From NCBI GenBank assembly GCA_003134785.1, contig PLCN01000014.1, positions 124,001 to 188,000 of the forward strand: 64,000 nucleotides of DNA, in the 5' to 3' direction. A program made the translations under genes and the position numbers. The notes under the pieces were generated by a model that saw only the letters and a list, made by a program, of their open reading frames with translations, did not search any database and was not told where the DNA came from. The stretch comes from Spartobacteria bacterium (lineage in GTDB: Bacteria > Verrucomicrobiota > Verrucomicrobiia > Chthoniobacterales > UBA10450). Of this stretch, positions 1-64,000 are shown in pieces (the stretch's first letter is position 1; every line of letters begins with the position of its first letter).

Positions 1-97
1 TAAAATCGGCGTGAAATGCTGGTTGTGTAAAAAAGAAGAGCCGGTCACTGAGGCACCTGCTGTTTTGCCGCCGCCGCCGGAGCCAGCGGAAGTTTAG
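1..97 (+). CDS. rpsC: 30S ribosomal protein S3, C-terminal end (partial)
   Basis: The reading frame enters from the left edge (first full codon at base 2) and stops at TAG 95-97. The 31 visible residues begin KIGVKCWLCKKEE, which matches the conserved end of S3 (usually GKIGVKVWIYKGE), followed by a proline/glutamate-rich tail. It sits directly before rplP, the canonical S10-operon order. The start and most of the gene lie outside the window. The CWLC pair is an unusual cysteine-rich variant of the normal VWIY. Confidence 0.85.
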   Translation, partial: KIGVKCWLCKKEEPVTEAPAVLPPPPEPAEV

Positions 98-116
98 AAA
101 TTTTTAGGAGACTGTT

Positions 117-542
117 ATGCCATTGATGCCAAAACGCGTGAAGTATCGGAAGACCCAGCGGGGCAGCCGCAAAGGGACCGCTTCGCGCAATCTGAGAATT
201 GATTTCGGCGAGTTCGGTCTGCAGACGCTCGAACGCGCCTGGATCACGAACACGCAGATTGAAGCTGCCCGCGTGGCGCTGACCCGCAGTATGAAACGCA
301 AAGGCAAACTTTGGATCCGCATTTTCCCGGACAAGTCGGTGACGTCGCGTCCGCCCGAAACCCGAATGGGCAAAGGCAAGGGTCAGCCGGAATATTGGGT
401 GGCGACGGTCAAGCCGGGTAATATTTTGTTTGAGTTAGATGGCGTAACGGAATCGGTTGCGCGCGAATCGCTCCGGCTCGCGGCGGATAAATTGCCGGTC
501 CGGACGAAGTTTCTCACCCGGCACCACGTCGCCGTGGCCTAA
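117..542 (+). CDS. rplP: 50S ribosomal protein L16
   Basis: L16 binds 23S rRNA near the tRNA acceptor site of the large subunit. The 141-residue product is of normal length, and the family signature RMGKGKG is at about residues 83-89. The start at ATG 117 is preceded by AGGAG at 106-110. A second ATG at 126 (MPKRVKYRK, closer to the textbook L16 N-terminus) is possible, but it lies too far from the Shine-Dalgarno. It lies 19 bases after rpsC. A 133-base spacer with a dispersed palindrome separates it from rpmC, which is unusual inside this operon. Confidence 0.97.
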
Positions 543-576
543 CGAATATGATATCGATTCACCAGTCTGAGCAGCG

Positions 577-654
577 CTGTAGCCGCCGCCCTGTGAGCGG
601 CGTGAGATGCGGCAGCGACTCCCCCCGGCGCTTCGCACAGCGAAGCGGCTACAG
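577..654. repeat. Dispersed CTGTAGCCGC palindrome in the rplP-rpmC spacer
   Basis: CTGTAGCCGC at 577-586 is inverted as GCGGCTACAG at 645-654, with the hairpin GCTTCGCACAGCGAAGC just inside the right arm. Related copies occur at 37063-37086, 47363-47389 and, as variants, at 48612-48695 and 63833-63859. It sits inside a ribosomal operon between two co-transcribed genes, so it would be transcribed as structured RNA. Confidence 0.7.
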
Positions 655-675
655 GAACAGAAGGGACGCCTGAAT

Positions 676-879
676 ATGAAATTCAAGGAAGTTGCGGAGA
701 TGAGCACGGATGAGTTGCAGACGAAGAAGCGCGATATGCGGCAGGAAAGTTTGCATCTGCGTTTGCAGCAGCAAAGCGGGCAGTTGGAACAGCCCAGCCG
801 ATTGAAGCTGTTGCGCCGGCAGGTGGCGCAGATCGAAACGGCGCTCTCGCAACGAGCCGCGAAGGCGGAAAAGAAATAG
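676..879 (+). CDS. rpmC: 50S ribosomal protein L29
   Basis: L29 is a small helical protein at the exit-tunnel rim. The start chosen is ATG 676, giving 67 residues beginning [14 protein letters not shown], the typical L29 opening. A longer in-frame version from 607 would add 23 residues encoded by the dispersed palindrome and is unlikely. It is followed five bases later by rpsQ. Confidence 0.93.
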
Positions 880-884
880 TTTTT

Positions 885-1178
885 ATGGCCGACGAAAATC
901 AGGAAGCAACGAACACGGGCACGATCGAAGCGACTCGCGGAGCGCGGAAGACGCGGACCGGAGAAGTCATTTCGAGCGGGATGAACAAGACGATCATCGT
1001 CCGGACGGTGACGCGCGTGCCGCACGCGAAATTCGGCAAGATCGTGAAGCAGATGAAAAAATTTTACGCCCACGACGAAGAGAACAAGGCCAAGGCCGGA
1101 GACACCGTCCGGATCATGGAAACGCGGCCGCTGAGCAAATTGAAGCGCTGGCGGCTGGTGGAAGTGGTGCAGAAGTAG
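885..1178 (+). CDS. rpsQ: 30S ribosomal protein S17
   Basis: Primary 16S rRNA-binding protein of the small subunit. The 97-residue product has the S17 OB-fold core from about residue 24 ([14 protein letters not shown]) to the end, with RPLSKLKRW near the C-terminus. An N-terminal tail of about 20 acidic/polar residues precedes the core. It lies between rpmC and rplN, the normal spc/S10 junction. Confidence 0.96.
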
Positions 1179-1203
1179 CGGAAGAGGGAGAGGAAGATTT
1201 TTT

Positions 1204-1572
1204 ATGGTTTACCTACGATCGAGACTCGATGTGGCCGACAACAGCGGCGCGCGCATGGCGACGATGATTGGCGTGATCGGAAAGGGAACCGCGCAATCGG
1301 CCGGCATTGGTGATGTCATTGTGGCGAATGTAAAGGAAGCGAGCGCGACTGGGACGGTGAAAAAAGGCGAGGTCGTTCGGGCGGTACTGGTGCGGACCAG
1401 GCAGCCGATCAAGCGCGGAGACGGCTCGATTCTCCGCTTCGATAACAACGCGATCGTCATCATCGATAAAGACCTGAATCCGCGCGGTACCCGCATTTTC
1501 GGGCCGGTCGCGCGCGAGTTGCGCGAACGCAATTTCATGAAAATTGTTTCGCTCGCCCCGGAAGTTTTATGA
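1204..1572 (+). CDS. rplN: 50S ribosomal protein L14
   Basis: L14 bridges the subunits. It is 122 residues, exactly the family length, with the DNSGAR motif near the N-terminus and [14 protein letters not shown] near the C-terminus. Its TGA overlaps the ATG of rplX (ATGA 1569-1572), which indicates translational coupling. Confidence 0.97.
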
Positions 1573-1904
1573 ACCGTATCAAGCTCCACGTCCGAAAAGG
1601 CGACAACGTCGAGGTCATCTCCGGGAACTTCAAAGGCTCCTCAGGAAAGGTGCTCGAAGTGATCGCGCGCAAAGAGCGCGTGCTGATCGAAGGCGTGCGG
1701 ATGATCAAGAAGCACCTCAAGAAATCGCAGGATAATCCGCAGGGAAAGATCGCCGAGCGCGAGGGCCCGATTCATATCTCGAATGTGAAGGTGCTCGAGC
1801 GCGGCGAGAAAGCGGCGGCGAAGGGCAGGGGCAAGAAAAATGCCACCAAAGAAAAGGCCTCGAGAAGCAAAGGCTCAAAGGAAAAAGAAGCGAAGGAAGA
1901 ATAG
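1569..1904 (+). CDS. rplX: 50S ribosomal protein L24
   Basis: Assembly-initiator protein of the large subunit. A KOW domain begins at residue 6 ([13 protein letters not shown]). The protein is 111 residues with a highly basic lysine/alanine-rich C-terminal tail over the last 30 or so residues. It overlaps rplN by four bases. Confidence 0.96.
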
Positions 1905-1913
1905 GCCTGACGC

Positions 1914-2507
1914 ATGAAGAACGAATTTTATCAGGATTACAAAGAGCGGGTCATGCCGGCGTTGCAAAAAACGCACGGCTACAAAAATCCGCATCAGGTC
2001 CCGAAAGTGGAGAAGGTCGTGATCAATACTTCGGTCGGCTCGCAGTCGGATGTGAAGCAGGCGTTGGAAGATGCGAAGGCCGAGCTCGCCTTGATCAGCG
2101 GCCAGAAACCTTCCGAAACCCGCGCGAAGAAAAGCATCGCGAATTTCAAATTGCGCCAGGCTCAGGCGATCGGCGCGAAGGTGACTCTGCGCGGCGACCA
2201 TATGTATGAATTCCTGGAACGCCTGATCAAAGCGGCGCTGCCACGCATTCGTGACTTTCGCGGCGTCTCCCCAAAAGGTTTCGATGGTCACGGCAACTAC
2301 ACGCTCGGCGTTTCCGACCAGGCCATTTTCCCCGAGGTCGAGCTCGATAAAATCAAGCGCAACATCGGATTTGATGTTACCATCGTCACCACCGCGCGGA
2401 CGAACGAAGAAGCCAAATCGCTCTTGAGTGAGATGGGAATGCCGTTCAGCGACCGGGCCAAGAAACCCGCCGCAGCCGCGCCAGCCGAAGCCACTGCATC
2501 TACATGA
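1914..2507 (+). CDS. rplE: 50S ribosomal protein L5
   Basis: L5 carries 5S rRNA in the central protuberance. The 197-residue product covers the whole family (about 180 residues), including [12 protein letters not shown], and then adds an alanine/proline-rich tail. Its stop overlaps the rpsH start (ATGA 2504-2507). The usual spc-operon order has rpsN (S14) between them, but here there is no room for it. Confidence 0.97.
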
Positions 2508-2902
2508 GTACTGTTACCGATCCTATCGCCGACCTTCTCGCTCGCGTGCGCAATGCCGCGAACGCCCAGAAGACTGAGATGTTCGTTCCATACTCGAAGA
2601 TCAAGGCGGAGATCATTCGCATTTTGAAGGACGAGGGCTACATCACGGATTACTCGGTGGATACGGAAGCCGCTCATCCGCGAATCAAGATTACGAACAA
2701 GATCGCCAATCGTACGAGCGCGATCACCGGTTTGAAACGCGTGAGCCGTCCGGGCTTGCGACGCTACGTTGGCGCGCAGGAAATCCCGCGCGTGCTTGGT
2801 GGAATGGGCGTGTCGATTCTTTCCACGCCGCGCGGAATTCTTTCGGGACGCGAAGCGAAAAAACAAAACGTGGGAGGCGAGCTGCTGGCTTACGTCTGGT
2901 AG
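2504..2902 (+). CDS. rpsH: 30S ribosomal protein S8
   Basis: S8 binds the 16S central domain and in many bacteria represses the spc operon by binding mRNA near rplE. The 132-residue product begins [18 protein letters not shown] and ends with the GGELLAYVW type of C-terminus. It is translationally coupled to rplE by a four-base overlap. rpsN is missing upstream. Confidence 0.97.
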
Positions 2903-2916
2903 GCGCGTCTAATTTT

Positions 2917-3456
2917 ATGTCACGGATCGGAAACAAAGCCGTCGAGATTCCCGACAAAGTGAAGGTGAACATCGGAGATGATGGCGCTGTCGCTGTCGAA
3001 GGGCCGAAAGGGAAGCTGAGCTGGAACCTGCCGCGCGAGATCAAAGCGAGCGTGAAGGACAATCGAGTCTCGCTCGTGCGCGATGCGGAGACGCGGAGCG
3101 TGAAGGCGTTGCACGGTCTCTCCCGCAGCCTGGTGCACAATATGGTTCTGGGCGTGAGCGAAGGATTTTCGAAGAACCTCGAGATCGAGGGAGTCGGTTT
3201 CAAGGCAGCGGTGCAGGGTTCGACTCTCAATCTCGCTCTCGGGAAATCTCATCCGATCCTGTTTCCTATTCCCAAGGAAATCAAAATCACCGTGACCGAT
3301 AACACCAAGATCGCGATCGCGGGGATCGACAAGAAATTAGTCGGCCAGGTAGCGGCGGACATCCGCAGGTACTACCCGCCCGAGCCTTACAAGGGCAAGG
3401 GTGTGCGGTATGCTGGCGAAATCGTGCGCCGCAAGGAAGGCAAGACCGTTCAATAG
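2917..3456 (+). CDS. rplF: 50S ribosomal protein L6
   Basis: L6 lies at the base of the L7/L12 stalk. It is 179 residues (family about 178), starting MSRIGNKAVEIPDKV and ending with the motif PPEPYKGKGVRYAGE. It lies 14 bases after rpsH and two bases before rplR. Confidence 0.97.
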   Translation: MSRIGNKAVEIPDKVKVNIGDDGAVAVEGPKGKLSWNLPREIKASVKDNRVSLVRDAETRSVKALHGLSRSLVHNMVLGVSEGFSKNLEIEGVGFKAAVQGSTLNLALGKSHPILFPIPKEIKITVTDNTKIAIAGIDKKLVGQVAADIRRYYPPEPYKGKGVRYAGEIVRRKEGKTVQ

Positions 3457-3458
3457 TT

Positions 3459-3824
3459 ATGGCAGCGCGCGATCGTAAAGTAATCAGGCACCGTATCCAC
3501 ACGCGGATCCGGAAGAAGGTCAGCGGCACGGCGGAACGTCCGCGTCTCGCGGTCCATTTTTCGGGTAAACATGTTTACGCGCAGGTGATCGACGACGATG
3601 CGGGCCGGACACTAGCCGCAGCCGGAACGACCGAGGAGAAGCTCGCCGGAAAAACCAAGGCGCACGCGAATCTTGCGTCGGCTGAAAGAGTGGGGAAGGC
3701 AATCGCCGAGCGGTTGCTCTCGAAGAAAGTCGACAAGGTCATCTTCGATCGTGGCGGTTTTCTTTATCACGGAAAAGTAAAAGCTCTCGCGGACGCGGCG
3801 CGCGCAGGCGGACTGAAATTTTAA
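3459..3824 (+). CDS. rplR: 50S ribosomal protein L18
   Basis: 5S rRNA-binding protein. The 121-residue product carries RPRLAVHFSGKHVYAQVIDDD in the N-terminal half and the typical end FDRGGFLYHGKVKALADAAR. It is tightly packed between rplF and rpsE (two- and six-base gaps). Confidence 0.97.
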   Translation: MAARDRKVIRHRIHTRIRKKVSGTAERPRLAVHFSGKHVYAQVIDDDAGRTLAAAGTTEEKLAGKTKAHANLASAERVGKAIAERLLSKKVDKVIFDRGGFLYHGKVKALADAARAGGLKF

Positions 3825-3830
3825 AAGATC

Positions 3831-4385
3831 ATGGCACAACAACACAGCGGCGGCGGGAGACGGCAGGAACGCCAGACGGACAAAAGCTCGGCGGCCAGGG
3901 GTGACACGACCGAAAAGGTAGTGTTCATCAATCGTTGCGCGAAGGTCGTCAAAGGCGGCCGGCGTTTCAGCTTCAGCGCGTTGATTGTCGCCGGCGATCA
4001 CGATGGCAAGGTCGGCGTGGGATTTGGCAAAGCGAATGAAGTCGCGGAGGCGATACGGAAAGCTTCCGAAGCGGCACGCAAGTCGATGGAGAAAATGTCG
4101 CTGCATGAAAATACGATTCCGCATGAGACGATCGGCGAATACGGGGGCGGTCGCGTTCTGCTGCGCCCGGCGTCTCCGGGAACGGGTGTAATTGCAGGCG
4201 GGGGTGTTCGCGCGGTGGTGGAAGCGGTTGGCATTCGCGATGTCCTCGCGAAGTCGCTCGGCTCCAGCAACCACTCGAACGTGGTGAAGGCAACAATCGA
4301 AGCGTTGCGCGCTTTGCGCCGGCGCGATGAAATTTTGAAGACGCGCGGCATTCGTCTGAACGACGGAAAGGGCGAGCAATCATGA
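3831..4385 (+). CDS. rpsE: 30S ribosomal protein S5
   Basis: S5 contributes to decoding fidelity. A glutamine/glycine-rich basic N-terminus of about 28 residues precedes the S5 RNA-binding domain ([19 protein letters not shown]) and the C-terminal domain ([17 protein letters not shown]). It is 184 residues long. The stop overlaps rplO by four bases, so rpmD (L30), usually between them, is absent. Confidence 0.97.
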
Positions 4386-5005
4386 TCGGCCTCCACAACA
4401 TGCGGACGCGACCGGGCTCGAAGCATCGCGTGAAGCGACTCGGCTGCGGCGAAAGCTCCGGCCACGGCAAGACCAGCGGCAAAGGTCACAAAGGCCAGAA
4501 GGCGCGTTCCGGCGGAAGCCTGCGTCTCGGATTCGAGGGCGGCCAGATGCCGCTCATTCGGCGTTTGCCGAAGCGTGGTTTCAACAATGCCGCATTCCAT
4601 AAGAATTACGCCATCGTTAATTTGAGCGATTTGAGTTCCTTCAAGGAAGGCACGGTTGTGAACGAGCAACTGCTGCGCGATTCGAAATTGATTCGCGGCA
4701 ACGGAGCGGGACTAAAGATTCTCGGAGGCGGCGAATTGAAGCACGGTCTGATGATCGAGGCCGACAAAGTGAGCGCCTCCGCGCGCGAGAAAATCGAGAA
4801 GGCGGGTGGCAGTGTGACCATGCGCGAAAAGGTTGTGCAGGGTCCTCGCGTTGCGGATGAACCATCGCAACCGGCCGAGGCTGCGGAGCCCGAGACGAAG
4901 GAAGGTCCGACGTCAAAGTCGAAGGCCAAGACAAGAAAGCCTGCCGCGAAAAAGAAGGCGCCTGCCAAACCCGCGTCGAAGAAAAAATCATCGGGCAAGA
5001 AGTAG
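4382..5005 (+). CDS. rplO: 50S ribosomal protein L15
   Basis: Late-assembly protein of the large subunit. The core (residues 1 to about 150) contains the typical GRGxGSGxGKTSGKGxKGQ-like glycine-rich N-terminus and [15 protein letters not shown]. An unusual lysine/alanine/proline-rich tail of about 55 residues makes it 207 residues, against about 145 in most bacteria. Such tails recur on L5, L24 and S11 in this cluster. Confidence 0.96.
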
Positions 5006-5034
5006 TTCTCGGGTTGATCACGAATTCTTAGACG

Positions 5035-6543
5035 ATGGTTTCGGCGTTTCTCAATACCCTCAAGATACCGGAGTTGCGTCGCCGGATCCTGTTCACGCTG
5101 GCCGTGATCGTTATCGTGCGTCTCGGCGCCGCCATCACCACGCCCGGAGTCAATCAGGCAGTGATCCAGGAGTGGTTCCGCACTTCGCTCACGGAAAAAC
5201 AGGGAGGCAACGTCGCGGCCCTCTTCAATTTATTCAGCGGCGGCGCGCTAGAAAACTGCGCGATTTTTTCGCTCGGGATCATGCCCTACATTAGTGCGTC
5301 GATCATGTTGCAATTGCTCACGGCGGTCATTCCGCAGTTGGGGCGATTGGCCAAGGAAGACGGCGGGCGGCAGAAGATCATGCAATACACGCGTTATGCG
5401 ACGGTGTGTCTTTGCCTGGTCCAAGGGTACCTGCTCGCAGTCTCGTTTCAGCACCCAGAGTCGTATCACACGATGCTCCCGGGAATCACCGAGACGATCC
5501 AGAAGTTAGGAATCCCGCTGGTGGAAGATCTCGGGGTGACCTTCCGCATTGTGACCGTGTTGTCGCTCACCACAGGCACATTGTTTTTAATGTGGCTGGG
5601 CGATCAGATCACGGAGCGCGGGATCGGGAATGGCATTTCGCTCATCATCACGGTCGGTATTGTCGCGCGTCTGCCCGCCGCGCTCGCGCAAGCGTGGAAG
5701 ACATTCGTGCCTTCGGCTGAAACCGGGACGAGCCAGGTAAATCCGGCGATTCTCGTTTTGATGATCGCGTTTTTGTTTATCGTGATCGCCGCAGTCATCG
5801 CGGTGACGCAAGGCGTGAGAAAGATCACGGTGCAATATGCCAAGCGGGTCGTGGGCCGGAAAATGTACGGCGGCCAGACGCAATACATGCCTCTCAAAGT
5901 GAATTATGCGGGCGTCATGCCGATCATCTTTGCCTGGGCCTTGCTGCTTTTCCCGGCGACGATCGTGGGTCTCGCCTTCAAGAATAGCCGCACCGCGCAG
6001 ACGATTGCCAACATGCTTTCGAATGGCTGGCTTCACTACGTTGTCCTCGCGGCGATGATTTTTTTCTTTAGTTATTTTTGGGTGGCGACGCAATTCCAGC
6101 CGGCGCAAATCGCCGACGATCTCAAGAAATACGGCGGGTATATCCCCGGTGTCCGGCCCGGTAAACCGACCGCGGATTTCCTCGATCACACGATGACGCG
6201 TCTTACCTTTGCGGGTGCGATTTTCCTCACCATGATCGCCGTTTTGCCCAGTCTAATGAGCCAGGGTTTGCATGTCCCGACCATCACAGCGCAGTTTTTC
6301 GGCGGGACCAGTCTCTTAATTATTGTCGGCGTCATTCTCGATACGATGCGGCAGGTGGAAACACATTTGATTCAGCGCCACTACGACGGATTTCTGCGCA
6401 AGGGTCGGATTCGCGGCGGCCGTTTCGACCGCGCGAGCTATGCGCGCGGTGATGCGGTCCACGGCAGCACGCTGATGTGGCTCTATGTCGCCATTGCGGT
6501 CCTGGTCATCGGCGGGGTGGCGTTCTTCCTTTACGGACACTGA
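5035..6543 (+). CDS. secY: Preprotein translocase subunit SecY
   Basis: Channel-forming subunit of the Sec translocon in the inner membrane. The 502-residue product has the expected ten hydrophobic segments, beginning with the NTLKIPELRRRILFTLAVI first helix, and the motifs FSGGALENCAIFSLGIMPYI and TERGIGNGISLII. It is somewhat longer than typical SecY (about 430-450), with extra loop residues between helices. The operon position (rplO-secY-adk-map-infA) is the classical one. Confidence 0.98.
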   Translation: MVSAFLNTLKIPELRRRILFTLAVIVIVRLGAAITTPGVNQAVIQEWFRTSLTEKQGGNVAALFNLFSGGALENCAIFSLGIMPYISASIMLQLLTAVIPQLGRLAKEDGGRQKIMQYTRYATVCLCLVQGYLLAVSFQHPESYHTMLPGITETIQKLGIPLVEDLGVTFRIVTVLSLTTGTLFLMWLGDQITERGIGNGISLIITVGIVARLPAALAQAWKTFVPSAETGTSQVNPAILVLMIAFLFIVIAAVIAVTQGVRKITVQYAKRVVGRKMYGGQTQYMPLKVNYAGVMPIIFAWALLLFPATIVGLAFKNSRTAQTIANMLSNGWLHYVVLAAMIFFFSYFWVATQFQPAQIADDLKKYGGYIPGVRPGKPTADFLDHTMTRLTFAGAIFLTMIAVLPSLMSQGLHVPTITAQFFGGTSLLIIVGVILDTMRQVETHLIQRHYDGFLRKGRIRGGRFDRASYARGDAVHGSTLMWLYVAIAVLVIGGVAFFLYGH

Positions 6544-7197
6544 GTGAAAAGACGATTGGTGCTTTTGGGTGCGCCGGGTTCCGGAAAAGGAACTCAAGCC
6601 GAAATGATCACCCGGCATTTCGGGATTCCGGTCACGTCGCCGGGTGCGATTCTGCGCCGCGAGCGAGATCTGGGAACGCCGCTCGGCCTGGAGACTGCTG
6701 ACACAACGCAACATGGCGGATTGGTTTCCGACAAAATCATCGTGGAACTGATCGAAGATTGGCTGCGCTTGCATGGCGGCCACGGCTTCGTTTTCGATGG
6801 CTTCCCGCGCACGATCCCGCAGGCGGAAAGTTTGCAAAGCATTTTGGTGCGGCATCGGACGCCGCTTGTCCTGGCGATCTGGCTCGATGTTTCGGAGGAA
6901 ACGGTTGCCGAGCGCATCGCGAGCCGGCTGCAATGCCAGAGCTGCGGATTCACGACCAGTCTGTCGAGCGGGAATTTTGCCGAGCGTCCCGTTTGTCCTT
7001 ATTGCGATGGACCACTCGTTAGGCGAAACGACGACGACGTCGAGGTGCTGAAGAAGCGTCTGGAGGAATTCAACGGGAAGACGCAGCCGCTCGCGGCCTT
7101 TTACGAAAAGGCGGGGGTCCTCCGGAAAATCGATGGCAACCGCGATCGCGAAACGGTTTTCGGAGATATCTCCCGTCTGATCGAACAATCGGCATGA
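6544..7197 (+). CDS. adk: Adenylate kinase
   Basis: Converts ATP + AMP to 2 ADP in the cytoplasm. The P-loop GAPGSGKGTQAE is near the N-terminus, FDGFPRT in the core, and the LID has two CxxC pairs (CQSC, CPYC), suggesting a zinc-binding LID. The NMP-binding segment reads TSPGAILR where most Adk have STGDMLR, a notable departure at a substrate-contacting motif. The start is GTG immediately after the secY stop. It overlaps map by four bases. Length 217. Confidence 0.95.
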   Translation: MKRRLVLLGAPGSGKGTQAEMITRHFGIPVTSPGAILRRERDLGTPLGLETADTTQHGGLVSDKIIVELIEDWLRLHGGHGFVFDGFPRTIPQAESLQSILVRHRTPLVLAIWLDVSEETVAERIASRLQCQSCGFTTSLSSGNFAERPVCPYCDGPLVRRNDDDVEVLKKRLEEFNGKTQPLAAFYEKAGVLRKIDGNRDRETVFGDISRLIEQSA

Positions 7198-7970
7198 TTC
7201 CGATCAAGTCCGCGAAAGAGATCGACAAAATGCGGCAGGCTTGCCGCACGGCGAGTGAGATTCTCGATCAGGTGAGCGAGCTGATCCGCCCCGGAATCTC
7301 GACCAAGGAATTGGACCAGGCGGCGGCCGATCTGATGCAGGAAGCCGGGGTGCGGAGCGCATTCCTCGGTTATCGCATCGGCCATCGCGTTTTCCCCGGG
7401 AATATTTGCATCTCACTGAACGACGAGATCGTGCACGGCATCGGCAGCCAGCGGCGCATTCAGTACGGCGATATCGTCAAGCTCGATATCGGCGTGATCG
7501 AGGACGGCTGGGTGGGGGATACGGCGTCGACTGTTCCCGTCGGCATGATCGACGAACGGACCGAGCGTTTGCTGCGTGTGACTCAGGTCGCCTTGCGTCG
7601 CGCGATTGAGACCGCTTCGGAAGGCGTGCGGCTTGGGGACGTTTGTGCGGCGATCGAGGAGGTGGCGACGCACGATGGATTTACCGTCGTCCGCGAATTC
7701 GTCGGTCACGGCGTCGGCCGCAAACTGCATGAAGAACCGCAAGTGCCGAACTACGGCCGACGAGGCAGCGGCCCGCGGTTGAAGGCGGGCATGACGTTGG
7801 CGCTCGAGCCGATGATTAATTCTGGAACTGCTTCCGTCAGATTACGCGATGACGGCTGGACAGTTTGCACGGCGGACGGGATGCCGTCGGCTCATTTTGA
7901 ACACACGGTCTTGATTACGAAGAACGAGCCCGAAATCCTCACATGGCGCGGAAAGACGCAATTGAAGTAG
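7194..7970 (+). CDS. map: Methionine aminopeptidase, type I
   Basis: Removes initiator methionine from nascent proteins using a dinuclear metal centre. The 258-residue pita-bread fold protein shows the metal ligands in [18 protein letters not shown], the [20 protein letters not shown] segment and the final TLALEP and FEHTVLIT motifs. It is coupled to adk by ATGA and its 3' end overlaps infA by 28 bases. Confidence 0.97.
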
Positions 7971-8161
7971 AAGGCAAGGTTCTCGAGCTTCTGCCCAATA
8001 CAATGTTTCGCGTGGAGTTGCCCAATGGCCATCGCCTGCTCGCCCATATCTCCGGCAAAATGCGGCTTCATTTCATTCGTATCTTGCCAGGCGATAAAGT
8101 TATGCTAGAGGTTTCACCTTACGATTTGTCGAAGGGGCGGATTACGTATCGCCAGAAGTGA
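7943..8161 (+). CDS. infA: Translation initiation factor IF-1
   Basis: S1-domain protein that binds the ribosomal A site during initiation. It is 72 residues, the universal length, starting [19 protein letters not shown] and ending [13 protein letters not shown]. The ATG at 7943 lies 28 bases inside map in another frame. No nearer start would preserve the conserved N-terminus, so the overlap is real. A terminator-like hairpin follows the stop by one base. Confidence 0.97.
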
Positions 8162-8162
8162 C

Positions 8163-8188
8163 AACGCGGAGCCGATCTCCGCGTTTTT
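8163..8188 (+). terminator. Rho-independent terminator or attenuator after infA
   Basis: The nine-base stem AACGCGGAG / CTCCGCGTT has a five-base loop (8163-8171 and 8177-8185) and is followed by a T run to 8188. It stands between infA and rpmJ within an otherwise continuous ribosomal cluster, so it may separate the spc-like and alpha-like transcripts or act as a partial attenuator. Confidence 0.75.
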
Positions 8189-8210
8189 CGTCTCGCCGAA
8201 TCTTTGAGTT

Positions 8211-8324
8211 ATGAAAGTGCGACCATCAGTAAAAAGACTTTGTGTAGCGTGCAAGATCGTGAAGCGCAAAAATGTTGTGCGCGTAATCTGCACGAACCCC
8301 CGGCATAAGCAGCGGCAGGGGTGA
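8211..8324 (+). CDS. rpmJ: 50S ribosomal protein L36
   Basis: A 37-residue protein starting [15 protein letters not shown]. It shows the L36 zinc ligands C11, C14, C27 and H32, so this is the zinc-binding (C+) form. The start is ATG 8211, 22 bases after the hairpin that follows infA. The order infA-rpmJ-rpsM is the standard one. Confidence 0.95.
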
Positions 8325-8361
8325 GGGGAACTTGGCGAATTAACGATTTAGCGAATTTGAT

Positions 8362-8757
8362 ATGCCCAGACTACTAGGAGTTGAAATTCCGGCCGATAAA
8401 CGGATCGAAGCGTCTTTGACTTACATCTACGGGATCGGTCCGAGCACCGCCAAACGGGTCTTGGAGCTGACGAATATCGATCCGAACCTGCGCGCGAAGG
8501 ATCTGACGCCGCATCAGATCAACGAAATTATCCAAACGATCACGGGCAACAAGATGCTGATCGAAGGCGATCTTCGCCGGGAATTACAGAGCAACTTGAA
8601 GCGCCTTCAGGCGATCAATTGTTATCGCGGCATTCGGCATCGACGCGGTTTGCCGGTGCGCGGGCAGCGCACGTCAACGAATGCTCGGACGCGCAAAGGT
8701 CCTCGCAAGACCGTTGGCGTTATCCGGAACAAGGACGCGAAAGCCGGCAAGGTTTAA
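8362..8757 (+). CDS. rpsM: 30S ribosomal protein S13
   Basis: S13 sits in the head of the small subunit and contacts 5S-associated proteins. It is 131 residues with [21 protein letters not shown] at the N-terminus, a helix-two-turn-helix core, and the [20 protein letters not shown]-terminal signature. rpsK follows 15 bases later. Confidence 0.97.
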
Positions 8758-8772
8758 CATTTAGGATTCATC

Positions 8773-9450
8773 ATGGCCGACTCAGACGAGAAGAAACCCG
8801 CGAAACCAAGCAGCGCCGACAAACCCAAGGCGAAAACGCCCAAGCCGAAAGCATCTGAAGCGGATGCCGCTGAAACCCCTGCAGCGGAAGTGGCCGCACC
8901 AGTTTCTGAAACCCCAGCCGCGGCGAATGAAGAAGCTCCGGCGGCTGTAACCGCTGCCGTCGAAGCACCCGCGAAGCCCGCCAAGAAACCACCCAAGGCG
9001 AAGAAGGAAGAAGCCGCGCCAGCCGAGGCGCCCAAGGAAAATCTTTCGCTTGATCCGAATGATGTCGAGAAGCCGAAAATCGTCAAGGCGAAGGGGAGCA
9101 AGAATGTTCACACCGGCATCGCGCATGTCCTCTCGACGTTCAATAACACAATCGTGACGATCACCGATCTGAAGGGGAACGTGATCGGATGGTCGAGCGC
9201 CGGCAAAGTTGGCTTTAAGGGCTCACGCAAGAGCACGGCCTACGCCGCACAGATGGTCGCGCAGGATGCATCTCGCCAGGCGATGGGCCACGGTCTCAAA
9301 GAAGTCGAAGTGCTCGTCCGTGGCCCAGGCGCCGGCCGCGAATCCGCCGTCCGCGCGCTGCAAGCGATCGGTCTCGATCTCACCGTGATCCGCGACGTAA
9401 CGCCAGTTCCGCACAACGGCTGCCGTCCTCCGAAACAACGCCGCGTCTGA
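8773..9450 (+). CDS. rpsK: 30S ribosomal protein S11 with long N-terminal extension
   Basis: Residues from about 100 to 225 are a complete S11 ([18 protein letters not shown], then the end [18 protein letters not shown]), which shapes the platform of the small subunit. Ahead of it is a roughly 100-residue alanine/lysine/proline-rich segment with PAEA-, KPK- and APAEAPK-type runs. Usual S11 is about 129 residues. The extension reads without interruption from an ATG 15 bases after rpsM. No Met, Val or Leu start with a clear Shine-Dalgarno near residue 95 was seen, so the long form is preferred. Confidence 0.93.
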
Positions 9451-9490
9451 TCCTTTCTCAACTCTCAACTTCCTACTCTTAACTTTCTTC

Positions 9491-10102
9491 ATGGGCAGAT
9501 ACACCGGACCGAAAACCAAAGTCAGCCGCCGCTATGGCGTGCCGCTCTTTGGACCAGCCAAAGCGCTCGAACGGAAAAATTATCCGCCCGGCATGCACGG
9601 GCCCAAAGGCTCCCGCCGAAAGCAATCCGATTACGCGATCGCGTTGGGCGAGAAGCAGAAGCTCCGGTATCAATACGGCCTGCTCGAAAAACAATTCCGC
9701 CGGATCTTTCAGACGGCCTTGCGCAAACGTGGCGTCACCGGCGAGACATTGCTGCAGCTTTTGGAAACGCGGCTCGATAATGTGGTCTTCCGTCTTGGTC
9801 TCGCCAATACCCGGAGTGGCGCGCGGCAGTTGGTTTCACACGGGCACGTCCAGGTGAATGGGCGCAACGTGAACATCGCTTCCTACAACGTCAAAGCCGG
9901 CGATGAAGTCACCGTGAAAGACAAACCGAAGTCGCGGCAGCTCGCGTTGCGCAATCTGGAGCTTACGCAAATCGCGCCCGTGCCGGATTGGCTCGTGGCG
10001 AATCGCGACGCGCTCAGCGGCAAAGTTTCGCGCATCCCGACCCGCGACGAAATGCAGCCCATGGTCAACGAGCAGTTGATCGTCGAGTTGTATTCGCGCT
10101 AA
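9491..10102 (+). CDS. rpsD: 30S ribosomal protein S4
   Basis: Assembly-initiating 16S-binding protein and, in many bacteria, the autoregulator of the alpha operon. It is 203 residues, beginning MGRYTGPKTKVSRRYGVPLF and ending MVNEQLIVELYSR, with an S4 RNA-binding domain around residues 93-155. The 40-base upstream spacer is a pyrimidine-rich run of CTCAACT-like units. rpoA and rplQ do not follow. The stop overlaps a convergent small gene by four bases. Confidence 0.97.
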   Translation: MGRYTGPKTKVSRRYGVPLFGPAKALERKNYPPGMHGPKGSRRKQSDYAIALGEKQKLRYQYGLLEKQFRRIFQTALRKRGVTGETLLQLLETRLDNVVFRLGLANTRSGARQLVSHGHVQVNGRNVNIASYNVKAGDEVTVKDKPKSRQLALRNLELTQIAPVPDWLVANRDALSGKVSRIPTRDEMQPMVNEQLIVELYSR

Positions 10103-10326
10103 GTCCTGAGCAATTCCAGCGCTTTGCTGTAGCTGTGGCGCTGGAGAAAGTGGCGCAATTGCGGATCGATCGTCGGCGGCAAGCTGCGCTCGATCTGTTC
10201 GATCCGTTCCGAAACTTTCCGCAGCTGTTCCGTGTGGTGAACCGGATCACGACGGCTTTCGTTATCGGCAATGATCGCCAGACGTTCACGTAAGGCGGCA
10301 GCCAGGTCGGCCAAGTCTTTTTGCAT
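10099..10326 (-). CDS. Small conserved-looking protein of unknown function
   Basis: A 75-residue, highly charged and probably helical protein (LAAALRERLAII, EQLRKVSERIEQIERSLP) ending in a leucine-rich segment. I do not recognise a family. It is convergent with rpsD (four-base overlap) and its ATG overlaps the likely TTG start of the divergent receiver gene, so both would share a very short promoter region. The two tight junctions make it plausible as a real gene. Confidence 0.55.
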   Translation of the reverse strand: MQKDLADLAAALRERLAIIADNESRRDPVHHTEQLRKVSERIEQIERSLPPTIDPQLRHFLQRHSYSKALELLRT

Positions 10327-10794
10327 CGGAAAAGCTTGAAACGCCAGGCGCTTTCGCGCAAGCGTCCATTCGTGGGAAAGGCGCCGGCGAAAAAAATTCT
10401 GGTGGTGGATGACGACGTGGGTCTGATGCGAGTGACGCGGGAAGCGCTCACGTCGTTCCTGCGCTGCGAGGTGGATACTTCACCGAATCCTGAATACGCC
10501 TTCGAGCTGGCGCTGAAGAAAAGTTACGATCTCCTGATCTTCGATTTTTCGATGCCGATGATCGATGGCGCGATGCTCTTTTTTCTCATCGGGAAAGTTT
10601 ACAACCATTCCGAGCCGCCGCGAATCGTGCCGCCCCTGCTGCTCGTGACGGGCAAAGGAGATGAAAAGCGCGCGCAGGATCTTTTGAAAGAGGCGGGCGT
10701 CCGGGGATTGGTAGCGAAGCCATTCGCGATCAATCGCCTGATCGAAAAGGTGCGGGAGTGTTTGCCCGGGATCGAAAGCGCCAGCGGCACATAG
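10321..10794 (+). CDS. Single-domain response regulator (CheY-like receiver)
   Basis: A receiver domain of 157 residues. The acidic cluster VVDDD is at residues 28-32, the phospho-acceptor aspartate is D75 in LLIFDFSMP, and the conserved lysine lies in VAKPF. There is no output domain. The start is either TTG 10321 or TTG 10336, and no ATG precedes the domain. No histidine kinase is nearby, so the partner is unknown. A long inverted repeat follows 22 bases after the stop. Confidence 0.88.
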   Translation: MHRKSLKRQALSRKRPFVGKAPAKKILVVDDDVGLMRVTREALTSFLRCEVDTSPNPEYAFELALKKSYDLLIFDFSMPMIDGAMLFFLIGKVYNHSEPPRIVPPLLLVTGKGDEKRAQDLLKEAGVRGLVAKPFAINRLIEKVRECLPGIESASGT

Positions 10795-10816
10795 GCTCTT
10801 CACGGGTGCCATTCTC

Positions 10817-10884
10817 GGTAGGGCGAGACTCTGTCGAGCCGGTAGTGGTTGCGTTGCCTCGGCTCGACGGAGTCTCGCCCTACC
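10817..10884. repeat. Long inverted repeat, possible bidirectional terminator
   Basis: A 24-base arm at 10817-10840 (GGTAGGGCGAGACTCTGTCG and onward) is inverted at 10861-10884 with one mismatch and a 20-base loop. It lies between the convergent receiver gene and the DUF2934 gene. The arms have no T tract, so it resembles a dispersed repeat element more than a simple terminator. Confidence 0.75.
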
Positions 10885-10907
10885 AAACTGATGGCAGACC
10901 GTCTGAA

Positions 10908-11270
10908 CTAGGAACTGGCGGGGCCGGCTTCCTCGATCAATTGGCGCTTGGCTTCGACCCAATCGTGCGCGGAATCTCCGGGGAGCGAAAGTTGAAGGCG
11001 GCGCTCAGCGATGAAATAGGCGCGAATGCGGATCTCTTCATCGGATGGCCCGGCGAGCTTCGCCGAAGCAGACTTGTCGGAAACGACTGACTTTGCTGCT
11101 GAGACGGTTTTGTTCTTTGGCGCGGCCTTTTTCTTCTTGGGACTCGACGACGTGGCTTTTGCTTTTGGTTTTTGAGCTACAATACCCTCGGCAGCGCGCG
11201 CGGCCGGATCCAGGCCTGCGGGATCCGCGTTCGCTTTCTTTTCCTGATCGATTTTGGATTTTCTGGCCAC
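10908..11270 (-). CDS. DUF2934-domain protein
   Basis: A 120-residue protein. The first 75 residues are a lysine/alanine/serine-rich low-complexity region. The C-terminal 40 carry the DUF2934 pattern (IRIRAYFIAERR, then a glycine, then DWVEAKRQLIEE). The function of this family is not known. It is transcribed away from the holin-like gene. Confidence 0.8.
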   Translation of the reverse strand: MARKSKIDQEKKANADPAGLDPAARAAEGIVAQKPKAKATSSSPKKKKAAPKNKTVSAAKSVVSDKSASAKLAGPSDEEIRIRAYFIAERRLQLSLPGDSAHDWVEAKRQLIEEAGPASS

Positions 11271-11356
11271 GTCAGACCGAATACCGAGCGGAGAGGTGTT
11301 GCAAGCGGATTCTGCAAACCGTTTGCGTGAAGGGGAAAGTTCGAGACCGTGCAGCC

Positions 11357-11788
11357 ATGCGACACTTTGTTTTCCGCTGGATTATCACCACCGTGGCGGT
11401 AATGATCGTGCCGGTGTTCATCAGCGGAATCCGATACGACACGTGGCCATCGCTGATCGGCGCCGCCCTTTTGCTTGGCATCCTAAATGCATTTGTGCGT
11501 CCCGTGTTGTTAATCCTGAGCGCGCCGCTGATCTTGCTGACGCTGGGATTTTTTATCTTGATCATCAACGCTCTCATGTTGCGTTTAGTCCCGAGCATGG
11601 TGATCGGGTTTCACGTCGATAGCTTCGGCAGCGCGTTCTGGGGTGCTCTGCTGATCAGCATCATCAGCTGGATCTTGAGCGCGTTTTTTCGAGGAAGCGA
11701 CGGGCGCGTTCATGTCCTCACCCATCACACTCAGATCAAGCGCGTGGAAGGCCGCGTGATCGACCCGGGGGAAGACAGGCTTAAATGA
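11357..11788 (+). CDS. Membrane protein of the phage holin 4 superfamily (Phage_holin_4_2-like)
   Basis: 143 residues with four hydrophobic segments (about 5-25, 31-50, 53-75, 93-113) and the family-typical LGILNAFVRPVLLILSAPL stretch. It is a chromosomally common family, not evidence of a prophage. The start is ATG 11357. The stop overlaps the ATG of the Anbu gene (ATGA 11785-11788), so the two are translationally coupled. Confidence 0.85.
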   Translation: MRHFVFRWIITTVAVMIVPVFISGIRYDTWPSLIGAALLLGILNAFVRPVLLILSAPLILLTLGFFILIINALMLRLVPSMVIGFHVDSFGSAFWGALLISIISWILSAFFRGSDGRVHVLTHHTQIKRVEGRVIDPGEDRLK

Positions 11789-12555
11789 CTTATTGCCTCG
11801 GGATGCTTTGCCGCGCCGGCGCGGTGTTTTTGTCCGACTCCCGCACGAGCGCGGGGATGGATAACATCACGATGTGCAGCAAGATGCGAATCTATGAAAA
11901 GCCGGGCGATCGCGTGATTTGCATTCTCAGCTCGGGAAATCTTTCGCTGACCCAGGCGACGATCGCTCTGATCGACGAGGATCTTCACTTGGGCGGAACG
12001 GAAAAGGGGCGGAAGCAAATAACAAACCGGCAGACGCTTTACGAGACGGTTCGCTATGTCGGATCGAAGGTTCGCGAGGTGGAAAAGCGAGATCGCGCAG
12101 CACTCGAGGCCGACGGATTCGATTTCAATATCCACCTCATCGTGGGCGGACAGATCGCGGGGTTCGCGCCGGAAGTGCATTTGGTTTATCCGCAGGGCAA
12201 CAGCATTCACGCGACGCGCGATTGCCCGTTCCTCCAGATCGGCGAGCGGAAGTACGGCAAGCCGATCCTGGACCGCGGTTTCAGCTACGAGACGAACCTG
12301 GCGGATGCGGTGAAGGTCGGCATCATTTCGATCGACGCCACGATGAAAAGCAACGTGGCGGTCGGGCCGCCGATAGACATTCTTTCCTACGAAAAAGACT
12401 CGCTCCAAGCGAAATCGCGGGCCCATCTCGGCGAAGACGATCCTTATCTCCAGGAGATCGGGCAGCGATGGCAGGACGGGATAGTCCAGCTCGTCAAGCA
12501 AATGCCGCCGCCGGATTTCAGTAAGCCGGCGCTGGGGTTTGCCACGGCCGCCTAG
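11785..12555 (+). CDS. Proteasome-type protease, Anbu family
   Basis: Anbu is a bacterial homologue of the proteasome beta subunit. The 256-residue product starts MTYCLGMLCRAGAVFLSDSRT. After methionine removal the predicted N-terminal nucleophile is Thr2, followed by the SDSRTSAG motif and a lysine (SKMRI) in the active-site region. Anbu genes usually sit with transglutaminase, alpha-E and circularly permuted ATP-grasp genes, none of which is adjacent. Here it is coupled to a small membrane protein instead. trpF begins 16 bases downstream. Confidence 0.9.
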   Translation: MTYCLGMLCRAGAVFLSDSRTSAGMDNITMCSKMRIYEKPGDRVICILSSGNLSLTQATIALIDEDLHLGGTEKGRKQITNRQTLYETVRYVGSKVREVEKRDRAALEADGFDFNIHLIVGGQIAGFAPEVHLVYPQGNSIHATRDCPFLQIGERKYGKPILDRGFSYETNLADAVKVGIISIDATMKSNVAVGPPIDILSYEKDSLQAKSRAHLGEDDPYLQEIGQRWQDGIVQLVKQMPPPDFSKPALGFATAA

Positions 12556-12571
12556 GGATCTTCCGGGCCTG

Positions 12572-13228
12572 ATGTTTGATCGAGACGATCGTCCACTCGT
12601 TAGGCCGCGAGTAAAGATTTGCGGGATCACCAACAGTGAAGACGCGCGGGCCGCGATTGAATTCGGAGCGGACGCGCTTGGGTTCAACTTTTTTTCCGGG
12701 AGCAAGCGCTACCTGCCGGTCATCGAGGCCGCCGGATGGATCGCGGAGCTGCCGGCCGAAATTGTGAAGGTAGCGGTGCTGATGAATGCCAACTGGGACG
12801 AGGCCGTCGCAGTGGCTGGCCTGGCATTCATCAACGCTCTTCAGTTGCACGGCATGGAAACGCCTGAGTTTTGCCAAAGACTGGCGGAGAAAGGGATCCA
12901 GTTTGCCAAAGCGATCCCGGTCGCAACAGCGCGTCCTTTACGTGACACTCCGGAGTTCTTCACGCGGACGCTGATCCTCGATTCCAGCGAGGCGGGGGAA
13001 TTCGGTGGGAGCGGCCGGACATTCCCGTGGGAAATGGCTCGAGATTTTGTCCAGGCGAATCCTGGTCTCCGCGTGATTCTGGCCGGCGGCTTGACGCCGG
13101 AAAATGTCGCGCAAGCGGTGGATTTCGTGAGTCCATTTGGAGTCGACGTGACCACGGGCGTGGAGTCTTCACCCGGCCGCAAAGATCATGGGCTTTTGCG
13201 CGCGTTCATCGCGGCTGCCCGGGGCTAA
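12572..13228 (+). CDS. trpF: Phosphoribosylanthranilate isomerase
   Basis: Catalyses the Amadori rearrangement in tryptophan synthesis. It is a TIM barrel of 218 residues with the catalytic cysteine in VKICGIT, the motif FNFFSGSKRYL, and the phosphate-binding ILAGGLTPENV and GVDVTTGVESSPGRKD near the C-terminus. The ATG 12572 start is preferred over an in-frame TTG at 12539 that would overlap Anbu. No other trp gene lies in the window. Confidence 0.95.
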   Translation: MFDRDDRPLVRPRVKICGITNSEDARAAIEFGADALGFNFFSGSKRYLPVIEAAGWIAELPAEIVKVAVLMNANWDEAVAVAGLAFINALQLHGMETPEFCQRLAEKGIQFAKAIPVATARPLRDTPEFFTRTLILDSSEAGEFGGSGRTFPWEMARDFVQANPGLRVILAGGLTPENVAQAVDFVSPFGVDVTTGVESSPGRKDHGLLRAFIAAARG

Positions 13229-13362
13229 TAGCCGACTTGGCCGGGCGATCCTTTCCCGCCTGCTCGAAGCCAGCTTCGTCGCCTAGAGACAGCCGCCGAG
13301 CTGGCGGGGCTGGTCTGCTTTCTGCTTTAGACCCATTCGCACTATTCATCCCACTTATACTT

Positions 13363-15201
13363 ATGGCTAATCGTTCCACATCTTTTTGCTGCGCAGCGGT
13401 GGCATTATTCGGTTTCGTCACCATCGCTAAAGCGCAGACTACCTCACCGATCCCATCGGCCAGCCCTGTCACCACAGGCGTCGTGCAAGCGGCGCCGGCA
13501 GATTCGCTAACCCAACCGGCCACGTCACCTTCACTGCCGACAGCGACCTTAACGAAAACAACCGATAGTTCCCAGCTCATGATGGTGCAGGCCACCACCG
13601 CGGCGGCGTCTCCAGCGACCACCGCGAAGCCAATCACTCCAGCTTCAACCGAAACCGCACCTGAGACCGACAACGGCGGCGTCGGCGTTCGTGAATTTCA
13701 AGGCGATGATGTCGGCCAGGTCCTTCGGCTTCTCGCCCGGCAGTCGAAAATCAACATGGTGGTGAGCGAAGCCGTCACGGGCACTGTGACCATGCGGCTG
13801 GAAGATGTCACCGCTCTGCAGGCGATCGCGATCATCGTGAAAGCCAAGGGACTGTTCATGGCCACGATCGACAACGTTTACTACATCAAAACACCGGCGG
13901 AAAAAACGGCGGAGCCGACCGAAAGCGCCAGCTATCAATTTAGCTATGCTCGTGCGAAGGAAACCGCCCCGTTGCTGGCCGCGCAACTTTCCAGCAAGGA
14001 TGCACCGCAGGTGGATGAACGTACGAACACCATCTTCTATCGTGAGACGGGCAGCAATATCGACAACATCCGCAAGCTTTTGGTCCAACTCGATAAACCG
14101 ACCAAGCAGGTCATGATCGAAGCGCGTTTGGTGGAAGTAACCGCGAACCCAAAGCAATCCTACGGAATCAACTGGTCAGGTGTTGTTGGGGGGGCGACCA
14201 ACCCGCAGACGATCAAGTTCGCGGGCAGTCAACCGGCAGGACCCGCGACGACTACTATCAACCCCGATGGCACTGTGACGACCATCCCTGGAACCCCCCC
14301 ACAGGCCGTGATCGATCCAACCTCGGGAAAGCTAACCGGTTCCGATTTCATCTTCAACAACAGTCTAACGAGGTTAGCTGGACAATTCGCGATTCTTTCG
14401 GCTCCGCAGATGTCCGTCACGTTATCGGCCTTGAATGAGGATTCCGACGCTGAATTCCTGGCGAACCCACGTGTCGTCACCGCGGACAACATGCAGGCGA
14501 AGATCGAAATCATCCGTAATCAGCCGGTCCCGCAATTGAACTTCAACGAACAGACCGCAACGGCTGTCTTTGGCGGATTTCAGGATAAGAAATTTGGGAA
14601 TACCCTGATCGTCAAACCATCGATCAACAAGGACAGCTTCATCACGCTGGCAGTAAAACCTGAGATTAGTAACAAGGTCGGCGACGCGCAGTTCGTTTTC
14701 GCCGGCGCCACGGTAGCCAGCCCGATTATCGACACTCGTTCTCTCGAATCAAATGTTCTGATCAAGAGTGGTGACACGCTGGCGATTGGCGGTTTGCTTC
14801 AGGACGAAGTCACGAAATCCCGCACCAAGGTCCCGGTCGTAGGCGATGTCCCAGTCCTCGGGTATTTATTTCAAAGTCGAACCAATATCCGGACAAAGCG
14901 AAATCTGCTTGTGTTCGTTACGCCTACGATCATCGACCAACGTTACGGCACGGGCTTGGAAGACCAGGTCAGTGGCGTGCACCATACCGGTGAGGAATAC
15001 GCGGATCCGAACGGCTGGAGAAATAACGCCAAGGGCGCAGTGCGGCTCGTACCAACTTCGAATCGCCAGAACGCCGCGGACTACCCGAAACCGGGTACTC
15101 CTCCCGCGCCGGCGACCAGTTCCAGTTCGTCAACAACGACGACAACGACTTCGACCGATAAGGTGCAATTCCTGAGCACGGCCAAGGACCGAGACTTTTA
15201 A
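13363..15201 (+). CDS. Secretin (GspD/PilQ-type outer-membrane channel)
   Basis: 612 residues: a signal peptide (cleavage near AKA-QTT, residue 24), a Thr/Pro/Ala-rich linker to about residue 105, a secretin N-terminal STN-like domain (FQGDDVGQVLRLLARQSKINMVV), an N1-type domain, and the secretin core ending IGGLLQDEVTKSRTKVPVVGDVPVLGYLF and NLLVFVTPTII. A serine/threonine-rich C-terminal tail follows. Start ATG 13363. No other type II secretion or type IV pilus gene flanks it, so which machine it serves is unclear. Confidence 0.92.
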   Translation: MANRSTSFCCAAVALFGFVTIAKAQTTSPIPSASPVTTGVVQAAPADSLTQPATSPSLPTATLTKTTDSSQLMMVQATTAAASPATTAKPITPASTETAPETDNGGVGVREFQGDDVGQVLRLLARQSKINMVVSEAVTGTVTMRLEDVTALQAIAIIVKAKGLFMATIDNVYYIKTPAEKTAEPTESASYQFSYARAKETAPLLAAQLSSKDAPQVDERTNTIFYRETGSNIDNIRKLLVQLDKPTKQVMIEARLVEVTANPKQSYGINWSGVVGGATNPQTIKFAGSQPAGPATTTINPDGTVTTIPGTPPQAVIDPTSGKLTGSDFIFNNSLTRLAGQFAILSAPQMSVTLSALNEDSDAEFLANPRVVTADNMQAKIEIIRNQPVPQLNFNEQTATAVFGGFQDKKFGNTLIVKPSINKDSFITLAVKPEISNKVGDAQFVFAGATVASPIIDTRSLESNVLIKSGDTLAIGGLLQDEVTKSRTKVPVVGDVPVLGYLFQSRTNIRTKRNLLVFVTPTIIDQRYGTGLEDQVSGVHHTGEEYADPNGWRNNAKGAVRLVPTSNRQNAADYPKPGTPPAPATSSSSSTTTTTTSTDKVQFLSTAKDRDF

Positions 15202-15223
15202 GGAACGAAAGAGTGTGGGGTTG

Positions 15224-15265
15224 AGAGGGGGCGGATTCTCGTGAGAGGTCCGCCCTCTTTGTTTT
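15224..15265 (+). terminator. Terminator after the secretin gene
   Basis: The imperfect stem AGAGGGGGCGGA (15224-15235) / TCCGCCCTCT (15249-15258) is followed by TTTGTTTT. It begins 22 bases after the secretin stop and lies between that gene and the convergent sigma factor. Confidence 0.75.
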
Positions 15266-15338
15266 GAATGTGGAGAGGCCTTAGCGCTCCGACGATTAAT
15301 TGGCATCCGGTCGCGGCGCTTAGGGCCCCTCCCACATT

Positions 15339-15944
15339 TCAGTTCGCCAGATAACGGCTAAGCTGGCTCCGCAACTCGGTGCGGGCGCGGAAAAGAAGGC
15401 TCTTCACCGCGGGCACAGATTGATCGAGCACGTCCGCGATTTGCTCGTAGCTGAGACCATCGTAGCGGCGAAGAACTACCGCCATCCGCTGCGTTTCGGG
15501 CAACTGCGCGATCGCGGTCTCGATGGCGCGCTGCAGTTCCTGCTCGAGCAACGCTGCATCCGGAGCCATCGCGCGCTCGTCTTTCATGGGCCGCTCTTCC
15601 TCCTCGGGCTCGAGTTGCAGGGGCGTGTGCGCGTGACGAGACCGGCGCCTCAATTCATTGAAGACGAGATTGCGCGTAATTTTCAGCAGCCAGGTGGTAA
15701 ACTTCGCGCGCGGGACATAGCGCTTCGCGCTTTTCCAAACCCGCACGAACACCTGTTGGGCAATGTCTTCGACCTCGGAATTGTTTCCCAGCATTCGAGC
15801 CACCGTCCCCACGACCAGCCGCTGATGCCGCCCCACCAGCTCTTCGAACGCGTCCGTTTCCCCAGCGCTGACGAGCTGCATCAAACGCACGTCTTCGGCG
15901 TCCTCGTTGGTCTTTCCCGCAGGGGTCAGCTCGTCGCGGGACAT
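15339..15944 (-). CDS. ECF-type RNA polymerase sigma factor
   Basis: 201 residues with a sigma-70 region 2 (FEELVGRHQRLVVGTVARML, then EVEDIAQQVFVRVWKSA) and region 4 (LPETQRMAVVLRRYDGLSYE, then SVPAVKSLLFRARTEL). The linker is short, as in extracytoplasmic-function factors. No anti-sigma gene is adjacent in the operon. Upstream it faces mqnE divergently across about 160 bases. Confidence 0.93.
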   Translation of the reverse strand: MSRDELTPAGKTNEDAEDVRLMQLVSAGETDAFEELVGRHQRLVVGTVARMLGNNSEVEDIAQQVFVRVWKSAKRYVPRAKFTTWLLKITRNLVFNELRRRSRHAHTPLQLEPEEEERPMKDERAMAPDAALLEQELQRAIETAIAQLPETQRMAVVLRRYDGLSYEQIADVLDQSVPAVKSLLFRARTELRSQLSRYLAN

Positions 15945-16103
15945 TATGAATGTAGACGCGCCAGCGGCCGCCTGGTTACAGGATTAAGCCGCTCCAAGCG
16001 GGAAGGTTCGCTCTGGGTTGGCTTCTCCCGCGCTTTCGGTTGCAACTGAAGTGGAGTATGTGCATCATTGGTTTCGAAAAATCTGACCCGCGCCACCGTC
16101 TTG

Positions 16104-17252
16104 ATGAATCTATCTCTCATTCCCAATGACCTTCGACCCATCGCGGAAAAGGTCGAGAGCCGGCAGCGGATCTCGGAAGCAGAGGCGCTTCGATTGTATC
16201 GTTCGAACGACATTAACGCGCTTGGCATCATGGCCAGCGCGGTGCGGGAGCAAAAAAACGGAAACGTCGCGACCTACATTCTCAATCGCTACATCAATTA
16301 CTCGAACCTTTGCATTCTCTCCTGCCAGTTTTGCGCCTTCGCGGCGAAAAAGCGCGATGCCCATGCCTTTGAGCGCTCGATCGACGACATTGTGGCCGCG
16401 GTGCAGGAATCGCTCCTCGTGGGCATCACGGAAGTCCACATGGTGGGCGGTTTGCATCCGACGTTGAAAAAGGATTGGTATCTCACGCTTCTGCAACGCC
16501 TGCACGCGCTCGATTCGAACCTGATCATTAAAGCTTTTACGGCCATCGAGGTCCGGCATTTGGCCCAGCGCGTTTTCAAGCTCTCGATCGCGGACACACT
16601 GACGGTTTTGCGTGAGGCGGGTCTCGGCGCTCTCACGGGGGGCGGCGCGGAGATCTTCGATGCCGGTGTGCGGGACGAGCTTTGCCGCGGAAAGGAAAGC
16701 GCGGAAGAGTGGCTGGACGTTCACCGCACCTGGCACCAGATGGGGGGCCGCAGCACTTGCACGATGCTCTACGGCCACATCGAAACGCTCGAACAGCGGG
16801 TGGATCACTTGCGGCAACTGCGCGAGCTGCAGGACGAGACAGCGGGATTTACTGGATTCGTTCCATTCGCCTTCGAACCCCAAACCACCATTCTCGCTCA
16901 CGTGAAATCTGCTTCGGCCGTCGAGCAGCTTCGCAATCTCGCGGTCAGCCGCATTTACCTGGATAACTTCGATCATCTGACCGCGTATTGGGTTTCAATG
17001 GGATTGCCACTGGCGCAGATTTCTCTTAGCTACGGAGTAGACGATCTGCACGGCACGATCATGGAGGAAATGATCTTTCATATGGCCGGCGCAAAAACGC
17101 CGCAGGAACAAACTGTCGCGACGCTCGAGAACGTGATCCGCGAAGCCGGCCGCGAACCAGTGCAGCGGGACAGTTTTTATCGGCATTTGTCTCGAGTGCA
17201 CCCTTCGGCTCCCGCTCCGCCGGGGATCGAGTCCGAGCTCGTTTGCGCGTAA
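16104..17252 (+). CDS. mqnE: Aminofutalosine synthase (radical SAM)
   Basis: Second step of the futalosine route to menaquinone: joins 3-enolpyruvyl-benzoate to SAM-derived adenosine. It is 382 residues, with the radical-SAM CxxxCxxC at C70, C74, C77 (CILSCQFC). MqnE is preferred over the related MqnC because of GGGAEIFDAGVRDELCRGK and STCTMLYGHIETLEQRVDHL, and because mqnA follows three bases later. Start ATG 16104; an earlier in-frame TTG (16068) is less likely. Confidence 0.93.
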   Translation: MNLSLIPNDLRPIAEKVESRQRISEAEALRLYRSNDINALGIMASAVREQKNGNVATYILNRYINYSNLCILSCQFCAFAAKKRDAHAFERSIDDIVAAVQESLLVGITEVHMVGGLHPTLKKDWYLTLLQRLHALDSNLIIKAFTAIEVRHLAQRVFKLSIADTLTVLREAGLGALTGGGAEIFDAGVRDELCRGKESAEEWLDVHRTWHQMGGRSTCTMLYGHIETLEQRVDHLRQLRELQDETAGFTGFVPFAFEPQTTILAHVKSASAVEQLRNLAVSRIYLDNFDHLTAYWVSMGLPLAQISLSYGVDDLHGTIMEEMIFHMAGAKTPQEQTVATLENVIREAGREPVQRDSFYRHLSRVHPSAPAPPGIESELVCA

Positions 17253-17255
17253 CGT

Positions 17256-18032
17256 GTGCCTTCGAGCGACCTCTTGCGGATCGGTTGCGTCAAGTATCTC
17301 AACGCGCGTCCGTTGATCCACGGCTGGCCGGGCGAGATCCTGTTCGACCATCCGGCGAAGCTCTGCGAAAAGCTGGCCGCCGGCGCGCTCGACGTCGCTC
17401 TCGCCTCGAGTTTCGAATTCCTTTGGAACCCGAGCTACATCCTGGTCGATGATATTTCGATCTCTTCTCACGGCCCGGTCCACAGCGTTTTTCTTGCGCA
17501 CTCCGGCGCGCTCGCGGAGATCGAGGAAATCGAGGTCGACCCTGCGTCGCTCACTTCGGTGAACCTGTTGCGTTGTCTTCTCGCCGAAGCGAAACTTTCG
17601 CCCAAGCTCGTGGCCAGGACCCGGCTGATCCAACGGGCGATTACGCCCAAGCTCGCGAAATTCTTCATCGGCAACCAAGCCATCCGTTTCCGCGATGAGA
17701 ACGCGGGGAATTTTCAGTTTTGGGATCTCGGCGACCAATGGAGAAAAATGACGGGTCTGCCCTTTGTTTATGCCCTCTGGCTCATTCGGCCCGAGGTCAT
17801 GTCACCGAAGCCGATCGCCGACAGCTTGCGCGCCTGTCGTGACGAGAATTTTCGGAACCTCGGCCCGCTCATTGCCGCGGAGCAGGAATTCAGCGCGGAG
17901 TTCTGTGCCTATTATTTCAACGATTGCATAAGGTATGGTTTCGGGCCGGGCGAGAAAGAAGGGCTCTGGACCTTCCGGAAATTATGCGAAAAGCACGGCC
18001 TTCTCTCTCCCGATCCCAGATTCGTGCTGTAG
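17256..18032 (+). CDS. mqnA: Chorismate dehydratase
   Basis: First step of the futalosine menaquinone pathway (chorismate to 3-enolpyruvyl-benzoate). 258 residues from GTG 17256, with LRIGCVKYLNARPLIHG at the N-terminus and the periplasmic-binding-protein-like fold (DVALASSFEFL, KFFIGNQAI, LPFVYALWLI). It forms an operon with mqnE. The last bases overlap the possible start of the broken DUF72 gene. Confidence 0.94.
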   Translation: MPSSDLLRIGCVKYLNARPLIHGWPGEILFDHPAKLCEKLAAGALDVALASSFEFLWNPSYILVDDISISSHGPVHSVFLAHSGALAEIEEIEVDPASLTSVNLLRCLLAEAKLSPKLVARTRLIQRAITPKLAKFFIGNQAIRFRDENAGNFQFWDLGDQWRKMTGLPFVYALWLIRPEVMSPKPIADSLRACRDENFRNLGPLIAAEQEFSAEFCAYYFNDCIRYGFGPGEKEGLWTFRKLCEKHGLLSPDPRFVL

Positions 18033-18928
18033 ACGAACGGCGCTGGTCACAGAGCAACGGCCTGCGCATTGGCATTTCAGGCTGGACTTATCCGCCCTGG
18101 CGCGGGGTCTTTTATCCCGCGAAACTGCCGCACCGCCGCGAGCTGGAATTCGCGAGCCGCGCTTTCAATTCCATCGAAATCAACGGTTCGTTTTATTCCC
18201 TTCAGCGGCCCTCCAGTTACTAACGCTGGTATTCCGAGACGCCGGAGGGATTTGTCTTCAGCGTCAAGGGCGCGCGCTTCATCACCCACATGAAAAAACT
18301 GCGCGAGGTCGAAATACCTCTCGCAAATTTCTTCGCCTCCGGTGTTCTTTGCCTGCGCGAAAAGTTGGGACCGATCCTCTGGCAATTCCCGCCGAACTTT
18401 GGCTGGAAGGAAGATCGGTTCAGCGACTTCTTCGAGTTGCTGCCACGCGATACCGCCGCGGCGGCAAAGCTGGCCTGTCGACACAACGACAAGTTGAAAG
18501 GAGGCGCATGGACGAAGACGGACGGCAATCGTCCGCTGCGCTATGCGGTGGAGATCCGGCATCCGATTTTTATGGTGCCGGAATTCTTTGCGCTCCTTCG
18601 CCGGCATAATATCGCGTTCGTGTTCGCGGACACGGCAGGCAAATGGCCATATGCGGAAGATCTCACCGCCGATTTCGTTTACTGCCGATTGCACGGCGCG
18701 GAGGAACTCTACGTCAGCGGTTACAGTCCAGCCGCGCTCGATTCGTCGGCCGCGCGAATTCGTAAATGGCGCCAGGGAAAGCAACCGCGTGACGCCAAGG
18801 TCGTTTCCGATCGAACTGCCCGCGCCGGAAACCGCCACATTTACGTCTACTTCGACAACGACGCGAAAGTTCACGCGCCCTTCAACGCCAGATCGCTCGC
18901 GAAGCAGTTTCAGATCACGCCGTCGTAA
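17984..18928 (+). pseudogene. DUF72 family protein interrupted by an in-frame stop
   Basis: DUF72 proteins are TIM-barrel-like and of unknown function. The first part (IGISGWTYPPWRGVFYP, then FNSIEINGSFYSLQRPSSY) runs into TAA at 18221-18223. The same frame resumes at once with RWYSETPEGFVFSVKG and continues to TAA at 18928, covering the full family. One substitution (for example CAA or AAA to TAA) explains it; there is no frameshift. The likely start is ATG 17984, overlapping mqnA out of frame. A C-terminal piece could start at ATG 18290. A consensus error in assembly is an alternative. Confidence 0.85.
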
Positions 18929-18989
18929 TTTGCCGAGGTTCGGAAGCTGCCCCCCTTGCCACGCAACCTCCGCGCCAATAATCTCATTC

Positions 18990-20693
18990 GTGGAGAGACG
19001 CTGGATAATTGCTCAAGCTGAAGCGGAGCCGAATGCGGAAATAGCCTGGGCGGGAATCTGCGACATGCCCTGCATCCTCGCATTGCTCAAGCGCAAAGGC
19101 TTCGCAAGCGCTGATGACGTGACCGCTTTCCTGCAGCCGCGCCTCAGCTCCCTCAGCGACCCCTTTCTCCTGCCAAACATGGCTGCTGCCGTGACCCGCA
19201 TTCTCCGTGCGATTGATAACCGCGACCGCATCGTGCTTTTCGGCGACTACGATGTTGATGGCGTGACTTCGCTCGCGCTGTTGTCAGAAATGCTCCGCAG
19301 TTACGGCGTCGCGCCGGAATTATTTTTGCCGCTACGGATGGAGGAAGGCTACGGCATGAGCCCGGAAAGCGTTGACCGTTGCTGCGAGCAGCATCATCCG
19401 CAACTCCTGATCGCCGTCGATTGCGGCACGTCTTCGATCGATGAAATCGCCGAGTTAAAACGCCGGGGCGTCGATGTCATTGTGCTCGATCATCACGAGC
19501 CAAAATCCGCCTTGCCCGATTGCGTGGCCGTGGTGAATCCAAAAGCCGAAACCGGTTGCGCGTTTCACTATCTCTGCAGCGTCGGAATCGTTTTCAAAGT
19601 CTGCCACGCTCTGCTCAAGACGCGGCCCTCGCCGAAATTCGATTTGAAGGCAAACCTCGATCTCGTCGCGCTGGGAACCGTCGCGGACATCGTCCCGTTG
19701 CAGAACGAGAATCGCATTTTCGTTCAGCGTGGAATCGCGGAAATCGCGAGATCCAAACGTCCCGGCATTCGGAAACTAATGGAAGTCGCTGCGGTGCGGT
19801 CGCCCGTCGCGGCCGAGGACATCGCCTTTCGTCTCGGTCCGCGTCTCAATGCGGCGGGACGGCTCGCCACGGCGGAGAAGGCCTTGCGGCTCCTGGTTAC
19901 GCAGGATGAAACAGAAGCGACAGAATTGGCGGGACTGCTGGACGCGCAGAATCGAGAACGGCAGGCAGTCGAGAAGAAGATCTTCAACGAAGCGGAAGAA
20001 AACTTGGCGAAGGTTTTCGATCCGAACCGCGATGCCGCCATCGTCGTTGGGGCACGCGGTTGGCATCCGGGAGTGCTTGGGATTGTTGCCTCGCGTGTCG
20101 CGCGAAAATATCATCGGCCCGCGATCGTCGTGGGCTTCGATTCCGGCGGCCTTGGAAAAGGGAGCGGTCGAAGCATCGAGGGCTTATCGTTGGTCGAGGG
20201 ATTAGACCATTGCAAGAAATGGCTGGAAAAATTTGGCGGTCACGAAATGGCGGCGGGTCTGACCGTGCGCGAAGAAAACTTTGCTGGATTCACCGATGCG
20301 TTCCGCAAGGCCGCGCGTGAGCTGCTGTCAGACGAAAACCTTCAGGCGCGGCTCCATCTCGATCACGAACTTGCCTTCTCCGAACTCAATGGTGACTTGC
20401 TGCGTTGGCATCAGGCGCTGCAACCGTTTGGCAGCGGCAATCTGCAACCGATGTTCTTCGCGCGCGGAGTCGAGCCGGCCGTCGAGCCGCAAATTCTGAA
20501 GGAGAAACATCTGGTTCTGCGCCTCCGGCAGAAAAACCATTTTCGACGCGCAATTTTTTTTGATGGCGCTTCGACGCCGTTGCCTTCGTCTCCGTGGGAC
20601 ATGGCGTTCCGGCTCAACGCGGACGAATACGAAGGCGAAACACGGTTGCAGATTCACGTTGAGGCGTTGCGCGCAGCAGCGCCGCTCGAATGA
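18990..20693 (+). CDS. recJ: Single-stranded-DNA-specific exonuclease RecJ
   Basis: 5'-3' ssDNA exonuclease of recombination and mismatch repair. 567 residues from GTG 18990 (VERRWIIAQ). The DHH superfamily motifs are DYDVDGVTS (from D86), VDCGTSS, LDHHEP (DHH 167-169) and the DHHA1 segment GGHEMAAGLTV. Longer in-frame readings upstream lie over the DUF72 gene and are not credible. The stop overlaps recG by ATGA, so the two repair genes are coupled. Confidence 0.95.
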   Translation: MERRWIIAQAEAEPNAEIAWAGICDMPCILALLKRKGFASADDVTAFLQPRLSSLSDPFLLPNMAAAVTRILRAIDNRDRIVLFGDYDVDGVTSLALLSEMLRSYGVAPELFLPLRMEEGYGMSPESVDRCCEQHHPQLLIAVDCGTSSIDEIAELKRRGVDVIVLDHHEPKSALPDCVAVVNPKAETGCAFHYLCSVGIVFKVCHALLKTRPSPKFDLKANLDLVALGTVADIVPLQNENRIFVQRGIAEIARSKRPGIRKLMEVAAVRSPVAAEDIAFRLGPRLNAAGRLATAEKALRLLVTQDETEATELAGLLDAQNRERQAVEKKIFNEAEENLAKVFDPNRDAAIVVGARGWHPGVLGIVASRVARKYHRPAIVVGFDSGGLGKGSGRSIEGLSLVEGLDHCKKWLEKFGGHEMAAGLTVREENFAGFTDAFRKAARELLSDENLQARLHLDHELAFSELNGDLLRWHQALQPFGSGNLQPMFFARGVEPAVEPQILKEKHLVLRLRQKNHFRRAIFFDGASTPLPSSPWDMAFRLNADEYEGETRLQIHVEALRAAAPLE

Positions 20694-23395
20694 TTTCACC
20701 CTCGCAATTGCTCGCCGAGCTGGACTGGATTCCGCGCCCGAAGTTAACGGCATTGCGCCGGTTCGGCATCGAAATTGTTGAAGACCTGCTCACTCATTTC
20801 CCGCGGCGATATGAGGACCGCACCGAGTTCCCCGGTTTCCCGCGCCAGGAGAGCGATGTGCCGATTTGTCTTTGTGGCGAAGTGACGAAAACGCAGCTGC
20901 GTCGTTTCGGCGGCTGGAAAAAAATCTTCGAAGCCACTTTACAAGAATCGGATGCGAACGCGTTGAGCCAGCCGCTGGTCCTGCGCTGGTTCAATCTCCA
21001 TTACGTGCAAAAAATGATCGCGACCGGCCAGCGGCTCATTGTTTTCGGAAAGCCGCGGCTCCGCGGCCAGCGGCTTTGCATGGAGCACCCGGAGTTTGAA
21101 GTGATCGAAAACGACGAGGAAATCTCGATTCACTTTCGTCGGATCACTCCGATTTATCCGGCGACCGAAGGACTGTCGCAGCGAGCCTTTCGCGGATTGA
21201 TCCATCGGGCGCTGGAAGAGCTGGACGAGACTTCGATCGAAACAGCGCTACCTCGGAACGTGAATCTGGGTGAGCGAATTCACGCCTTGCATGAAATTCA
21301 TTTTCCCTCGACCCAGGCGGAACTCGAGGCGGCTCGCGAACATCTCGTCTTCTCCGAATTCTTCGCCATGCAGATGTTGATCGCGTCGCGGCGATCCACG
21401 GCTTCGTTGCGGAGCGGACAGGCGCATTGCGGGTCAGGAGAATTGCTCGAGAAATTTCTGCGGGGGCTCGCGTTCGATTTGACCGACGCGCAGACGCGCG
21501 TGATCGACGAGCTACGCCGCGATCTTGCGAGCCGGCATCCGATGAACCGTTTGCTGCAAGGCGATGTCGGCTCCGGCAAGACCGTGGTCGCGATTGCCAC
21601 GATGCTGCTTGCAGTGGAAGCCGGTTTCCAAGCCGCGCTCATGGCGCCGACACAGATCCTGGCCGAACAACATTACGCCGTGTTGTGCCGCTGGCTCGAA
21701 CCGCAGGGTGTGCGCTTGGCCTTGCGCACCGCCGCGCGCCGGGAGAACAACGCTCCGCTACCGCTTTTCGATCAACCGCGGAAACAAGAGCTGGGGAGCG
21801 CAGGCTGCCAGCCTGCAGTATCCGGCAGCCTGCCGGACACATCTTCGGGCCTAAGCGGGACCCGCTATCGTCGCCGGCTCCTTCCCCACTTCGAACGACC
21901 GTGGGCCAAATATATGATCACCGTCACCGCGCGAAATCACCGCATCCTATCTGATAAGGCCCGCAACGTAGTGCTCGAGTCGGTGCTTCGCTGGAAGGAT
22001 CACCGCTACGAACTCTACGCGGCATGTGTGATGCCGGATCACTTGCACCTCTTAATTGAGCCGATGGTCGAACGTGAGGACGATTCTGGAACGCCGGTTT
22101 TCTTTTCGCTCACAAAAATTCTGCATAGCATCAAATCGTTTACCGCCAACCGAATCAACAAGGTCGAGAACAAGAGCGGAATCGTATGGGAGACCGAATC
22201 GTTCGATCGTGTCATTCGCTCGGAAAGCGATCTGCAGGAAAAGTTCCAATATATTACTCGGAATCCTTGGGACGCGGGTGTTGTGAAACCCGGAGCGGAG
22301 TATTCGTGGGTTTGGTGGCCGGAGATGGAGCCGGAGGCGCGGCTTTCAAGGAATGCGCCGCCAGACTTCGCGGCAGGCTGCCGCGAAGGGCAGGCTGGCA
22401 GCCTGCGCTCCCCAGAAAAAGACACACCGCACATCATTATCGGGACGCACGCTCTCCTTTACGAAGGCGTTTCGTTCGAGAATCTGGGAGTCGTGGTGAT
22501 CGATGAGCAGCATAAGTTTGGGGTGTCGCAGAGGGCCCGGCTCACAGCGCGCGAGCCGGCGCCGGATGTCCTGGTGATGACCGCGACGCCGATTCCGCGC
22601 ACGCTCACGATGACTGTCTACGGCGATCTCGATGTGTCGGTGATCGATGAGATGCCTGCGGATCGCGGCAAAATCATCACGGCGGTGCGCGATCAATCGA
22701 AGCTCGGCGAAGTGCTGACCTTCATCCGGAGACAACTCGAAGCGGGACGGCAGGCATACGTCGTCTATCCGCTGATCGATGAGAGCGAGAAGCTCGACGT
22801 CAAAGCCGCAGCCGCAGAGTTCGAAACGTGGCAGGAACGCTTGCGGCCGTTTCGCTGTGAGTTGTTGCATGGCCGCATTCCCGCGCCGGAAAAGCAATCG
22901 ATCATGGAGCGCTTCCGTCGCGGAGATACGAGCGCGCTCATCAGCACGACTGTGATTGAAGTCGGCGTCGATGTTCCCAACGCGACGATCATGTTGATCG
23001 AGAACGCGGAACGCTTCGGGCTCGCGCAACTGCATCAGCTTCGCGGTCGAATCGGACGGGGCGAACACAAATCGTACTGCATTCTTTTGAGCGAGGAAAA
23101 ATCGCCCGAGACCGTGGCCAAGCTGGCGGTGCTCGAGAGAACGAGCGATGGCTTCGAGGTCGCGGAAGCGGATTGGGATCTGCGCGGCCCGGGCGATCTT
23201 CTCGGAACTGCGCAGAGCGGTTTGCCGGCGTTGAAGCTGGGAGATCTGAAGAAGGACGCGGCGGTCATGCGTCGGGCGCGGGCGGCCGCCACTGCAATCA
23301 TGGAAGCCGATCCGGAACTCAAAAGGCCCGAGAATCAACGTTTTCGGAGATTGATTGTCGAAGAGCGGGGACGTACGTTCTCGAACGTTAGCTAA
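20690..23395 (+). CDS. recG: ATP-dependent DNA helicase RecG carrying an in-frame RAYT transposase insertion
   Basis: RecG remodels stalled replication forks. The frame encodes 901 residues. Residues 1 to about 367 are RecG wedge and helicase (Walker A GDVGSGKT from about 291, motif Ia MAPTQILAEQHY). Residues about 368-575 are a foreign block containing a Y1/HUH transposase. Residues about 576-901 resume RecG (IIIGTHALLYEG, DEQH at 605-608, ATPIPRTLT, then QLRGRIGRG). Removing the block leaves about 694 residues, the usual RecG length. No stop or frameshift is seen at either junction. Whether the fusion is functional, processed or inactive cannot be told from sequence. It overlaps recJ (ATGA) and the HtrA gene (TAATG). 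Confidence 0.93.
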   Translation: MISPSQLLAELDWIPRPKLTALRRFGIEIVEDLLTHFPRRYEDRTEFPGFPRQESDVPICLCGEVTKTQLRRFGGWKKIFEATLQESDANALSQPLVLRWFNLHYVQKMIATGQRLIVFGKPRLRGQRLCMEHPEFEVIENDEEISIHFRRITPIYPATEGLSQRAFRGLIHRALEELDETSIETALPRNVNLGERIHALHEIHFPSTQAELEAAREHLVFSEFFAMQMLIASRRSTASLRSGQAHCGSGELLEKFLRGLAFDLTDAQTRVIDELRRDLASRHPMNRLLQGDVGSGKTVVAIATMLLAVEAGFQAALMAPTQILAEQHYAVLCRWLEPQGVRLALRTAARRENNAPLPLFDQPRKQELGSAGCQPAVSGSLPDTSSGLSGTRYRRRLLPHFERPWAKYMITVTARNHRILSDKARNVVLESVLRWKDHRYELYAACVMPDHLHLLIEPMVEREDDSGTPVFFSLTKILHSIKSFTANRINKVENKSGIVWETESFDRVIRSESDLQEKFQYITRNPWDAGVVKPGAEYSWVWWPEMEPEARLSRNAPPDFAAGCREGQAGSLRSPEKDTPHIIIGTHALLYEGVSFENLGVVVIDEQHKFGVSQRARLTAREPAPDVLVMTATPIPRTLTMTVYGDLDVSVIDEMPADRGKIITAVRDQSKLGEVLTFIRRQLEAGRQAYVVYPLIDESEKLDVKAAAAEFETWQERLRPFRCELLHGRIPAPEKQSIMERFRRGDTSALISTTVIEVGVDVPNATIMLIENAERFGLAQLHQLRGRIGRGEHKSYCILLSEEKSPETVAKLAVLERTSDGFEVAEADWDLRGPGDLLGTAQSGLPALKLGDLKKDAAVMRRARAAATAIMEADPELKRPENQRFRRLIVEERGRTFSNVS
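21791..21836. repeat. Left palindrome pair of the recG-borne RAYT element
   Basis: GCAGGCTGCCAGCCTGC (inside 21791-21816) and CCGGCAGCCTGCCGG (21822-21836) are adjacent near-palindromes, a REP/BIME-like arrangement. The outer one is the exact inverse of the right terminus. Confidence 0.85.
22366..22415. repeat. Right palindrome pair of the recG-borne RAYT element
   Basis: CTTCGCGGCAG-G-CTGCCGCGAAG at 22366-22388 is an 11-base perfect stem. It is followed at 22390-22415 by the inverse of the left terminus. Both are translated as part of the RecG frame. Confidence 0.85.
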
Positions 23396-24924
23396 TGAAA
23401 AATCTAATTAAATTTCTCATTTTCGTCTTGCTGGTGAGCGCCGGCATCTCCGCGCTCTACGATTACCGTCTCAAACACGGCGGCTTGAATTTCCTCGCGG
23501 CCGCTTCGCCCAGTCCAGAAAAATACACTCTCCCGACCACTACCACGGTCGATCCGAAAGAGGTGGTCGGTCTCGAGAATCTCAATCGCGAACGGCGGAC
23601 GCTCGTCAGCAGCATCCTGCCTTCGGTCGTGAGCATAAAGACTTCCAAGAAAGTAGCGCGCCGTAGGAGTGACGCGCTCGATCCGGGCGAGTTTTATAAT
23701 CGCAACCCGCGCCAATACCGCAACCCGGATGAAGATGCGATGGTCCAAAACTCTCTCGGGTCGGGCGTGGTCGTTTCCGCCGAGGGGCACATCATCACGA
23801 ACAATCACGTGGTCGATCAGGTGGACGATATCGAGGTGCAATTGAGTGATGGCCGCACGAAAAAAGCGAAACTCGTGGGCGCGGATGCGCGGGTGGATCT
23901 GGCGGTTCTGAAAGTCGATGAGCCGGGGCTGAAGCCGCTTAAGTTTGGCGACTCGGATGCGATGCAGGCGGGAGACTTCGTGATCGCGATCGGTAACCCG
24001 TTTGGGTTCGAGGAAACCGTGACCGATGGAATCATTAGCTCAAAAGGCCGGCCCAACCGCGTCGATGGTTACGGCGAATATTTACAAACAAACGCGGCGA
24101 TCAATCCGGGGAACAGCGGCGGCCCGCTGGTAAACCTCCGCGGTGAAATCATCGGCATCAACACCGCCATCTACACGAGGAGTGGCGGTTCGGAGGGAAT
24201 CGGGTTCGCCATTCCGTCGAATACCGTTCACACCGCGCTGGAGAGCTTGCTGCAAAACGGCCGCATCATCCGCGGGTATCTCGGCATTCTGTCTCGCAAT
24301 GCGGCGCCGGCCAGCCGGGAAGTCGTGGGAGTCACGGTCGATGACGTCGTTCCCAACTCCCCGGCCGACGACGCGCAAATGAAAAAGGGAGACGTGATCC
24401 GGAAATTCAATGGCCGCGAGGTGAAGACTTTTCAGGAGCTGAGCAGTCTCGTCGCGCAGGCCGAGTTGAATAAGAAGGTTGACGTGGAAGTGACGCGCAA
24501 TGGCAAGACGGTGAAGTTGACGGCGGAAATTCGAGAAGCTCCTACTGATTATTCGACCGCGCGGGTCAATCCTCGGCCGTCACCGACTCCGCGGATTCCC
24601 AAGACACCGCAAACGCCCTCGGAGCCGGATGAGCAAAATGATGAAGCTGGAGTGCTCGGTTCGATCGACGTGGGCGAGCTTACTCAGGACATGGCGCGAC
24701 GCCTCGATCTGCCCAAGAGCGTCCGCGGTGTACTCGTGACGAAAGTGACGGACGACGAAGGCGAGCTGCGCACGGGCGACGTGATCGAGGAAGTGAATCA
24801 GCAGCCCGTTAGTTCGGTGGCTGAATACAAAAAGATCGTCAGCTCACTCGATCCCAACGAAACGCAGGTGCTTTCGGTTTGCCGGCATCGCACGCGTTCG
24901 TTTGTCGTGTTGCGCCCGAAGTAG
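23395..24924 (+). CDS. HtrA/DegP-family periplasmic serine protease with two PDZ domains
   Basis: 509 residues. The N-terminal hydrophobic segment (residues 5-20) is a signal anchor or signal peptide. The trypsin-like domain has catalytic H138 (TNNHVV), D168 (RVDLAV) and S241 (NPGNSGGP). PDZ1 covers about 280-385 and PDZ2 about 415-505, linked by a proline-rich stretch (PRPSPTPRIPKTPQTP). It handles misfolded envelope proteins. Start ATG 23395 shares a base with the recG stop. The proline-rich small gene and a strong terminator follow. Confidence 0.95.
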   Translation: MKNLIKFLIFVLLVSAGISALYDYRLKHGGLNFLAAASPSPEKYTLPTTTTVDPKEVVGLENLNRERRTLVSSILPSVVSIKTSKKVARRRSDALDPGEFYNRNPRQYRNPDEDAMVQNSLGSGVVVSAEGHIITNNHVVDQVDDIEVQLSDGRTKKAKLVGADARVDLAVLKVDEPGLKPLKFGDSDAMQAGDFVIAIGNPFGFEETVTDGIISSKGRPNRVDGYGEYLQTNAAINPGNSGGPLVNLRGEIIGINTAIYTRSGGSEGIGFAIPSNTVHTALESLLQNGRIIRGYLGILSRNAAPASREVVGVTVDDVVPNSPADDAQMKKGDVIRKFNGREVKTFQELSSLVAQAELNKKVDVEVTRNGKTVKLTAEIREAPTDYSTARVNPRPSPTPRIPKTPQTPSEPDEQNDEAGVLGSIDVGELTQDMARRLDLPKSVRGVLVTKVTDDEGELRTGDVIEEVNQQPVSSVAEYKKIVSSLDPNETQVLSVCRHRTRSFVVLRPK

Positions 24925-24926
24925 AA

Positions 24927-25268
24927 ATGGAGCCGGCGCGCCCTCGCGCCGGGAGTGGAATGGTTGTATTTCAGGACGCGGTTTCCCCAAAACGCTCGCG
25001 CTGGGGAAGGCCACAAGGAGCGGTTTGGAAGGCAGTGAATGCCGAAAGCCCGCGCAAACAGCCCAAAGCTGATCTGCCTACAGAGAAGGTGGTGCCGCCG
25101 AAGCGGGAGACGCCACCTGAAGCTCAGCATAAACAGCCACCGGCTGACATGCCGAGGGAACACGTCGCTCCTCCTGGTCCGGGACCGAACGGGGCCGTGA
25201 ACACCGAAGGCCCTCGCAAAGGACCAGACCACAAGAAGCCTGAATCATCGGCGACGCCTGCTCCGTAA
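24927..25268 (+). CDS. Possible proline-rich small protein, unknown function
   Basis: A 113-residue frame starting two bases after the HtrA stop. It is rich in Pro, Lys and Glu, with a repeated unit (AVNAESPRKQPK and AVNTEGPRKGPD). A strong terminator lies 27 bases after its stop, consistent with it being the last gene of the HtrA transcript. There is no recognised domain, and an early GC-palindromic stretch suggests part of it may be repeat-derived. Otherwise 24925-25295 holds nothing I can identify. Confidence 0.35.
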   Translation: MEPARPRAGSGMVVFQDAVSPKRSRWGRPQGAVWKAVNAESPRKQPKADLPTEKVVPPKRETPPEAQHKQPPADMPREHVAPPGPGPNGAVNTEGPRKGPDHKKPESSATPAP

Positions 25269-25295
25269 GTACAAGAAGCGCGAACTGAAACTAAG

Positions 25296-25327
25296 CGGCC
25301 CCGGAGAAATCCGGGGCCGTTTCTTTT
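25296..25327. terminator. Strong terminator between the HtrA operon and asd
   Basis: The perfect nine-base stem CGGCCCCGG / CCGGGGCCG (25296-25304, 25311-25319) has a six-base loop and TTTCTTTT after it. It ends at the asd stop codon, so it serves the plus-strand transcript and possibly both converging ones. Confidence 0.9.
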
Positions 25328-26330
25328 AGAGAAGCTCGGCGATCTGGACCGCGTTGAGCGCTGCTCCCTTGAGGAGCTGATCGCCCGAGACCCAAAACGA
25401 AAGACCGTTCTCAAACGCGCAATCGAGGCGGACCCGGCCCACTTCGCAATTTTCCTTGCCGGCAGTGTAAAGCGGCATTGGATAATTATTTTTTTGCGGC
25501 TCATCCACCAATTCCAGGCCTGGCGCTTTTGCGAGGACTTCATGTGCCTCCGCCACGGAAACAGCGCGATCGAATTCCGCGCTTACCGCCACGGAATGCG
25601 CACGGTAAACAGGGACGCGAACGCACGTAACCGACGCGCGAAAGTTCGGCAGATGCATTATGCGCCGGCCTTCGTTCTGCATTTTCATTTCCTCTTTGGT
25701 GTAACCACCCGGCAGGAATGAATCGACATGCGGAAGAACGTTGAACGCAATCGGGTGAGGATAGACTTCAGCGACCGGCGACCGTTTTTCGGCGGCCGCC
25801 TCGACCTGCGCTCGTAGCTCGTCGATCGCGCGCGCGCCGCTTCCCGAAACGGCCTGGTAACTCGCCGCGAAAACTCGCCGCACGCCGAACGCGCAGTGCA
25901 GCGGATAAAGCGCCATCAATGCGACGGCAGTGGTGCAGTTTGGATTCGCGATCAATCCGCGATGCCGCTGAACGTCTTCGCCATTGATCTCGGGAATCAC
26001 GAGCGGAACATCAGGCTCCATTCGGAAGACCGAAGAATTATCGATTACGATCGCGCCCGCCGCGCGCGCGATCGGCGCATAACGCCGGGAAATATCCCCG
26101 CCGGCGCTGAAGAACGCGAGATCGATGCCTTCGAATGATCTCTCGGTAAGCTCCACCGCGGCGATCTCCTCTCCGCGAAACGTAACCGTTCTGCCCGCCG
26201 ACCGGTGTGACGACAACGGGAGCAATCGCTCCACCGGAAAAGAGCGGCGTTCGAGCACGCGCAACAGCTCCGCACCGACTGCTCCGGTCGCGCCGACAAT
26301 GGCGGTGTGATAGCTTTTCGCTTTCGGCAC
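25326..26330 (-). CDS. asd: Aspartate-semialdehyde dehydrogenase
   Basis: Makes aspartate semialdehyde for lysine/diaminopimelate, threonine and methionine. 334 residues: the NADP-binding loop VGATGAVGAELL, the active-site cysteine in IANPNCTT, the substrate-binding segment QAVSGSGARAIDEL, and the histidine in FRASVTCVRVPVYRAHS. The start is probably GTG 26330; GTG 26348 is possible. Either lies inside or beside the divergent L,D-transpeptidase start region, so the two genes overlap head to head. Confidence 0.94.
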   Translation of the reverse strand: MPKAKSYHTAIVGATGAVGAELLRVLERRSFPVERLLPLSSHRSAGRTVTFRGEEIAAVELTERSFEGIDLAFFSAGGDISRRYAPIARAAGAIVIDNSSVFRMEPDVPLVIPEINGEDVQRHRGLIANPNCTTAVALMALYPLHCAFGVRRVFAASYQAVSGSGARAIDELRAQVEAAAEKRSPVAEVYPHPIAFNVLPHVDSFLPGGYTKEEMKMQNEGRRIMHLPNFRASVTCVRVPVYRAHSVAVSAEFDRAVSVAEAHEVLAKAPGLELVDEPQKNNYPMPLYTAGKENCEVGRVRLDCAFENGLSFWVSGDQLLKGAALNAVQIAELL

Positions 26331-26354
26331 GGCGAATCCTACCGCCACTCTCTC

Positions 26355-26819
26355 ATGAAGCAAAGCGCGCAGACCACGATCCACATTTCGGCGCGGACGC
26401 AGAAGCTCACTCTAAAAAGTGGCCGGAAAAAATTGAAAGCGTATCTGGTTTCGACTTCACGGTTTGGCCTGGGAACGAAGGAGGGGAGCATGAAAACGCC
26501 TACTGGCAAATTTCGTATCGCGGAGAAGATAGGCGGCGGAATGCCGGTCGGGACCGTGTTCAAAAGTCGCCGGCCCGTCAAAGCGACGAAAAAACTTTTG
26601 CGGGAGGAGGATCTGGTGCTGACCCGCATTCTTTGGCTCGCCGGCCTCGATCCCGGCAATGCGAACACGCATGAGCGCTTCATTTACATTCACGGAACAA
26701 ATCACGAGGAAAGCATCGGGGAACCGGCGAGCCACGGTTGCATCCGAATGCGAAATGAGGATTTGGTGGAGCTTTTCGCATTGGTGAGCACGAACACGCC
26801 GGTGGTGATCAAAGCCTGA
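26355..26819 (+). CDS. L,D-transpeptidase family protein (YkuD domain), cytoplasmic-looking form
   Basis: YkuD enzymes form 3-3 peptidoglycan cross-links or attach proteins. 154 residues from ATG 26355 (an ATG at 26307 would add 16). The catalytic signature spans FIYIHGTN to GEPASHGCIRM, with the nucleophile cysteine in SHGCIRM. No signal peptide is obvious, in contrast to the second YkuD gene in this window (41999-42691). It is divergent from asd. Confidence 0.88.
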   Translation: MKQSAQTTIHISARTQKLTLKSGRKKLKAYLVSTSRFGLGTKEGSMKTPTGKFRIAEKIGGGMPVGTVFKSRRPVKATKKLLREEDLVLTRILWLAGLDPGNANTHERFIYIHGTNHEESIGEPASHGCIRMRNEDLVELFALVSTNTPVVIKA

Positions 26820-26925
26820 AACGGGTGCGAGCCCCTCTGAAAAAAGTCGAGAAAAGCGTTGCGTGACGGGTCTTAACTGCCTAAATGACGGCAGCAACCT
26901 GCACGGAAAGGAGGCGAAATATTAA

Positions 26926-27042
26926 GTGAAAATTTTCAAAGCAATAATGATCGTGGCCGTCGCGGCCAGTGCGTTAAGTTTGGGGGCTTGTGCTCAGAAA
27001 AAAGAGACGGCGGCCACTACAACTTCCACCTACTCGAAATAA
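26926..27042 (+). CDS. Tiny entericidin-like lipoprotein
   Basis: 38 residues from GTG 26926, with an excellent Shine-Dalgarno (AAAGGAGG at about 26907-26914). The sequence is a type II signal peptide (VKIFKAIMIVAVAASALS), lipobox LGAC with the lipidated cysteine at about residue 22, and a short polar Thr-rich tail. It has its own strong terminator 40 bases downstream, so it looks like a monocistronic, highly expressed gene. The function is unknown; the resemblance to entericidin is one of size and layout only. Confidence 0.75.
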   Translation: MKIFKAIMIVAVAASALSLGACAQKKETAATTTSTYSK

Positions 27043-27082
27043 CCTTCCAGTTGTCCGCCTGCGGATAGCTTTAACCAAAAAG

Positions 27083-27114
27083 GCCAGGCCGGCTTATCGG
27101 CCTGGCTTTTTTTT
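27083..27114 (+). terminator. Terminator of the small lipoprotein gene
   Basis: The stem GCCAGGCCG / CGGCCTGGC (27083-27091, 27098-27106) with a six-base loop is followed by eight T residues. This is a textbook intrinsic terminator. Confidence 0.92.
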
Positions 27115-27194
27115 GTTCAGGCTTCTCGGTGGTGCCGCGTGGATGGCGACAACCGCTCTTGTTGTTTCGCCAGAGCACCTCTAATAAGGTGCGA

Positions 27195-28709
27195 ATGATG
27201 CAGCTGGCCGGCCAACCATTGTCGCTCTCGGAAATCGCGGCGGTGGCGCTCGGCGGCGTGCGGATCGAGATCGCGCCGTCGGCTTACGCGCGGATTCACG
27301 GCTCCCGCAAAGTCGTCGAAGAAATCATCGCGCGGGCCGGGGTGGTCTACGGCGTCAGCACTGGGTTCGGCAAGCTGGCCGATGTTGAGATTCCGTCAGG
27401 CGAGCTTCGCCAACTACAATTGAATCTGGTCCGCAGCCACTCGTGCGGGATCGGCCGGCCGCTCTCCGTCGCGGAAGTGCGCGCGATGATCTTGCTTCGA
27501 GCCAACGTGCTCACCCTCGGATTGAGCGGGATTCGTTTGGAGGTGATCGAGCTGCTGTGCGAACTGCTCAATCGTGGCGTCCATCCGGTCATCCCGGAAA
27601 AGGGTTCGGTGGGAGCGAGCGGGGATCTGGCGCCGCTGGCGCATCTGGCGTTGACGTTGATCGGTGAGGGAGAAGCGTTTTACGGCGACACGCGTGGGCC
27701 AAGTGCCGAGGCGCTGAAAAAGGCGGGTCTGCGCCCCGTCGTTTTAGAAGCGAAAGAGGGCCTCGCGCTTTTGAATGGAACGCAGGGAATGCATGCCGTG
27801 GGCGGATTGGCGTTACTTCGCGCGAAACGATTGTCGCGCATCGCCGATATCGCGGGAGCGATTAGCCTCGAGGCATTGAAGGGAACACCCACTGCTTTCG
27901 ATCCGCGGATTCATCAGGCCCGTCCGCATCCCGGGCAGCAAGCGGCAGCGGAACATCTCCGCCATTTGCTGCGCGACAGCGAGATCAGGCAATCCCATCT
28001 CAAGGGCGATCCGCGCGTTCAGGATGCGTATAGTTTGCGCTGCATGCCCCAAGTTCACGGCGCAGTGCGTGGCGCGCTGGCCCATTGCGAAAATGTGCTC
28101 GAGATAGAATCGGCCTCGGCCACCGATAATCCGCTCGTCTTCGCCGAGAGCGGCGATGTTCTTTCCGGCGGAAATTTTCATGGCGCGCCTCTGGCCCTCG
28201 CGCTTGACTACGCGGCCATCGCGTTGACCGATCTGATGAGTATCAGCGAACGGCGCACCGATCGGCTGGTGAATCCGGATTTGAACGAGGGGCTGCCGCC
28301 GTTTCTCGCGCCGCACGCGGGAACGCATTCCGGTTTCATGATTCTGCATGTCGCTGCGGTAGCTCTGTTAAACGAGGCGAAAGTTCTGGCGCATCCGGCA
28401 AGCGTGGACAACCTGCCCACCTCCGGCGGGAAGGAAGATCACGTTTCGATGGGAATGACCGCGGCGCTGAAGCTGCGCACGATTTGCGAGAACGCAGAGC
28501 ACTTGCTCGCGATTGAGCTTCTTTCCGGCGCCGAGGCGCTCGAATTCCGGCGGCCGTTGAAAGGCGGCGTTGGCGTGGAGCAGGCCTACGAACGTGTCCG
28601 ATCCATTTCGCCTGCGGTGAACGAGGATCGCTCCTTGTCGTCCGACATCGAGCGCGTGGCCACGGCAATTCGGAATGGTGAGTTCGACAGCGAACTGGAA
28701 AAGATATGA
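27195..28709 (+). CDS. hutH: Histidine ammonia-lyase
   Basis: Converts histidine to urocanate and ammonia, the first step of histidine degradation. 504 residues, with the MIO-forming Ala-Ser-Gly at 141-143 in [14 protein letters not shown], plus [10 protein letters not shown] and [10 protein letters not shown]. The start is ATG 27195 (or 27198) with AAGGTG upstream. A longer in-frame reading from 27129 is not supported. The stop overlaps hutU by ATGA. The operon continues hutU-ftcD and, after an islet, hutI. Confidence 0.96.
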
Positions 28710-30373
28710 GCGCGAAACGCGTCATCCGTGCTCCGCGCGGGAGCGAAATCAGCTGCAAAGGCTGGCACCAGGAAGCTGCGCTCCGAATGTTGATGAACAA
28801 TCTGGATCCCGATGTGGCGGAGAATCCGGATGAGCTGATCGTCTACGGCGGCACCGGCCGCGCCGCACGCAGTTGGGATGCATTCGACGCGATCGTCCGA
28901 TCGCTGCGGGAACTGGAGAACGACGAGACGTTGCTCATCCAATCGGGCAAGCCCGTCGGCGTTTTTCGCACGCACGATGAAGCGCCGCGCGTGTTGATCG
29001 CGAATTCGAATCTGGTCGGGCATTGGTCGAACTACGCGGAGTTCAACCGGCTCGAGCGCATGGGACTCACCATGTATGGCCAGATGACGGCCGGCTCATG
29101 GATTTACATCGGCAGCCAGGGGATCGTGCAGGGAACTTTCGAAACTTTCGCGGAAGCGGGCCGCAGACATTTCGGCGGAACGCTCGAAGGAAAATTTGTT
29201 GTCACCGGGGGCCTTGGCGGAATGGGCGGTGCGCAGCCGCTGGCCGCGACCATGAACGGTGCGCTTTTTCTCGGAGTCGACGTCGATCCGGCTCGGATCG
29301 AGAAGCGATTACAGAGCGGCTACTGCGACAAAATCGCGACCTCACTCGACGAAACGCTTCAGTTGATCGACGAAGCGCGCCAAAAAGGGAAGGCGCTTTC
29401 GGTCGGCCTGGTCGGAAACTGCGCGGACGTATTGCCGGAAATGGTGAAGCGAGGTGTCGTGCCCGACATCCTTACCGATCAAACCAGCGCGCACGATGCG
29501 CTCAATGGTTATATCCCGAATGGAATGTCACTCGCGGAAGCGCTGAAGCTCCGTACCGACGATCCGGACGAGTACGTCAAACGTTCGATGCAATCCATGG
29601 CGACGCACGTCCAAGCCATGCTCGCGCTGCAAAAGAAAGGCGCGATCACTTTCGATTACGGAAACAACATTCGCACCCAGGCGAAAAAGGCCGGTGTCGA
29701 AAACGCGTTCGATATCCCCGGTTTCGTTCCTGAATATATCCGGCCGCTTTTTTGCGAAGGGAAAGGCCCGTTTCGGTGGGTCGCGTTGAGCGGAGATCCA
29801 GCGGACATCGCGCGGACCGATCAACTCGCGCTCGAACTTTTTCCCGAGAACAAGACTCTCGCGCGCTGGATGAAACTGGCGCAGGAGCGAATCCATTTCC
29901 AAGGCCTGCCCGCGCGCATCTGCTGGTTCGGCTACGGCGAACGCGCAGAGTTCGGTGTGGCGATAAACGACTTGGTGAAGCGCGGCGAGATCAAAGCACC
30001 GATCGTCATCGGCCGCGATCATCTCGATACCGGGTCCGTCGCGTCGCCCTTCCGCGAAACCGAAGGGATGATTGACGGCAGCGACGCGATCGCGGATTGG
30101 GCGCTGCTCAACGCGCTCTTGAACACTGCGGCCGGCGCATCATGGATTTCTATTCACAACGGCGGCGGAGTTGGTATCGGTTACTCGCAGCACGCTGGAA
30201 TGGTCGTGGTCGCCGACGGAACTGAGAGCGCGAAGCGGCGGCTCGAGCGAGTCCTGACGAGTGATCCCGGCATGGGTGTTTTGCGCCACGCGGACGCAGG
30301 TTATTCGCGCGCGATTGATTTCGCCGCCACGAACAAAATCGACATCCCAATTCAACCGAAGCCGCGCGATTGA
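28706..30373 (+). CDS. hutU: Urocanate hydratase
   Basis: Adds water to urocanate to give imidazolonepropionate, using NAD as electrophile. 555 residues, typical for the family, with [16 protein letters not shown] at the N-terminus, [18 protein letters not shown] for NAD binding, and [16 protein letters not shown]. It is coupled to hutH by a four-base overlap. A palindromic repeat separates it from ftcD. Confidence 0.97.
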
Positions 30374-30394
30374 ACCACCTCGAAAATTCGCTTG

Positions 30395-30464
30395 CCCTCA
30401 CCGCAGCCCTCTCCCAAAGGGAGAGGTAGTTCCTTCTCCCGTTGGGAGAAGGTTAGGATGAGGG
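30395..30464. repeat. Double-hairpin intergenic repeat between hutU and ftcD
   Basis: Two adjacent palindromes, CCTCTCCCAAAGGGAGAGG (30408-30426) and CCTTCTCCCGTTGGGAGAAGG (30432-30452), are flanked by CCCTCA and GGATGAGGG arms. It is of the kind dispersed in many proteobacterial and verrucomicrobial genomes. It lies inside the hut operon and would be transcribed. Confidence 0.8.
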
Positions 30465-30532
30465 TGCCCGCGGCTCGTCCAAATATTTCGGACCCAGTTT
30501 TAGATATAGGTATTCAATTAGCCGAGTGCAGT

Positions 30533-32221
30533 ATGCAAAAAATCATCGAATGCGTTCCTAATTTTTCCGAGGGTCGCGATCTGGAGATCATTCGGCAGAT
30601 CACCGCCGCCATCGAATCGGTGGATGGAATCGCTCTGCTGAACGTGGATCCTGGCGCGAGCACGAATCGCACGGTGGTCACCTTTGCCGGCAATCCTGAG
30701 GCTGCGGTGGAAGCTGCCTTTCGTGGAATTCAGAAGGCAGCGGAGCTCATCGACATGCGTAAACAGAAAGGCGCCCATCCTCGTATGGGGGCGACGGACG
30801 TCTGTCCGTTCATTCCGGTGAGTAATGTGAGTTGGGAAGAAGCGATCGCCTGCGCAATCCAGTTGGGAAAGCGCGTCGGCGAAGAGTTGAAGATTCCCGT
30901 ATATCTTTACGAAAAAGCAGCGCGAGATCAGTCCCGGTCCAACCTCTCGATCATCCGTTCCGGAGAATACGAAGGCTTTTTCCAGAAGATAAAGGAGCCC
31001 GCTTGGAAACCGGATTTCGGGCCTTCGGTTTTCAACGAAAAGTCGGGCGCAACGGTGATTGGCGCGCGGGAGTTCCTGGTCGCCTACAATGTGAACCTAA
31101 ATACCAAGGCGGTGCGACGGGCCACGTCGGTTGCGTTCGACGTCAGAGAAAATGGCCGGATCAAAACGGAGGACCGCACGCCTAACGGAAAGCCGGTGCT
31201 CGATGCGAACGGACAATCCGTTCGTGTTCCCGGAATGTTGAGGCATGTGAAAGCCATTGGCTGGTATGTGGAAGAATATGGAATGGCGCAGGTTTCCATG
31301 AACCTGACCAACCTTGACGAATCGCCCTTACATGCTGCGTTCGATGCCTGTAACGAAGCGGCCAGCAAACGAGGCTTGCGCGTCACCGGATCGGAAGTCG
31401 TGGGCATGCTTCCCAAGAAATGTTTGGTGGAGGCAGGAAAATATTTTCTCCGGAAACAGAAATGGTCGGAAGGCGCGTCTGAGGAAGAGCTCATTGATAT
31501 TGCCGTCCGTTCCATGGGACTGAATGAGTTGAAACCTTTCGATCCGAAAGAGAAGATCATCGAACTCAAGATGGAATCCGGCGCTTCGAAAAAATCACTC
31601 GTGAAGATGGATCTGCGCCAATTCTGCGACGAGACCCTGAGCGATTCTCCGGCCCCGGGCGGAGGCTCTGTCGCCGCTTTGATGGGCGCGCTCGGTGTTT
31701 CGCTTGGAGGAATGGTCGCCAATCTTTCAGCTGGAAAACGCGGTTGGGACGACAAGCTTCAATACTTCAGCGACTGGGCCGTGAAAGCGCAGCAACTGAA
31801 GGATGAGATGCTCTTCCTCGTCGATGAAGACACAGCCGCCTTCAACAAAGTGATGGAGGCATTCGCCCTGCCCAAGGACTCTGCCGAAGAAAAAGCGGCG
31901 CGAACAGCGGCGATCCAGTTGGCCAACAAGTATGCAGCAGAGATTCCGCTCCGGGTCATGGAGACCGCCTCCAAGTCCTACCAGCTTCTCGCTGAAATGG
32001 CCGAAAAGGGTAACCCGGCCTCGATTTCAGACGTTGGGGTCGGTCTTCTCGCCTTGCGCGCTTGCATTGACGGCGCGGCGCTGAACGTCCGAATTAACTT
32101 GGCTGGCCTGAAAGATGAAAATCTGAAAACATCTCTCCAGGAAAAAGTTCGGACGATCACTGCCGAATCCGAATCGGAGTTTAAAAAAATTAGTCAGATC
32201 GTCGAAAGCAAGATGGGTTAA
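30533..32221 (+). CDS. ftcD: Bifunctional glutamate formimidoyltransferase / formimidotetrahydrofolate cyclodeaminase
   Basis: 562 residues. Residues 1 to about 300 are formimidoyltransferase (MQKIIECVPNFSEGRDLEII, HPRMGATDVCPF, VAYNVNL). Residues about 361-562 are cyclodeaminase (LRQFCDETLSDSPAPGGGSV). Together they move the formimino group from formiminoglutamate to tetrahydrofolate and close the methenyl ring, the same fusion as mammalian FTCD. The start is ATG 30533; upstream in-frame codons are repeat sequence. The last 125 bases recur in diverged form at 33434-33567. Confidence 0.94.
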   Translation: MQKIIECVPNFSEGRDLEIIRQITAAIESVDGIALLNVDPGASTNRTVVTFAGNPEAAVEAAFRGIQKAAELIDMRKQKGAHPRMGATDVCPFIPVSNVSWEEAIACAIQLGKRVGEELKIPVYLYEKAARDQSRSNLSIIRSGEYEGFFQKIKEPAWKPDFGPSVFNEKSGATVIGAREFLVAYNVNLNTKAVRRATSVAFDVRENGRIKTEDRTPNGKPVLDANGQSVRVPGMLRHVKAIGWYVEEYGMAQVSMNLTNLDESPLHAAFDACNEAASKRGLRVTGSEVVGMLPKKCLVEAGKYFLRKQKWSEGASEEELIDIAVRSMGLNELKPFDPKEKIIELKMESGASKKSLVKMDLRQFCDETLSDSPAPGGGSVAALMGALGVSLGGMVANLSAGKRGWDDKLQYFSDWAVKAQQLKDEMLFLVDEDTAAFNKVMEAFALPKDSAEEKAARTAAIQLANKYAAEIPLRVMETASKSYQLLAEMAEKGNPASISDVGVGLLALRACIDGAALNVRINLAGLKDENLKTSLQEKVRTITAESESEFKKISQIVESKMG

Positions 32222-32253
32222 CAAAACCTTTTTTGGGCGAGGGAAGCGCTGCG

Positions 32254-32284
32254 CCTGCCGTGCCGTAGCCTTGGCGTAGGCAGG
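32254..32284. repeat. Short inverted repeat after ftcD
   Basis: CCTGCC at 32254-32259 and GGCAGG at 32279-32284 enclose GTAGCCTTGGCGTAGG. It could act as a weak terminator for ftcD or be one more dispersed palindrome at the left edge of the accessory islet. Confidence 0.5.
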
Positions 32285-32368
32285 TTTCTTCACCGAGCCG
32301 AAAAACGTCTGAATCGCAAAGCAAACGAGAATCCTGCGGTAGTCATTTAATTTGAAAGTAGAAGAGAA

Positions 32369-32620
32369 ATGAAGGTCAGTCTGCATCCGCATGCTAAAGA
32401 ACGGCTGGCCGAGCGGGGCACGACGGAAGCTGAGGTGGTCGCGACAATAACCGGCGGCGAACAATTTCCATCAAAATTCGGCCGCGCCGGTTTTCGGCGG
32501 AACTTCAGTTTCCGAAACGAATGGCGCGGCTAAATTTACGCGACCAAGCAGGTTACAGCCTTCGCGGTTCGAGATGGGGAGGGCTGGCTTGTGATCACCG
32601 TGATTGTCCGATACTTTTGA
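32369..32620 (+). pseudogene. DUF4258-type small protein interrupted by in-frame stop
   Basis: ATG 32369 opens MKVSLHPHAKERLAERGTTE, typical of DUF4258 (RelE-like fold in inference). TAA at 32531-32533 interrupts it after residue 54. The same frame continues IYATKQVTAFAVRDGEGWLV, then ITVIVRYF and TGA at 32620, completing the family. The stop replaces what is normally a lysine codon, so a single AAA-to-TAA change explains it. The DUF2283 gene follows five bases later. Confidence 0.75.
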
Positions 32621-32624
32621 TTCG

Positions 32625-32864
32625 ATGAAACTAACCTACGATCCGCGTCGCAACATCGGGTACCTCCGCTTTCATGAGAAAACGGCCGAGGTCGAAACGA
32701 TCCAACTTAGCGACGCGCTTAATGTGGACCTTGCGCCGGACGGCACGGTTTATGGCATCGAGCTTTTGAATGCAAACGAGCAACTCCGTGGCGACAATGG
32801 TGGTCACTTGGTCGTTGTCAACGAGGCAGCCGGCAAAACCGAAGAGATCGTTTTGGAGATTTAG
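32625..32864 (+). CDS. DUF2283 family protein
   Basis: 79 residues from ATG 32625 (MKLTYDPRRNIGYLRF), with the DUF2283 pattern LNVDLAPDGTVYGIELLNA. DUF2283 genes commonly pair with DUF4258 genes in an arrangement that looks like a toxin-antitoxin module. Here the partner is interrupted while this gene is intact, the pattern expected if the presumed antitoxin outlives the toxin. That role is inference. Confidence 0.8.
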   Translation: MKLTYDPRRNIGYLRFHEKTAEVETIQLSDALNVDLAPDGTVYGIELLNANEQLRGDNGGHLVVVNEAAGKTEEIVLEI

Positions 32865-32912
32865 ACCTGAATCGCGAATCCGCATCCACACGCCAGAGCA
32901 GGTGACTGAATT

Positions 32913-33095
32913 GTGAAGAAGATCGAACTGCGCGAATCCAAGGCCTTGCTGGAAGTTCGGAAAATTAAGGAGGACATGGCGCGTGAAGCGGAGAAAGATC
33001 CCGATTACTATCAGCGGCTCAACGGTATGGGAGCGAAACTGCTTAAACCCTACCGCACGCGGCAGAATTCTGGCGGGAAGCAGTCGAGACGCTGA
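32913..33095 (+). CDS. Small charged protein, unknown function
   Basis: 60 residues from GTG 32913, starting MKKIELRESKALLEVRKIKED. It is highly charged with a helical N-terminus and a basic tail. I do not recognise the family. It lies 54 bases upstream of the next small gene and may form a pair with it. Confidence 0.45.
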   Translation: MKKIELRESKALLEVRKIKEDMAREAEKDPDYYQRLNGMGAKLLKPYRTRQNSGGKQSRR

Positions 33096-33149
33096 TTGAG
33101 TCGAATCGAGCGCTCGCCCGACGGGGCGGCCGGCGGGAACGCAAGCATT

Positions 33150-33365
33150 ATGAAGAAAACCTCGAATAAGTCCGCACGAAAGCCGATGCGGAACGAATAC
33201 GATTTCTCGCAAGGCGAGCGCGGAAAATACGCACGCCGTTCCGCGCAAGGAACGAACGTCGTTATCCTGGAGCCTGATGTCGCCAAGGTATTCTCCAATT
33301 CCAAAGCGGTGAACGTTTCGCTGCGAAAAATCATCCGTCAGCAAGCGCTGGCATTAGCCAAGTAA
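33150..33365 (+). CDS. Small conserved-type protein, possibly antitoxin-like
   Basis: 71 residues from ATG 33150. The core RNEYDFSQGERGKYARRSAQ followed by GTNVVILEPDVAKVFSNSKA is a pattern I recognise from many uncharacterised bacterial small proteins that lie next to toxin-like partners. It is usually acidic in the middle and basic at the end. Function unknown. A longer in-frame start at 33096 is possible. Confidence 0.65.
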   Translation: MKKTSNKSARKPMRNEYDFSQGERGKYARRSAQGTNVVILEPDVAKVFSNSKAVNVSLRKIIRQQALALAK

Positions 33366-33376
33366 GTACGCCTGGC

Positions 33377-33433
33377 CTGGATCAAGCGCGCGACCTGCGC
33401 GTCCCGTTCAGCGGCATGAAGCAAAGTGGCTAT
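33377..33433 (+). pseudogene. Aldehyde dehydrogenase C-terminal fragment
   Basis: This frame reads LDQARDLRVPFSGMKQSGYE, matching the conserved C-terminal signature of NAD-dependent aldehyde dehydrogenases (RDLRVPFGGMKQSGxGRE). Nothing of the rest of such an enzyme is present upstream. The match stops abruptly where similarity to the ftcD 3' end begins, so this is a rearrangement scar. Confidence 0.6.
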
Positions 33434-33567
33434 GAACGTTTAACTTGGCCGGCCTGAAAGATGAAAAACTGAAATCATCTCTCCGGGAAGAGGTACAGAG
33501 AATCAGCGCCGAATCCGACTCCGAGTTTGAAAGAATTAGTCAGATCGTTGAAAGCAAGATGGGCTAA
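33434..33567 (+). pseudogene. Second, diverged copy of the ftcD 3' end
   Basis: From about 33441 to TAA 33565-33567 the sequence encodes LAGLKDEKLKSSLREEVQRI and onward to IVESKMG, aligning without gaps to ftcD bases 32095-32221. I count about 18 differences in 126 bases, roughly 86 percent identity. It has no start codon or upstream coding part. It marks either an insertion that replaced the ftcD end or an old partial duplication. Confidence 0.85.
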
Positions 33568-34280
33568 GGAAAAGCTGACTGTTCTGTCGGCCCCGGAAGC
33601 CTTCGAGTCGAAGAGGCGTTTTGCTCTATTCGCAAAGGTCCTTTCGCATCGGAACCGGACACGACTCTTACCGCCGCGTGATTCGTCAGAATACCGAGGC
33701 TAAGAACTCCGTGCCTCCTTTGCGCCGGAGGCGGAGGACGAAGCTTTTCCAGCCGACATTTGAATGCCCGTTCAACATGCGCAAGACGGTCTTCTGTCAG
33801 CTCGGACACGCTGAGTACTTCAAACAACGTGTGTTTTTGGGCGCAGATGAGGTACACGCACTGTAAAGCGGTTAGGGAAATGGAGCGAAGATAGCAAACT
33901 TCGGCTTCAGGAACGAACGGCATTCCAAGATCGAGCCGCGTGACGCGTTCTCGGCCAAAAAGGAGTGCGGCCGACAATGCACCGGGATCAATTTGAAGCA
34001 GAAGAGTGATGGGATGATGATTTCGCAAGAAGTATGTCCAGTTCGTGAGGCTGTCGTGTCCCACTAGTGGCCACGGCGGATTTCTCAAGTCTAGGAGGGA
34101 AATACCACCAAGATGACGGCAGCAGCTAACTCGGGACTGACCATGGGAGAATGGCAATGAACCATCGTTCGGTAGAATCTCGCCTCGTTCACGAATACCT
34201 CGCCAGCCAGAGGCGCTCGTCGAGTGGTACACCCCTCCGCGAATTCTTCGATACAGCCGGTCGTTAAGACGCATTGCCAA
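33564..34280 (-). CDS. Unknown protein with a possible ADP-ribosyltransferase-like N-terminus
   Basis: 238 residues. The segment VYHSTSASGWRGIRERGEIL (residues 17-36), followed by a proline/asparagine turn, resembles the first motif of Tpt1/DarT-like ADP-ribosyltransferases (Y/H-H-x-T, then I-x-x-x-G). I cannot confirm the rest of the fold. The C-terminal third is basic and may be disordered. Its start lies 17 bases inside the end of the upstream zinc-ribbon nuclease gene on the same strand, so the two form a coupled pair. It converges on the ftcD remnant. Confidence 0.5.
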   Translation of the reverse strand: MAMRLNDRLYRRIRGGVYHSTSASGWRGIRERGEILPNDGSLPFSHGQSRVSCCRHLGGISLLDLRNPPWPLVGHDSLTNWTYFLRNHHPITLLLQIDPGALSAALLFGRERVTRLDLGMPFVPEAEVCYLRSISLTALQCVYLICAQKHTLFEVLSVSELTEDRLAHVERAFKCRLEKLRPPPPAQRRHGVLSLGILTNHAAVRVVSGSDAKGPLRIEQNASSTRRLPGPTEQSAFP

Positions 34281-35079
34281 AAGACAGCATTCGCTGTTGT
34301 AAGCGACCCTTCGAAATCGCCGGAATTCTCTTTCTCAATCGTTGAAATGAGCCGGCCGTGTAGGCGCGTTGCAGATCCACGTGAACCTGGAAAAAGGTTG
34401 CGGGCAATATTATCCCGCGGCGCCTACATTCCGCGCCGATAAAATTCCGGACTTGGCCTATTGGGAGCAATTGAGGGATCTCCGGAACCTCAATTACCAT
34501 GACGCCACGCGTTACGCAGATGCGCCGCTTCGTTTCATCATCCGATATGCGCTTCCTTAGCGCCTCATCAGTGGTCGAGAAAACTTTCGTCTTCGAGTAA
34601 TGCTGCCGCCCCTGATGTTCGAAGGCAAGTTGGAGTCGTTCGTTAAACCCGTCGAGCTGGAGCGTTCTTCCGCTTTCGCTTTTTAGCCACTCCGGCCAAG
34701 TTGAAGGGAACCCGCCACCAAATAGCTGTTCAAAAAACGCTCGACACAGCCGTTCGCCCAATCCCGCCGAACAGTTGGGACACCATTGGCCGATTTTTAT
34801 CTTAAACAGCCGCGCACGCCACCGATGGCCGTTTGCACACTCCCATTCAAGCTTCATTGAGCCCGATGTGTATTCCTCAGTGAGACACCTGCCACCGCGC
34901 GACCTGGCAAGTTCCCCGATCTCCTCCAACGGCATCCGTCGGCGTCGGGCGCGGTTAACTATTGCGCATTGGCGGCACCAATGGCCGGCCAACACCTTTG
35001 GGGCTGTCGACTCAAACTCATGATTGGCCTCACATTCAAACTGCAACTTGTCAGTGGATCTGTCGTAGGCAGTCGACAC
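34264..35079 (-). CDS. Zinc-ribbon repeat and PD-(D/E)XK-type nuclease protein, C-terminal part
   Basis: Two treble-clef-like repeats (residues 1-45 with C16, C35, C38; residues 50-105 with C81, H85, C100, C103; pattern WECANGHRW then GQWCPNC) precede a Vsr-like endonuclease core. Its putative acidic residues are D143 in LQLDGF and E154 in AFEHQGRQHY, followed by MVIEVPEIP. The open frame begins GTG 35079. However, similarity to the repeat continues upstream in the same frame, so this is probably the 3' part of a longer gene split by a frameshift near 35119-35126. Confidence 0.65.
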   Translation of the reverse strand: MSTAYDRSTDKLQFECEANHEFESTAPKVLAGHWCRQCAIVNRARRRRMPLEEIGELARSRGGRCLTEEYTSGSMKLEWECANGHRWRARLFKIKIGQWCPNCSAGLGERLCRAFFEQLFGGGFPSTWPEWLKSESGRTLQLDGFNERLQLAFEHQGRQHYSKTKVFSTTDEALRKRISDDETKRRICVTRGVMVIEVPEIPQLLPIGQVRNFIGAECRRRGIILPATFFQVHVDLQRAYTAGSFQRLRKRIPAISKGRLQQRMLSFGNAS

Positions 35080-35581
35080 GCATGCGCCGCCCTGCAGTAT
35101 CGCTTTGGCTCGGACGAGGTTTTAATGTCCGCAGTCGCCTCGCCTTGGTCATCGCATCAATGTGGCACTTCTGACACCATGACCGGTCATGCATCATCGA
35201 CCACCATTGTGATTTCCAAATGCCATGCCTCGCACAGCGAATTGTAATGTGGCCGCGAGCAGTCGAAACGTCCTGTGAAAGGAGTTGACCGCCGCGTTCT
35301 GCAACGTAATCACGTATTCGTTTGAGGAGGGCCGGAGTAACCTCCGCGCGGTGCACATCCCTGGCACATTTTGAACACGCAGGGCCGGGTCCGCGCATTC
35401 GGTTCCGGACGTAAACCCAGTGGCCACGGAACCGGTGTTTTTTCACAGAACACTCCCAAACGAGTGATGCATGGGCGTGGGCGTAACTGGTCGAAGCGCA
35501 GCGTAGGCCTGCAGTTTCAACGATCGCATTTATCTCATCAAGCGTCGGCTTCTGATTCACACCTGTTCGGTTGAAGCTCAT
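35051..35581 (-). CDS. Zinc-ribbon repeat protein, N-terminal part of the frameshifted nuclease
   Basis: 176 residues with two more copies of the same repeat: LDEINAIVETAGLRCAS, then LVWECSVKKHRFRGHW, then CSKC; and LLKRIRDYVAERGGQLLSQ, then ITIRCARHGIWK, then WCQKC. After residue 145 the frame degenerates, while the neighbouring frame picks up the third repeat at LVRAKAILQGGACVSTAYD. A one-base shift at the run TTAAAACC (35119-35126 on the plus strand) joins the two halves into one protein of about 440 residues with four repeats plus nuclease. Confidence 0.6.
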   Translation of the reverse strand: MSFNRTGVNQKPTLDEINAIVETAGLRCASTSYAHAHASLVWECSVKKHRFRGHWVYVRNRMRGPGPACSKCARDVHRAEVTPALLKRIRDYVAERGGQLLSQDVSTARGHITIRCARHGIWKSQWWSMMHDRSWCQKCHIDAMTKARRLRTLKPRPSQSDTAGRRMRVDCLRQIH

Positions 35582-35815
35582 TTATCAGTCATTCTCCGCC
35601 TGACAGTTCACTACCTATGTTTGGGCGACAGGCGTGTCGGCATCAGTAACTATGTTGAACTTGCGCAATATCGCCGCTAGAACAACGGAATCAGAATGGG
35701 CGCAATTGCCACCAAATACTTGCCTCTAATCTTTGTTTCGTTAGGCCGCTTTCCAAGTTGTCAATGTTGTCCGCTCCAATAGCGGTGTCCCCCGGGTTTT
35801 ACACAGGTCACAATA

Positions 35816-37066
35816 TTGAAAACGCTCGCGGTTCTTCACGCTTCGCAACTCATCACGCTCGCCGGTCCGAAACGGCCCCGGGTTGGCGCGGAGCTTTGTG
35901 ACCTGGCAATCATTCCGGACGGCGGAATACTGGTGCATGATGGGGTGATCGTCGCTACGGGCTCGTCGGACGTAATCGAGAAGCAAATGTCGAGCGACAC
36001 GGAAGTCGTGAATGCGACTGGGCGCGTGGTATTGCCTGGGTTTGTGGATGCGCACACGCACCCTGTCTTTGCCGGCAATCGCGTCGATGAATTTGAAATG
36101 CGGGCGAGGGGCGCGACCTACGAAGAAATCGCGGCAGGCGGCGGCGGCATTCACTCGACGGTGCGCAAGACTCGCGCTGCCTCGGAGGATGAGCTGCTCG
36201 CGCAGGCGAAAAAGCACGCGCAGTGGTTTCTGCGTTGCGGTACGACCACGGTCGAAGCGAAGTCGGGGTACGGCCTTTCCGTTGAAGAAGAGATCAAGAT
36301 TCTGCGCGTTATTCAGCGACTGAACAAAGAATCGGCGATCGAGTTTGTGCCGACGTTCCTCGGCGCGCACGCGATTCCGGAAGCGTTTCGGAACGCGCCC
36401 GGACAATATGTAGCCCTCGTCATCCACAAGATGTTGCCGCGCGTAGCCGAGGAGCAACTGGCCGAAAGCTGCGACATTTTTTGCGAACGAGGTTACTTCG
36501 ATCTCGCGGATTCGGAAAAAGTTCTGAGGGCGGCGCAGGAGTACGGTCTGCGCCTCCGGATGCATGTGGATCAGCTGACGAATTCGGGCGGAGCCTTCCT
36601 GGCGGCTCGACTGCGCGCGGCGACGGCTGATCACCTCGAGCAAGCAAATGCGGCCGAGATTGCCGCGCTGAGCGAAGCGGCCGTGCAACCGGTGTTGTTA
36701 CCGGGATCCGTTTACTCGTTAGGCAAAAGCCGATATCCGCGCGCGCGGGAGATGATCGAGGCCGGACTGGCGGTCGTCATCGCGACCGATTTCAATCCCG
36801 GTTCCTCGCCGACGCCTTCGATGCAGATGGTGTTGTCGCTCGCTACGACGCAGATGAAAATGACGCCAGCGGAAAGCGTGACGGCGGCGACGATCAACGC
36901 CGCCTACAGTTTGAACCGCGGCGGCAAGATCGGTTCGCTCGAGCCCGGCAAGCTGGCCAACTTTGCGCTCCACGATTGCGAAGATTACCGTGAGCTTGCC
37001 TACTATTTCGGAGTGCCACAGACGCATTCCGTTTACGTGCGCGGCGAGCGAGCGTTTTCGCTGTAG
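35816..37066 (+). CDS. hutI: Imidazolonepropionase
   Basis: Opens the imidazolone ring in the third step of histidine breakdown. 416 residues of the amidohydrolase fold: the metal ligands in [13 protein letters not shown], then [19 protein letters not shown], the HxDQ region (RMHVDQLTN) and the aspartate in [16 protein letters not shown]. The start is TTG 35816. It belongs with hutH-hutU-ftcD but is separated from ftcD by the islet and about 230 bases of featureless spacer (35582-35815). Its TAG stop lies within a dispersed CTGTAGCCGC repeat. Confidence 0.95.
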
Positions 37067-37086
37067 CCGCTTCGCTGTGCGAAGCG
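37063..37086. repeat. CTGTAGCCGC dispersed palindrome supplying the hutI stop
   Basis: TGTAGCCGCTTCGC-TGTGC-GAAGCG follows the last hutI codons. The TAG of the repeat is the hutI stop codon, so the repeat may have arrived at or created the gene end. A second GC-rich inverted segment (GCCGCCC and GGGCGGC) follows to about 37160. Confidence 0.7.
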
Positions 37087-37216
37087 TCAGTCATACAACG
37101 CAAAACTCTGCGCCGCCCACCCGCCTTCGCCTTGCTTCGGCGTGGCAAGCAGGGCGGCGGCTTCAAGGCGCCCTCTATTTGCGCATCCGGCGGCCTGCCC
37201 GTAACGTCGCTGGCTC

Positions 37217-38557
37217 ATGAAGGTCGATGTTGAAAAACAGCCGGATTCCACTTCCACCCTGCGGATCGAATTGCCGCCGGAAGACGTGCGTAAGGAATGG
37301 GATTCCATCGCGAACAACTACGCGCGCTATGCCCGCATCCCTGGTTATCGCGCGGGCAAGGCTCCCCGGCAGGTCATCGAGAAAAAATTTCGCAAGGAAA
37401 TTCAAGACGAGCTGACGAAGGCTTTGGTCTCGAAGAGCTACCACGAGGCTGTCGCGGAAAAGCAATTGCGGGTCGTGTCCCTGACTGATCTTGGCGACGT
37501 GGAGTTTGGTGAAGATCGGTCGATGCGTTTCCGCGCGACCGTCGTCACCGCGCCGGAGTTTGAGCTGCCAGAATACAAAAATATTCCGGTGCAGTTGCCG
37601 ACCACGAGCGTGACCGAAGCGGAAATCGACACCGCGCTCGAACGTTTGCGCGATCAAGCGGCTGATTTTACGGATGTGCCGGATCGCAAGCTGGCGCTGG
37701 GAGATTTTGCCGTGCTCGATTTCACCGGCGCGATCGACGGCATTCCCATCAGCGAGATCGTGCCGGAGGCAAGCAAGAACCTGCATGGAGGGAAAAAATT
37801 CTGGCTCCATCTCGCTCCTGAGAATTTCCTGCCGCAATTCTGCGAACAAATCGTCGGCATGAAACCGGGCGATACCCGGAGCGTGCAGGTGGTATTTCCG
37901 GCGGATTTTCCCGTAACGGAACTCGCTGAGAAGAAGGCCGATTACGCGGTGACGCTGAGCGAAATCAAACAAAAGGTGTTGCCGCCGCTCGATGACGCTT
38001 TCGCGGCGAAGCTGATGCCGGAAAAGACGCTCGCCGATTTGCGTCACACGATTGAGCATAATCTCGAGCACGAGAAGGAGCACGAAGTCGAGCGCGCGAA
38101 AGAAACGCAACTGGTGAAGTTTCTCCACGAGCACATCAGCTTCGATCTGCCGCCCACTCTGCTGAAGAACGAAACGCGCCGTGCGCTGAATGAGCTCGTG
38201 CATCGGAACCGCGAGCGGGGCGTGACCGATGATTTGCTGAAGGGGAAAGAAAAGGAATTGATCGAAGGCGCTGGTTCGCTCGCCGCGCATCGGTTGAAGA
38301 CGAACTTCATCCTTCACCGCATCGCGGAACACGAAAAGATCCAGGTGACGCGGGAAGAAATCGATGAGCGCATCCGCGAGCAAGCGGCGCATTACAGTAT
38401 TTCCGTCGAAAAAATGCGTAAGGAATTGGAGGAAAACGACCGCATAAACGGCCTCGCGGAGGAGATTCTGCTGGGCAAGACCCTTGATTTTTTGAAGGCG
38501 AATGTTAACGTCGAAACGACTCCAGAACCGGCGGCGGCCAGCGCGCCACCGGAGTAA
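37217..38557 (+). CDS. tig: Trigger factor
   Basis: Ribosome-associated chaperone and prolyl isomerase. 446 residues: the N-terminal ribosome-binding domain has [10 protein letters not shown] at 42-50 (the GFRxGKxP signature with Tyr for Phe). The PPIase domain is from about 150 ([14 protein letters not shown]) and the C-terminal chaperone domain from about 250. It is followed five bases later by clpP, the usual tig-clpP-clpX order. Confidence 0.95.
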
Positions 38558-38561
38558 AACC

Positions 38562-39257
38562 ATGACTGAAGCCAACAGAAATTTCTCTCAATCCGTGCTC
38601 ATCCCAATGGTGGTCGAACAGACCGGCCGGGGCGAACGGAGCTACGATATCTATTCCCGGTTGCTGAAAGACCGGATCATTTTCATCGGCACGTCGATCG
38701 ACGATCACATCGCAAATTTGGTCATCGCTCAGTTGCTCTTTCTTCAAATGGAGGACGGCAAGAAGGACATCAGCATCTATATCAACTCGCCGGGCGGAGT
38801 GGTGACGGCGGGGCTCGCGATCTACGACACGATGCAGTTCCTCACTTGCGACGTGAACACTTATTGCCTCGGGATGGCGGCGAGCATGGGCGCGGTCCTG
38901 CTTTGCGCGGGCACGAAAGGCAAACGGTTCGCGCTGCCGAATTCCGACATCATGATCCACCAAGTCTCCGGCGGCGCGCAGGGACAGGCGAGCGACGTCG
39001 AGCGGCAGGTCGAATACATGTTCAAGCTCAAGAAGCGCCTGATCAGGATTATTTCGCAGCACACCGGCAAGCCCGAGGACCAGGTCCGTTCGGATTCCGA
39101 CCGCGACTATTACATGTCAGCGGCCGAGGCGAAGACGTACGGTCTGGTGGATGAAGTGATCAAATCGCGCAAGGAAGCGAAGCTGCTGGAGGGCACGGTT
39201 CCGGAGCGTTCAACGGCGATCGCGGAGGCCGCATTGCCCCACAAGGTCGAGGAATAA
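38562..39257 (+). CDS. clpP: ATP-dependent Clp protease proteolytic subunit
   Basis: Serine protease that forms the tetradecameric barrel fed by ClpX. 231 residues from ATG 38562. The catalytic triad is S108 (GMAASMGA), H133 ([12 protein letters not shown]) and D182 (SDRDYYMSA), with spacings matching Escherichia coli ClpP. The C-terminus is extended by about 25 residues. clpX begins 24 bases later. Confidence 0.96.
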
Positions 39258-39280
39258 AAGCTGCTCAATAAGGCGCCACG

Positions 39281-40561
39281 ATGGCTCGCGCTTCCAACCT
39301 CACCATGTGCTCCTTCTGTGGCAAAAGCCACGCGGAGGTGCGCAAGCTCATCGCCGGTCCGGGCGTCTACATCTGCGACAGTTGCATCAACGTCTGCAAG
39401 AGCATCCTCGACAAGGAACTGAACGAGGACGCGCGCCGGCAATCATCGACGATTCGAGTTCCAAAACCGGCCGACATTCGTCACGCGCTCGATCAATATG
39501 TCATCGGCCAGGACATCGCAAAGAAGACGCTTTCCGTAGCCGTCCATAATCATTTCAAGCGCGTTTTGCAAAGCGCCACTCCGGCTGATACCTCGGCGGC
39601 TTTCCAACCCGATCCCTTCGCGGATGTCGAAATCGAGAAGAGCAACATTCTGTTGATTGGGCCGACGGGTTCCGGCAAGACGCTCTTGGCGAAAACGCTT
39701 GCGAAGATTCTCGACGTGCCGTTCTGCATCGCGGACGCAACCACGCTGACTGAAGCGGGCTACGTGGGAGAGGACGTGGAGAACATCATCCTTCGGTTGC
39801 TTCAGAACGCTGACTACGACGTCAAGCGCGCCGAGATCGGAATCGTTTACATCGACGAGATCGACAAGATTGGCCGCAAGACGGACAACGTCAGCATTAC
39901 GCGCGATGTTTCCGGTGAAGGTGTGCAACAGGCGCTCCTGAAAATTCTCGAAGGCAGCACCTGCAATGTTCCGCCGCAGGGCGGGCGAAAGCATCCGCAC
40001 CAGGAATACATCCAGGTAAACACAGAGAAGATCCTTTTCATTTGCGGCGGCGCTTTCGTCGGGCTCGACAAGATTGTGCAGAAGCGCATCGGCCAACGCA
40101 CGATGGGCTTCAATAGCCCGACGCTGGAAGTGGAAGCAGCGCTCGCGCGCGAAGCGGTACGGCATGTTGAGCCGGAAGATTTGCTCAGCTTCGGGATGAT
40201 CCCGGAATTCATCGGCCGCTTGCCGGTCCTGAGCGCGCTCGACGCTCTCACCGAGGAAGAGATGGTCGCCATCCTGACCGAGACGAAGAACGCGATGATC
40301 AAGCAGTACACCAAACTCTTCTCGATGGAAGGTGTACGGCTCAGTGTGACGAAAGACGCGTTGAAAGCGCTGGCGGCACAAGCGGTGACCAAGGGAACGG
40401 GTGCGCGCGCTCTGCGTTCGATGCTCGAACGGATCATGCTCGAGATCATGTACGAAGTGCCGAGCCGCGAAGACATCGCGGAAGTGACGATCAATCGCGC
40501 CGTAGTCGAAGGCAAAAAGCCGCCGCTCATTCGCAAGAAGCAGGACAAGGACGCGGCGTAA
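39281..40561 (+). CDS. clpX: ATP-dependent Clp protease ATP-binding subunit ClpX
   Basis: AAA+ unfoldase. The N-terminal zinc-binding domain has C10, C13, C32, C35. Walker A GPTGSGKT is at 127-134 and Walker B is IVYIDEID, with the substrate pore loop nearby and [12 protein letters not shown] in the C-terminal sensor-2 region. 426 residues. It is the last gene of the tig-clpP-clpX set. Confidence 0.97.
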
Positions 40562-40685
40562 GGCGAGCGCTTCGCGCTCAATGTCCAACGTCGGGCTTCG
40601 AAAACGCGTCTCAAGAATTGACGACTGGTTCGGTCGAATGCTGAAGCCGCGCAGATTAGATCCGCGGCGTCGCGGTTCTTCTGAA

Positions 40686-40725
40686 GTTGGACGTTGGGCG
40701 TTGGGCGTTGGACGTTGGACGTTGA
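40686..40725. repeat. Tandem heptamer repeat GTTGGRC
   Basis: About five copies of GTTGGAC/GTTGGGC stand in a row between clpX and cinA. A partial inverse (GTCCAACGTCGGGC) lies near 40583, so the spacer could form a long imperfect hairpin. Confidence 0.7.
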
Positions 40726-40749
40726 AACCGCAATAACAGATGACGCGCG

Positions 40750-41985
40750 ATGCAAACAATCGTCATTAACACCGGCACAGAGCTTCTCCTCGGCGATGTC
40801 CTCAATTCGCACCTCGCCTTCATCGCGCGCGAAATCTTTCCGCTCGGATTGCGCATCGACCGTCAGATCACCGTACCGGACGGCCCGGCGATTCGCACCG
40901 CGCTCGCTGAATCAATGGCGGAAGCAGAAATCATTTTCGTCACCGGTGGTTTGGGACCGACGACCGACGATATAACGCGGGAAATCACGGCCGAACTTCT
41001 TGGGTTGGAATTGCGCCACGATGCGGCGGTTATGAGGGCGATTTCTGCGCGAGCAGCCCGGCGTGGATTCAGGTTGACGGATCGGACCGCGCGGCAGGCC
41101 GATGTGCCCAGAGGCGCAACGGTTTTGCCGAATGAAAACGGATCGGCTCCGGGCTTGTATCTGGCAGCGAATCCCGCCTCGCAGAAAAAATCGCCGCACC
41201 TGTTTCTCCTGCCGGGTCCGCCGCGCGAGTTGCAGCCGATGTTCAGGAGTTTCGTGCTACCGATCCTCCGAGAAATTGTCCCGCAAGTATCCGCGGTCAA
41301 TCGGCGCACTTATCGTATCGCGGGGATGGGGGAATCTCTCGTGGAGGAAGCAATTGGAGAGCGCCTGCTGGGAGTTTCCGGAATAGAACTCGGTTATTGC
41401 GCGCGGCCTGGGGAAGTGGATCTGCGGATCATCGGGGAGCAGCCCGCTCTCGATCAAGCCGGAGCAATCATCGCGGCCAGGCTCGGGCCCGCAGTTTTCT
41501 CAAGCGACGGCGCAAGCCTGGAAGAGGCGGTAGTGACACTCTTGACCGCGAGAAAGCAAACGCTCGCAGTCGCGGAATCGTGCACGGGCGGATTCCTGGC
41601 GCACCGGATCACGAACGTGCCGGGTTCATCCGCTGTTTTTCTGGCGGGATACGTCACTTATTCAAATGAGGCCAAGATGAAAATGTTGGGAGTCGATTCG
41701 CGCCTTACTTCGGAACACGGCGCGGTAAGCGAAGAGGTGGCGCGGGCGATGGCAGAAGGCGCGCGACGAGAGGCGAGCGCGACGTTTGGGTTAGCCACGA
41801 CGGGAATTGCGGCGCCCGGTAACGGCACGACCGACAAACCAGTCGGAACAGTCTTCGTCGCGTTGGCAGCCGATGGCGCCGGGACGACCGTCAGAAAATT
41901 TTATTTCCCCGATGACCGGCCGACCTTCAAGGAATTAGCTACTCAAAACGCTTTGGAGATGTTGCGGCGCTCACTGCTCGCGTAG
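40750..41985 (+). CDS. cinA: CinA-like protein (nicotinamide mononucleotide deamidase family)
   Basis: 411 residues. The N-terminal MoaB/MogA-like domain carries NTGTELLLGDVLN and VTGGLGPTTDDITRE. The C-terminal CinA domain (from about 250) has AVAESCTGGFLAHRITNVPG, TYSNEAKMKMLGV and TTGIAAPGNGTTDKPVGTVF. The C-terminal domain deamidates NMN in pyridine nucleotide salvage. The role of the N-terminal domain varies between bacteria. Confidence 0.92.
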   Translation: MQTIVINTGTELLLGDVLNSHLAFIAREIFPLGLRIDRQITVPDGPAIRTALAESMAEAEIIFVTGGLGPTTDDITREITAELLGLELRHDAAVMRAISARAARRGFRLTDRTARQADVPRGATVLPNENGSAPGLYLAANPASQKKSPHLFLLPGPPRELQPMFRSFVLPILREIVPQVSAVNRRTYRIAGMGESLVEEAIGERLLGVSGIELGYCARPGEVDLRIIGEQPALDQAGAIIAARLGPAVFSSDGASLEEAVVTLLTARKQTLAVAESCTGGFLAHRITNVPGSSAVFLAGYVTYSNEAKMKMLGVDSRLTSEHGAVSEEVARAMAEGARREASATFGLATTGIAAPGNGTTDKPVGTVFVALAADGAGTTVRKFYFPDDRPTFKELATQNALEMLRRSLLA

Positions 41986-41998
41986 ACCAGTTCTCTTC

Positions 41999-42691
41999 TC
42001 ACGGTTCCACTCGCACCGGCGTTCCGACCTTTACGTGCGAGTAGAATTGGGCTGCACCCGGCTCCGGCATGCGGATACAACCGTGCGACGCGGGATAACC
42101 CGGCAGAATCCCCACGTGCATCCCGACGCCTTCGCCCGTCAGGCGCATGAACCATTTCATGGACGCGCCGACGAAATGAGTGCCGCTCGGCGCTGAATCG
42201 ATATGCGCGCTAATGCCGCTGCGAACGGTGCGTCCCGTTGAGTCTTTGTAATCGCCGTAGAGGCTCGAGTGGTGGTCCTTGTCCTTTTCCAAAACGGTAA
42301 AACTTCCGCTCGGTGTCGTGTGGCCGCGCTTACCGGATGAGATTGGGCTATCGATCCCGATTTGATCGCCGGTCATCAAGTAGGCGCGTTGCTTCGTTAG
42401 CGAAACGATCACGTGCGAATTTTCCGCGGTGATATGCTGAAGGATTCCTGCGTTCGTGGTTATCCCGGGCTGAGTCCGAATCAGGTCCGCCGCTTTTTTC
42501 ATCGGTTGATTAGCGGCCGGCGTGGCGGCCGGTGAAGGTTTTGGACGGTTTTGCCGGAGGGGGCCGGTTGCGGGGGACGGAGTCGCGGCTGGCCGAGGCG
42601 GAGTTCTGCGCGGAATTTGTCCGAGGGCCGCATCGCAAGCGAAGAGAAGGACGGCGAAAGCAAGCGTGGAACGAAGGATGGAAGGGGTCAC
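41999..42691 (-). CDS. Exported L,D-transpeptidase (YkuD family)
   Basis: 230 residues: signal peptide (LRSTLAFAVLLFACDAALG, cleavage near residue 24), proline/alanine-rich linker to about 65, then a YkuD domain with strand IVSLTKQRAYLMTGDQI, the loop THFVGASMKWFMRL and the catalytic YPASHGCIRMPEP. It probably cross-links or anchors at periplasmic peptidoglycan. Only three bases separate it from the upstream exported gene, so they form an operon. Confidence 0.92.
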   Translation of the reverse strand: MTPSILRSTLAFAVLLFACDAALGQIPRRTPPRPAATPSPATGPLRQNRPKPSPAATPAANQPMKKAADLIRTQPGITTNAGILQHITAENSHVIVSLTKQRAYLMTGDQIGIDSPISSGKRGHTTPSGSFTVLEKDKDHHSSLYGDYKDSTGRTVRSGISAHIDSAPSGTHFVGASMKWFMRLTGEGVGMHVGILPGYPASHGCIRMPEPGAAQFYSHVKVGTPVRVEP

Positions 42692-42694
42692 GAT

Positions 42695-43480
42695 TTAGCT
42701 TTGGACGTAAGTGTTAATTCGCGCGAGCCAGCCGGGGAGCCAGCGCGACTCGTGCCGCTCGGGCGGTGAGTTGCGAACACGCCTAGTGAGCACTTTTCTG
42801 GCGGATTCGGCAAAGCTTTTTACAGCTTCGCGACCTGCGCTTTCCTGAGACATGCCTTCGAGGACTTGCAATAGGCCCCAACCTTCTCCCGCGTATCGCT
42901 CGGTCGCAAGCACGCCTTCGCCCTTGAAATTCACGTAATCCACCAGCGCATAACAACCCATCGCCGAGCCGGCGACACGGTCGAAGCGCTGCTGAACTTG
43001 CGTGCGATTGGACGAGTTCGCTTCGGCGAGCATTTTCGGAAGCGCCTGTTGCAAACGTTGGACCAGAAACTCCGCCTGGAGATCGACCGTGTTCGCGAGA
43101 AATTGCCGCAATTCTTTCATGCGCGCTGTCTGGCTGGCCTGATTGAATTCGGCGCGTGAATTCCAAGGGCAATCTTCCTTTGCTTGCAAAAATTCAGGAA
43201 ATTTCACGTTTCGCGCGGTCGCAAAACTCACGAACTTCGGAAAACTCTCGTCGAACGGGCCGCGCGCGCCTTTCGGGTACCAGATAAAGTGACCGATGCC
43301 GAGGGAGGCGAAATTCTCGCCTTCATTCCACGAAGTCAGGCCGGCCAAAGTTCCATTGCACTCATTTTGCCAAACCCTCTTGCCAATGCGCCGGGTCTCG
43401 GCGGGCGAGAGGTTGACTGCCGCCATGGCCGCTGAGGCAACGAAGAGCGCGGCGACGAGAATGAATCGCCGCCAGGCCAA
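42695..43480 (-). CDS. Exported protein of unknown function (lysozyme-like by inspection)
   Basis: 261 residues if started at TTG 43480, which gives a clear signal peptide (WRRFILVAALFVASAAMA). The mature protein begins with RIGKRVWQNECNGTLAGLTS and GENFASLGIGHFIWYPKG, a conserved-looking segment with a glutamate and a Gly/His-rich loop that could be a glycan-hydrolase active site. That assignment is inference. A longer frame extends to 43657 over the divergent FKBP promoter and is less likely. It is co-transcribed with the L,D-transpeptidase. Confidence 0.75.
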   Translation of the reverse strand: MAWRRFILVAALFVASAAMAAVNLSPAETRRIGKRVWQNECNGTLAGLTSWNEGENFASLGIGHFIWYPKGARGPFDESFPKFVSFATARNVKFPEFLQAKEDCPWNSRAEFNQASQTARMKELRQFLANTVDLQAEFLVQRLQQALPKMLAEANSSNRTQVQQRFDRVAGSAMGCYALVDYVNFKGEGVLATERYAGEGWGLLQVLEGMSQESAGREAVKSFAESARKVLTRRVRNSPPERHESRWLPGWLARINTYVQS

Positions 43481-43580
43481 ATTCGCACCGCAGCTTGACG
43501 GCCAAACTTTATTCACTAGCGTGGCAGTTCTCGCGGCGCCCAGACTCGAAATCCGAACAGCGTCCGCCTTCAACCTTCTT

Positions 43581-44399
43581 ATGAATCGTCTTCTCATTTG
43601 CCTCGCCGCCGTGCTCGTTGCCTCCATTGGTTTAGCGCAGGATAAAACGCAACTCAAAGATCAAAAAGACAAGGCGAGCTACAGCATCGGTCATGATATC
43701 GGGACCACTTTCAAGAAGCAAAACGTCGAGCTGAATCTCGATGCCTTGTTCGCCGGGGTGAAGGATGCGGTGGCCGGCAAGGAGCCAGTTCTCTCCAAGG
43801 AAGAACGCGATGCAACGCTCCAGGCATTCCAAAAAGAGTTGATTGAAAAACAAACTGCCGCCAGCAAAGAGGCCGCGGCAAAAAACGCGGCCGCAGGTGA
43901 AAAATTCCTCGCGGAAAACAAAACGAAGGAAGGCGTGAAGACGACCGCCAGTGGCCTGCAATACAAAGTGTTGAAAGAAGGCACGGGCCCGATGCCAAAG
44001 GAAACCGACACTGTGGTCACGAACTACAAGGGCACGTTGCTCGATGGCACGGAATTCGACAGCTCTTACAAGCGCAACGAGCCCGCGACTTTCCCGGTCA
44101 ATCGCGTCATCAAAGGTTGGACCGAGGCGCTTCAGTTGATGAAGACCGGTTCGAAATATCAGCTCTTTATTCCGTCGAATCTGGCTTACGCCGAGCGCGG
44201 AGCGGGTCGCGATATTGGACCGAATTCGACCCTGATTTTCGAAGTGGAATTGGTTAGCATCAAACCGCCCGAGCCGGTCGTTTCTCCAACCGTGCCGGCG
44301 CCGGGCACAGCGATCAAACCGTCCGTCGCTCCAGTCCCGACTGCCGCTCCGAAATCGACTGCGGCGGTCTCCCCGACTCCAAAGCCAAAAGCGAAGTAG
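43581..44399 (+). CDS. FKBP-type peptidyl-prolyl isomerase, exported (Mip/FkpA-like)
   Basis: 272 residues from ATG 43581: signal peptide (MNRLLICLAAVLVASIGLAQ), an FKBP N-terminal dimerisation domain (KASYSIGHDIGTTFKKQNVE), a long helix rich in Ala/Lys (residues 75-115), and an FKBP domain (GLQYKVLKEGTGPMP, TLLDGTEFDSSY, LAYGxxG-equivalent LAYAERGAG, LIFEVELVSI). A proline/alanine-rich tail ends it. Longer in-frame readings upstream are not credible. Confidence 0.93.
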   Translation: MNRLLICLAAVLVASIGLAQDKTQLKDQKDKASYSIGHDIGTTFKKQNVELNLDALFAGVKDAVAGKEPVLSKEERDATLQAFQKELIEKQTAASKEAAAKNAAAGEKFLAENKTKEGVKTTASGLQYKVLKEGTGPMPKETDTVVTNYKGTLLDGTEFDSSYKRNEPATFPVNRVIKGWTEALQLMKTGSKYQLFIPSNLAYAERGAGRDIGPNSTLIFEVELVSIKPPEPVVSPTVPAPGTAIKPSVAPVPTAAPKSTAAVSPTPKPKAK

Positions 44400-44419
44400 T
44401 CGCTCGCGGCAACGAAGAC

Positions 44420-44782
44420 TTATCGCCGTTCTTCGGCCGGCTCCCAAGCCAGCCGGGGCGCGTCGCCCCACAGGTCTTCCAGGCTGTAGAACTCGCGTTT
44501 TTCGCGATGAAAAACGTGCACGATGACCTGCATGTAATCGAGCACGATCCATTGGCTCGCTGGAAATCCGTCGACGGAAACGGGGCGCACGCCATGATTA
44601 CTCTTGAGGCCACTCTCGATTTCGCCCGCGATCGCTTTCAGGTGCGGTTCGGACGTGGCGGAGCAAATCACGAAAAAATCGGTGAAGGTCGAGATGCCCT
44701 GGAGATCGAGGATGGTGATCTCCTCCGCTTTTTTATTCGCCGCGAGTTCGGCGCAAGTTCTGGCTAAATTTTCGGCGGTTAT
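44420..44782 (-). CDS. rsfS: Ribosomal silencing factor RsfS, with an apparent AUA start
   Basis: RsfS binds L14 and blocks subunit joining in starvation. The frame encodes LARTCAELAANKKAEEITIL, DLQGISTFTDFFVICSATSE, then PHLKAIAGEI to WEPAEERR, a full-length family member. Upstream of the GTG at 44671 there is no ATG, GTG or TTG in frame, yet 37 more family residues are encoded. The best start is ATA 44782-44780, with GGGAG eight bases before it, overlapping the nadD stop (ATAA). That gives 120 residues. nadD-rsfS is the common gene pair. Confidence 0.85.
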   Translation of the reverse strand: MTAENLARTCAELAANKKAEEITILDLQGISTFTDFFVICSATSEPHLKAIAGEIESGLKSNHGVRPVSVDGFPASQWIVLDYMQVIVHVFHREKREFYSLEDLWGDAPRLAWEPAEERR

Positions 44783-45348
44783 TTTTGCGGCTCCCGGTAA
44801 AGCTGGCGGTCGCGGATAATTTTCTCGACCGCCAGCGGAACGAGATAACGAATGGAACGCCCGGTGGCAACCCTGTTTCTGATATTCGTCGCGGAAATAT
44901 CAAGATGTCTTCGGATTGCCGGATAGGGATGCTCAGTTTTCAGCCCGGTCCGATCGAGCACAACGAACTGCACCATTTGCACGAGCTCTGGGAAACGATG
45001 CCAGGTGTCCAGGAGGGCGATGTTATCTTCGCCGATCAGATAAAAGAATTTCGCAGCCGGCTCGCGTTCACGGAGCGTTTCCATGGTTTCGATCGCGTAA
45101 GAGGGCGGGGGACGCTGCAGTTCCATCGGGTCGAAAGAGAAATCGGCTTCGCCTTCGATCGCCGCGCGCAACATCTCGAAACGGATATCCGCTGGCGCAG
45201 GTTTCCAATCGGTCTTGTGGGGTGAAAGCGCGGCGGGAATGAAAATCACTTTTTCGAGCCCCAGCACTTCGATGGCTTCGCGAGCCATGATCAAATGCGC
45301 ATGATGGATCGGGTCGAATGTCCCGCCGAAGATGCCGATTTTGCTCAA
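44779..45348 (-). CDS. nadD: Nicotinate-nucleotide adenylyltransferase
   Basis: Makes deamido-NAD from nicotinate mononucleotide and ATP. 189 residues: the nucleotide-binding GIFGGTFDPIHHAHLI, FIPAALSPHKT, YLIGEDNIALLDTW and the second ATP motif DISATNIRNRVATGRSI. It is upstream of rsfS on the same strand. Its start faces nagZ, with a short palindrome between. Confidence 0.95.
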   Translation of the reverse strand: MSKIGIFGGTFDPIHHAHLIMAREAIEVLGLEKVIFIPAALSPHKTDWKPAPADIRFEMLRAAIEGEADFSFDPMELQRPPPSYAIETMETLREREPAAKFFYLIGEDNIALLDTWHRFPELVQMVQFVVLDRTGLKTEHPYPAIRRHLDISATNIRNRVATGRSIRYLVPLAVEKIIRDRQLYREPQK

Positions 45349-45363
45349 CTAAATCCTTTTTGT

Positions 45364-45388
45364 AGCCACGGCCCTGTGGGCCGTGTTT
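45364..45388. repeat. Short palindrome in the nadD-nagZ divergent spacer
   Basis: CACGGCCC (45367-45374) and GGGCCGTG (45378-45385) form a perfect eight-base stem with a three-base loop, preceded by TGTAGC as in the other dispersed palindromes. Because the flanking genes diverge, it is not a terminator for either. Confidence 0.7.
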
Positions 45389-45421
45389 GTTTCCGGCGGG
45401 ACATGAAATTTAGATGACGTT

Positions 45422-46522
45422 ATGAAGAGCGATTCGCCAGGTCAACTGATCATGACTGGAGTTCCCGGCGTGGAACTGGATGCGGAAACCGCTGCCTTGT
45501 TTCGTCGCGTGCAACCGGGCGCGTTCATTCTTTTCGGCCGCAACATCAAGAGCGCGATCCAGCTTCGGAAGTTGATCGATGATCTGCGGGATCTGAGTGA
45601 GATCGAGCCCATCATCACGATCGATCAGGAAGGAGGCCGCGTCTCACGCTTGCGGCTGATTGGGAATGAGCCGCCCAATGCGCAGCAACTGCGCGACCGG
45701 GACGATCTTGAACTCGTTAGGCGTCACGGGGAAATTACCGGACGGCTTCTCCGCCTTTTCGGGTTCAATCTCGATCTTTGTCCGGTGCTGGACATCTCTT
45801 TTGACGATGAAGCGGATAATTCGCTCCGAGGTCGGTGCTACGGCAAGAGCGTCGAACAGGTCGTTAGGCTCGGCGGCGCGTTTAATGAGGCTTTGCGCGC
45901 GGAGGGGATCTTGAGTTGCGGCAAACATTTCCCCGGTTACTCGGCCGCCACGGTGGACGCTCATCACGACCTGCCGAAAATCGAACGCACCCGCGCGCAG
46001 TTGGATCAGGAGGAATTGGCGGTCTTTCGTTGTTTCACCTCCACGGTGGACAGCATGATGATCTGCCACGGCTGGTATCCGTCATTCAATCCGATTAAGA
46101 AACCGGCGTCTCTTTCCAAGGAGATCGTGACAGATTTGCTGCGCGAAGAATTCCGCTTCGACGGCCTGATCATGACCGACGACCTCGATATGGGGGCCAT
46201 CCTGAACGAATACGGTCTCGAGGAAACGATCAGGCTCGCGATCGAAGCGGGCAATGACTTGACGATGATTTGTCATCGAGTCGATTCGATCGATGAGGTG
46301 CATCGCACGTTAGGCAAGCTACCGCGGGCGCAAATTCAGCGCGCGCTCGAGAGTGTCGCGCGAACGAAGGCGAAGCTCGCGGCGCCGCACGTCTTTTCCG
46401 AATCGGCGTTCAAGAAAATCGATGACAGCATCTGGGATTTGCGAGTGGCGGTGCTGGGCGAGGAAGAGGCGGCAAAACGCAGTCCGGAAGACGGCAAACG
46501 GTCGCCGGTCGAGATGTATTAA
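45422..46522 (+). CDS. nagZ: Beta-N-acetylhexosaminidase (GH3, NagZ-like)
   Basis: Glycoside hydrolase family 3 enzyme of peptidoglycan recycling. 366 residues: IITIDQEGGRVSRL, then KHFPGYSAATVDAHHDLP (168-185; the D179/H181 dyad is typical of NagZ-type acid/base loops) and the nucleophile D253 in GLIMTDDLDMGAI. There is no signal peptide, consistent with a cytosolic NagZ. Confidence 0.9.
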   Translation: MKSDSPGQLIMTGVPGVELDAETAALFRRVQPGAFILFGRNIKSAIQLRKLIDDLRDLSEIEPIITIDQEGGRVSRLRLIGNEPPNAQQLRDRDDLELVRRHGEITGRLLRLFGFNLDLCPVLDISFDDEADNSLRGRCYGKSVEQVVRLGGAFNEALRAEGILSCGKHFPGYSAATVDAHHDLPKIERTRAQLDQEELAVFRCFTSTVDSMMICHGWYPSFNPIKKPASLSKEIVTDLLREEFRFDGLIMTDDLDMGAILNEYGLEETIRLAIEAGNDLTMICHRVDSIDEVHRTLGKLPRAQIQRALESVARTKAKLAAPHVFSESAFKKIDDSIWDLRVAVLGEEEAAKRSPEDGKRSPVEMY

Positions 46523-46659
46523 CATGGAGGGGCGCTTTCCAAACCGCCCGCCTTTTCCCGACGGCGATCTGGAGATCGCCGCTCGTTGGAATTTTCGAAC
46601 GCTCACGCGGTTGTCTCCGCGCGATTGACGGCACTTCGCTCCGCCCATAACATTCGCGC

Positions 46660-47361
46660 GTGCAAGCGGAACTGGAGCAGTTGCTCGTCCTTCAAGACCG
46701 GCAACAAAAGATCAAGCAAATTCAGACGGAGATAAGGAACCTGCCGCTCCAGCGTCAGAACCTCGAAGCGCAACTCGCGGCCAGCGCGGCGGCCTTGGGC
46801 GCCGTGAAACACAAGGCGCAACATCTCGAGATGGATCGCAAGACCCTCGAACTCGATGCCGGTACCCGTCGGGAAAGCATCAACCGCTTGAAGACGCAGC
46901 AATATGAGACGCGCAAGAACGACGAGTTCCGCGCGATGGCGAACGAAATCGAGCGTTACGAAAAAGAGATCCAGTCGATCGAGGACCAGGAATTGGAATT
47001 GATGGATCAGGCTGAGAAGCTGAAAACCGAAGCAAACGCGGAAGAAAAGAAGAGCACAAGCGCGCGAGAATCGATCGGGCGTCAAATGACCGATCTGGAC
47101 CAGAAAGCGACCGCGCTGAACACGCGCCTGAAGGAGTTGACGCTTGAGCGAAACGAACTGGCCGTGAAGATCGACGAAGATTTACTTTCACGATTCGAGC
47201 GGCTCTTTGCCAGTAAGGGCGACGCTGCGATCGTTGCCTTAGAGCATGAAGTTTGCACCGGTTGTCACATGAAGCTGACCACGCAGACCGCGCATCGCGT
47301 GAGGAACGGCAAGGAGATCGTCAGCTGCGAGCAGTGCGGCCGGATTCTCTACGCGGCTTGA
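46660..47361 (+). CDS. Coiled-coil zinc-ribbon protein (CT398/DUF164-like)
   Basis: 233 residues from GTG 46660. A long antiparallel coiled coil (residues 5-185) is followed by a C4 zinc ribbon (CTGCHMKLTTQ, then SCEQCGRILY). The family is widespread; a nucleic-acid-binding role is suggested but the function is not settled. A dispersed CTGTAGCCGC repeat follows immediately. The preceding spacer holds the hairpin GGCGATC-TGGA-GATCGCC at 46563-46580. Confidence 0.88.
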   Translation: MQAELEQLLVLQDRQQKIKQIQTEIRNLPLQRQNLEAQLAASAAALGAVKHKAQHLEMDRKTLELDAGTRRESINRLKTQQYETRKNDEFRAMANEIERYEKEIQSIEDQELELMDQAEKLKTEANAEEKKSTSARESIGRQMTDLDQKATALNTRLKELTLERNELAVKIDEDLLSRFERLFASKGDAAIVALEHEVCTGCHMKLTTQTAHRVRNGKEIVSCEQCGRILYAA

Positions 47362-47362
47362 G

Positions 47363-47389
47363 CTGTAGCCGCTTCGCTAGGCGAAGCGC
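47363..47389. repeat. CTGTAGCCGC dispersed palindrome after the zinc-ribbon gene
   Basis: CTGTAGCCGCTTCGC-TAG-GCGAAGCG, closely matching 37063-37086. A second GC-rich inverted segment follows to about 47440, between the converging zinc-ribbon and ychF genes. Confidence 0.7.
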
Positions 47390-47443
47390 AGGCGGTGAAG
47401 ATGCGACAGTCCACGCCGCCCACACAGGGCGGCGGCACAGGAA

Positions 47444-48568
47444 TCAGACATTGAAGCGGAATTCGACGACGTCGCCGTCGCGCACGACGTAATCTTTTCC
47501 TTCGATGCGGAGCTTGCCGGATTCACGTGCCTTGGCGAAGGAACCGAGCGACACGAGGTCATCGAAGTGAACGGTCTCAGCAGCGATGAAGCCCCGCTCG
47601 AAATCGGAATGGATAACGCCCGCAGCGGCTGGCGCTTTGTCACCGGCGTGGATGGTCCAGGCGCGCGTCTCTTTTTCACCAGTCGTTAGGTAAGTGCGCA
47701 GACCGAGCAGATGATACACCGCGCGAATGAGCGCGCTCACGCCGCTGCCCGCGACTCCAAGACCGCGCAGATATTCCTGCGCTTCCGCTTCGCTCAAATC
47801 CACCAGCTCGCTCTCGATCTGCGCGCTGATTACGACAGCCTCGGTCGCGAAATGATTGCGCGCGTACTCCTGCACCGCGCGCACATGCTGCAAGGCCGCA
47901 TTCGCGTCCAGCTCCTGGGAGATCGCAGCGAGGTCGGACTCCGCGACATTGCAGGCGAACAGCGTTGGCTTCGAGCTGAGCAGGAAAAATTCGCGTGCGA
48001 TCAGCTTCTCTTCCGGCGTCAGCTCGAACGTAATCGCCGGTTTGCCCGCATCAAGGTGCGGAAGAAGTTTATCGATGACGGCGACCTCGGCCTTCGCCGT
48101 TTTCGATCCGGCACGAACTTCCTTTTGCAGACGATCGTGCCGCTTTTGCAACGAGGTGAGGTCGGCCAGGACGAGCTCGGTGTTGATTACCTCTATGTCG
48201 CGAACTGGGTCGATTGTCCCGCTGACGTGATGAATGTCCGCGTTTTCGAAACAGCGGACGACCTGCACGATCGCGTTGACTTCGCGAATGTGACTGAGGA
48301 ATTGGTTGCCGAGCCCTTCGCCCGCGCTCGCGCCTTTCACCAGCCCCGCGATGTCCACGAACTCGATCGCCGCCGGGATAATCTTTTGCGAGTGCGAAAG
48401 TTTCGAGAGTGTTTCGAGGCGCGTATCAGGAACGGTCACGACGCCGAGATTCGGATCGATCGTGCAGAAGGGGTAGTTCGCGGCCTGGGCTTTGCGCGTG
48501 CGCGTGACGGCATTGAAAAGCGTGGACTTGCCAACATTCGGCAGACCGACAATTCCAGCGCTCAACAT
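47444..48568 (-). CDS. ychF: Redox-regulated ATPase YchF (Obg-family)
   Basis: 374 residues from ATG 48568 (MLSAGIVGLPNVGKSTLFNA); an upstream in-frame extension to 48667 is repeat sequence. It shows G1 GLPNVGKST, the switch region IDPNLGVV, G3 FVDIAGLVKGASAGEGLGN, and the C-terminal TGS domain ending GDVVEFRFNV. It prefers ATP over GTP and binds ribosomes. Confidence 0.96.
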   Translation of the reverse strand: MLSAGIVGLPNVGKSTLFNAVTRTRKAQAANYPFCTIDPNLGVVTVPDTRLETLSKLSHSQKIIPAAIEFVDIAGLVKGASAGEGLGNQFLSHIREVNAIVQVVRCFENADIHHVSGTIDPVRDIEVINTELVLADLTSLQKRHDRLQKEVRAGSKTAKAEVAVIDKLLPHLDAGKPAITFELTPEEKLIAREFFLLSSKPTLFACNVAESDLAAISQELDANAALQHVRAVQEYARNHFATEAVVISAQIESELVDLSEAEAQEYLRGLGVAGSGVSALIRAVYHLLGLRTYLTTGEKETRAWTIHAGDKAPAAAGVIHSDFERGFIAAETVHFDDLVSLGSFAKARESGKLRIEGKDYVVRDGDVVEFRFNV

Positions 48569-48611
48569 AGGCGCGGACGGTAATACCACCGACCGGCGGT
48601 TGCAATGCGCC

Positions 48612-48695
48612 CTGTAGCGGCGGTCTATGACCGCCGAGGGGAGTGGATCCAGGATCGATCGCTGCACGTTCGGCGGTCATAGACCGCCGCTACAG
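48612..48695. repeat. Perfect 25-bp inverted repeat, GCGGCGGTCTATGACCGCC family
   Basis: CTGTAGCGGCGGTCTATGAC (48612 onward, arm to 48636) is inverted exactly at 48671-48695, enclosing 34 bases. Each arm is also a small palindrome (CGGCGGTC-TAT-GACCGCCG). A related half copy is at 63833-63859. It lies between ychF and the tRNA-Pro gene. Confidence 0.85.
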
Positions 48696-48718
48696 AAGAA
48701 AAGACTGAGACAAAAGAA

Positions 48719-48792
48719 TCGGGCCGGCGGGATTCGAACCCGCGACCTCTTGAACCCCATTCAAGCGCACTACCAAGCTGTGCTACGGCCCG
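48719..48792 (-). tRNA. tRNA-Pro (anticodon GGG)
   Basis: Read on the minus strand, a 74-base cloverleaf: acceptor CGGGCCG/CGGCCCG with discriminator A, D-loop AGCTTGGTAG, anticodon stem CTTGA/TCAAG with loop ATGGGGT (anticodon GGG), and T arm GCGGG-TTCGAAT-CCCGC. CCA is not encoded. Confidence 0.95.
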
Positions 48793-48894
48793 CTGACGAC
48801 GCGCCACTATTCACCGCCGCACTTCCGATTGCCAAACAAGTTTTTGCCGGTCTCGCCTTGTCTTTCTTCGGGAATGGCAGTTCGTGAAGCTGCT

Positions 48895-49872
48895 ATGAAA
48901 TATCGACGGCTGGGGAAATCGGGATTGCAGGTGAGTGAGCTTTCGTTCGGGGCTTGGGTGACTTTTGCGCAACAGATCACGGAAAAGACGGCGGAGAAAT
49001 TGATGACGATCGCGTACGACGCGGGCGTCAATTTTTTCGACAACGCCGAGGCCTATGCGAACGGCAAGGCCGAGATCGTGATGGGCCGGATCCTGAAACG
49101 CAGAGGGTGGGGACGGGATACATTTCTGGTTTCGAGCAAAGTTTTCTGGGGTGGCGATCTTCCAAACCAGGAAGGGCTCAGCCGCAAACACGTGTTCGAG
49201 GCGTGTCACGCGGCTTTGCGGCGGCTGCGGGTGGATTATCTCGATCTTTATTTTTGCCACCGGCCCGATCCGAATACGCCGATCGATGAAACAGTGCGCG
49301 CGATGAGCGATCTCGTGGCGCAAGGCAAGGTGCTGTACTGGGGCACGTCGGAATGGAGCGCGAAAGAGATCACGGAAGCTCACCGCATCGCGCGCGAACT
49401 TCTGCTCGTTCCGCCGGCGATGGAGCAGCCGCAATACAACATGTTTCACCGTGAGCGCGTGGAGAAGGAATTCGCGCCGCTCTACCAGCGGTTTGGTCTA
49501 GGCACGACGATCTGGTCGCCGCTGGCCTCGGGACTTCTCACCGGGAAATACAACGATGGCGATCCGGGCGGCACGCGGATTTCATTGAAAGATTATGCGT
49601 GGCTGCGGGAACAATTTGAGACCGCGGAAGCGCGGCAGCGTTTGGCGAAGGTGAAAAAGCTCGCGGAAGTCGCTGAAGATCTCGGAACCACTTTGCCCCA
49701 GTTGGGGCTCGCGTGGTGCTTGAAGAATCCGCACGTCACCAGCGTCATCACCGGTGCGTCGAAGCCGAAGCAGGTCAAAGAAAATATGCAGGCCGGTGAG
49801 TTGGTCGATCAACTCACCGACCAAGTCATGGCGAAGATCGAATCGATCCTCCAGAACAACCGGCTTAGTTAG
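48895..49872 (+). CDS. Aldo/keto reductase (potassium-channel beta-subunit-like)
   Basis: 325 residues, NADPH-dependent (alpha/beta)8 barrel. The catalytic tetrad is D49, Y54 (FFDNAEAYANGKAE), K82 (VSSKVFWGG) and H122 (DLYFCHRPDP). SPLASGLLTGKY and VITGASKPKQVKEN give cofactor binding. The sequence resembles the Kv-beta/YghZ group. Substrate unknown. Start ATG 48895; upstream in-frame codons run into the tRNA region. Confidence 0.92.
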   Translation: MKYRRLGKSGLQVSELSFGAWVTFAQQITEKTAEKLMTIAYDAGVNFFDNAEAYANGKAEIVMGRILKRRGWGRDTFLVSSKVFWGGDLPNQEGLSRKHVFEACHAALRRLRVDYLDLYFCHRPDPNTPIDETVRAMSDLVAQGKVLYWGTSEWSAKEITEAHRIARELLLVPPAMEQPQYNMFHRERVEKEFAPLYQRFGLGTTIWSPLASGLLTGKYNDGDPGGTRISLKDYAWLREQFETAEARQRLAKVKKLAEVAEDLGTTLPQLGLAWCLKNPHVTSVITGASKPKQVKENMQAGELVDQLTDQVMAKIESILQNNRLS

Positions 49873-49882
49873 CCACGGATGG

Positions 49883-49913
49883 ACACGGATAAGAAAAATC
49901 CGAATCCGTGTTT
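49883..49913. terminator. Hairpin between converging genes
   Basis: ACACGGAT (49883-49890) pairs with ATCCGTGT (49904-49911), followed by TT. It lies in the 61-base gap between the aldo/keto reductase and the deacetylase genes. A surrounding CCACGGATGG/CATCCGTG extension makes it part of a dispersed repeat type. Confidence 0.55.
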
Positions 49914-49933
49914 CATCCGTGTAAATCCCTGGC

Positions 49934-50791
49934 TCACCCATTCCAGCTGGAGAGAAAACCGTCGATCAGTTCCGGCAACTCGTCGCTGTAGCCGCCCTCC
50001 AGAATCGCGCCGGATGGAATATCCGATTCGCGGAGCCACCGGCCAAAGGTAGCGAAGTCTTCCGGCTCAAGCGCCATCTCGGTGATCGGATCACCCGAAT
50101 ACGCGTCGAAGCCGGCGGAGACAAGTAGCAAGTCCGGCTTGAACGCGACCAACTGATCGAGCGCCCGTCTCACTTCAGCGACGTGCTCCGCACGCGGTGT
50201 GAGTGGCGCGACGGGAAAGTTATGAATGTTGCCGAACGACCGTGTGCCGGTTCCCGGATAACCCGGAAACTGATGGATCGATGCGAACGCGATCCGCGGA
50301 TTGTTGGCGACGATGTCTTCCGTTCCGTTGCCGTGATGTGCGTCGAAATCCCAGATGGCCACGCGCTTCGCGCCGTTCTCCAGCGCGTCGAGCGCGGTAA
50401 TGGCGATGTGGCTGAAATAACAAAAGCCCATCGCCCGATCGCGCATCGCGTGATGACCCGGAGGGCGCATCAAGCTGAAGGCGCGGTTTCCCTTCAATGC
50501 TTCACGAGCAACCTCGATGGCCGCACCCGTCGCCCTCGCGGCATGTTCGAAGATGCCGGGATGAGCCGCCGTGTCGGGATCGAAATTGCGCGCCGCTGCC
50601 CGAATCCGGGCGACATGTTCAGGGGAATGCGCGCGCAAGAGGGCGGCCTCATCGGCCAGTCGCGGCTTCCGCCATTCCCATTGCGGATGGCCTGCTTTCA
50701 ACAATGGAATACTGCTAGTGATCCGTGCTGGCCGCTCTGGATGTCCGGGCGTGGAATAATCAAGACAGCGCGGATCGTGAAAAACGAGCAT
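49934..50791 (-). CDS. Histone deacetylase family protein
   Basis: 285 residues of the arginase/deacetylase fold. The zinc and catalytic motifs are RPPGHHA, WDFDAHHGNGTEDI, LVSAGFDAYSGDP and LEGGY. Bacterial members deacetylate proteins, polyamines or acetoin-related substrates; the substrate here is unknown. The gene lies 11 bases downstream of the Old Yellow Enzyme gene on the same strand. Confidence 0.93.
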   Translation of the reverse strand: MLVFHDPRCLDYSTPGHPERPARITSSIPLLKAGHPQWEWRKPRLADEAALLRAHSPEHVARIRAAARNFDPDTAAHPGIFEHAARATGAAIEVAREALKGNRAFSLMRPPGHHAMRDRAMGFCYFSHIAITALDALENGAKRVAIWDFDAHHGNGTEDIVANNPRIAFASIHQFPGYPGTGTRSFGNIHNFPVAPLTPRAEHVAEVRRALDQLVAFKPDLLLVSAGFDAYSGDPITEMALEPEDFATFGRWLRESDIPSGAILEGGYSDELPELIDGFLSSWNG

Positions 50792-50802
50792 GGAGAAAAC
50801 TC

Positions 50803-51918
50803 CTACTTTTTTGGATCCGGCTGTGGGAACGCGCGTTGGTATTGCGGCGCGATCTGGATCTCCGCCTTCAGTCGAGCCGCGGAGTGCAGCGCGAAATAGG
50901 GATCGCGCAGGAATTCGCGCGCGAGGAAAACCAGATCGGCTTGGCCGGTGCGAATGATTTGATCGGCTTGCTCCGCGGTCGTGATCATCCCGACGGCAAC
51001 TGTGGCAATGCCGGCTTCCTGGCGAATGCGTTCAGCGAAGGGAACCTGGTAACCTGGGCCTGCAGGAATCTTTGCGCCCGGGACCGCGCCTCCCGACGAA
51101 CAATCGATCAGATCGACGCCAAGGTTTTTGAGTTGCTGCGCGAGCGCGACCGATTGGTCGAGGTCCCATCCGCCTTCCACCCAATCGGTGGCGGAAATGC
51201 GGACGAAAAGCGGGAAGCGTTCGGGCCAGACCGCGCGCATGGCGGCCACCACTTCGCGCAGCGCGCGCGTGCGGTTCTCGAAGGATCCACCGTACTCATC
51301 GGTCCGCTGATTGCTCAAGGGCGAAAGAAAACTGTGGAGCAAATAACCATGCGCAGAGTGGATCTCGATTACCTTCGCGCCCGCTTCCAGCGCCCTGCGG
51401 GTGGCATCGGCAAAGGCTTCTACCACGCGTTTGATCCCGGGATGGTCCAATGCCTCCGGCACAATGTCGTCCGGCGAAAATGGCAGCGGACTCGGAGCAA
51501 AGATCGGACGCCACCCGCCCTCGCGCTCCGCCACGACATGTTCTCCGGTTTTCCACGGCGCGGCTGTGCTCGCCTTGCGGCCTGCATGCGCGAGTTGCAT
51601 GCCGGGCACCGCGCCCTGCGCCTCGATGAAACGGAAAATGCGCGCCAGCATCTCGATCTGTTCGTCTTTCCACAGGCCCAAGTCCTCCGGGCTGATCCGT
51701 CCTTCCGCCAGGACCGCCGTGGCTTCCGTCAGGACGAGCGCCGCGCCGCCGACCGCGCGGCTTCCGAGATGCACGAGGTGCCAGTCGTTCGAAAAACCAT
51801 CGACGCTCGAATACTGGCACATGGGCGAAACGCCGATGCGATTGCGCAACCGGACGTCCCGCAATTGGAGCGGCGCGAATAAATGCGCCGGCTCTTCGAT
51901 GTTGCTAGGTCCTGGCAT
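50803..51918 (-). CDS. NADH:flavin oxidoreductase (Old Yellow Enzyme, YqjM-like)
   Basis: 371 residues from ATG 51918. An FMN-binding TIM barrel with RNRIGVSPMCQYSSVDG, the histidine-containing AHAGRKAS, the HSAHGYLLHSFLSPLSNQR signature and GMITTAEQADQII. YqjM-type members reduce activated alkenes. The in-frame extension to 52071 overlaps the divergent transglutaminase-like gene and is rejected. Confidence 0.94.
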   Translation of the reverse strand: MPGPSNIEEPAHLFAPLQLRDVRLRNRIGVSPMCQYSSVDGFSNDWHLVHLGSRAVGGAALVLTEATAVLAEGRISPEDLGLWKDEQIEMLARIFRFIEAQGAVPGMQLAHAGRKASTAAPWKTGEHVVAEREGGWRPIFAPSPLPFSPDDIVPEALDHPGIKRVVEAFADATRRALEAGAKVIEIHSAHGYLLHSFLSPLSNQRTDEYGGSFENRTRALREVVAAMRAVWPERFPLFVRISATDWVEGGWDLDQSVALAQQLKNLGVDLIDCSSGGAVPGAKIPAGPGYQVPFAERIRQEAGIATVAVGMITTAEQADQIIRTGQADLVFLAREFLRDPYFALHSAARLKAEIQIAPQYQRAFPQPDPKK

Positions 51919-52009
51919 GGCGTCCTTTCTGTCATTTACAACCCTCGCAATCGCAAGCCCGCTTTCGACAATCGCTTGTCTTTTCGAATGGCGCGGACAC
52001 GTTCCCGCC

Positions 52010-53242
52010 ATGAAGCATACTGGCGCGTTGGTTTTCAGCAGCTTGCTGGCGTTGGCTCTCTCCTCCGTCAAGGGCGCCGATGCTCTTGAGTGGACGCCGG
52101 AAGCGAATATGGATCATCAACTCTTTCCCTCGATGATCATCGCTACCGCTTCGGTCCGCCCGATTGAAGAAGACGATATCGAAGCGAAGGAGCCCGATCC
52201 TTATCTCCTCGGGGAACGGTTTGGCCTGGTCGGTGTCGCGATCAAACACGCGGGCGAGAACGCGAAAGTAAAAGTGACGCTGAAGGAAAACGATCTAATG
52301 GCTGCGACCACCTGGGAAGGCGTGCTGCCGGAAGCGGACCACGATTACTACGTCGCCCCCAAAGTGAATTACAAGTTCGAGCGCCTGCGCACCATGACGC
52401 AGCAGATGCCGCTCAATATTTCCTTCGCAGTCGACGTGGATGGCATATCCGCGGGCGAAAAACACGAGACGCTGCAAGTCCGCTCGATCAACGACTGTCC
52501 GTTTGGCGTCAGCAACAAAGAGGAAACCCTGAACGACGAGAACTTCATCGCGGGCTCGGCCGATATTGGCTGGATGTTCGCCGCGTATGTGAACGAGAAC
52601 CATCCGCTCCTCGACAAGATTCTCCAGGAAGCGCTCGGCACGAAGATCATCGACGCGTTCCCTGGTTATCAGGTCGCCGACCCGGCAGACGTGGTGAAAC
52701 AGGTCTTTGCCATTTGGTCCGCCCTCCAAAAACGCGGGATCAAATATAGCTCGACCACAACCACTCCCGGCGGCTCGGAGGTCGTAAACAGCCAGTACGT
52801 CCGGTTCATCGATCAATCTCTTACGAACACGCAAGCGAATTGCGTCGATGGCAGCGTCCTCTTCGCTTCCATCTTGCGAAAGGTCTCGATCAACTCCTTC
52901 CTCGTCACCATCCCGGGCCACATGTATGTCGGCTTTTATCTAGGTCCCGATAAGTCCCAGTTCGTAGGTCTCGAAACCACCGCGATCGGCGCCGCCGATG
53001 CTAGTGAAACTGAAAGAGACGACGATCCCGCCCCACTGAAGACCTTGCGAAAGAAGCTCGACGCCAAAATCCGCGGCGAGAAGGATTGGAAGACTTTCGC
53101 GAGAGCGATTCAGGTCGGGAGCGACGATCTCAAGAAGAACAAGGAACAGTTCGAATCGACCGATCCCGCCTATCAGCTCATCGACCTCGACGAAGCGCGG
53201 AGCAAAGGCATCATGCCGTTTCCTTATACAGCCGGGCCCTAA
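52010..53242 (+). CDS. Exported transglutaminase-like protein
   Basis: 410 residues: signal peptide (ALVFSSLLALALSSVKGADA), a beta-rich N-terminal region of about 170 residues, then a papain-like transglutaminase core with the likely nucleophile cysteine in TQANCVDGSVLFASILRK and the histidine in IPGHMYVGFYLG. The third catalytic residue is not certain. Start ATG 52010. A glycosyltransferase gene follows three bases later, so they are probably co-transcribed. Confidence 0.8.
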   Translation: MKHTGALVFSSLLALALSSVKGADALEWTPEANMDHQLFPSMIIATASVRPIEEDDIEAKEPDPYLLGERFGLVGVAIKHAGENAKVKVTLKENDLMAATTWEGVLPEADHDYYVAPKVNYKFERLRTMTQQMPLNISFAVDVDGISAGEKHETLQVRSINDCPFGVSNKEETLNDENFIAGSADIGWMFAAYVNENHPLLDKILQEALGTKIIDAFPGYQVADPADVVKQVFAIWSALQKRGIKYSSTTTTPGGSEVVNSQYVRFIDQSLTNTQANCVDGSVLFASILRKVSINSFLVTIPGHMYVGFYLGPDKSQFVGLETTAIGAADASETERDDDPAPLKTLRKKLDAKIRGEKDWKTFARAIQVGSDDLKKNKEQFESTDPAYQLIDLDEARSKGIMPFPYTAGP

Positions 53243-53245
53243 CGA

Positions 53246-54001
53246 ATGCTCAACGGCCACAAAATAGTCGTCGTCATGCCCGCGTATAACGCGGCCCGAA
53301 CCTTGCGCCGGACCTACGATGAGGTCATGGCGCAGGGGATTGTCGATCTCGTCATCATCGTCGATGACGCCAGTCGCGATGACACCGCCGCCATAGCTCG
53401 CACCCTTCCGCACACGCAAGTCGAGGTACACCCGATGAATCGCGGTTACGGCGGCAACCAAAAGACCTGTTATCGCCTGGCTCTTGCCGCCGGGGCTGAC
53501 ATCGTCGTCATGATTCATCCCGATTATCAATACACGCCGCAGCTTCTTCCCGCGATGGCTTCGCTGGTGGCGAGCGGTCTCTATCCCTGCGTGCTAGCGT
53601 CACGCATTCTAGGCGGCGGCGCGCTCCGCGGCGGAATGCCGTTATGGAAGTACATCTCGAACCGCTTGCTAACGTTAGTCGAGAACTTCTTGTTAGGCGC
53701 CAAGCTCTCAGAATATCACACGGGCTATCGTGCCTTCGCTCGAAGGTTACTCGAGCGCTTGCCTCTGGAAAAAAATTCCGACGACTTCGTCTTCGATAAC
53801 CAGATCCTAGCCCAAGTCCTCTGGCTCGATTGCCCCATCGGAGAAGTCACCTGTCCCGCCAAATATATGCCCGAAGCTTCCTCGATAAATTTTCGCCGAA
53901 GCGTGCGTTATGGTTTCGGCTGCCTTGTGACCGCTCTTGAATATCGCTGGGCCAAGATTCGCGGCAGCGGCCGTTTGTTTCCCGAGCGCCATCGGTTGTA
54001 A
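53246..54001 (+). CDS. Family 2 glycosyltransferase
   Basis: 251 residues, GT-A fold: VVVMPAYNAARTLRRTYDEV, the nucleotide-binding IVDDASRDDT, the DxD-like MIHPDYQY, and the acceptor region TGYRAFARRLLERLPL. It resembles dolichyl-phosphate mannosyltransferase-type enzymes but lacks the C-terminal membrane segments many of them have. Acceptor unknown. Confidence 0.92.
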   Translation: MLNGHKIVVVMPAYNAARTLRRTYDEVMAQGIVDLVIIVDDASRDDTAAIARTLPHTQVEVHPMNRGYGGNQKTCYRLALAAGADIVVMIHPDYQYTPQLLPAMASLVASGLYPCVLASRILGGGALRGGMPLWKYISNRLLTLVENFLLGAKLSEYHTGYRAFARRLLERLPLEKNSDDFVFDNQILAQVLWLDCPIGEVTCPAKYMPEASSINFRRSVRYGFGCLVTALEYRWAKIRGSGRLFPERHRL

Positions 54002-54071
54002 TGCCGCAAATCAACCGACTCGTGCTGTAAAAGCCGGGGCTGCCGCGCGCCGTAGGCCGCAGAGGTCTGAA

Positions 54072-57000
54072 CTACTTCGGCATCGATGCAGCCGCTTCGG
54101 CTTCGCGGGCGCGGTATTCGGGAATGGTAATAATTGATTGTGGCGACATGGTGCGAGTATCGCGGTCGGCGAAGAACCAGCGGCCAACCTTGTTCCAAAA
54201 GTCGTCGCCAGAAGAAGTGGCTAGCTCGGCTTTTATCCTGAAAAATTTGTCACTCTCAACGGGAACGAGTGAGCCGGAATCGGATACCGCAAAACCACCC
54301 ACAGCCTCCGCCAGGTCGGACAACCAAACTGGCGGGGAGGCGTTGTCTGGAGGAAGAACATCCCAGAGCCGTGCGGTCTTATCCCAGGAAGCCGTGACCA
54401 CCCGGGTCCCGTCGGGACTGAAGGTAGCGGAAACGACGCCGGAATCGTGACGCATTGGTTCACTGGTCGGTTGACCGGTATGAGCGTCCCAGAGCCGAGC
54501 GGTCTTATCCAATGAAGCGGTGACCACTTCCATGGCGTCGGGGCTGAAGCTGGCCGATCCGACCTCCAGATCATGGCGCATCGGCTCGCCGATGGGCTTG
54601 CCGGTATGAGCATCCCAGAGCCGTGCGGTCTTATCCATTGAAGCGGTGACCACGCGCGTACCATCGGGGCTGAAGACGGCGGAATCGACCAACGCATCAT
54701 GGCGCATCGGTTGGCCGATGGGCTGGCCGGTGCGAACGTCCCAGAGCCGGGCGGTTTCATCGTTGGAAGCGGTGACAATGCGGGTGCCATCGGAGTTGAA
54801 GTTGGCGGAATTGATTGAATTCTGATGGCGCATCGGTTCACCGATCGGCTTGGCGGTATGCGCATCCCAGAGTTGGGCGGTGCTATCCATTGAACCCGTG
54901 AGGATGCGAGTGCCATCGGGGCTGAAGTTGGCTGAGTTGACGTCCAGTTCGTGGTGCATCGGCCGACCAATCTGTTGACCGGTATGAGCGTCCCAGAGCC
55001 GGGCGGTGCGATCTTTTGATGCGGTAACCACGCGGGTGCCATCGGGACTGAAGATGGCTGAATAGAGAGACCAATCATGGCCCATCGGGTCACCGATCGG
55101 TCGGCTGGTATGAGCGTCCCACAGCCGTGCCGTTTTGTCGTCTGACGCAGTGACCACGCGAGCGCCGTCGGGGCTAAAGCTGGCTGATTTGACCCCATCA
55201 TCATGACGCATCGGTTGGCCGATCGGTTGATCAGTCCTGGTATCCCATAGGCGTGCCGTCTTATCTTCCGAAGCGGTGACTATGCGGGCGCCGTCGGGGC
55301 TGAAGCTGGCGGAATAAACCATATTGTCATGGTGCATCAGTTGAGGGAGCGGCTGACTGAGATGAGCATCCCACAATCGGGCGGTGTAATCGTTTGAAGC
55401 GGTAATCAACCGGGTGCCGTCGGGGCTGAAGCTAGCTGAGGTGACGGACCAATTATGGCGCATAGGTTCACCGATCGGTTGACCAGTATGCGCGTCCCAA
55501 AGGCGGGCGGTGCTATCCCCTGAAGCAGTGACCACGCGGGTGCCGTCAGGGCTGAAGCCGGCGGAATAAATTGCATCCTCATGGCGCATAGGTTCACCGA
55601 TCGGTTGACCAGTCCTAGCGTCCCAGAGCCGTGCAGTCCTATCCCACGAAGCGGTGATCACACGCGTGCCATCGGAGCTGAAGCTCGCCGAAGTAACCGC
55701 CTTATCGTGGCGCATTGGTTCCCCGATAGGTTGACCGGTCCGAGCGTCCCAGAGCCGGGCGGTCTTGTCGTTTGAAGCAGTGACCAGGCGGGTGCCGTCC
55801 GGGCTGAAGCTAGCTGATCGGACAAAAGCTTTATGGCGCATTGGTTCACCGATAGGTTGATAGGTATGAGCGTCCCAGAGCCGGGCGGCGTAATCCCCTG
55901 AAGCGGTAATATCTCCTGCCGCAGTGACCAAGCGAGTGCCATCGGGACTGAAGCTGGCGTAATCGACTGCCTCGTCATGGGACAACGGTTCACCCATTGG
56001 TTGACCGGTGTGAGCGTCCCACAGGCGTGCCGTTTTTTCACCTGAGGTGGTGATCACGCGTGTGCCGTCGAGGCTGAAGCTGGCCGACCTGACACCAGTG
56101 AAACTACCTTCATGGCGCATTGGTTGGCCGATCGCCTGACCGGTATGAGCGTCCCAAAGCCGTGCGGTTTTATCTGCTGAAGCAGTGACCACACGGGTGC
56201 CGTCGGAGCTAAAGGTGGCGGAGGTGATTTGATCGTCGTGAAGCATTGGCTTACCGATCGGCTGACCCGTGCCAGTGTCCCACAGACGGGCGGTGTGATC
56301 GCTTGAACTCGTAACTATCCGTGTGCCGTCGGGACTGAAAGAGGCTGAGGTAACTGCCCCTTGATGATGCAGGGGTAACACCAAGAGCAACGGCCAGGAA
56401 TGCTGGCTAACAAGCAGGGTATAGAGTCGCGTCAATGCAGCGTGATTGCGAGGATTCCCGCGAATGGCACGTGACAAGTAAGCCAGCGCATCGGAATCAC
56501 GACCTTGCTTGATCAGTTGTACGCCTTGGAGGAAATCGGATTGGCTGAGAGTCTCCACTGCTTTTTGTCGCTGGCCCTCGGCTGTTTTCCTCTGAGTTTC
56601 GGCCAGCCGCTCATTCCACCATCCGAAAAGTCCGCCGGCGATAGCGAGTACCGCCAGTAAACCCACCGCCACCAGCCAGCGCCGCAGAGCCCGGGCCCGC
56701 TTCTGCGCCAGGACAAGTTGGTAAGCCTTGTCGCGTTGGGTCAAGGTCCCCACAGGCACTCCGAGAATGCCGGCGATGACCTTGAGCTTCATCAACTCAC
56801 TTTTCTGACGATAGGTCTCAACCTGAGCGTCGATTGCTTTGGCGCTCGGTCCGCCTTCCTTGCGCAGAGCAAGTCGATAAGCCTCGAGGCTGGTCCAACC
56901 CTGCGCTGTTCCGAGCCGAAAATCGGCGGCAATAGGTTCGCTCGGTTCGCTGAGCAGAGAACCGTCCGGGCCCACTCGGTGCCGCATCGCCTCGGGAAAG

Positions 57001-57590
57001 CATTCCTGCTCCGCGGTAAAACCTTGAGCCTGCTTGCCGGCATCCCCACTCGCGTTTGGTTCGCCTTCTACCATGACCGCTAGAACTCGGTCTCCCTGGC
57101 CTAGCTGTTTGAAGTAACGAATTTCGTTGCCGACATAAGTCGAAGCCACGGCGCGCGGCGAACAGATAACAACGAGAAACCTGCTCGCATCCAGGGCGCG
57201 GTAAATCGGCGAGGCCAGATCCGCATTCACCGGCAGTTCCTCTTCATCGCGGAAGACCGGAAAGATGCGCTCCGGAATTGTATCGCCCCGTTCGTTCACC
57301 GTGCCCACCAGGTCTTCGGGCACTTCATAGGTCTCGATCGCCTGATGCAGCCAGGTCGCCCATTGCCGCCCCGGTTCCGTGTTATCCGCATGCCGATACG
57401 AGATGAAGCACCAGTAGGTGCGTTGACCGGCGTTAGCCTCGGTACTCATGCGGCCGTCTGACGCGAGCTTATCCAATTTGTTTCTCTGCTCCGCGATTGT
57501 CGCGAGGTTGCTTTCCGAAAGGAACTCAAAGTCGTGCCCCGTCGCAAGCGCAATTCTAGTAGAGCCGTCGTTTTCATGTTTTTGAGACAA
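54072..57590 (-). CDS. TIR-domain, transmembrane, 16-repeat WD40 protein
   Basis: 1172 residues. Residues 57 to about 200 are a TIR-like domain (YWCFISYRHADNTEPGRQWA, IFPVFRDEEELP, then TYVGNEIRYF with E156 as the possible NADase glutamate). Residues 230-300 are helical. A transmembrane helix is at about 304-325 (WLVAVGLLAVLAIAGGLFGW), then a TPR-like segment (GRDSDALAYLSRAIRGNPRN). Sixteen WD40 repeats of about 43 residues (SASFSPDGTRVVTAS, then KTARLWDAHTGQPIGEPM) run from about 409 to 1095, and a unique C-terminus follows. M48 (base 57449) is an alternative start. It resembles bacterial TIR-WD40 proteins suspected in defence or signalling. No partner gene is adjacent. Confidence 0.9.
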   Translation of the reverse strand: MSQKHENDGSTRIALATGHDFEFLSESNLATIAEQRNKLDKLASDGRMSTEANAGQRTYWCFISYRHADNTEPGRQWATWLHQAIETYEVPEDLVGTVNERGDTIPERIFPVFRDEEELPVNADLASPIYRALDASRFLVVICSPRAVASTYVGNEIRYFKQLGQGDRVLAVMVEGEPNASGDAGKQAQGFTAEQECFPEAMRHRVGPDGSLLSEPSEPIAADFRLGTAQGWTSLEAYRLALRKEGGPSAKAIDAQVETYRQKSELMKLKVIAGILGVPVGTLTQRDKAYQLVLAQKRARALRRWLVAVGLLAVLAIAGGLFGWWNERLAETQRKTAEGQRQKAVETLSQSDFLQGVQLIKQGRDSDALAYLSRAIRGNPRNHAALTRLYTLLVSQHSWPLLLVLPLHHQGAVTSASFSPDGTRIVTSSSDHTARLWDTGTGQPIGKPMLHDDQITSATFSSDGTRVVTASADKTARLWDAHTGQAIGQPMRHEGSFTGVRSASFSLDGTRVITTSGEKTARLWDAHTGQPMGEPLSHDEAVDYASFSPDGTRLVTAAGDITASGDYAARLWDAHTYQPIGEPMRHKAFVRSASFSPDGTRLVTASNDKTARLWDARTGQPIGEPMRHDKAVTSASFSSDGTRVITASWDRTARLWDARTGQPIGEPMRHEDAIYSAGFSPDGTRVVTASGDSTARLWDAHTGQPIGEPMRHNWSVTSASFSPDGTRLITASNDYTARLWDAHLSQPLPQLMHHDNMVYSASFSPDGARIVTASEDKTARLWDTRTDQPIGQPMRHDDGVKSASFSPDGARVVTASDDKTARLWDAHTSRPIGDPMGHDWSLYSAIFSPDGTRVVTASKDRTARLWDAHTGQQIGRPMHHELDVNSANFSPDGTRILTGSMDSTAQLWDAHTAKPIGEPMRHQNSINSANFNSDGTRIVTASNDETARLWDVRTGQPIGQPMRHDALVDSAVFSPDGTRVVTASMDKTARLWDAHTGKPIGEPMRHDLEVGSASFSPDAMEVVTASLDKTARLWDAHTGQPTSEPMRHDSGVVSATFSPDGTRVVTASWDKTARLWDVLPPDNASPPVWLSDLAEAVGGFAVSDSGSLVPVESDKFFRIKAELATSSGDDFWNKVGRWFFADRDTRTMSPQSIITIPEYRAREAEAAASMPK

Positions 57591-57636
57591 TGACGCAGGC
57601 TAGCTTGATTCTTCGACAAGGATAAATTGCTAATGA

Positions 57637-59307
57637 CTAGTTAGGCTTCTTTCCGGTCTTGTCCGACAGCAATTCACGCGCAGCCGCGAGCGCCTGATCG
57701 ATGTCCGCGCAGAATCGGTCAAGGCCGACCCGTTCGGCAAGACCGGCTTCGAACATGACCTTCATCGGTTGCGGCCGAACAGCCGTGAGAAAAATCTCCA
57801 CACCGTCGCGCCGCAGCTTTTCGATTGCGCCTTCGAACGCGTGCAGACCGCTGGCGTCCATCGCCGGCACGCTCCGCATGCGGAAAATAACCACGCGGGG
57901 CTTCCCGCCCGAGCCGCGTAAGGCCATGTCGAGCTTTTCGGCGGCGGCAAAAAACATGGGCCCTTCGATGCGGTAGAGAATGACCTCCGGCGGAATGTCC
58001 TTGCCGCGGATGCTGTGCGATCCCGTTCCTGGGTCTTCGCTTTCCTCGGTCACAAGACGCACATGCGTTACCTCCTCCATCTGCCGGAGGAAAAGAACCA
58101 CTGCCATGATAAGGCCCGCGCCGACGCCGATGGTAAGATCGAACACGACCGTGAGTGCAAACGCCGCTACCAGCACTCCGAAATCCGCGCGGGGCCCGCG
58201 CCATAGCTCTACAAAGGTGTGCAATTCCGCCATGCGCACCGCCACGGTGAGAAGGATCGCGCTGAGCGCGGCCAGCGGAATATATCCGGCCAGCGGCGCG
58301 GCCAGAAACACCACCGCGAGAAGCACCAGCGCGTGAATGATGGCCGACACGGGTGTGCGCGCTCCGGTGCGAATGTTCGCCGCCGTCCGCGCGATCGCTC
58401 CCGTGGCTGGGATGCCGCCCGCGATCGGACAAAGGACGTTCGCGATTCCCTGGGCCATCAGCTCCTGGTTGGGATCGTGCCGCGTATCGGTCATGCCATC
58501 GGCCACCATGGCCGAGAGGAGCGATTCAATCGCGCCCAGCGCGGCAATGGTGAAAGCCGGTCCCATCAAATTGCGCATCGCTTCGAGCGTTACGGTGGGA
58601 AAATGCAATCCGGGCCAGCCTGCTGGGATGCCGCCGAAGCGGCTTTCGATCGTCGCGACGGACCAGCCGGCAAAGTGAGCGACCACTGTCGCCACCACCA
58701 CCGCGACGATGCTTGCGGGCACGCGTCTGGTTAAAAGTGGCCACGCGTAGAGTAATCCGAGGGTGAGCGCGCCGATGGCGAAGGCCTGCCAGTTGATGCC
58801 GTGCAGATTGCTCGCGAGCGCGGCGATTTGCTGCGGCACGTGTCCCGGCATCTTGAGCCCGAGTCCGAGAAATTCATTCAGTTGTCCACAGAAAATGATG
58901 ACGGCGATGCCGCTGGTGAACCCGGCCACGACCGGGTAGGGGAAGAACTTGAGCAGCTTCCCCATTCGCAGTGCGCCGAGAAGGATCAGCATCACGCCCG
59001 CCATCATCGTGGCGAGGGCAAGCCCGCCGTAGCCGTAGATTGCGACCACGGAAAACAGGACCGGCACAAATGCTCCCGTCGGTCCCGCGACTTGAAATCG
59101 GGATCCGCCCAGCAGAGCCACCACCAGGCTCGCAATGATTCCAGTCCAGAGCCCCTGTTGCGGCGTAACTCCCGAAGCGATGCCGAACCCAATCGCCAAC
59201 GGAAGCGCGATTAATCCAACCGTCAATCCCGCTCCAAGATCCGCAAATAAGTCAGCCCGGCGATATCCTCGCAAAGCCGAGACAATCGCTGGACTAAACG
59301 TTCGCAT
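57637..59307 (-). CDS. SulP-family anion transporter with STAS domain
   Basis: 556 residues: about 10-14 membrane segments carrying the sulfate transporter signature (GLTVGLIALPLAIGFGIASG, then GPTGAFVPVLF) and a cytoplasmic STAS domain from about 430 (VILYRIEGPMFFAAAEKLD, then VPAMDASGLHAFEG). Bacterial members move sulfate, bicarbonate or dicarboxylates; substrate unknown. It is 46 bases downstream of the start of the TIR-WD40 gene on the same strand. Confidence 0.93.
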   Translation of the reverse strand: MRTFSPAIVSALRGYRRADLFADLGAGLTVGLIALPLAIGFGIASGVTPQQGLWTGIIASLVVALLGGSRFQVAGPTGAFVPVLFSVVAIYGYGGLALATMMAGVMLILLGALRMGKLLKFFPYPVVAGFTSGIAVIIFCGQLNEFLGLGLKMPGHVPQQIAALASNLHGINWQAFAIGALTLGLLYAWPLLTRRVPASIVAVVVATVVAHFAGWSVATIESRFGGIPAGWPGLHFPTVTLEAMRNLMGPAFTIAALGAIESLLSAMVADGMTDTRHDPNQELMAQGIANVLCPIAGGIPATGAIARTAANIRTGARTPVSAIIHALVLLAVVFLAAPLAGYIPLAALSAILLTVAVRMAELHTFVELWRGPRADFGVLVAAFALTVVFDLTIGVGAGLIMAVVLFLRQMEEVTHVRLVTEESEDPGTGSHSIRGKDIPPEVILYRIEGPMFFAAAEKLDMALRGSGGKPRVVIFRMRSVPAMDASGLHAFEGAIEKLRRDGVEIFLTAVRPQPMKVMFEAGLAERVGLDRFCADIDQALAAARELLSDKTGKKPN

Positions 59308-59357
59308 GATCAGGAGCGGGGCTTACGCCGGAAAAACCGCGGCAAATACCGCGGGCC

Positions 59358-59756
59358 ATGGACCAAGGAGAGCACACGCACAGTCTCGACATCAGATTGA
59401 ATTGCGTCAGCCTGACCGAGACACCCATCAAGATCAAATCCGATCGGCCGTTGCAGGGAGGGGACCGAACGATCCAGAACGCAATTGTAGCCGGCAGGCG
59501 TACGCGCTATTACATTGCAACGGAGGCGTCGCCAGCCGTATTAGCAGATATGGCTGAGAAAAACGTCGGTAAGAAACCGGAATCACAACCGGTCATGGGG
59601 AAAGAGAAGCCCGACTCCGAAACCAGCGAAGTGTCAGGGAGAGGGAAGCAAGTGCTTTACACCTGCTTCAATGACGGCGCGGGCAACTACATCCCTCCCG
59701 ACGCGAAGTCGTGGACATGCTGGAGGTGCGGCCAGACGATTGTATTTGACTGGTAG
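59358..59756 (+). CDS. Possible small zinc-ribbon-ended protein
   Basis: 132 residues starting MDQGEHTHSLDIRLNCVSLT. The C-terminal 35 residues hold four cysteines or near-pairs (YTCFNDG, TCWRCGQTIVFDW) that could bind zinc. The middle is polar and probably unstructured. No family recognised. It is divergent from the SulP gene. The following spacer (59757-59957) holds nothing I recognise. Confidence 0.4.
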   Translation: MDQGEHTHSLDIRLNCVSLTETPIKIKSDRPLQGGDRTIQNAIVAGRRTRYYIATEASPAVLADMAEKNVGKKPESQPVMGKEKPDSETSEVSGRGKQVLYTCFNDGAGNYIPPDAKSWTCWRCGQTIVFDW

Positions 59757-59957
59757 GAGTCAGTCCCAGCCTTGCTAAGCGCTGAGGCACTGAAAACAGA
59801 ATAAGCATTTGTTGCTTGGCTCTCGGGGTGTTCGGGCAAGCTCGCCGTCTCGCATTAGGGGGCTCCCTTAATGGCGGAGAACATTCGGCAGGTATAGTTG
59901 ATGGCTTTGCGAAGGTAGCGGCGGGCGAGCGCCACATGGCAGAAGTCCGATGCCAGC

Positions 59958-62600
59958 TCAGGACTTGTTCGCTTTCGCCGAAATCCATTTGGCGATCTCG
60001 GGAAGGAGGCGCGCCTTCAAATCGGATTTGAAGCGGATCTCTTCTGCGGCTTTGTTAATATCGCTTTTCGCGTCGGAAGGGAAGTTCTTCTGGGCATAGG
60101 CTTCCAGCTCCGCCGCACGCGTCGCTTCGGAAAAACCGCGCATGACGCCCGCCATGAAGCGGATTTTGCCGAGCGCATCCAGCTTCAGTTCGAGCTGCTT
60201 GCGTTGCGCCAGGGCGAATTCCCATGCGAGGACAGGCTGCTCTCCGGATCTCGACACATTCGCGACGATTCTCACCGCCTGCGTGGCCGGCAATTCATCG
60301 GTGAGCGAAAGCGGCAGGGTTCGTTTGGCGATCTCCGGGTCGAGCGCGGCCCCCAACGCGCTATAAAAATTACCCTTTTCCTCGAGGCTCTTTGTCTTCA
60401 CCCCCAGTTCGTGCAGTGTGTCCCAGGTTTTTTGATCGGCGTAACGGCCGACGACGCCGAAGACCGCAGGTCGCAGATCGGGCGCGAGCGTTTTCGAATC
60501 GACGAGAAAGTTTTGGAAACGTTCTCGCGCCCCGTCGATCACACCTTGGTCGGCTAAGTCGCCGAGCGCGGTGATTAAAGTAACTCGGAGTAATCCTCTC
60601 GCGGGTTCTTCCCCAGGTTTTGGATCCCAGCCCACGCGATCGAAGACCGGCCTGAGAAGGGAGCGCGCATAGCTTTGAAAGGCTGGCCGCTCTTTGTTTC
60701 CCATGTAGAGCTTATCGATGTAGCTCAACGTCGTGGTGATCTCCTCCCACAGCGCAAGCCCATCGTCGTCACGCAGAGTTGCCACCAGCTTGAAATAATC
60801 GGCGATAGGTCTCCGATCGGCTTGGACGAGGGCCCAGGTGTCGCTCACGAGATTTACCTTGTCGGCCTCGGGTAACTGCGGTGCGGACGAGAGCAATTTT
60901 TGAAAATGCGCACTTTCATAGGCTACCCGGAAGTAGCCGATGTTGCCCGCGTTCAACTTCACCACCTGATCGGGAGGAACGTCCGGCAGCACAGCGGATT
61001 TCTGTTCTAGCAGGAATACCTTGGGGGATGCATCAGTCTGGATACCGCGCCAGGCGATCGGGATTTTCCATTCAAGCGGCTTGGGATTCTTTTGATGCAC
61101 GGTGAAGCGCTCCTGACTGGTCGTTAGGCCGGAGTTACCGGCGCTGACCGAAACGAGAGGGAGACCGGGCTGTTCCGTCCAGCTCGCGGCCAGGGCGGCG
61201 ACCGGCTTTTTCGACGCTTCGCCTAGCGCCTTCCAGAGATCGGCGGTGGTGGAGTTGGAATATTTGTGCGCCTGGATGTAACTGCGGATGCCCGCGCGAA
61301 AATCTTCTTCTCCCAGATAGCTCTCGAGCATGCGGAGGAACGACTGACCCTTCTGATAGGTGATCTCGTCAAAGGCGCTGTCGGCTTCGCTTTCCGTTTT
61401 CACGGATTGCTGGATGGGATGCGTGGAAGAAAGAGCGTCGGTCGCCATGGCTCGTTGCTTGGCGGCATTGGCGCGGAGCCAGACCTGCCATTGCGGATTG
61501 AAATGATCCGAGCATTTCGTTCCCATCCACGAGGCGAAGCCTTCGTTGAGCCAGAGATTGTCCCACCAAGCCATGGTCACGAGATCGCCGAACCATTGGT
61601 GCGCCATTTCGTGCGCCTCGATCCCGAAGATGCCTTCCTTGGTCTCTTCTGAGGATTTCGCCGGATCGAAAAGCAGAGCGCTCTCGAAAAACACGATCCC
61701 GCCCCAGTTCTCCATCGCTCCGCCAAAACCTCCGGGCACGGCGATCAAGTCGAGCTTTGGCAGCGGGTACTTGATTCCGAAGTATTCGTCGAAGTAATGC
61801 AGGATTTTCTCCGCGCATTCCAAGGCGTAGCGGCCCGTCTCGACCTTTCCTTTCGTAGTAACGATGCCGATTTTCACGCCGTCGGCCTCACCGTAAATGG
61901 CATCCAGTTCGCCCGCGCAGAAAACGACGAGGTAGCTGGGCATCGGCGGCGTTTCCGCGAAATGCACTTCCTTGCCCTCCGGCGTATTGGTCTCGCGCTC
62001 GATCGGCATATTCGAGAAGGCGGTGAAGGTGGCCGGCACAATAGTCGTCAGGCGAAACTTCGCCCGGAAAGCCGGTTCGTCCCAGCAAGGGAAGAGCCGG
62101 CGGGCATCGGTGGCTTCCATCTGAGTGCCGAGCATTGTCTTTTTGGCCCCGCTCGCTTCTTCCTGATAGGTCGCGTAGAAAAGTCCCTGGCCGGATTGGT
62201 TGATTGTGCCGGAGAACTCGAGCGAGAGCCGATAGGCGCCGGGGGTGATTTCCTTCGGAAAGGTCAGCGTCGCGGTCTGCTGGCTCACGTCGATCTTAAT
62301 AATCGCCACTTGTTCGGCCTGACCATTAGCTCCAAGTAACTTCGCCGAACCAATCGCCATGGCGTTGGCGTTCAGCGTGATCGTCTTTGCCGCCTTCCGA
62401 ACATCGAGCGCTATCGTTTCAGAACCAGCAAAGGTGCGCTTCTCGACATTCGGTTTGATCTTGATGTCGTAACTGATGGGCACGACATCCTTCGAGAGTT
62501 TGCCCGGTGTGGCGGCGAAATTGAAGGGAGCTTCGGCGCGAAGCATGATTGGCACGAGCAGCGCGAACAGCGCCACCATGAAACGAGATCGCGAGGACAT
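59958..62600 (-). CDS. M1-family aminopeptidase, exported
   Basis: 880 residues from ATG 62600: signal peptide (FMVALFALLVPIMLRAEA), N-terminal beta saddle, GAMEN exopeptidase motif at 294-298, and zinc motif HEMAHQWFGDLVTMAWWDNL followed by NEGF (zinc ligands H330, H334, E353, catalytic E331). The C-terminal ERAP1-like helical domain starts at about 560. The in-frame reading continues upstream to 62729 through a fragment of another gene and is not taken as the start. Confidence 0.93.
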   Translation of the reverse strand: MSSRSRFMVALFALLVPIMLRAEAPFNFAATPGKLSKDVVPISYDIKIKPNVEKRTFAGSETIALDVRKAAKTITLNANAMAIGSAKLLGANGQAEQVAIIKIDVSQQTATLTFPKEITPGAYRLSLEFSGTINQSGQGLFYATYQEEASGAKKTMLGTQMEATDARRLFPCWDEPAFRAKFRLTTIVPATFTAFSNMPIERETNTPEGKEVHFAETPPMPSYLVVFCAGELDAIYGEADGVKIGIVTTKGKVETGRYALECAEKILHYFDEYFGIKYPLPKLDLIAVPGGFGGAMENWGGIVFFESALLFDPAKSSEETKEGIFGIEAHEMAHQWFGDLVTMAWWDNLWLNEGFASWMGTKCSDHFNPQWQVWLRANAAKQRAMATDALSSTHPIQQSVKTESEADSAFDEITYQKGQSFLRMLESYLGEEDFRAGIRSYIQAHKYSNSTTADLWKALGEASKKPVAALAASWTEQPGLPLVSVSAGNSGLTTSQERFTVHQKNPKPLEWKIPIAWRGIQTDASPKVFLLEQKSAVLPDVPPDQVVKLNAGNIGYFRVAYESAHFQKLLSSAPQLPEADKVNLVSDTWALVQADRRPIADYFKLVATLRDDDGLALWEEITTTLSYIDKLYMGNKERPAFQSYARSLLRPVFDRVGWDPKPGEEPARGLLRVTLITALGDLADQGVIDGARERFQNFLVDSKTLAPDLRPAVFGVVGRYADQKTWDTLHELGVKTKSLEEKGNFYSALGAALDPEIAKRTLPLSLTDELPATQAVRIVANVSRSGEQPVLAWEFALAQRKQLELKLDALGKIRFMAGVMRGFSEATRAAELEAYAQKNFPSDAKSDINKAAEEIRFKSDLKARLLPEIAKWISAKANKS

Positions 62601-62729
62601 GGGGCAGACTGGCTGTCCGTCGTGCGATTGTCGAGCGCAAGCAGGCTGCCGCGCGAGGACCGCTGCGCACGGCGCACCCTGCGCTCCGACACCGACGATC
62701 AGGACATTAATGTTTTCTTCATGACTCAA
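62601..62729 (-). pseudogene. Possible N-terminal fragment of a saccharopine dehydrogenase-like gene
   Basis: ATG 62729 reads MSHEENINVLIVGVGAQGAP, then CAAVLAR, which looks like the first strand and glycine-rich loop of the saccharopine dehydrogenase NADP-binding family. After that the frame enters a REP-like GGCAGCCTGC-type sequence (62631-62655) and runs in frame into the aminopeptidase. The rest of such an enzyme is missing. Confidence 0.4.
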
Positions 62730-62813
62730 TCATCGGACAGGATGGAAAGAGGGTTTTAGAAATTGGAAAACCAATCCAGTGAATCCCGATCCGTCCGCGA
62801 TTGATGGTGCGCG

Positions 62814-63116
62814 ATGCAGAGTTCGGTCTACACCTCCGTCGCCATCGCTCGGCAAGGTGACAAGGCAGTCGAAGGCCGTATCGTTCGAACGATGGGAGAC
62901 CATACGGAAGATGATGCAGGTTGGCGAGAGCAATGCCGCCACCAACTCGACCGCGATGTCGTGACACGGATCCGGTATGGTTTTTGCCACGTCCACAAGC
63001 CGGTGCTCGATGACGTTCCCGTGCGCGCGTTTGCGACCATGGCGGAATATCGTCGCTGGTGTGACCAGGCGTTGCCCTCCTATCTCGGATATCGGCTCGC
63101 CGTAGGCGATCGATAA
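62814..63116 (+). CDS. Small protein paired with a nucleotidyltransferase
   Basis: 100 residues ending in FATMAEYRRWCDQALPSYLGYRL, a C-terminal motif I associate with small genes placed just before nucleotidyltransferase-like genes. The gene ends five bases before the next start, so they are co-transcribed. A toxin-antitoxin role is inference from the pairing. Confidence 0.65.
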   Translation: MQSSVYTSVAIARQGDKAVEGRIVRTMGDHTEDDAGWREQCRHQLDRDVVTRIRYGFCHVHKPVLDDVPVRAFATMAEYRRWCDQALPSYLGYRLAVGDR

Positions 63117-63121
63117 AGTCC

Positions 63122-63601
63122 ATGCCGCAAAGCAAATTCACGCCGGCGCAGGCGGAAGAGTTGGCCACTGCCTTCGCCCGCGAGGAAGTTGATTATCTCT
63201 TTATCGGCAAGAGTGGCGCGATCCTTCTGGGGTACCCGGAAACGACGCAAGACGTAGACATTTTTCTGCCCCGTTCCCACGAAAATGCCGAACGAGTTCT
63301 GCGCGCGCTGCGGACGCTTGGGTTCGAGTTGGACGCAGCGTTAACTGTCTCGATTTTGACCGGCAGCGAGATCGTCCTTTTGAAATCAGGACCGTTCGCC
63401 CTGGATTTGATTCACGCGCCGGATGGCATCGAGAGTTTCGAGCTCGCCAAAAGCCGCTCCGTTCTGGAAGGGGGCCGCTTCCCAGTCGCATCGCTGGACG
63501 ACATCATCGCGAGCAAGCGCGCGACGGGACGGGAAAAGGACATTTACGATGTGCGCCGCCTTGAGCAGTTCAGAATTGAATATGTCCGGCGGAAGCAATA
63601 A
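63122..63601 (+). CDS. Nucleotidyltransferase-fold protein (AbiEii/MNT-like)
   Basis: 159 residues: YLFIGKSGAILLGYPETTQD with the acidic DVDIFL motif at about residues 39-44, then FALDLIHAP and the C-terminal ASLDDIIASKRATGREKDIY. Such domains occur in minimal nucleotidyltransferase toxins and AbiE-type systems. The canonical GS(x)AxG pattern is altered to GKSGAILLG. The tRNA-Val gene starts right after its stop on the other strand. Confidence 0.8.
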   Translation: MPQSKFTPAQAEELATAFAREEVDYLFIGKSGAILLGYPETTQDVDIFLPRSHENAERVLRALRTLGFELDAALTVSILTGSEIVLLKSGPFALDLIHAPDGIESFELAKSRSVLEGGRFPVASLDDIIASKRATGREKDIYDVRRLEQFRIEYVRRKQ

Positions 63602-63673
63602 TGCGCGATGCAGGGTTCGAACCTGCGACTTCTTGCGTGTGAAGCAAGCGCTCTACCACTGAGCTAATCGCGC
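63602..63673 (-). tRNA. tRNA-Val (anticodon CAC)
   Basis: A 72-base cloverleaf on the minus strand: acceptor GCGCGAT/ATCGCGC with discriminator A, D-loop AGTGGTA, anticodon stem CTTGC/GCAAG with loop TTCACAC (anticodon CAC), and T arm GCAGG-TTCGAAC-CCTGC. CCA is not encoded. Its 3' end abuts the stop of the nucleotidyltransferase gene. Confidence 0.95.
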
Positions 63674-63978
63674 GAACGCGGGGAAGAGAACGGCGGCCAG
63701 CATAAAGTGCGAGCGTTCGCTTTCCAGAAAAAACTTAAGGTGACGAGCCTTCGCTGCGCCGGAGCAGCTACGGCTGCGCAGGCGAGTGACGAGTGACGTG
63801 TCAAGAAACCGTGAATCGAGCCACGGAAGATTCGGCGGTCATAGACCGTCGGCTACAGGGGCAGATTCACAGATCAATTCTTTGCTTTTGATCCGGGCCA
63901 TCCGCGTAATCCGCGGTTAACAGCTTCCCGGCAAAGCGCGTCGCTTGCCCTGCCATAGCAAGCATTCTATTAAGAAGC
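63674..63978. other. Repeat-rich spacer
   Basis: About 300 bases without a gene. It holds GAGTGACGAGTGACG-type direct repeats near 63783-63797, a half copy of the CGGCGGTCATAGACCG repeat (63833-63859), and a CCGCGTAATCCGCGG palindrome near 63902-63916. Confidence 0.6.
63833..63859. repeat. Half copy of the GCGGCGGTCTATGACCGCC repeat
   Basis: CGGCGGTCATAGACCG followed by TCGGCTACAGGGG matches the right arm of the repeat at 48671-48695 apart from a short difference before GGCTACAG. No left arm is found nearby. Confidence 0.75.
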
Positions 63979-64000
63979 ATGTCCGAACACAAAGTTACGC
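63979..64000 (+). CDS. Possible gene start cut by the window edge
   Basis: ATG at 63979, preceded by AAGAAG, reads MSEHKVT up to the edge. The upstream AT-rich stretch CATTCTATTAAGAAGC is consistent with a promoter or ribosome-binding region. Too short to identify. Confidence 0.35.

Follow-up and report, generated by a model that had tools for sequence, protein, structure and literature searches.

Introduction

RAYTs, REPINs, TIRYTs and the short in-frame REPs and RPEs are already known (PMC3733652, PMC6006769, PMC8049555). The literature presents RAYTs as domesticated single-copy genes that are inherited vertically, and the persistence of genes that are expressed and yet hardly move calls for an explanation. 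In Pseudomonas and E. coli, the RAYT (TnpA-REP) is a single-tyrosine transposase with HUH and Y...NP motifs, and its REPINs have inverted ends formed by tagged hairpins and short non-autonomous copies lying mainly outside genes. The element described here, located in a stretch of 64,000 nucleotides from a Spartobacteria bacterium of the Verrucomicrobiota (the window, contig PLCN01000014.1), shares all of these features. It differs in that the RAYTs described so far stand alone as single-copy genes, whereas here the transposase mostly has neither an ATG nor a stop of its own and is read within a host enzyme.

The TIRYTs, or TIRtrons (Di Nocera 2013, PMC3733652), mostly correspond to TnpA-REP subclass 2.1 (Quentin 2018, PMC6006769). 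As in the present case, a RAYT-like transposase lies between long terminal inverted repeats starting with GGGG, and some genomes contain families of solo copies. The sequence GGGGAGCG of the window agrees with the TIRYT consensus GGGG[AT][CG]A[CG] at 7 of 8 positions, and the repeats here are 26 bp long; TIRYTs, however, are described as separate genes.

The in-frame REPs and the RPEs of Rickettsia are likewise palindromic mobile sequences translated within functional genes, often those of repair proteins and tRNA synthetases, but they are short non-autonomous inserts of 20–82 aa, whereas here the entire transposase-bearing element is inserted. The richest known case of intragenic GTAG repeats is that of O. 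terrae, a member of the Verrucomicrobia (Di Nocera 2013, PMC3733652). Inteins are also selfish in-frame residents of conserved housekeeping genes; in contrast to them, the present elements occupy tolerant variable loops and not active sites, and carry an HUH transposase and not a homing endonuclease.

What appears to be new here is that whole RAYT units are habitual in-frame residents of housekeeping genes, of which we found no description in the open-licence PMC texts searched; a large survey of the RAYT family discarded long fusion proteins. We consider it likely that the element belongs to an autonomous REP-type RAYT lineage, flanked by terminal inverted repeats, which is specialised to live in-frame inside host protein genes and mobilises solo copies elsewhere.

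Organisation of the recG-borne element

The coordinates of the features are collected in Table 1. The whole inserted segment (21791–22415) reads in the recG frame, giving a single ORF in which the RecG equivalog models NF008168 and TIGR00643 score above cut-off in two stretches, with Y1_Tnp and REP_Tyr_transpos between them. The RecG helicase motifs GDVGSGKT, DEQH, TATPIPRT and QLRGRIGRG, as read from the translation, are intact.

Table 1. Features of the recG gene and its in-frame element (positions in the window).
Feature	Position	Strand	Details
recG ORF, 901 aa, reading in-frame through the RAYT element	20690..23395	+	single ORF; RecG and RAYT families recognised
RecG N-terminal portion (wedge domain, Walker A, up to the variable loop)	20690..21790	+	
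Inserted element with terminal inverted repeats	21791..22415	+	625 bp; GGGG...CCCC core 21793-22413 = 621 bp
Left terminal inverted repeat, 26 bp	21791..21816	+	CTGGGGAGC plus hairpin 21800-21816; encodes LGSAGCQPA
Left inner hairpin (CCGGCAGCCTGCCGG)	21821..21837	+	palindrome itself 21822-21836
RAYT (Y1/HUH tyrosine transposase) domain	21890..22309	+	residues 401-540 of the fused ORF; NCBIfam NF047646
HUH of the RAYT	22040-22048	+	H451, H453
Catalytic Tyr 521 of the RAYT	22250-22252	+	
Right inner hairpin, 11-bp stem	22366..22388	+	stem arms 22366-22376 / 22378-22388
Right terminal inverted repeat, 26 bp	22390..22415	+	hairpin 22390-22406 then GCTCCCCAG; encodes QAGSLRSP
RecG C-terminal portion (DEQH motif onward, Helicase_C, RecG domain 3)	22416..23395	+	

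An earlier note, made from the sequence alone, had taken the insert for a RAYT, and this identity is borne out by Pfam Y1_Tnp, by NCBIfam NF047646 (REP_Tyr_transpos) and by the nearest solved structure, 4ER8 (TnpA-REP), which was the top PDB match in a fold search with the RAYT core. The NF047646 score of the window RAYT is 72.6 bits, below the 80-bit cut-off of the model (the copy in rdgB reaches 87 bits); the HUH motif and the Y-x3-NP signature are present as HLH and YITRNP. In the AlphaFold model, the RAYT core is predicted confidently (pLDDT mostly >90), and the termini encoded by the inverted repeats are disordered, as would be expected of linkers; the model of the entire fusion is weak (mean pLDDT 63.7, 12 sequences), and only the core and the disordered linkers were used from it. 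Subclass 2.1 of TnpA-REP has a C-terminal HTH domain, whereas family search and model gave no such extension in the window RAYT, the core of ~150 aa being followed by a disordered repeat-encoded tail.

The ends are arranged as the same note had described them. The 26-bp terminal repeats are exact inverses, a second palindrome lies inside each of them (CCGGCAGCCTGCCGG on the left, the 11-bp stem on the right), the distance from GGGG to CCCC is divisible by three, and no target duplication is visible at the recG element. A repeat search lengthens the arms to 45 nt at 89% identity, and a 20-mer of the end, at ≤3 mismatches, was found twice in the window against 0.02 occurrences expected by chance. 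As single-stranded DNA, each end folds into a pair of successive hairpins, leaving CTGGGGAGC or its complement unpaired on the outer side (folding z of −2.8 and −3.9 for the two ends). The tag beside the hairpin is GGGGAGC in the window element and GGGTAGC in relatives of type B, where the end types of recG-borne copies are designated A (CTGGGGAGCGCAGGCTGCCAGCCTGC, that of the window) and B (GGGTAGCGCACGCGTCTCGCGTG). The GTAG tetranucleotide, a known REP tag, is not present beside the hairpins of the window element, but GTAG-tagged REPs are only one described type.

Complementarity of the ends runs 2–5 bp beyond GGGG/CCCC in the window element and in solo copies, and this extension differs among the recG copies (CT..AG, TT..AA, ATTC..GAAT, CTCC..GGAG).

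In-frame residence among relatives

The genome from which the window comes (G000) has three related RAYTs, in recG, metH (contig C15) and sua5 (C23), and all three are in-frame. A search of 39 genomes of relatives, most of the genomes compared being MAGs, gave matches at E<1e-45 within frames of ~810–1513 aa, with one exception of 220 aa, whereas the weakest matches in the same genomes, which are ordinary RAYTs, mostly have frames of 110–300 aa. As read from their sequences, these frames belong to recG, metH (two sites), alaS and thrS; those of a second clade belong to carB, valS, sua5 and clpB. Among named genomes of Chthoniobacterales and other Verrucomicrobiota, which partly overlap the 39-genome set, all 25 matches at E<1e-50 are in-frame in recG, alaS (two sites), thrS or metH; the next match, in Phycisphaerales, is 38% identical and lies in-frame in rdgB.

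A sample of the phylum gave the same picture for close matches, 9 of 9 being in frames of 730–1513 aa (three of these loci were already known). About 46 of the 147 weaker matches listed (hand count) lie in frames longer than 500 aa, some of which may be spurious in GC-rich DNA, with leuS, valS, nspC and hsdR among the hosts. In the control, one of ~155 ordinary Y1_Tnp matches listed in the phylum lies in a frame longer than 400 aa; almost all ordinary Y1 transposases of the phylum thus stand alone.

In the RAYT tree, clade 1 (SH-aLRT 99) comprises 54 rows, of which 53 are in-frame within recG, metH, alaS, thrS or rdgB. In the only standalone member (L129), the catalytic Tyr is replaced by Ser. 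The second clade is also often in-frame, in carB, valS, leuS, sua5, clpB and other genes. Because of the 53 in-frame members of clade 1, in-frame placement is, as judged from these sequences, the rule for the lineage and not an accident of the window copy. An artefact of assembly or binning could be suspected with so many MAGs, but the same architecture recurs in dozens of independent assemblies, in several hosts and in several orders, and we regard such an origin as extremely improbable.

Some of these loci have features of their own. The metH copy of the window's genome (G000:C15:5346-9887, L038) is 53% identical, sits between the homocysteine and pterin domains and has its own pair of ends; the same gene contains two short in-frame repeat inserts (LGSARASRAGDGASPSR... 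and SGTGFQPVINQDPGKMPVPQ). The in-frame RAYT of sua5 (YrdC family; G000:C23:47937-48233, L033/L039) goes with a different palindrome family (GFQPM.../GFQPV...), which is common to G020 (L137). The single metH gene of G011 (L120) carries two in-frame RAYTs at two different linkers.

Translation and selection

In 50 of the 54 clade 1 copies, the stretch from the left end to the conserved LPH motif contains no ATG, and in 18 of the 54 it contains no ATG, GTG or TTG; on this basis, the RAYT appears to be made through translation of the host gene and to depend on it. The host frame also continues through the far end of most in-frame copies. The lengths of A-type elements (567, 597, 612, 615 and 621) differ by multiples of three, as do those of the B and C types (614 and 617, composite copies excepted), although copies related by descent do not count as independent in this comparison.

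The conserved frame bears on the possibility that the insert never reaches the mature protein, being taken out by RNA excision, by ribosome bypass over the stem of the 26-bp repeats or by protein splicing. Mobile bypass elements and inteins occur elsewhere, and the repeats could pair in mRNA, looping the RAYT out. An excised segment, however, need not be open, in-frame and constant modulo three, as the in-frame copies of clade 1 are; no protein-splicing family, of the kind that inteins carry, was recognised in the insert by Pfam and NCBIfam searches, and the insert sits in a fast-varying RecG loop where a domain can be tolerated. Since the frame is conserved, removal in RNA or by bypass is unlikely, and removal of any of these kinds seems to us very improbable.

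For the pairs computed, where computable, dN/dS of the RAYT was 0.055–0.12, several pairs being saturated at synonymous sites, and that of the recG flanks was mostly 0.05–0.09. These values indicate that the RAYT is under purifying selection close in strength to that on flanking recG. The catalytic Tyr is kept in 51 of the 54 clade 1 members. The HUH histidine is altered in L191, L216 and L231 and intact in L190, with the reservation that rows were extracted by a pattern requiring a near-canonical HUH, which biases HUH conservation in the set. Because L216 and L231 have broken catalytic motifs and yet an open frame, open frames can be held by host constraint alone.

Purifying selection on the RAYT would equally be expected of a domain useful to the host. 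Co-option of the RAYT could have provided RecG and the other enzymes with a new function, such as steering RecG to hairpin or branched DNA, with mobility being secondary; selection on it is about as strong as on recG, structured DNA is a substrate of both RecG and RAYTs, and RAYTs are regarded as domesticated (PMC8049555). Against this, the other clade 1 hosts (metH, alaS, thrS, rdgB) and those of the second clade (carB, valS, leuS, sua5, clpB) have no DNA function in common, the HUH or the Tyr is lost in certain copies, and occupancy of recG flips often among close relatives, with scars of loss. The lack of a common DNA role among the hosts makes it less likely that the fused domain serves the host, and we consider co-option improbable. 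What the data suggest is a mobile element translated as part of host proteins that it leaves undisrupted.

Solo copies and their link to the transposase type

The earlier note had named the genome-wide absence of further palindrome copies as the observation that would contradict it. This absence is not borne out: the genome of the window (4.39 Mb) contains 119 matches to the end sequence at ≤3 mismatches, two of which are the ends of the recG element itself, whereas the reversed control pattern has none. With double hairpins at both ends and this large dispersed solo population, the BIME-like layout proposed in that note holds.

In the genome stretches examined, 52 paired solo elements, most often 142 bp long, end in the same double hairpins. 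According to a rough codon-usage test, in which coding calls are approximate, 50 of the 52 are not in-frame in genes. The remaining two are in a DnaE-type polymerase gene (L040:4386-4487) and in uvrA (L080:13615-13769), names taken from the translations without a search behind them, and together with the similar repeats in metH they correspond to the in-frame REPs and RPEs. The solo population of this genome is REPIN-like. Its related RAYTs are 40–53% identical and the mobile population consists of the solo repeats, which differs from IS200/IS605, where near-identical transposase copies are expected within a genome.

The copy number of the ends is clearly associated with the RAYT type, but not exclusively. 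Genomes with an A-type recG RAYT have 18–119 copies of A-type ends (two closely similar search patterns), whereas genus mates without any recG RAYT have 0–7, and B-type genomes have 0–30 A-type and 13–95 B-type copies. Certain genomes without a matching recG RAYT still hold 8–30 copies of the pattern. In the genome of the window, B-like matches also number 44, which may reflect similar ends on its metH RAYT.

Genes of the uvrA and DnaE kinds have already been reported as hosts of in-frame REPs in other bacteria. In the inner hairpins of solo copies (e.g., L051, L057 and L061), the core GGCAGC(C/T)TGCC is kept and the outer stem arms co-vary as if compensatory.

Age of the window copy and turnover at the recG site

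From the exact identity of the terminal repeats, the earlier note had deduced recent movement or active maintenance. The first of these does not stand for the window copy: in two genus mates (G004 and G007), the element occupies the same position in recG with 75–79% protein identity and 0.67–0.75 synonymous differences per site, which is near saturation, and the window copy is therefore probably old. Active maintenance is the better fit, given the large solo population with matching ends.

The same data bear on the view that the element entered recG by a recent accidental in-frame transposition, its exact repeats being a sign of youth. The perfect 26-bp repeats, the 119 end copies, the empty recG in some genus mates (the element is missing in G002 and G005) and the fast turnover of occupancy within the family would all fit this. 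Shared occupancy with such synonymous divergence led us to reject recent insertion for the window copy, and an accidental origin also does not agree with 53 of 54 clade 1 members being in-frame; overall, we hold this explanation to be quite unlikely.

All recG copies occupy one RecG loop, between LPLF and xIIVGTHALL. On a tree of 58 recG genes, the filled and empty states change ~16 times, against a mean of 19.6 for shuffled labels. Close relatives can differ in whether the loop is filled or in the type of element that fills it, with A- and B-type elements in close sisters, and the recG-borne RAYTs split into several subclades with different ends. Scars are also seen in this loop: G003 keeps a peptide resembling the left end, two others keep end-encoded peptides, G060 has a short form without transposase, and G054 has an A-type element inside a B-type end. 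The changes of state and the scars together make it appear that the recG loop has been repeatedly colonised and vacated; horizontal exchange of recG alleles is also possible.

Simple vertical descent of one ancient recG insertion was rejected as a general account, because the ~16 changes are close to the value for shuffled labels and A and B types occur in close sisters. Known RAYTs are mainly vertical, whereas occupancy of recG turns over fast here, although some pairs co-diverge with recG, among them L192–L197 (dS of 0.55 for the RAYT vs 0.49 and 0.57 for recG). The loop is too divergent for the pre-insertion site and the exact junction to be read even between the close recG genes L203 (filled) and L164 (empty), which is why neither the junction nor a target duplication is fixed at the level of single bases.

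Proposed mechanism

We infer, as a working model, that the fusion is translated, RecG remains active and the element transposes, with hitch-hiking on host expression as the selective reason. Insertion, or else survival, would be confined to tolerant loops and linkers in large and important enzymes. Only one strand and frame would be allowed, the one in which the transposase ORF and both terminal repeats are free of stops, and an insertion in the wrong frame would break the host gene. Promoter, ribosome binding site, start and stop would all come from the host gene, and the transposase would be produced as an extra domain on disordered repeat-encoded linkers, with RecG still working. Owing to the importance of the host gene, loss that breaks the frame would be selected against, and in-frame deletions would leave scars.

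The transposase domain would recognise the double hairpin with the GGGG/GGGT-AGC tag at each end and copy short solo versions (REPINs) to intergenic sites, and these gene-less copies would spread through intergenic DNA. After insertion outside suitable genes, the transposase would be lost, of which L129 may be an example.

In its broadest form, to which we incline only slightly, the model describes a phylum-wide class of elements whose transposase exists only as an in-frame domain of housekeeping enzymes, with no start or stop of its own. Such elements would recolonise the same loops of RecG, MetH, AlaS, ThrS, CarB and ValS, would use the essentiality of the host for expression and retention, and would mobilise short intergenic copies. 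If this is true, an element made only within an important host protein would offer a concrete and directly testable mechanism of RAYT retention and expression.

The RecG, MetH, tRNA synthetase and CarB fusions also form a natural series of large tolerated domain insertions. The in-frame RAYTs of carB, which belong to the second clade (L139, L142, L143, L144, L147, L148, L149 and L151), apparently occupy one linker across several genera and families, and their rows group together in the RAYT tree (support 84).
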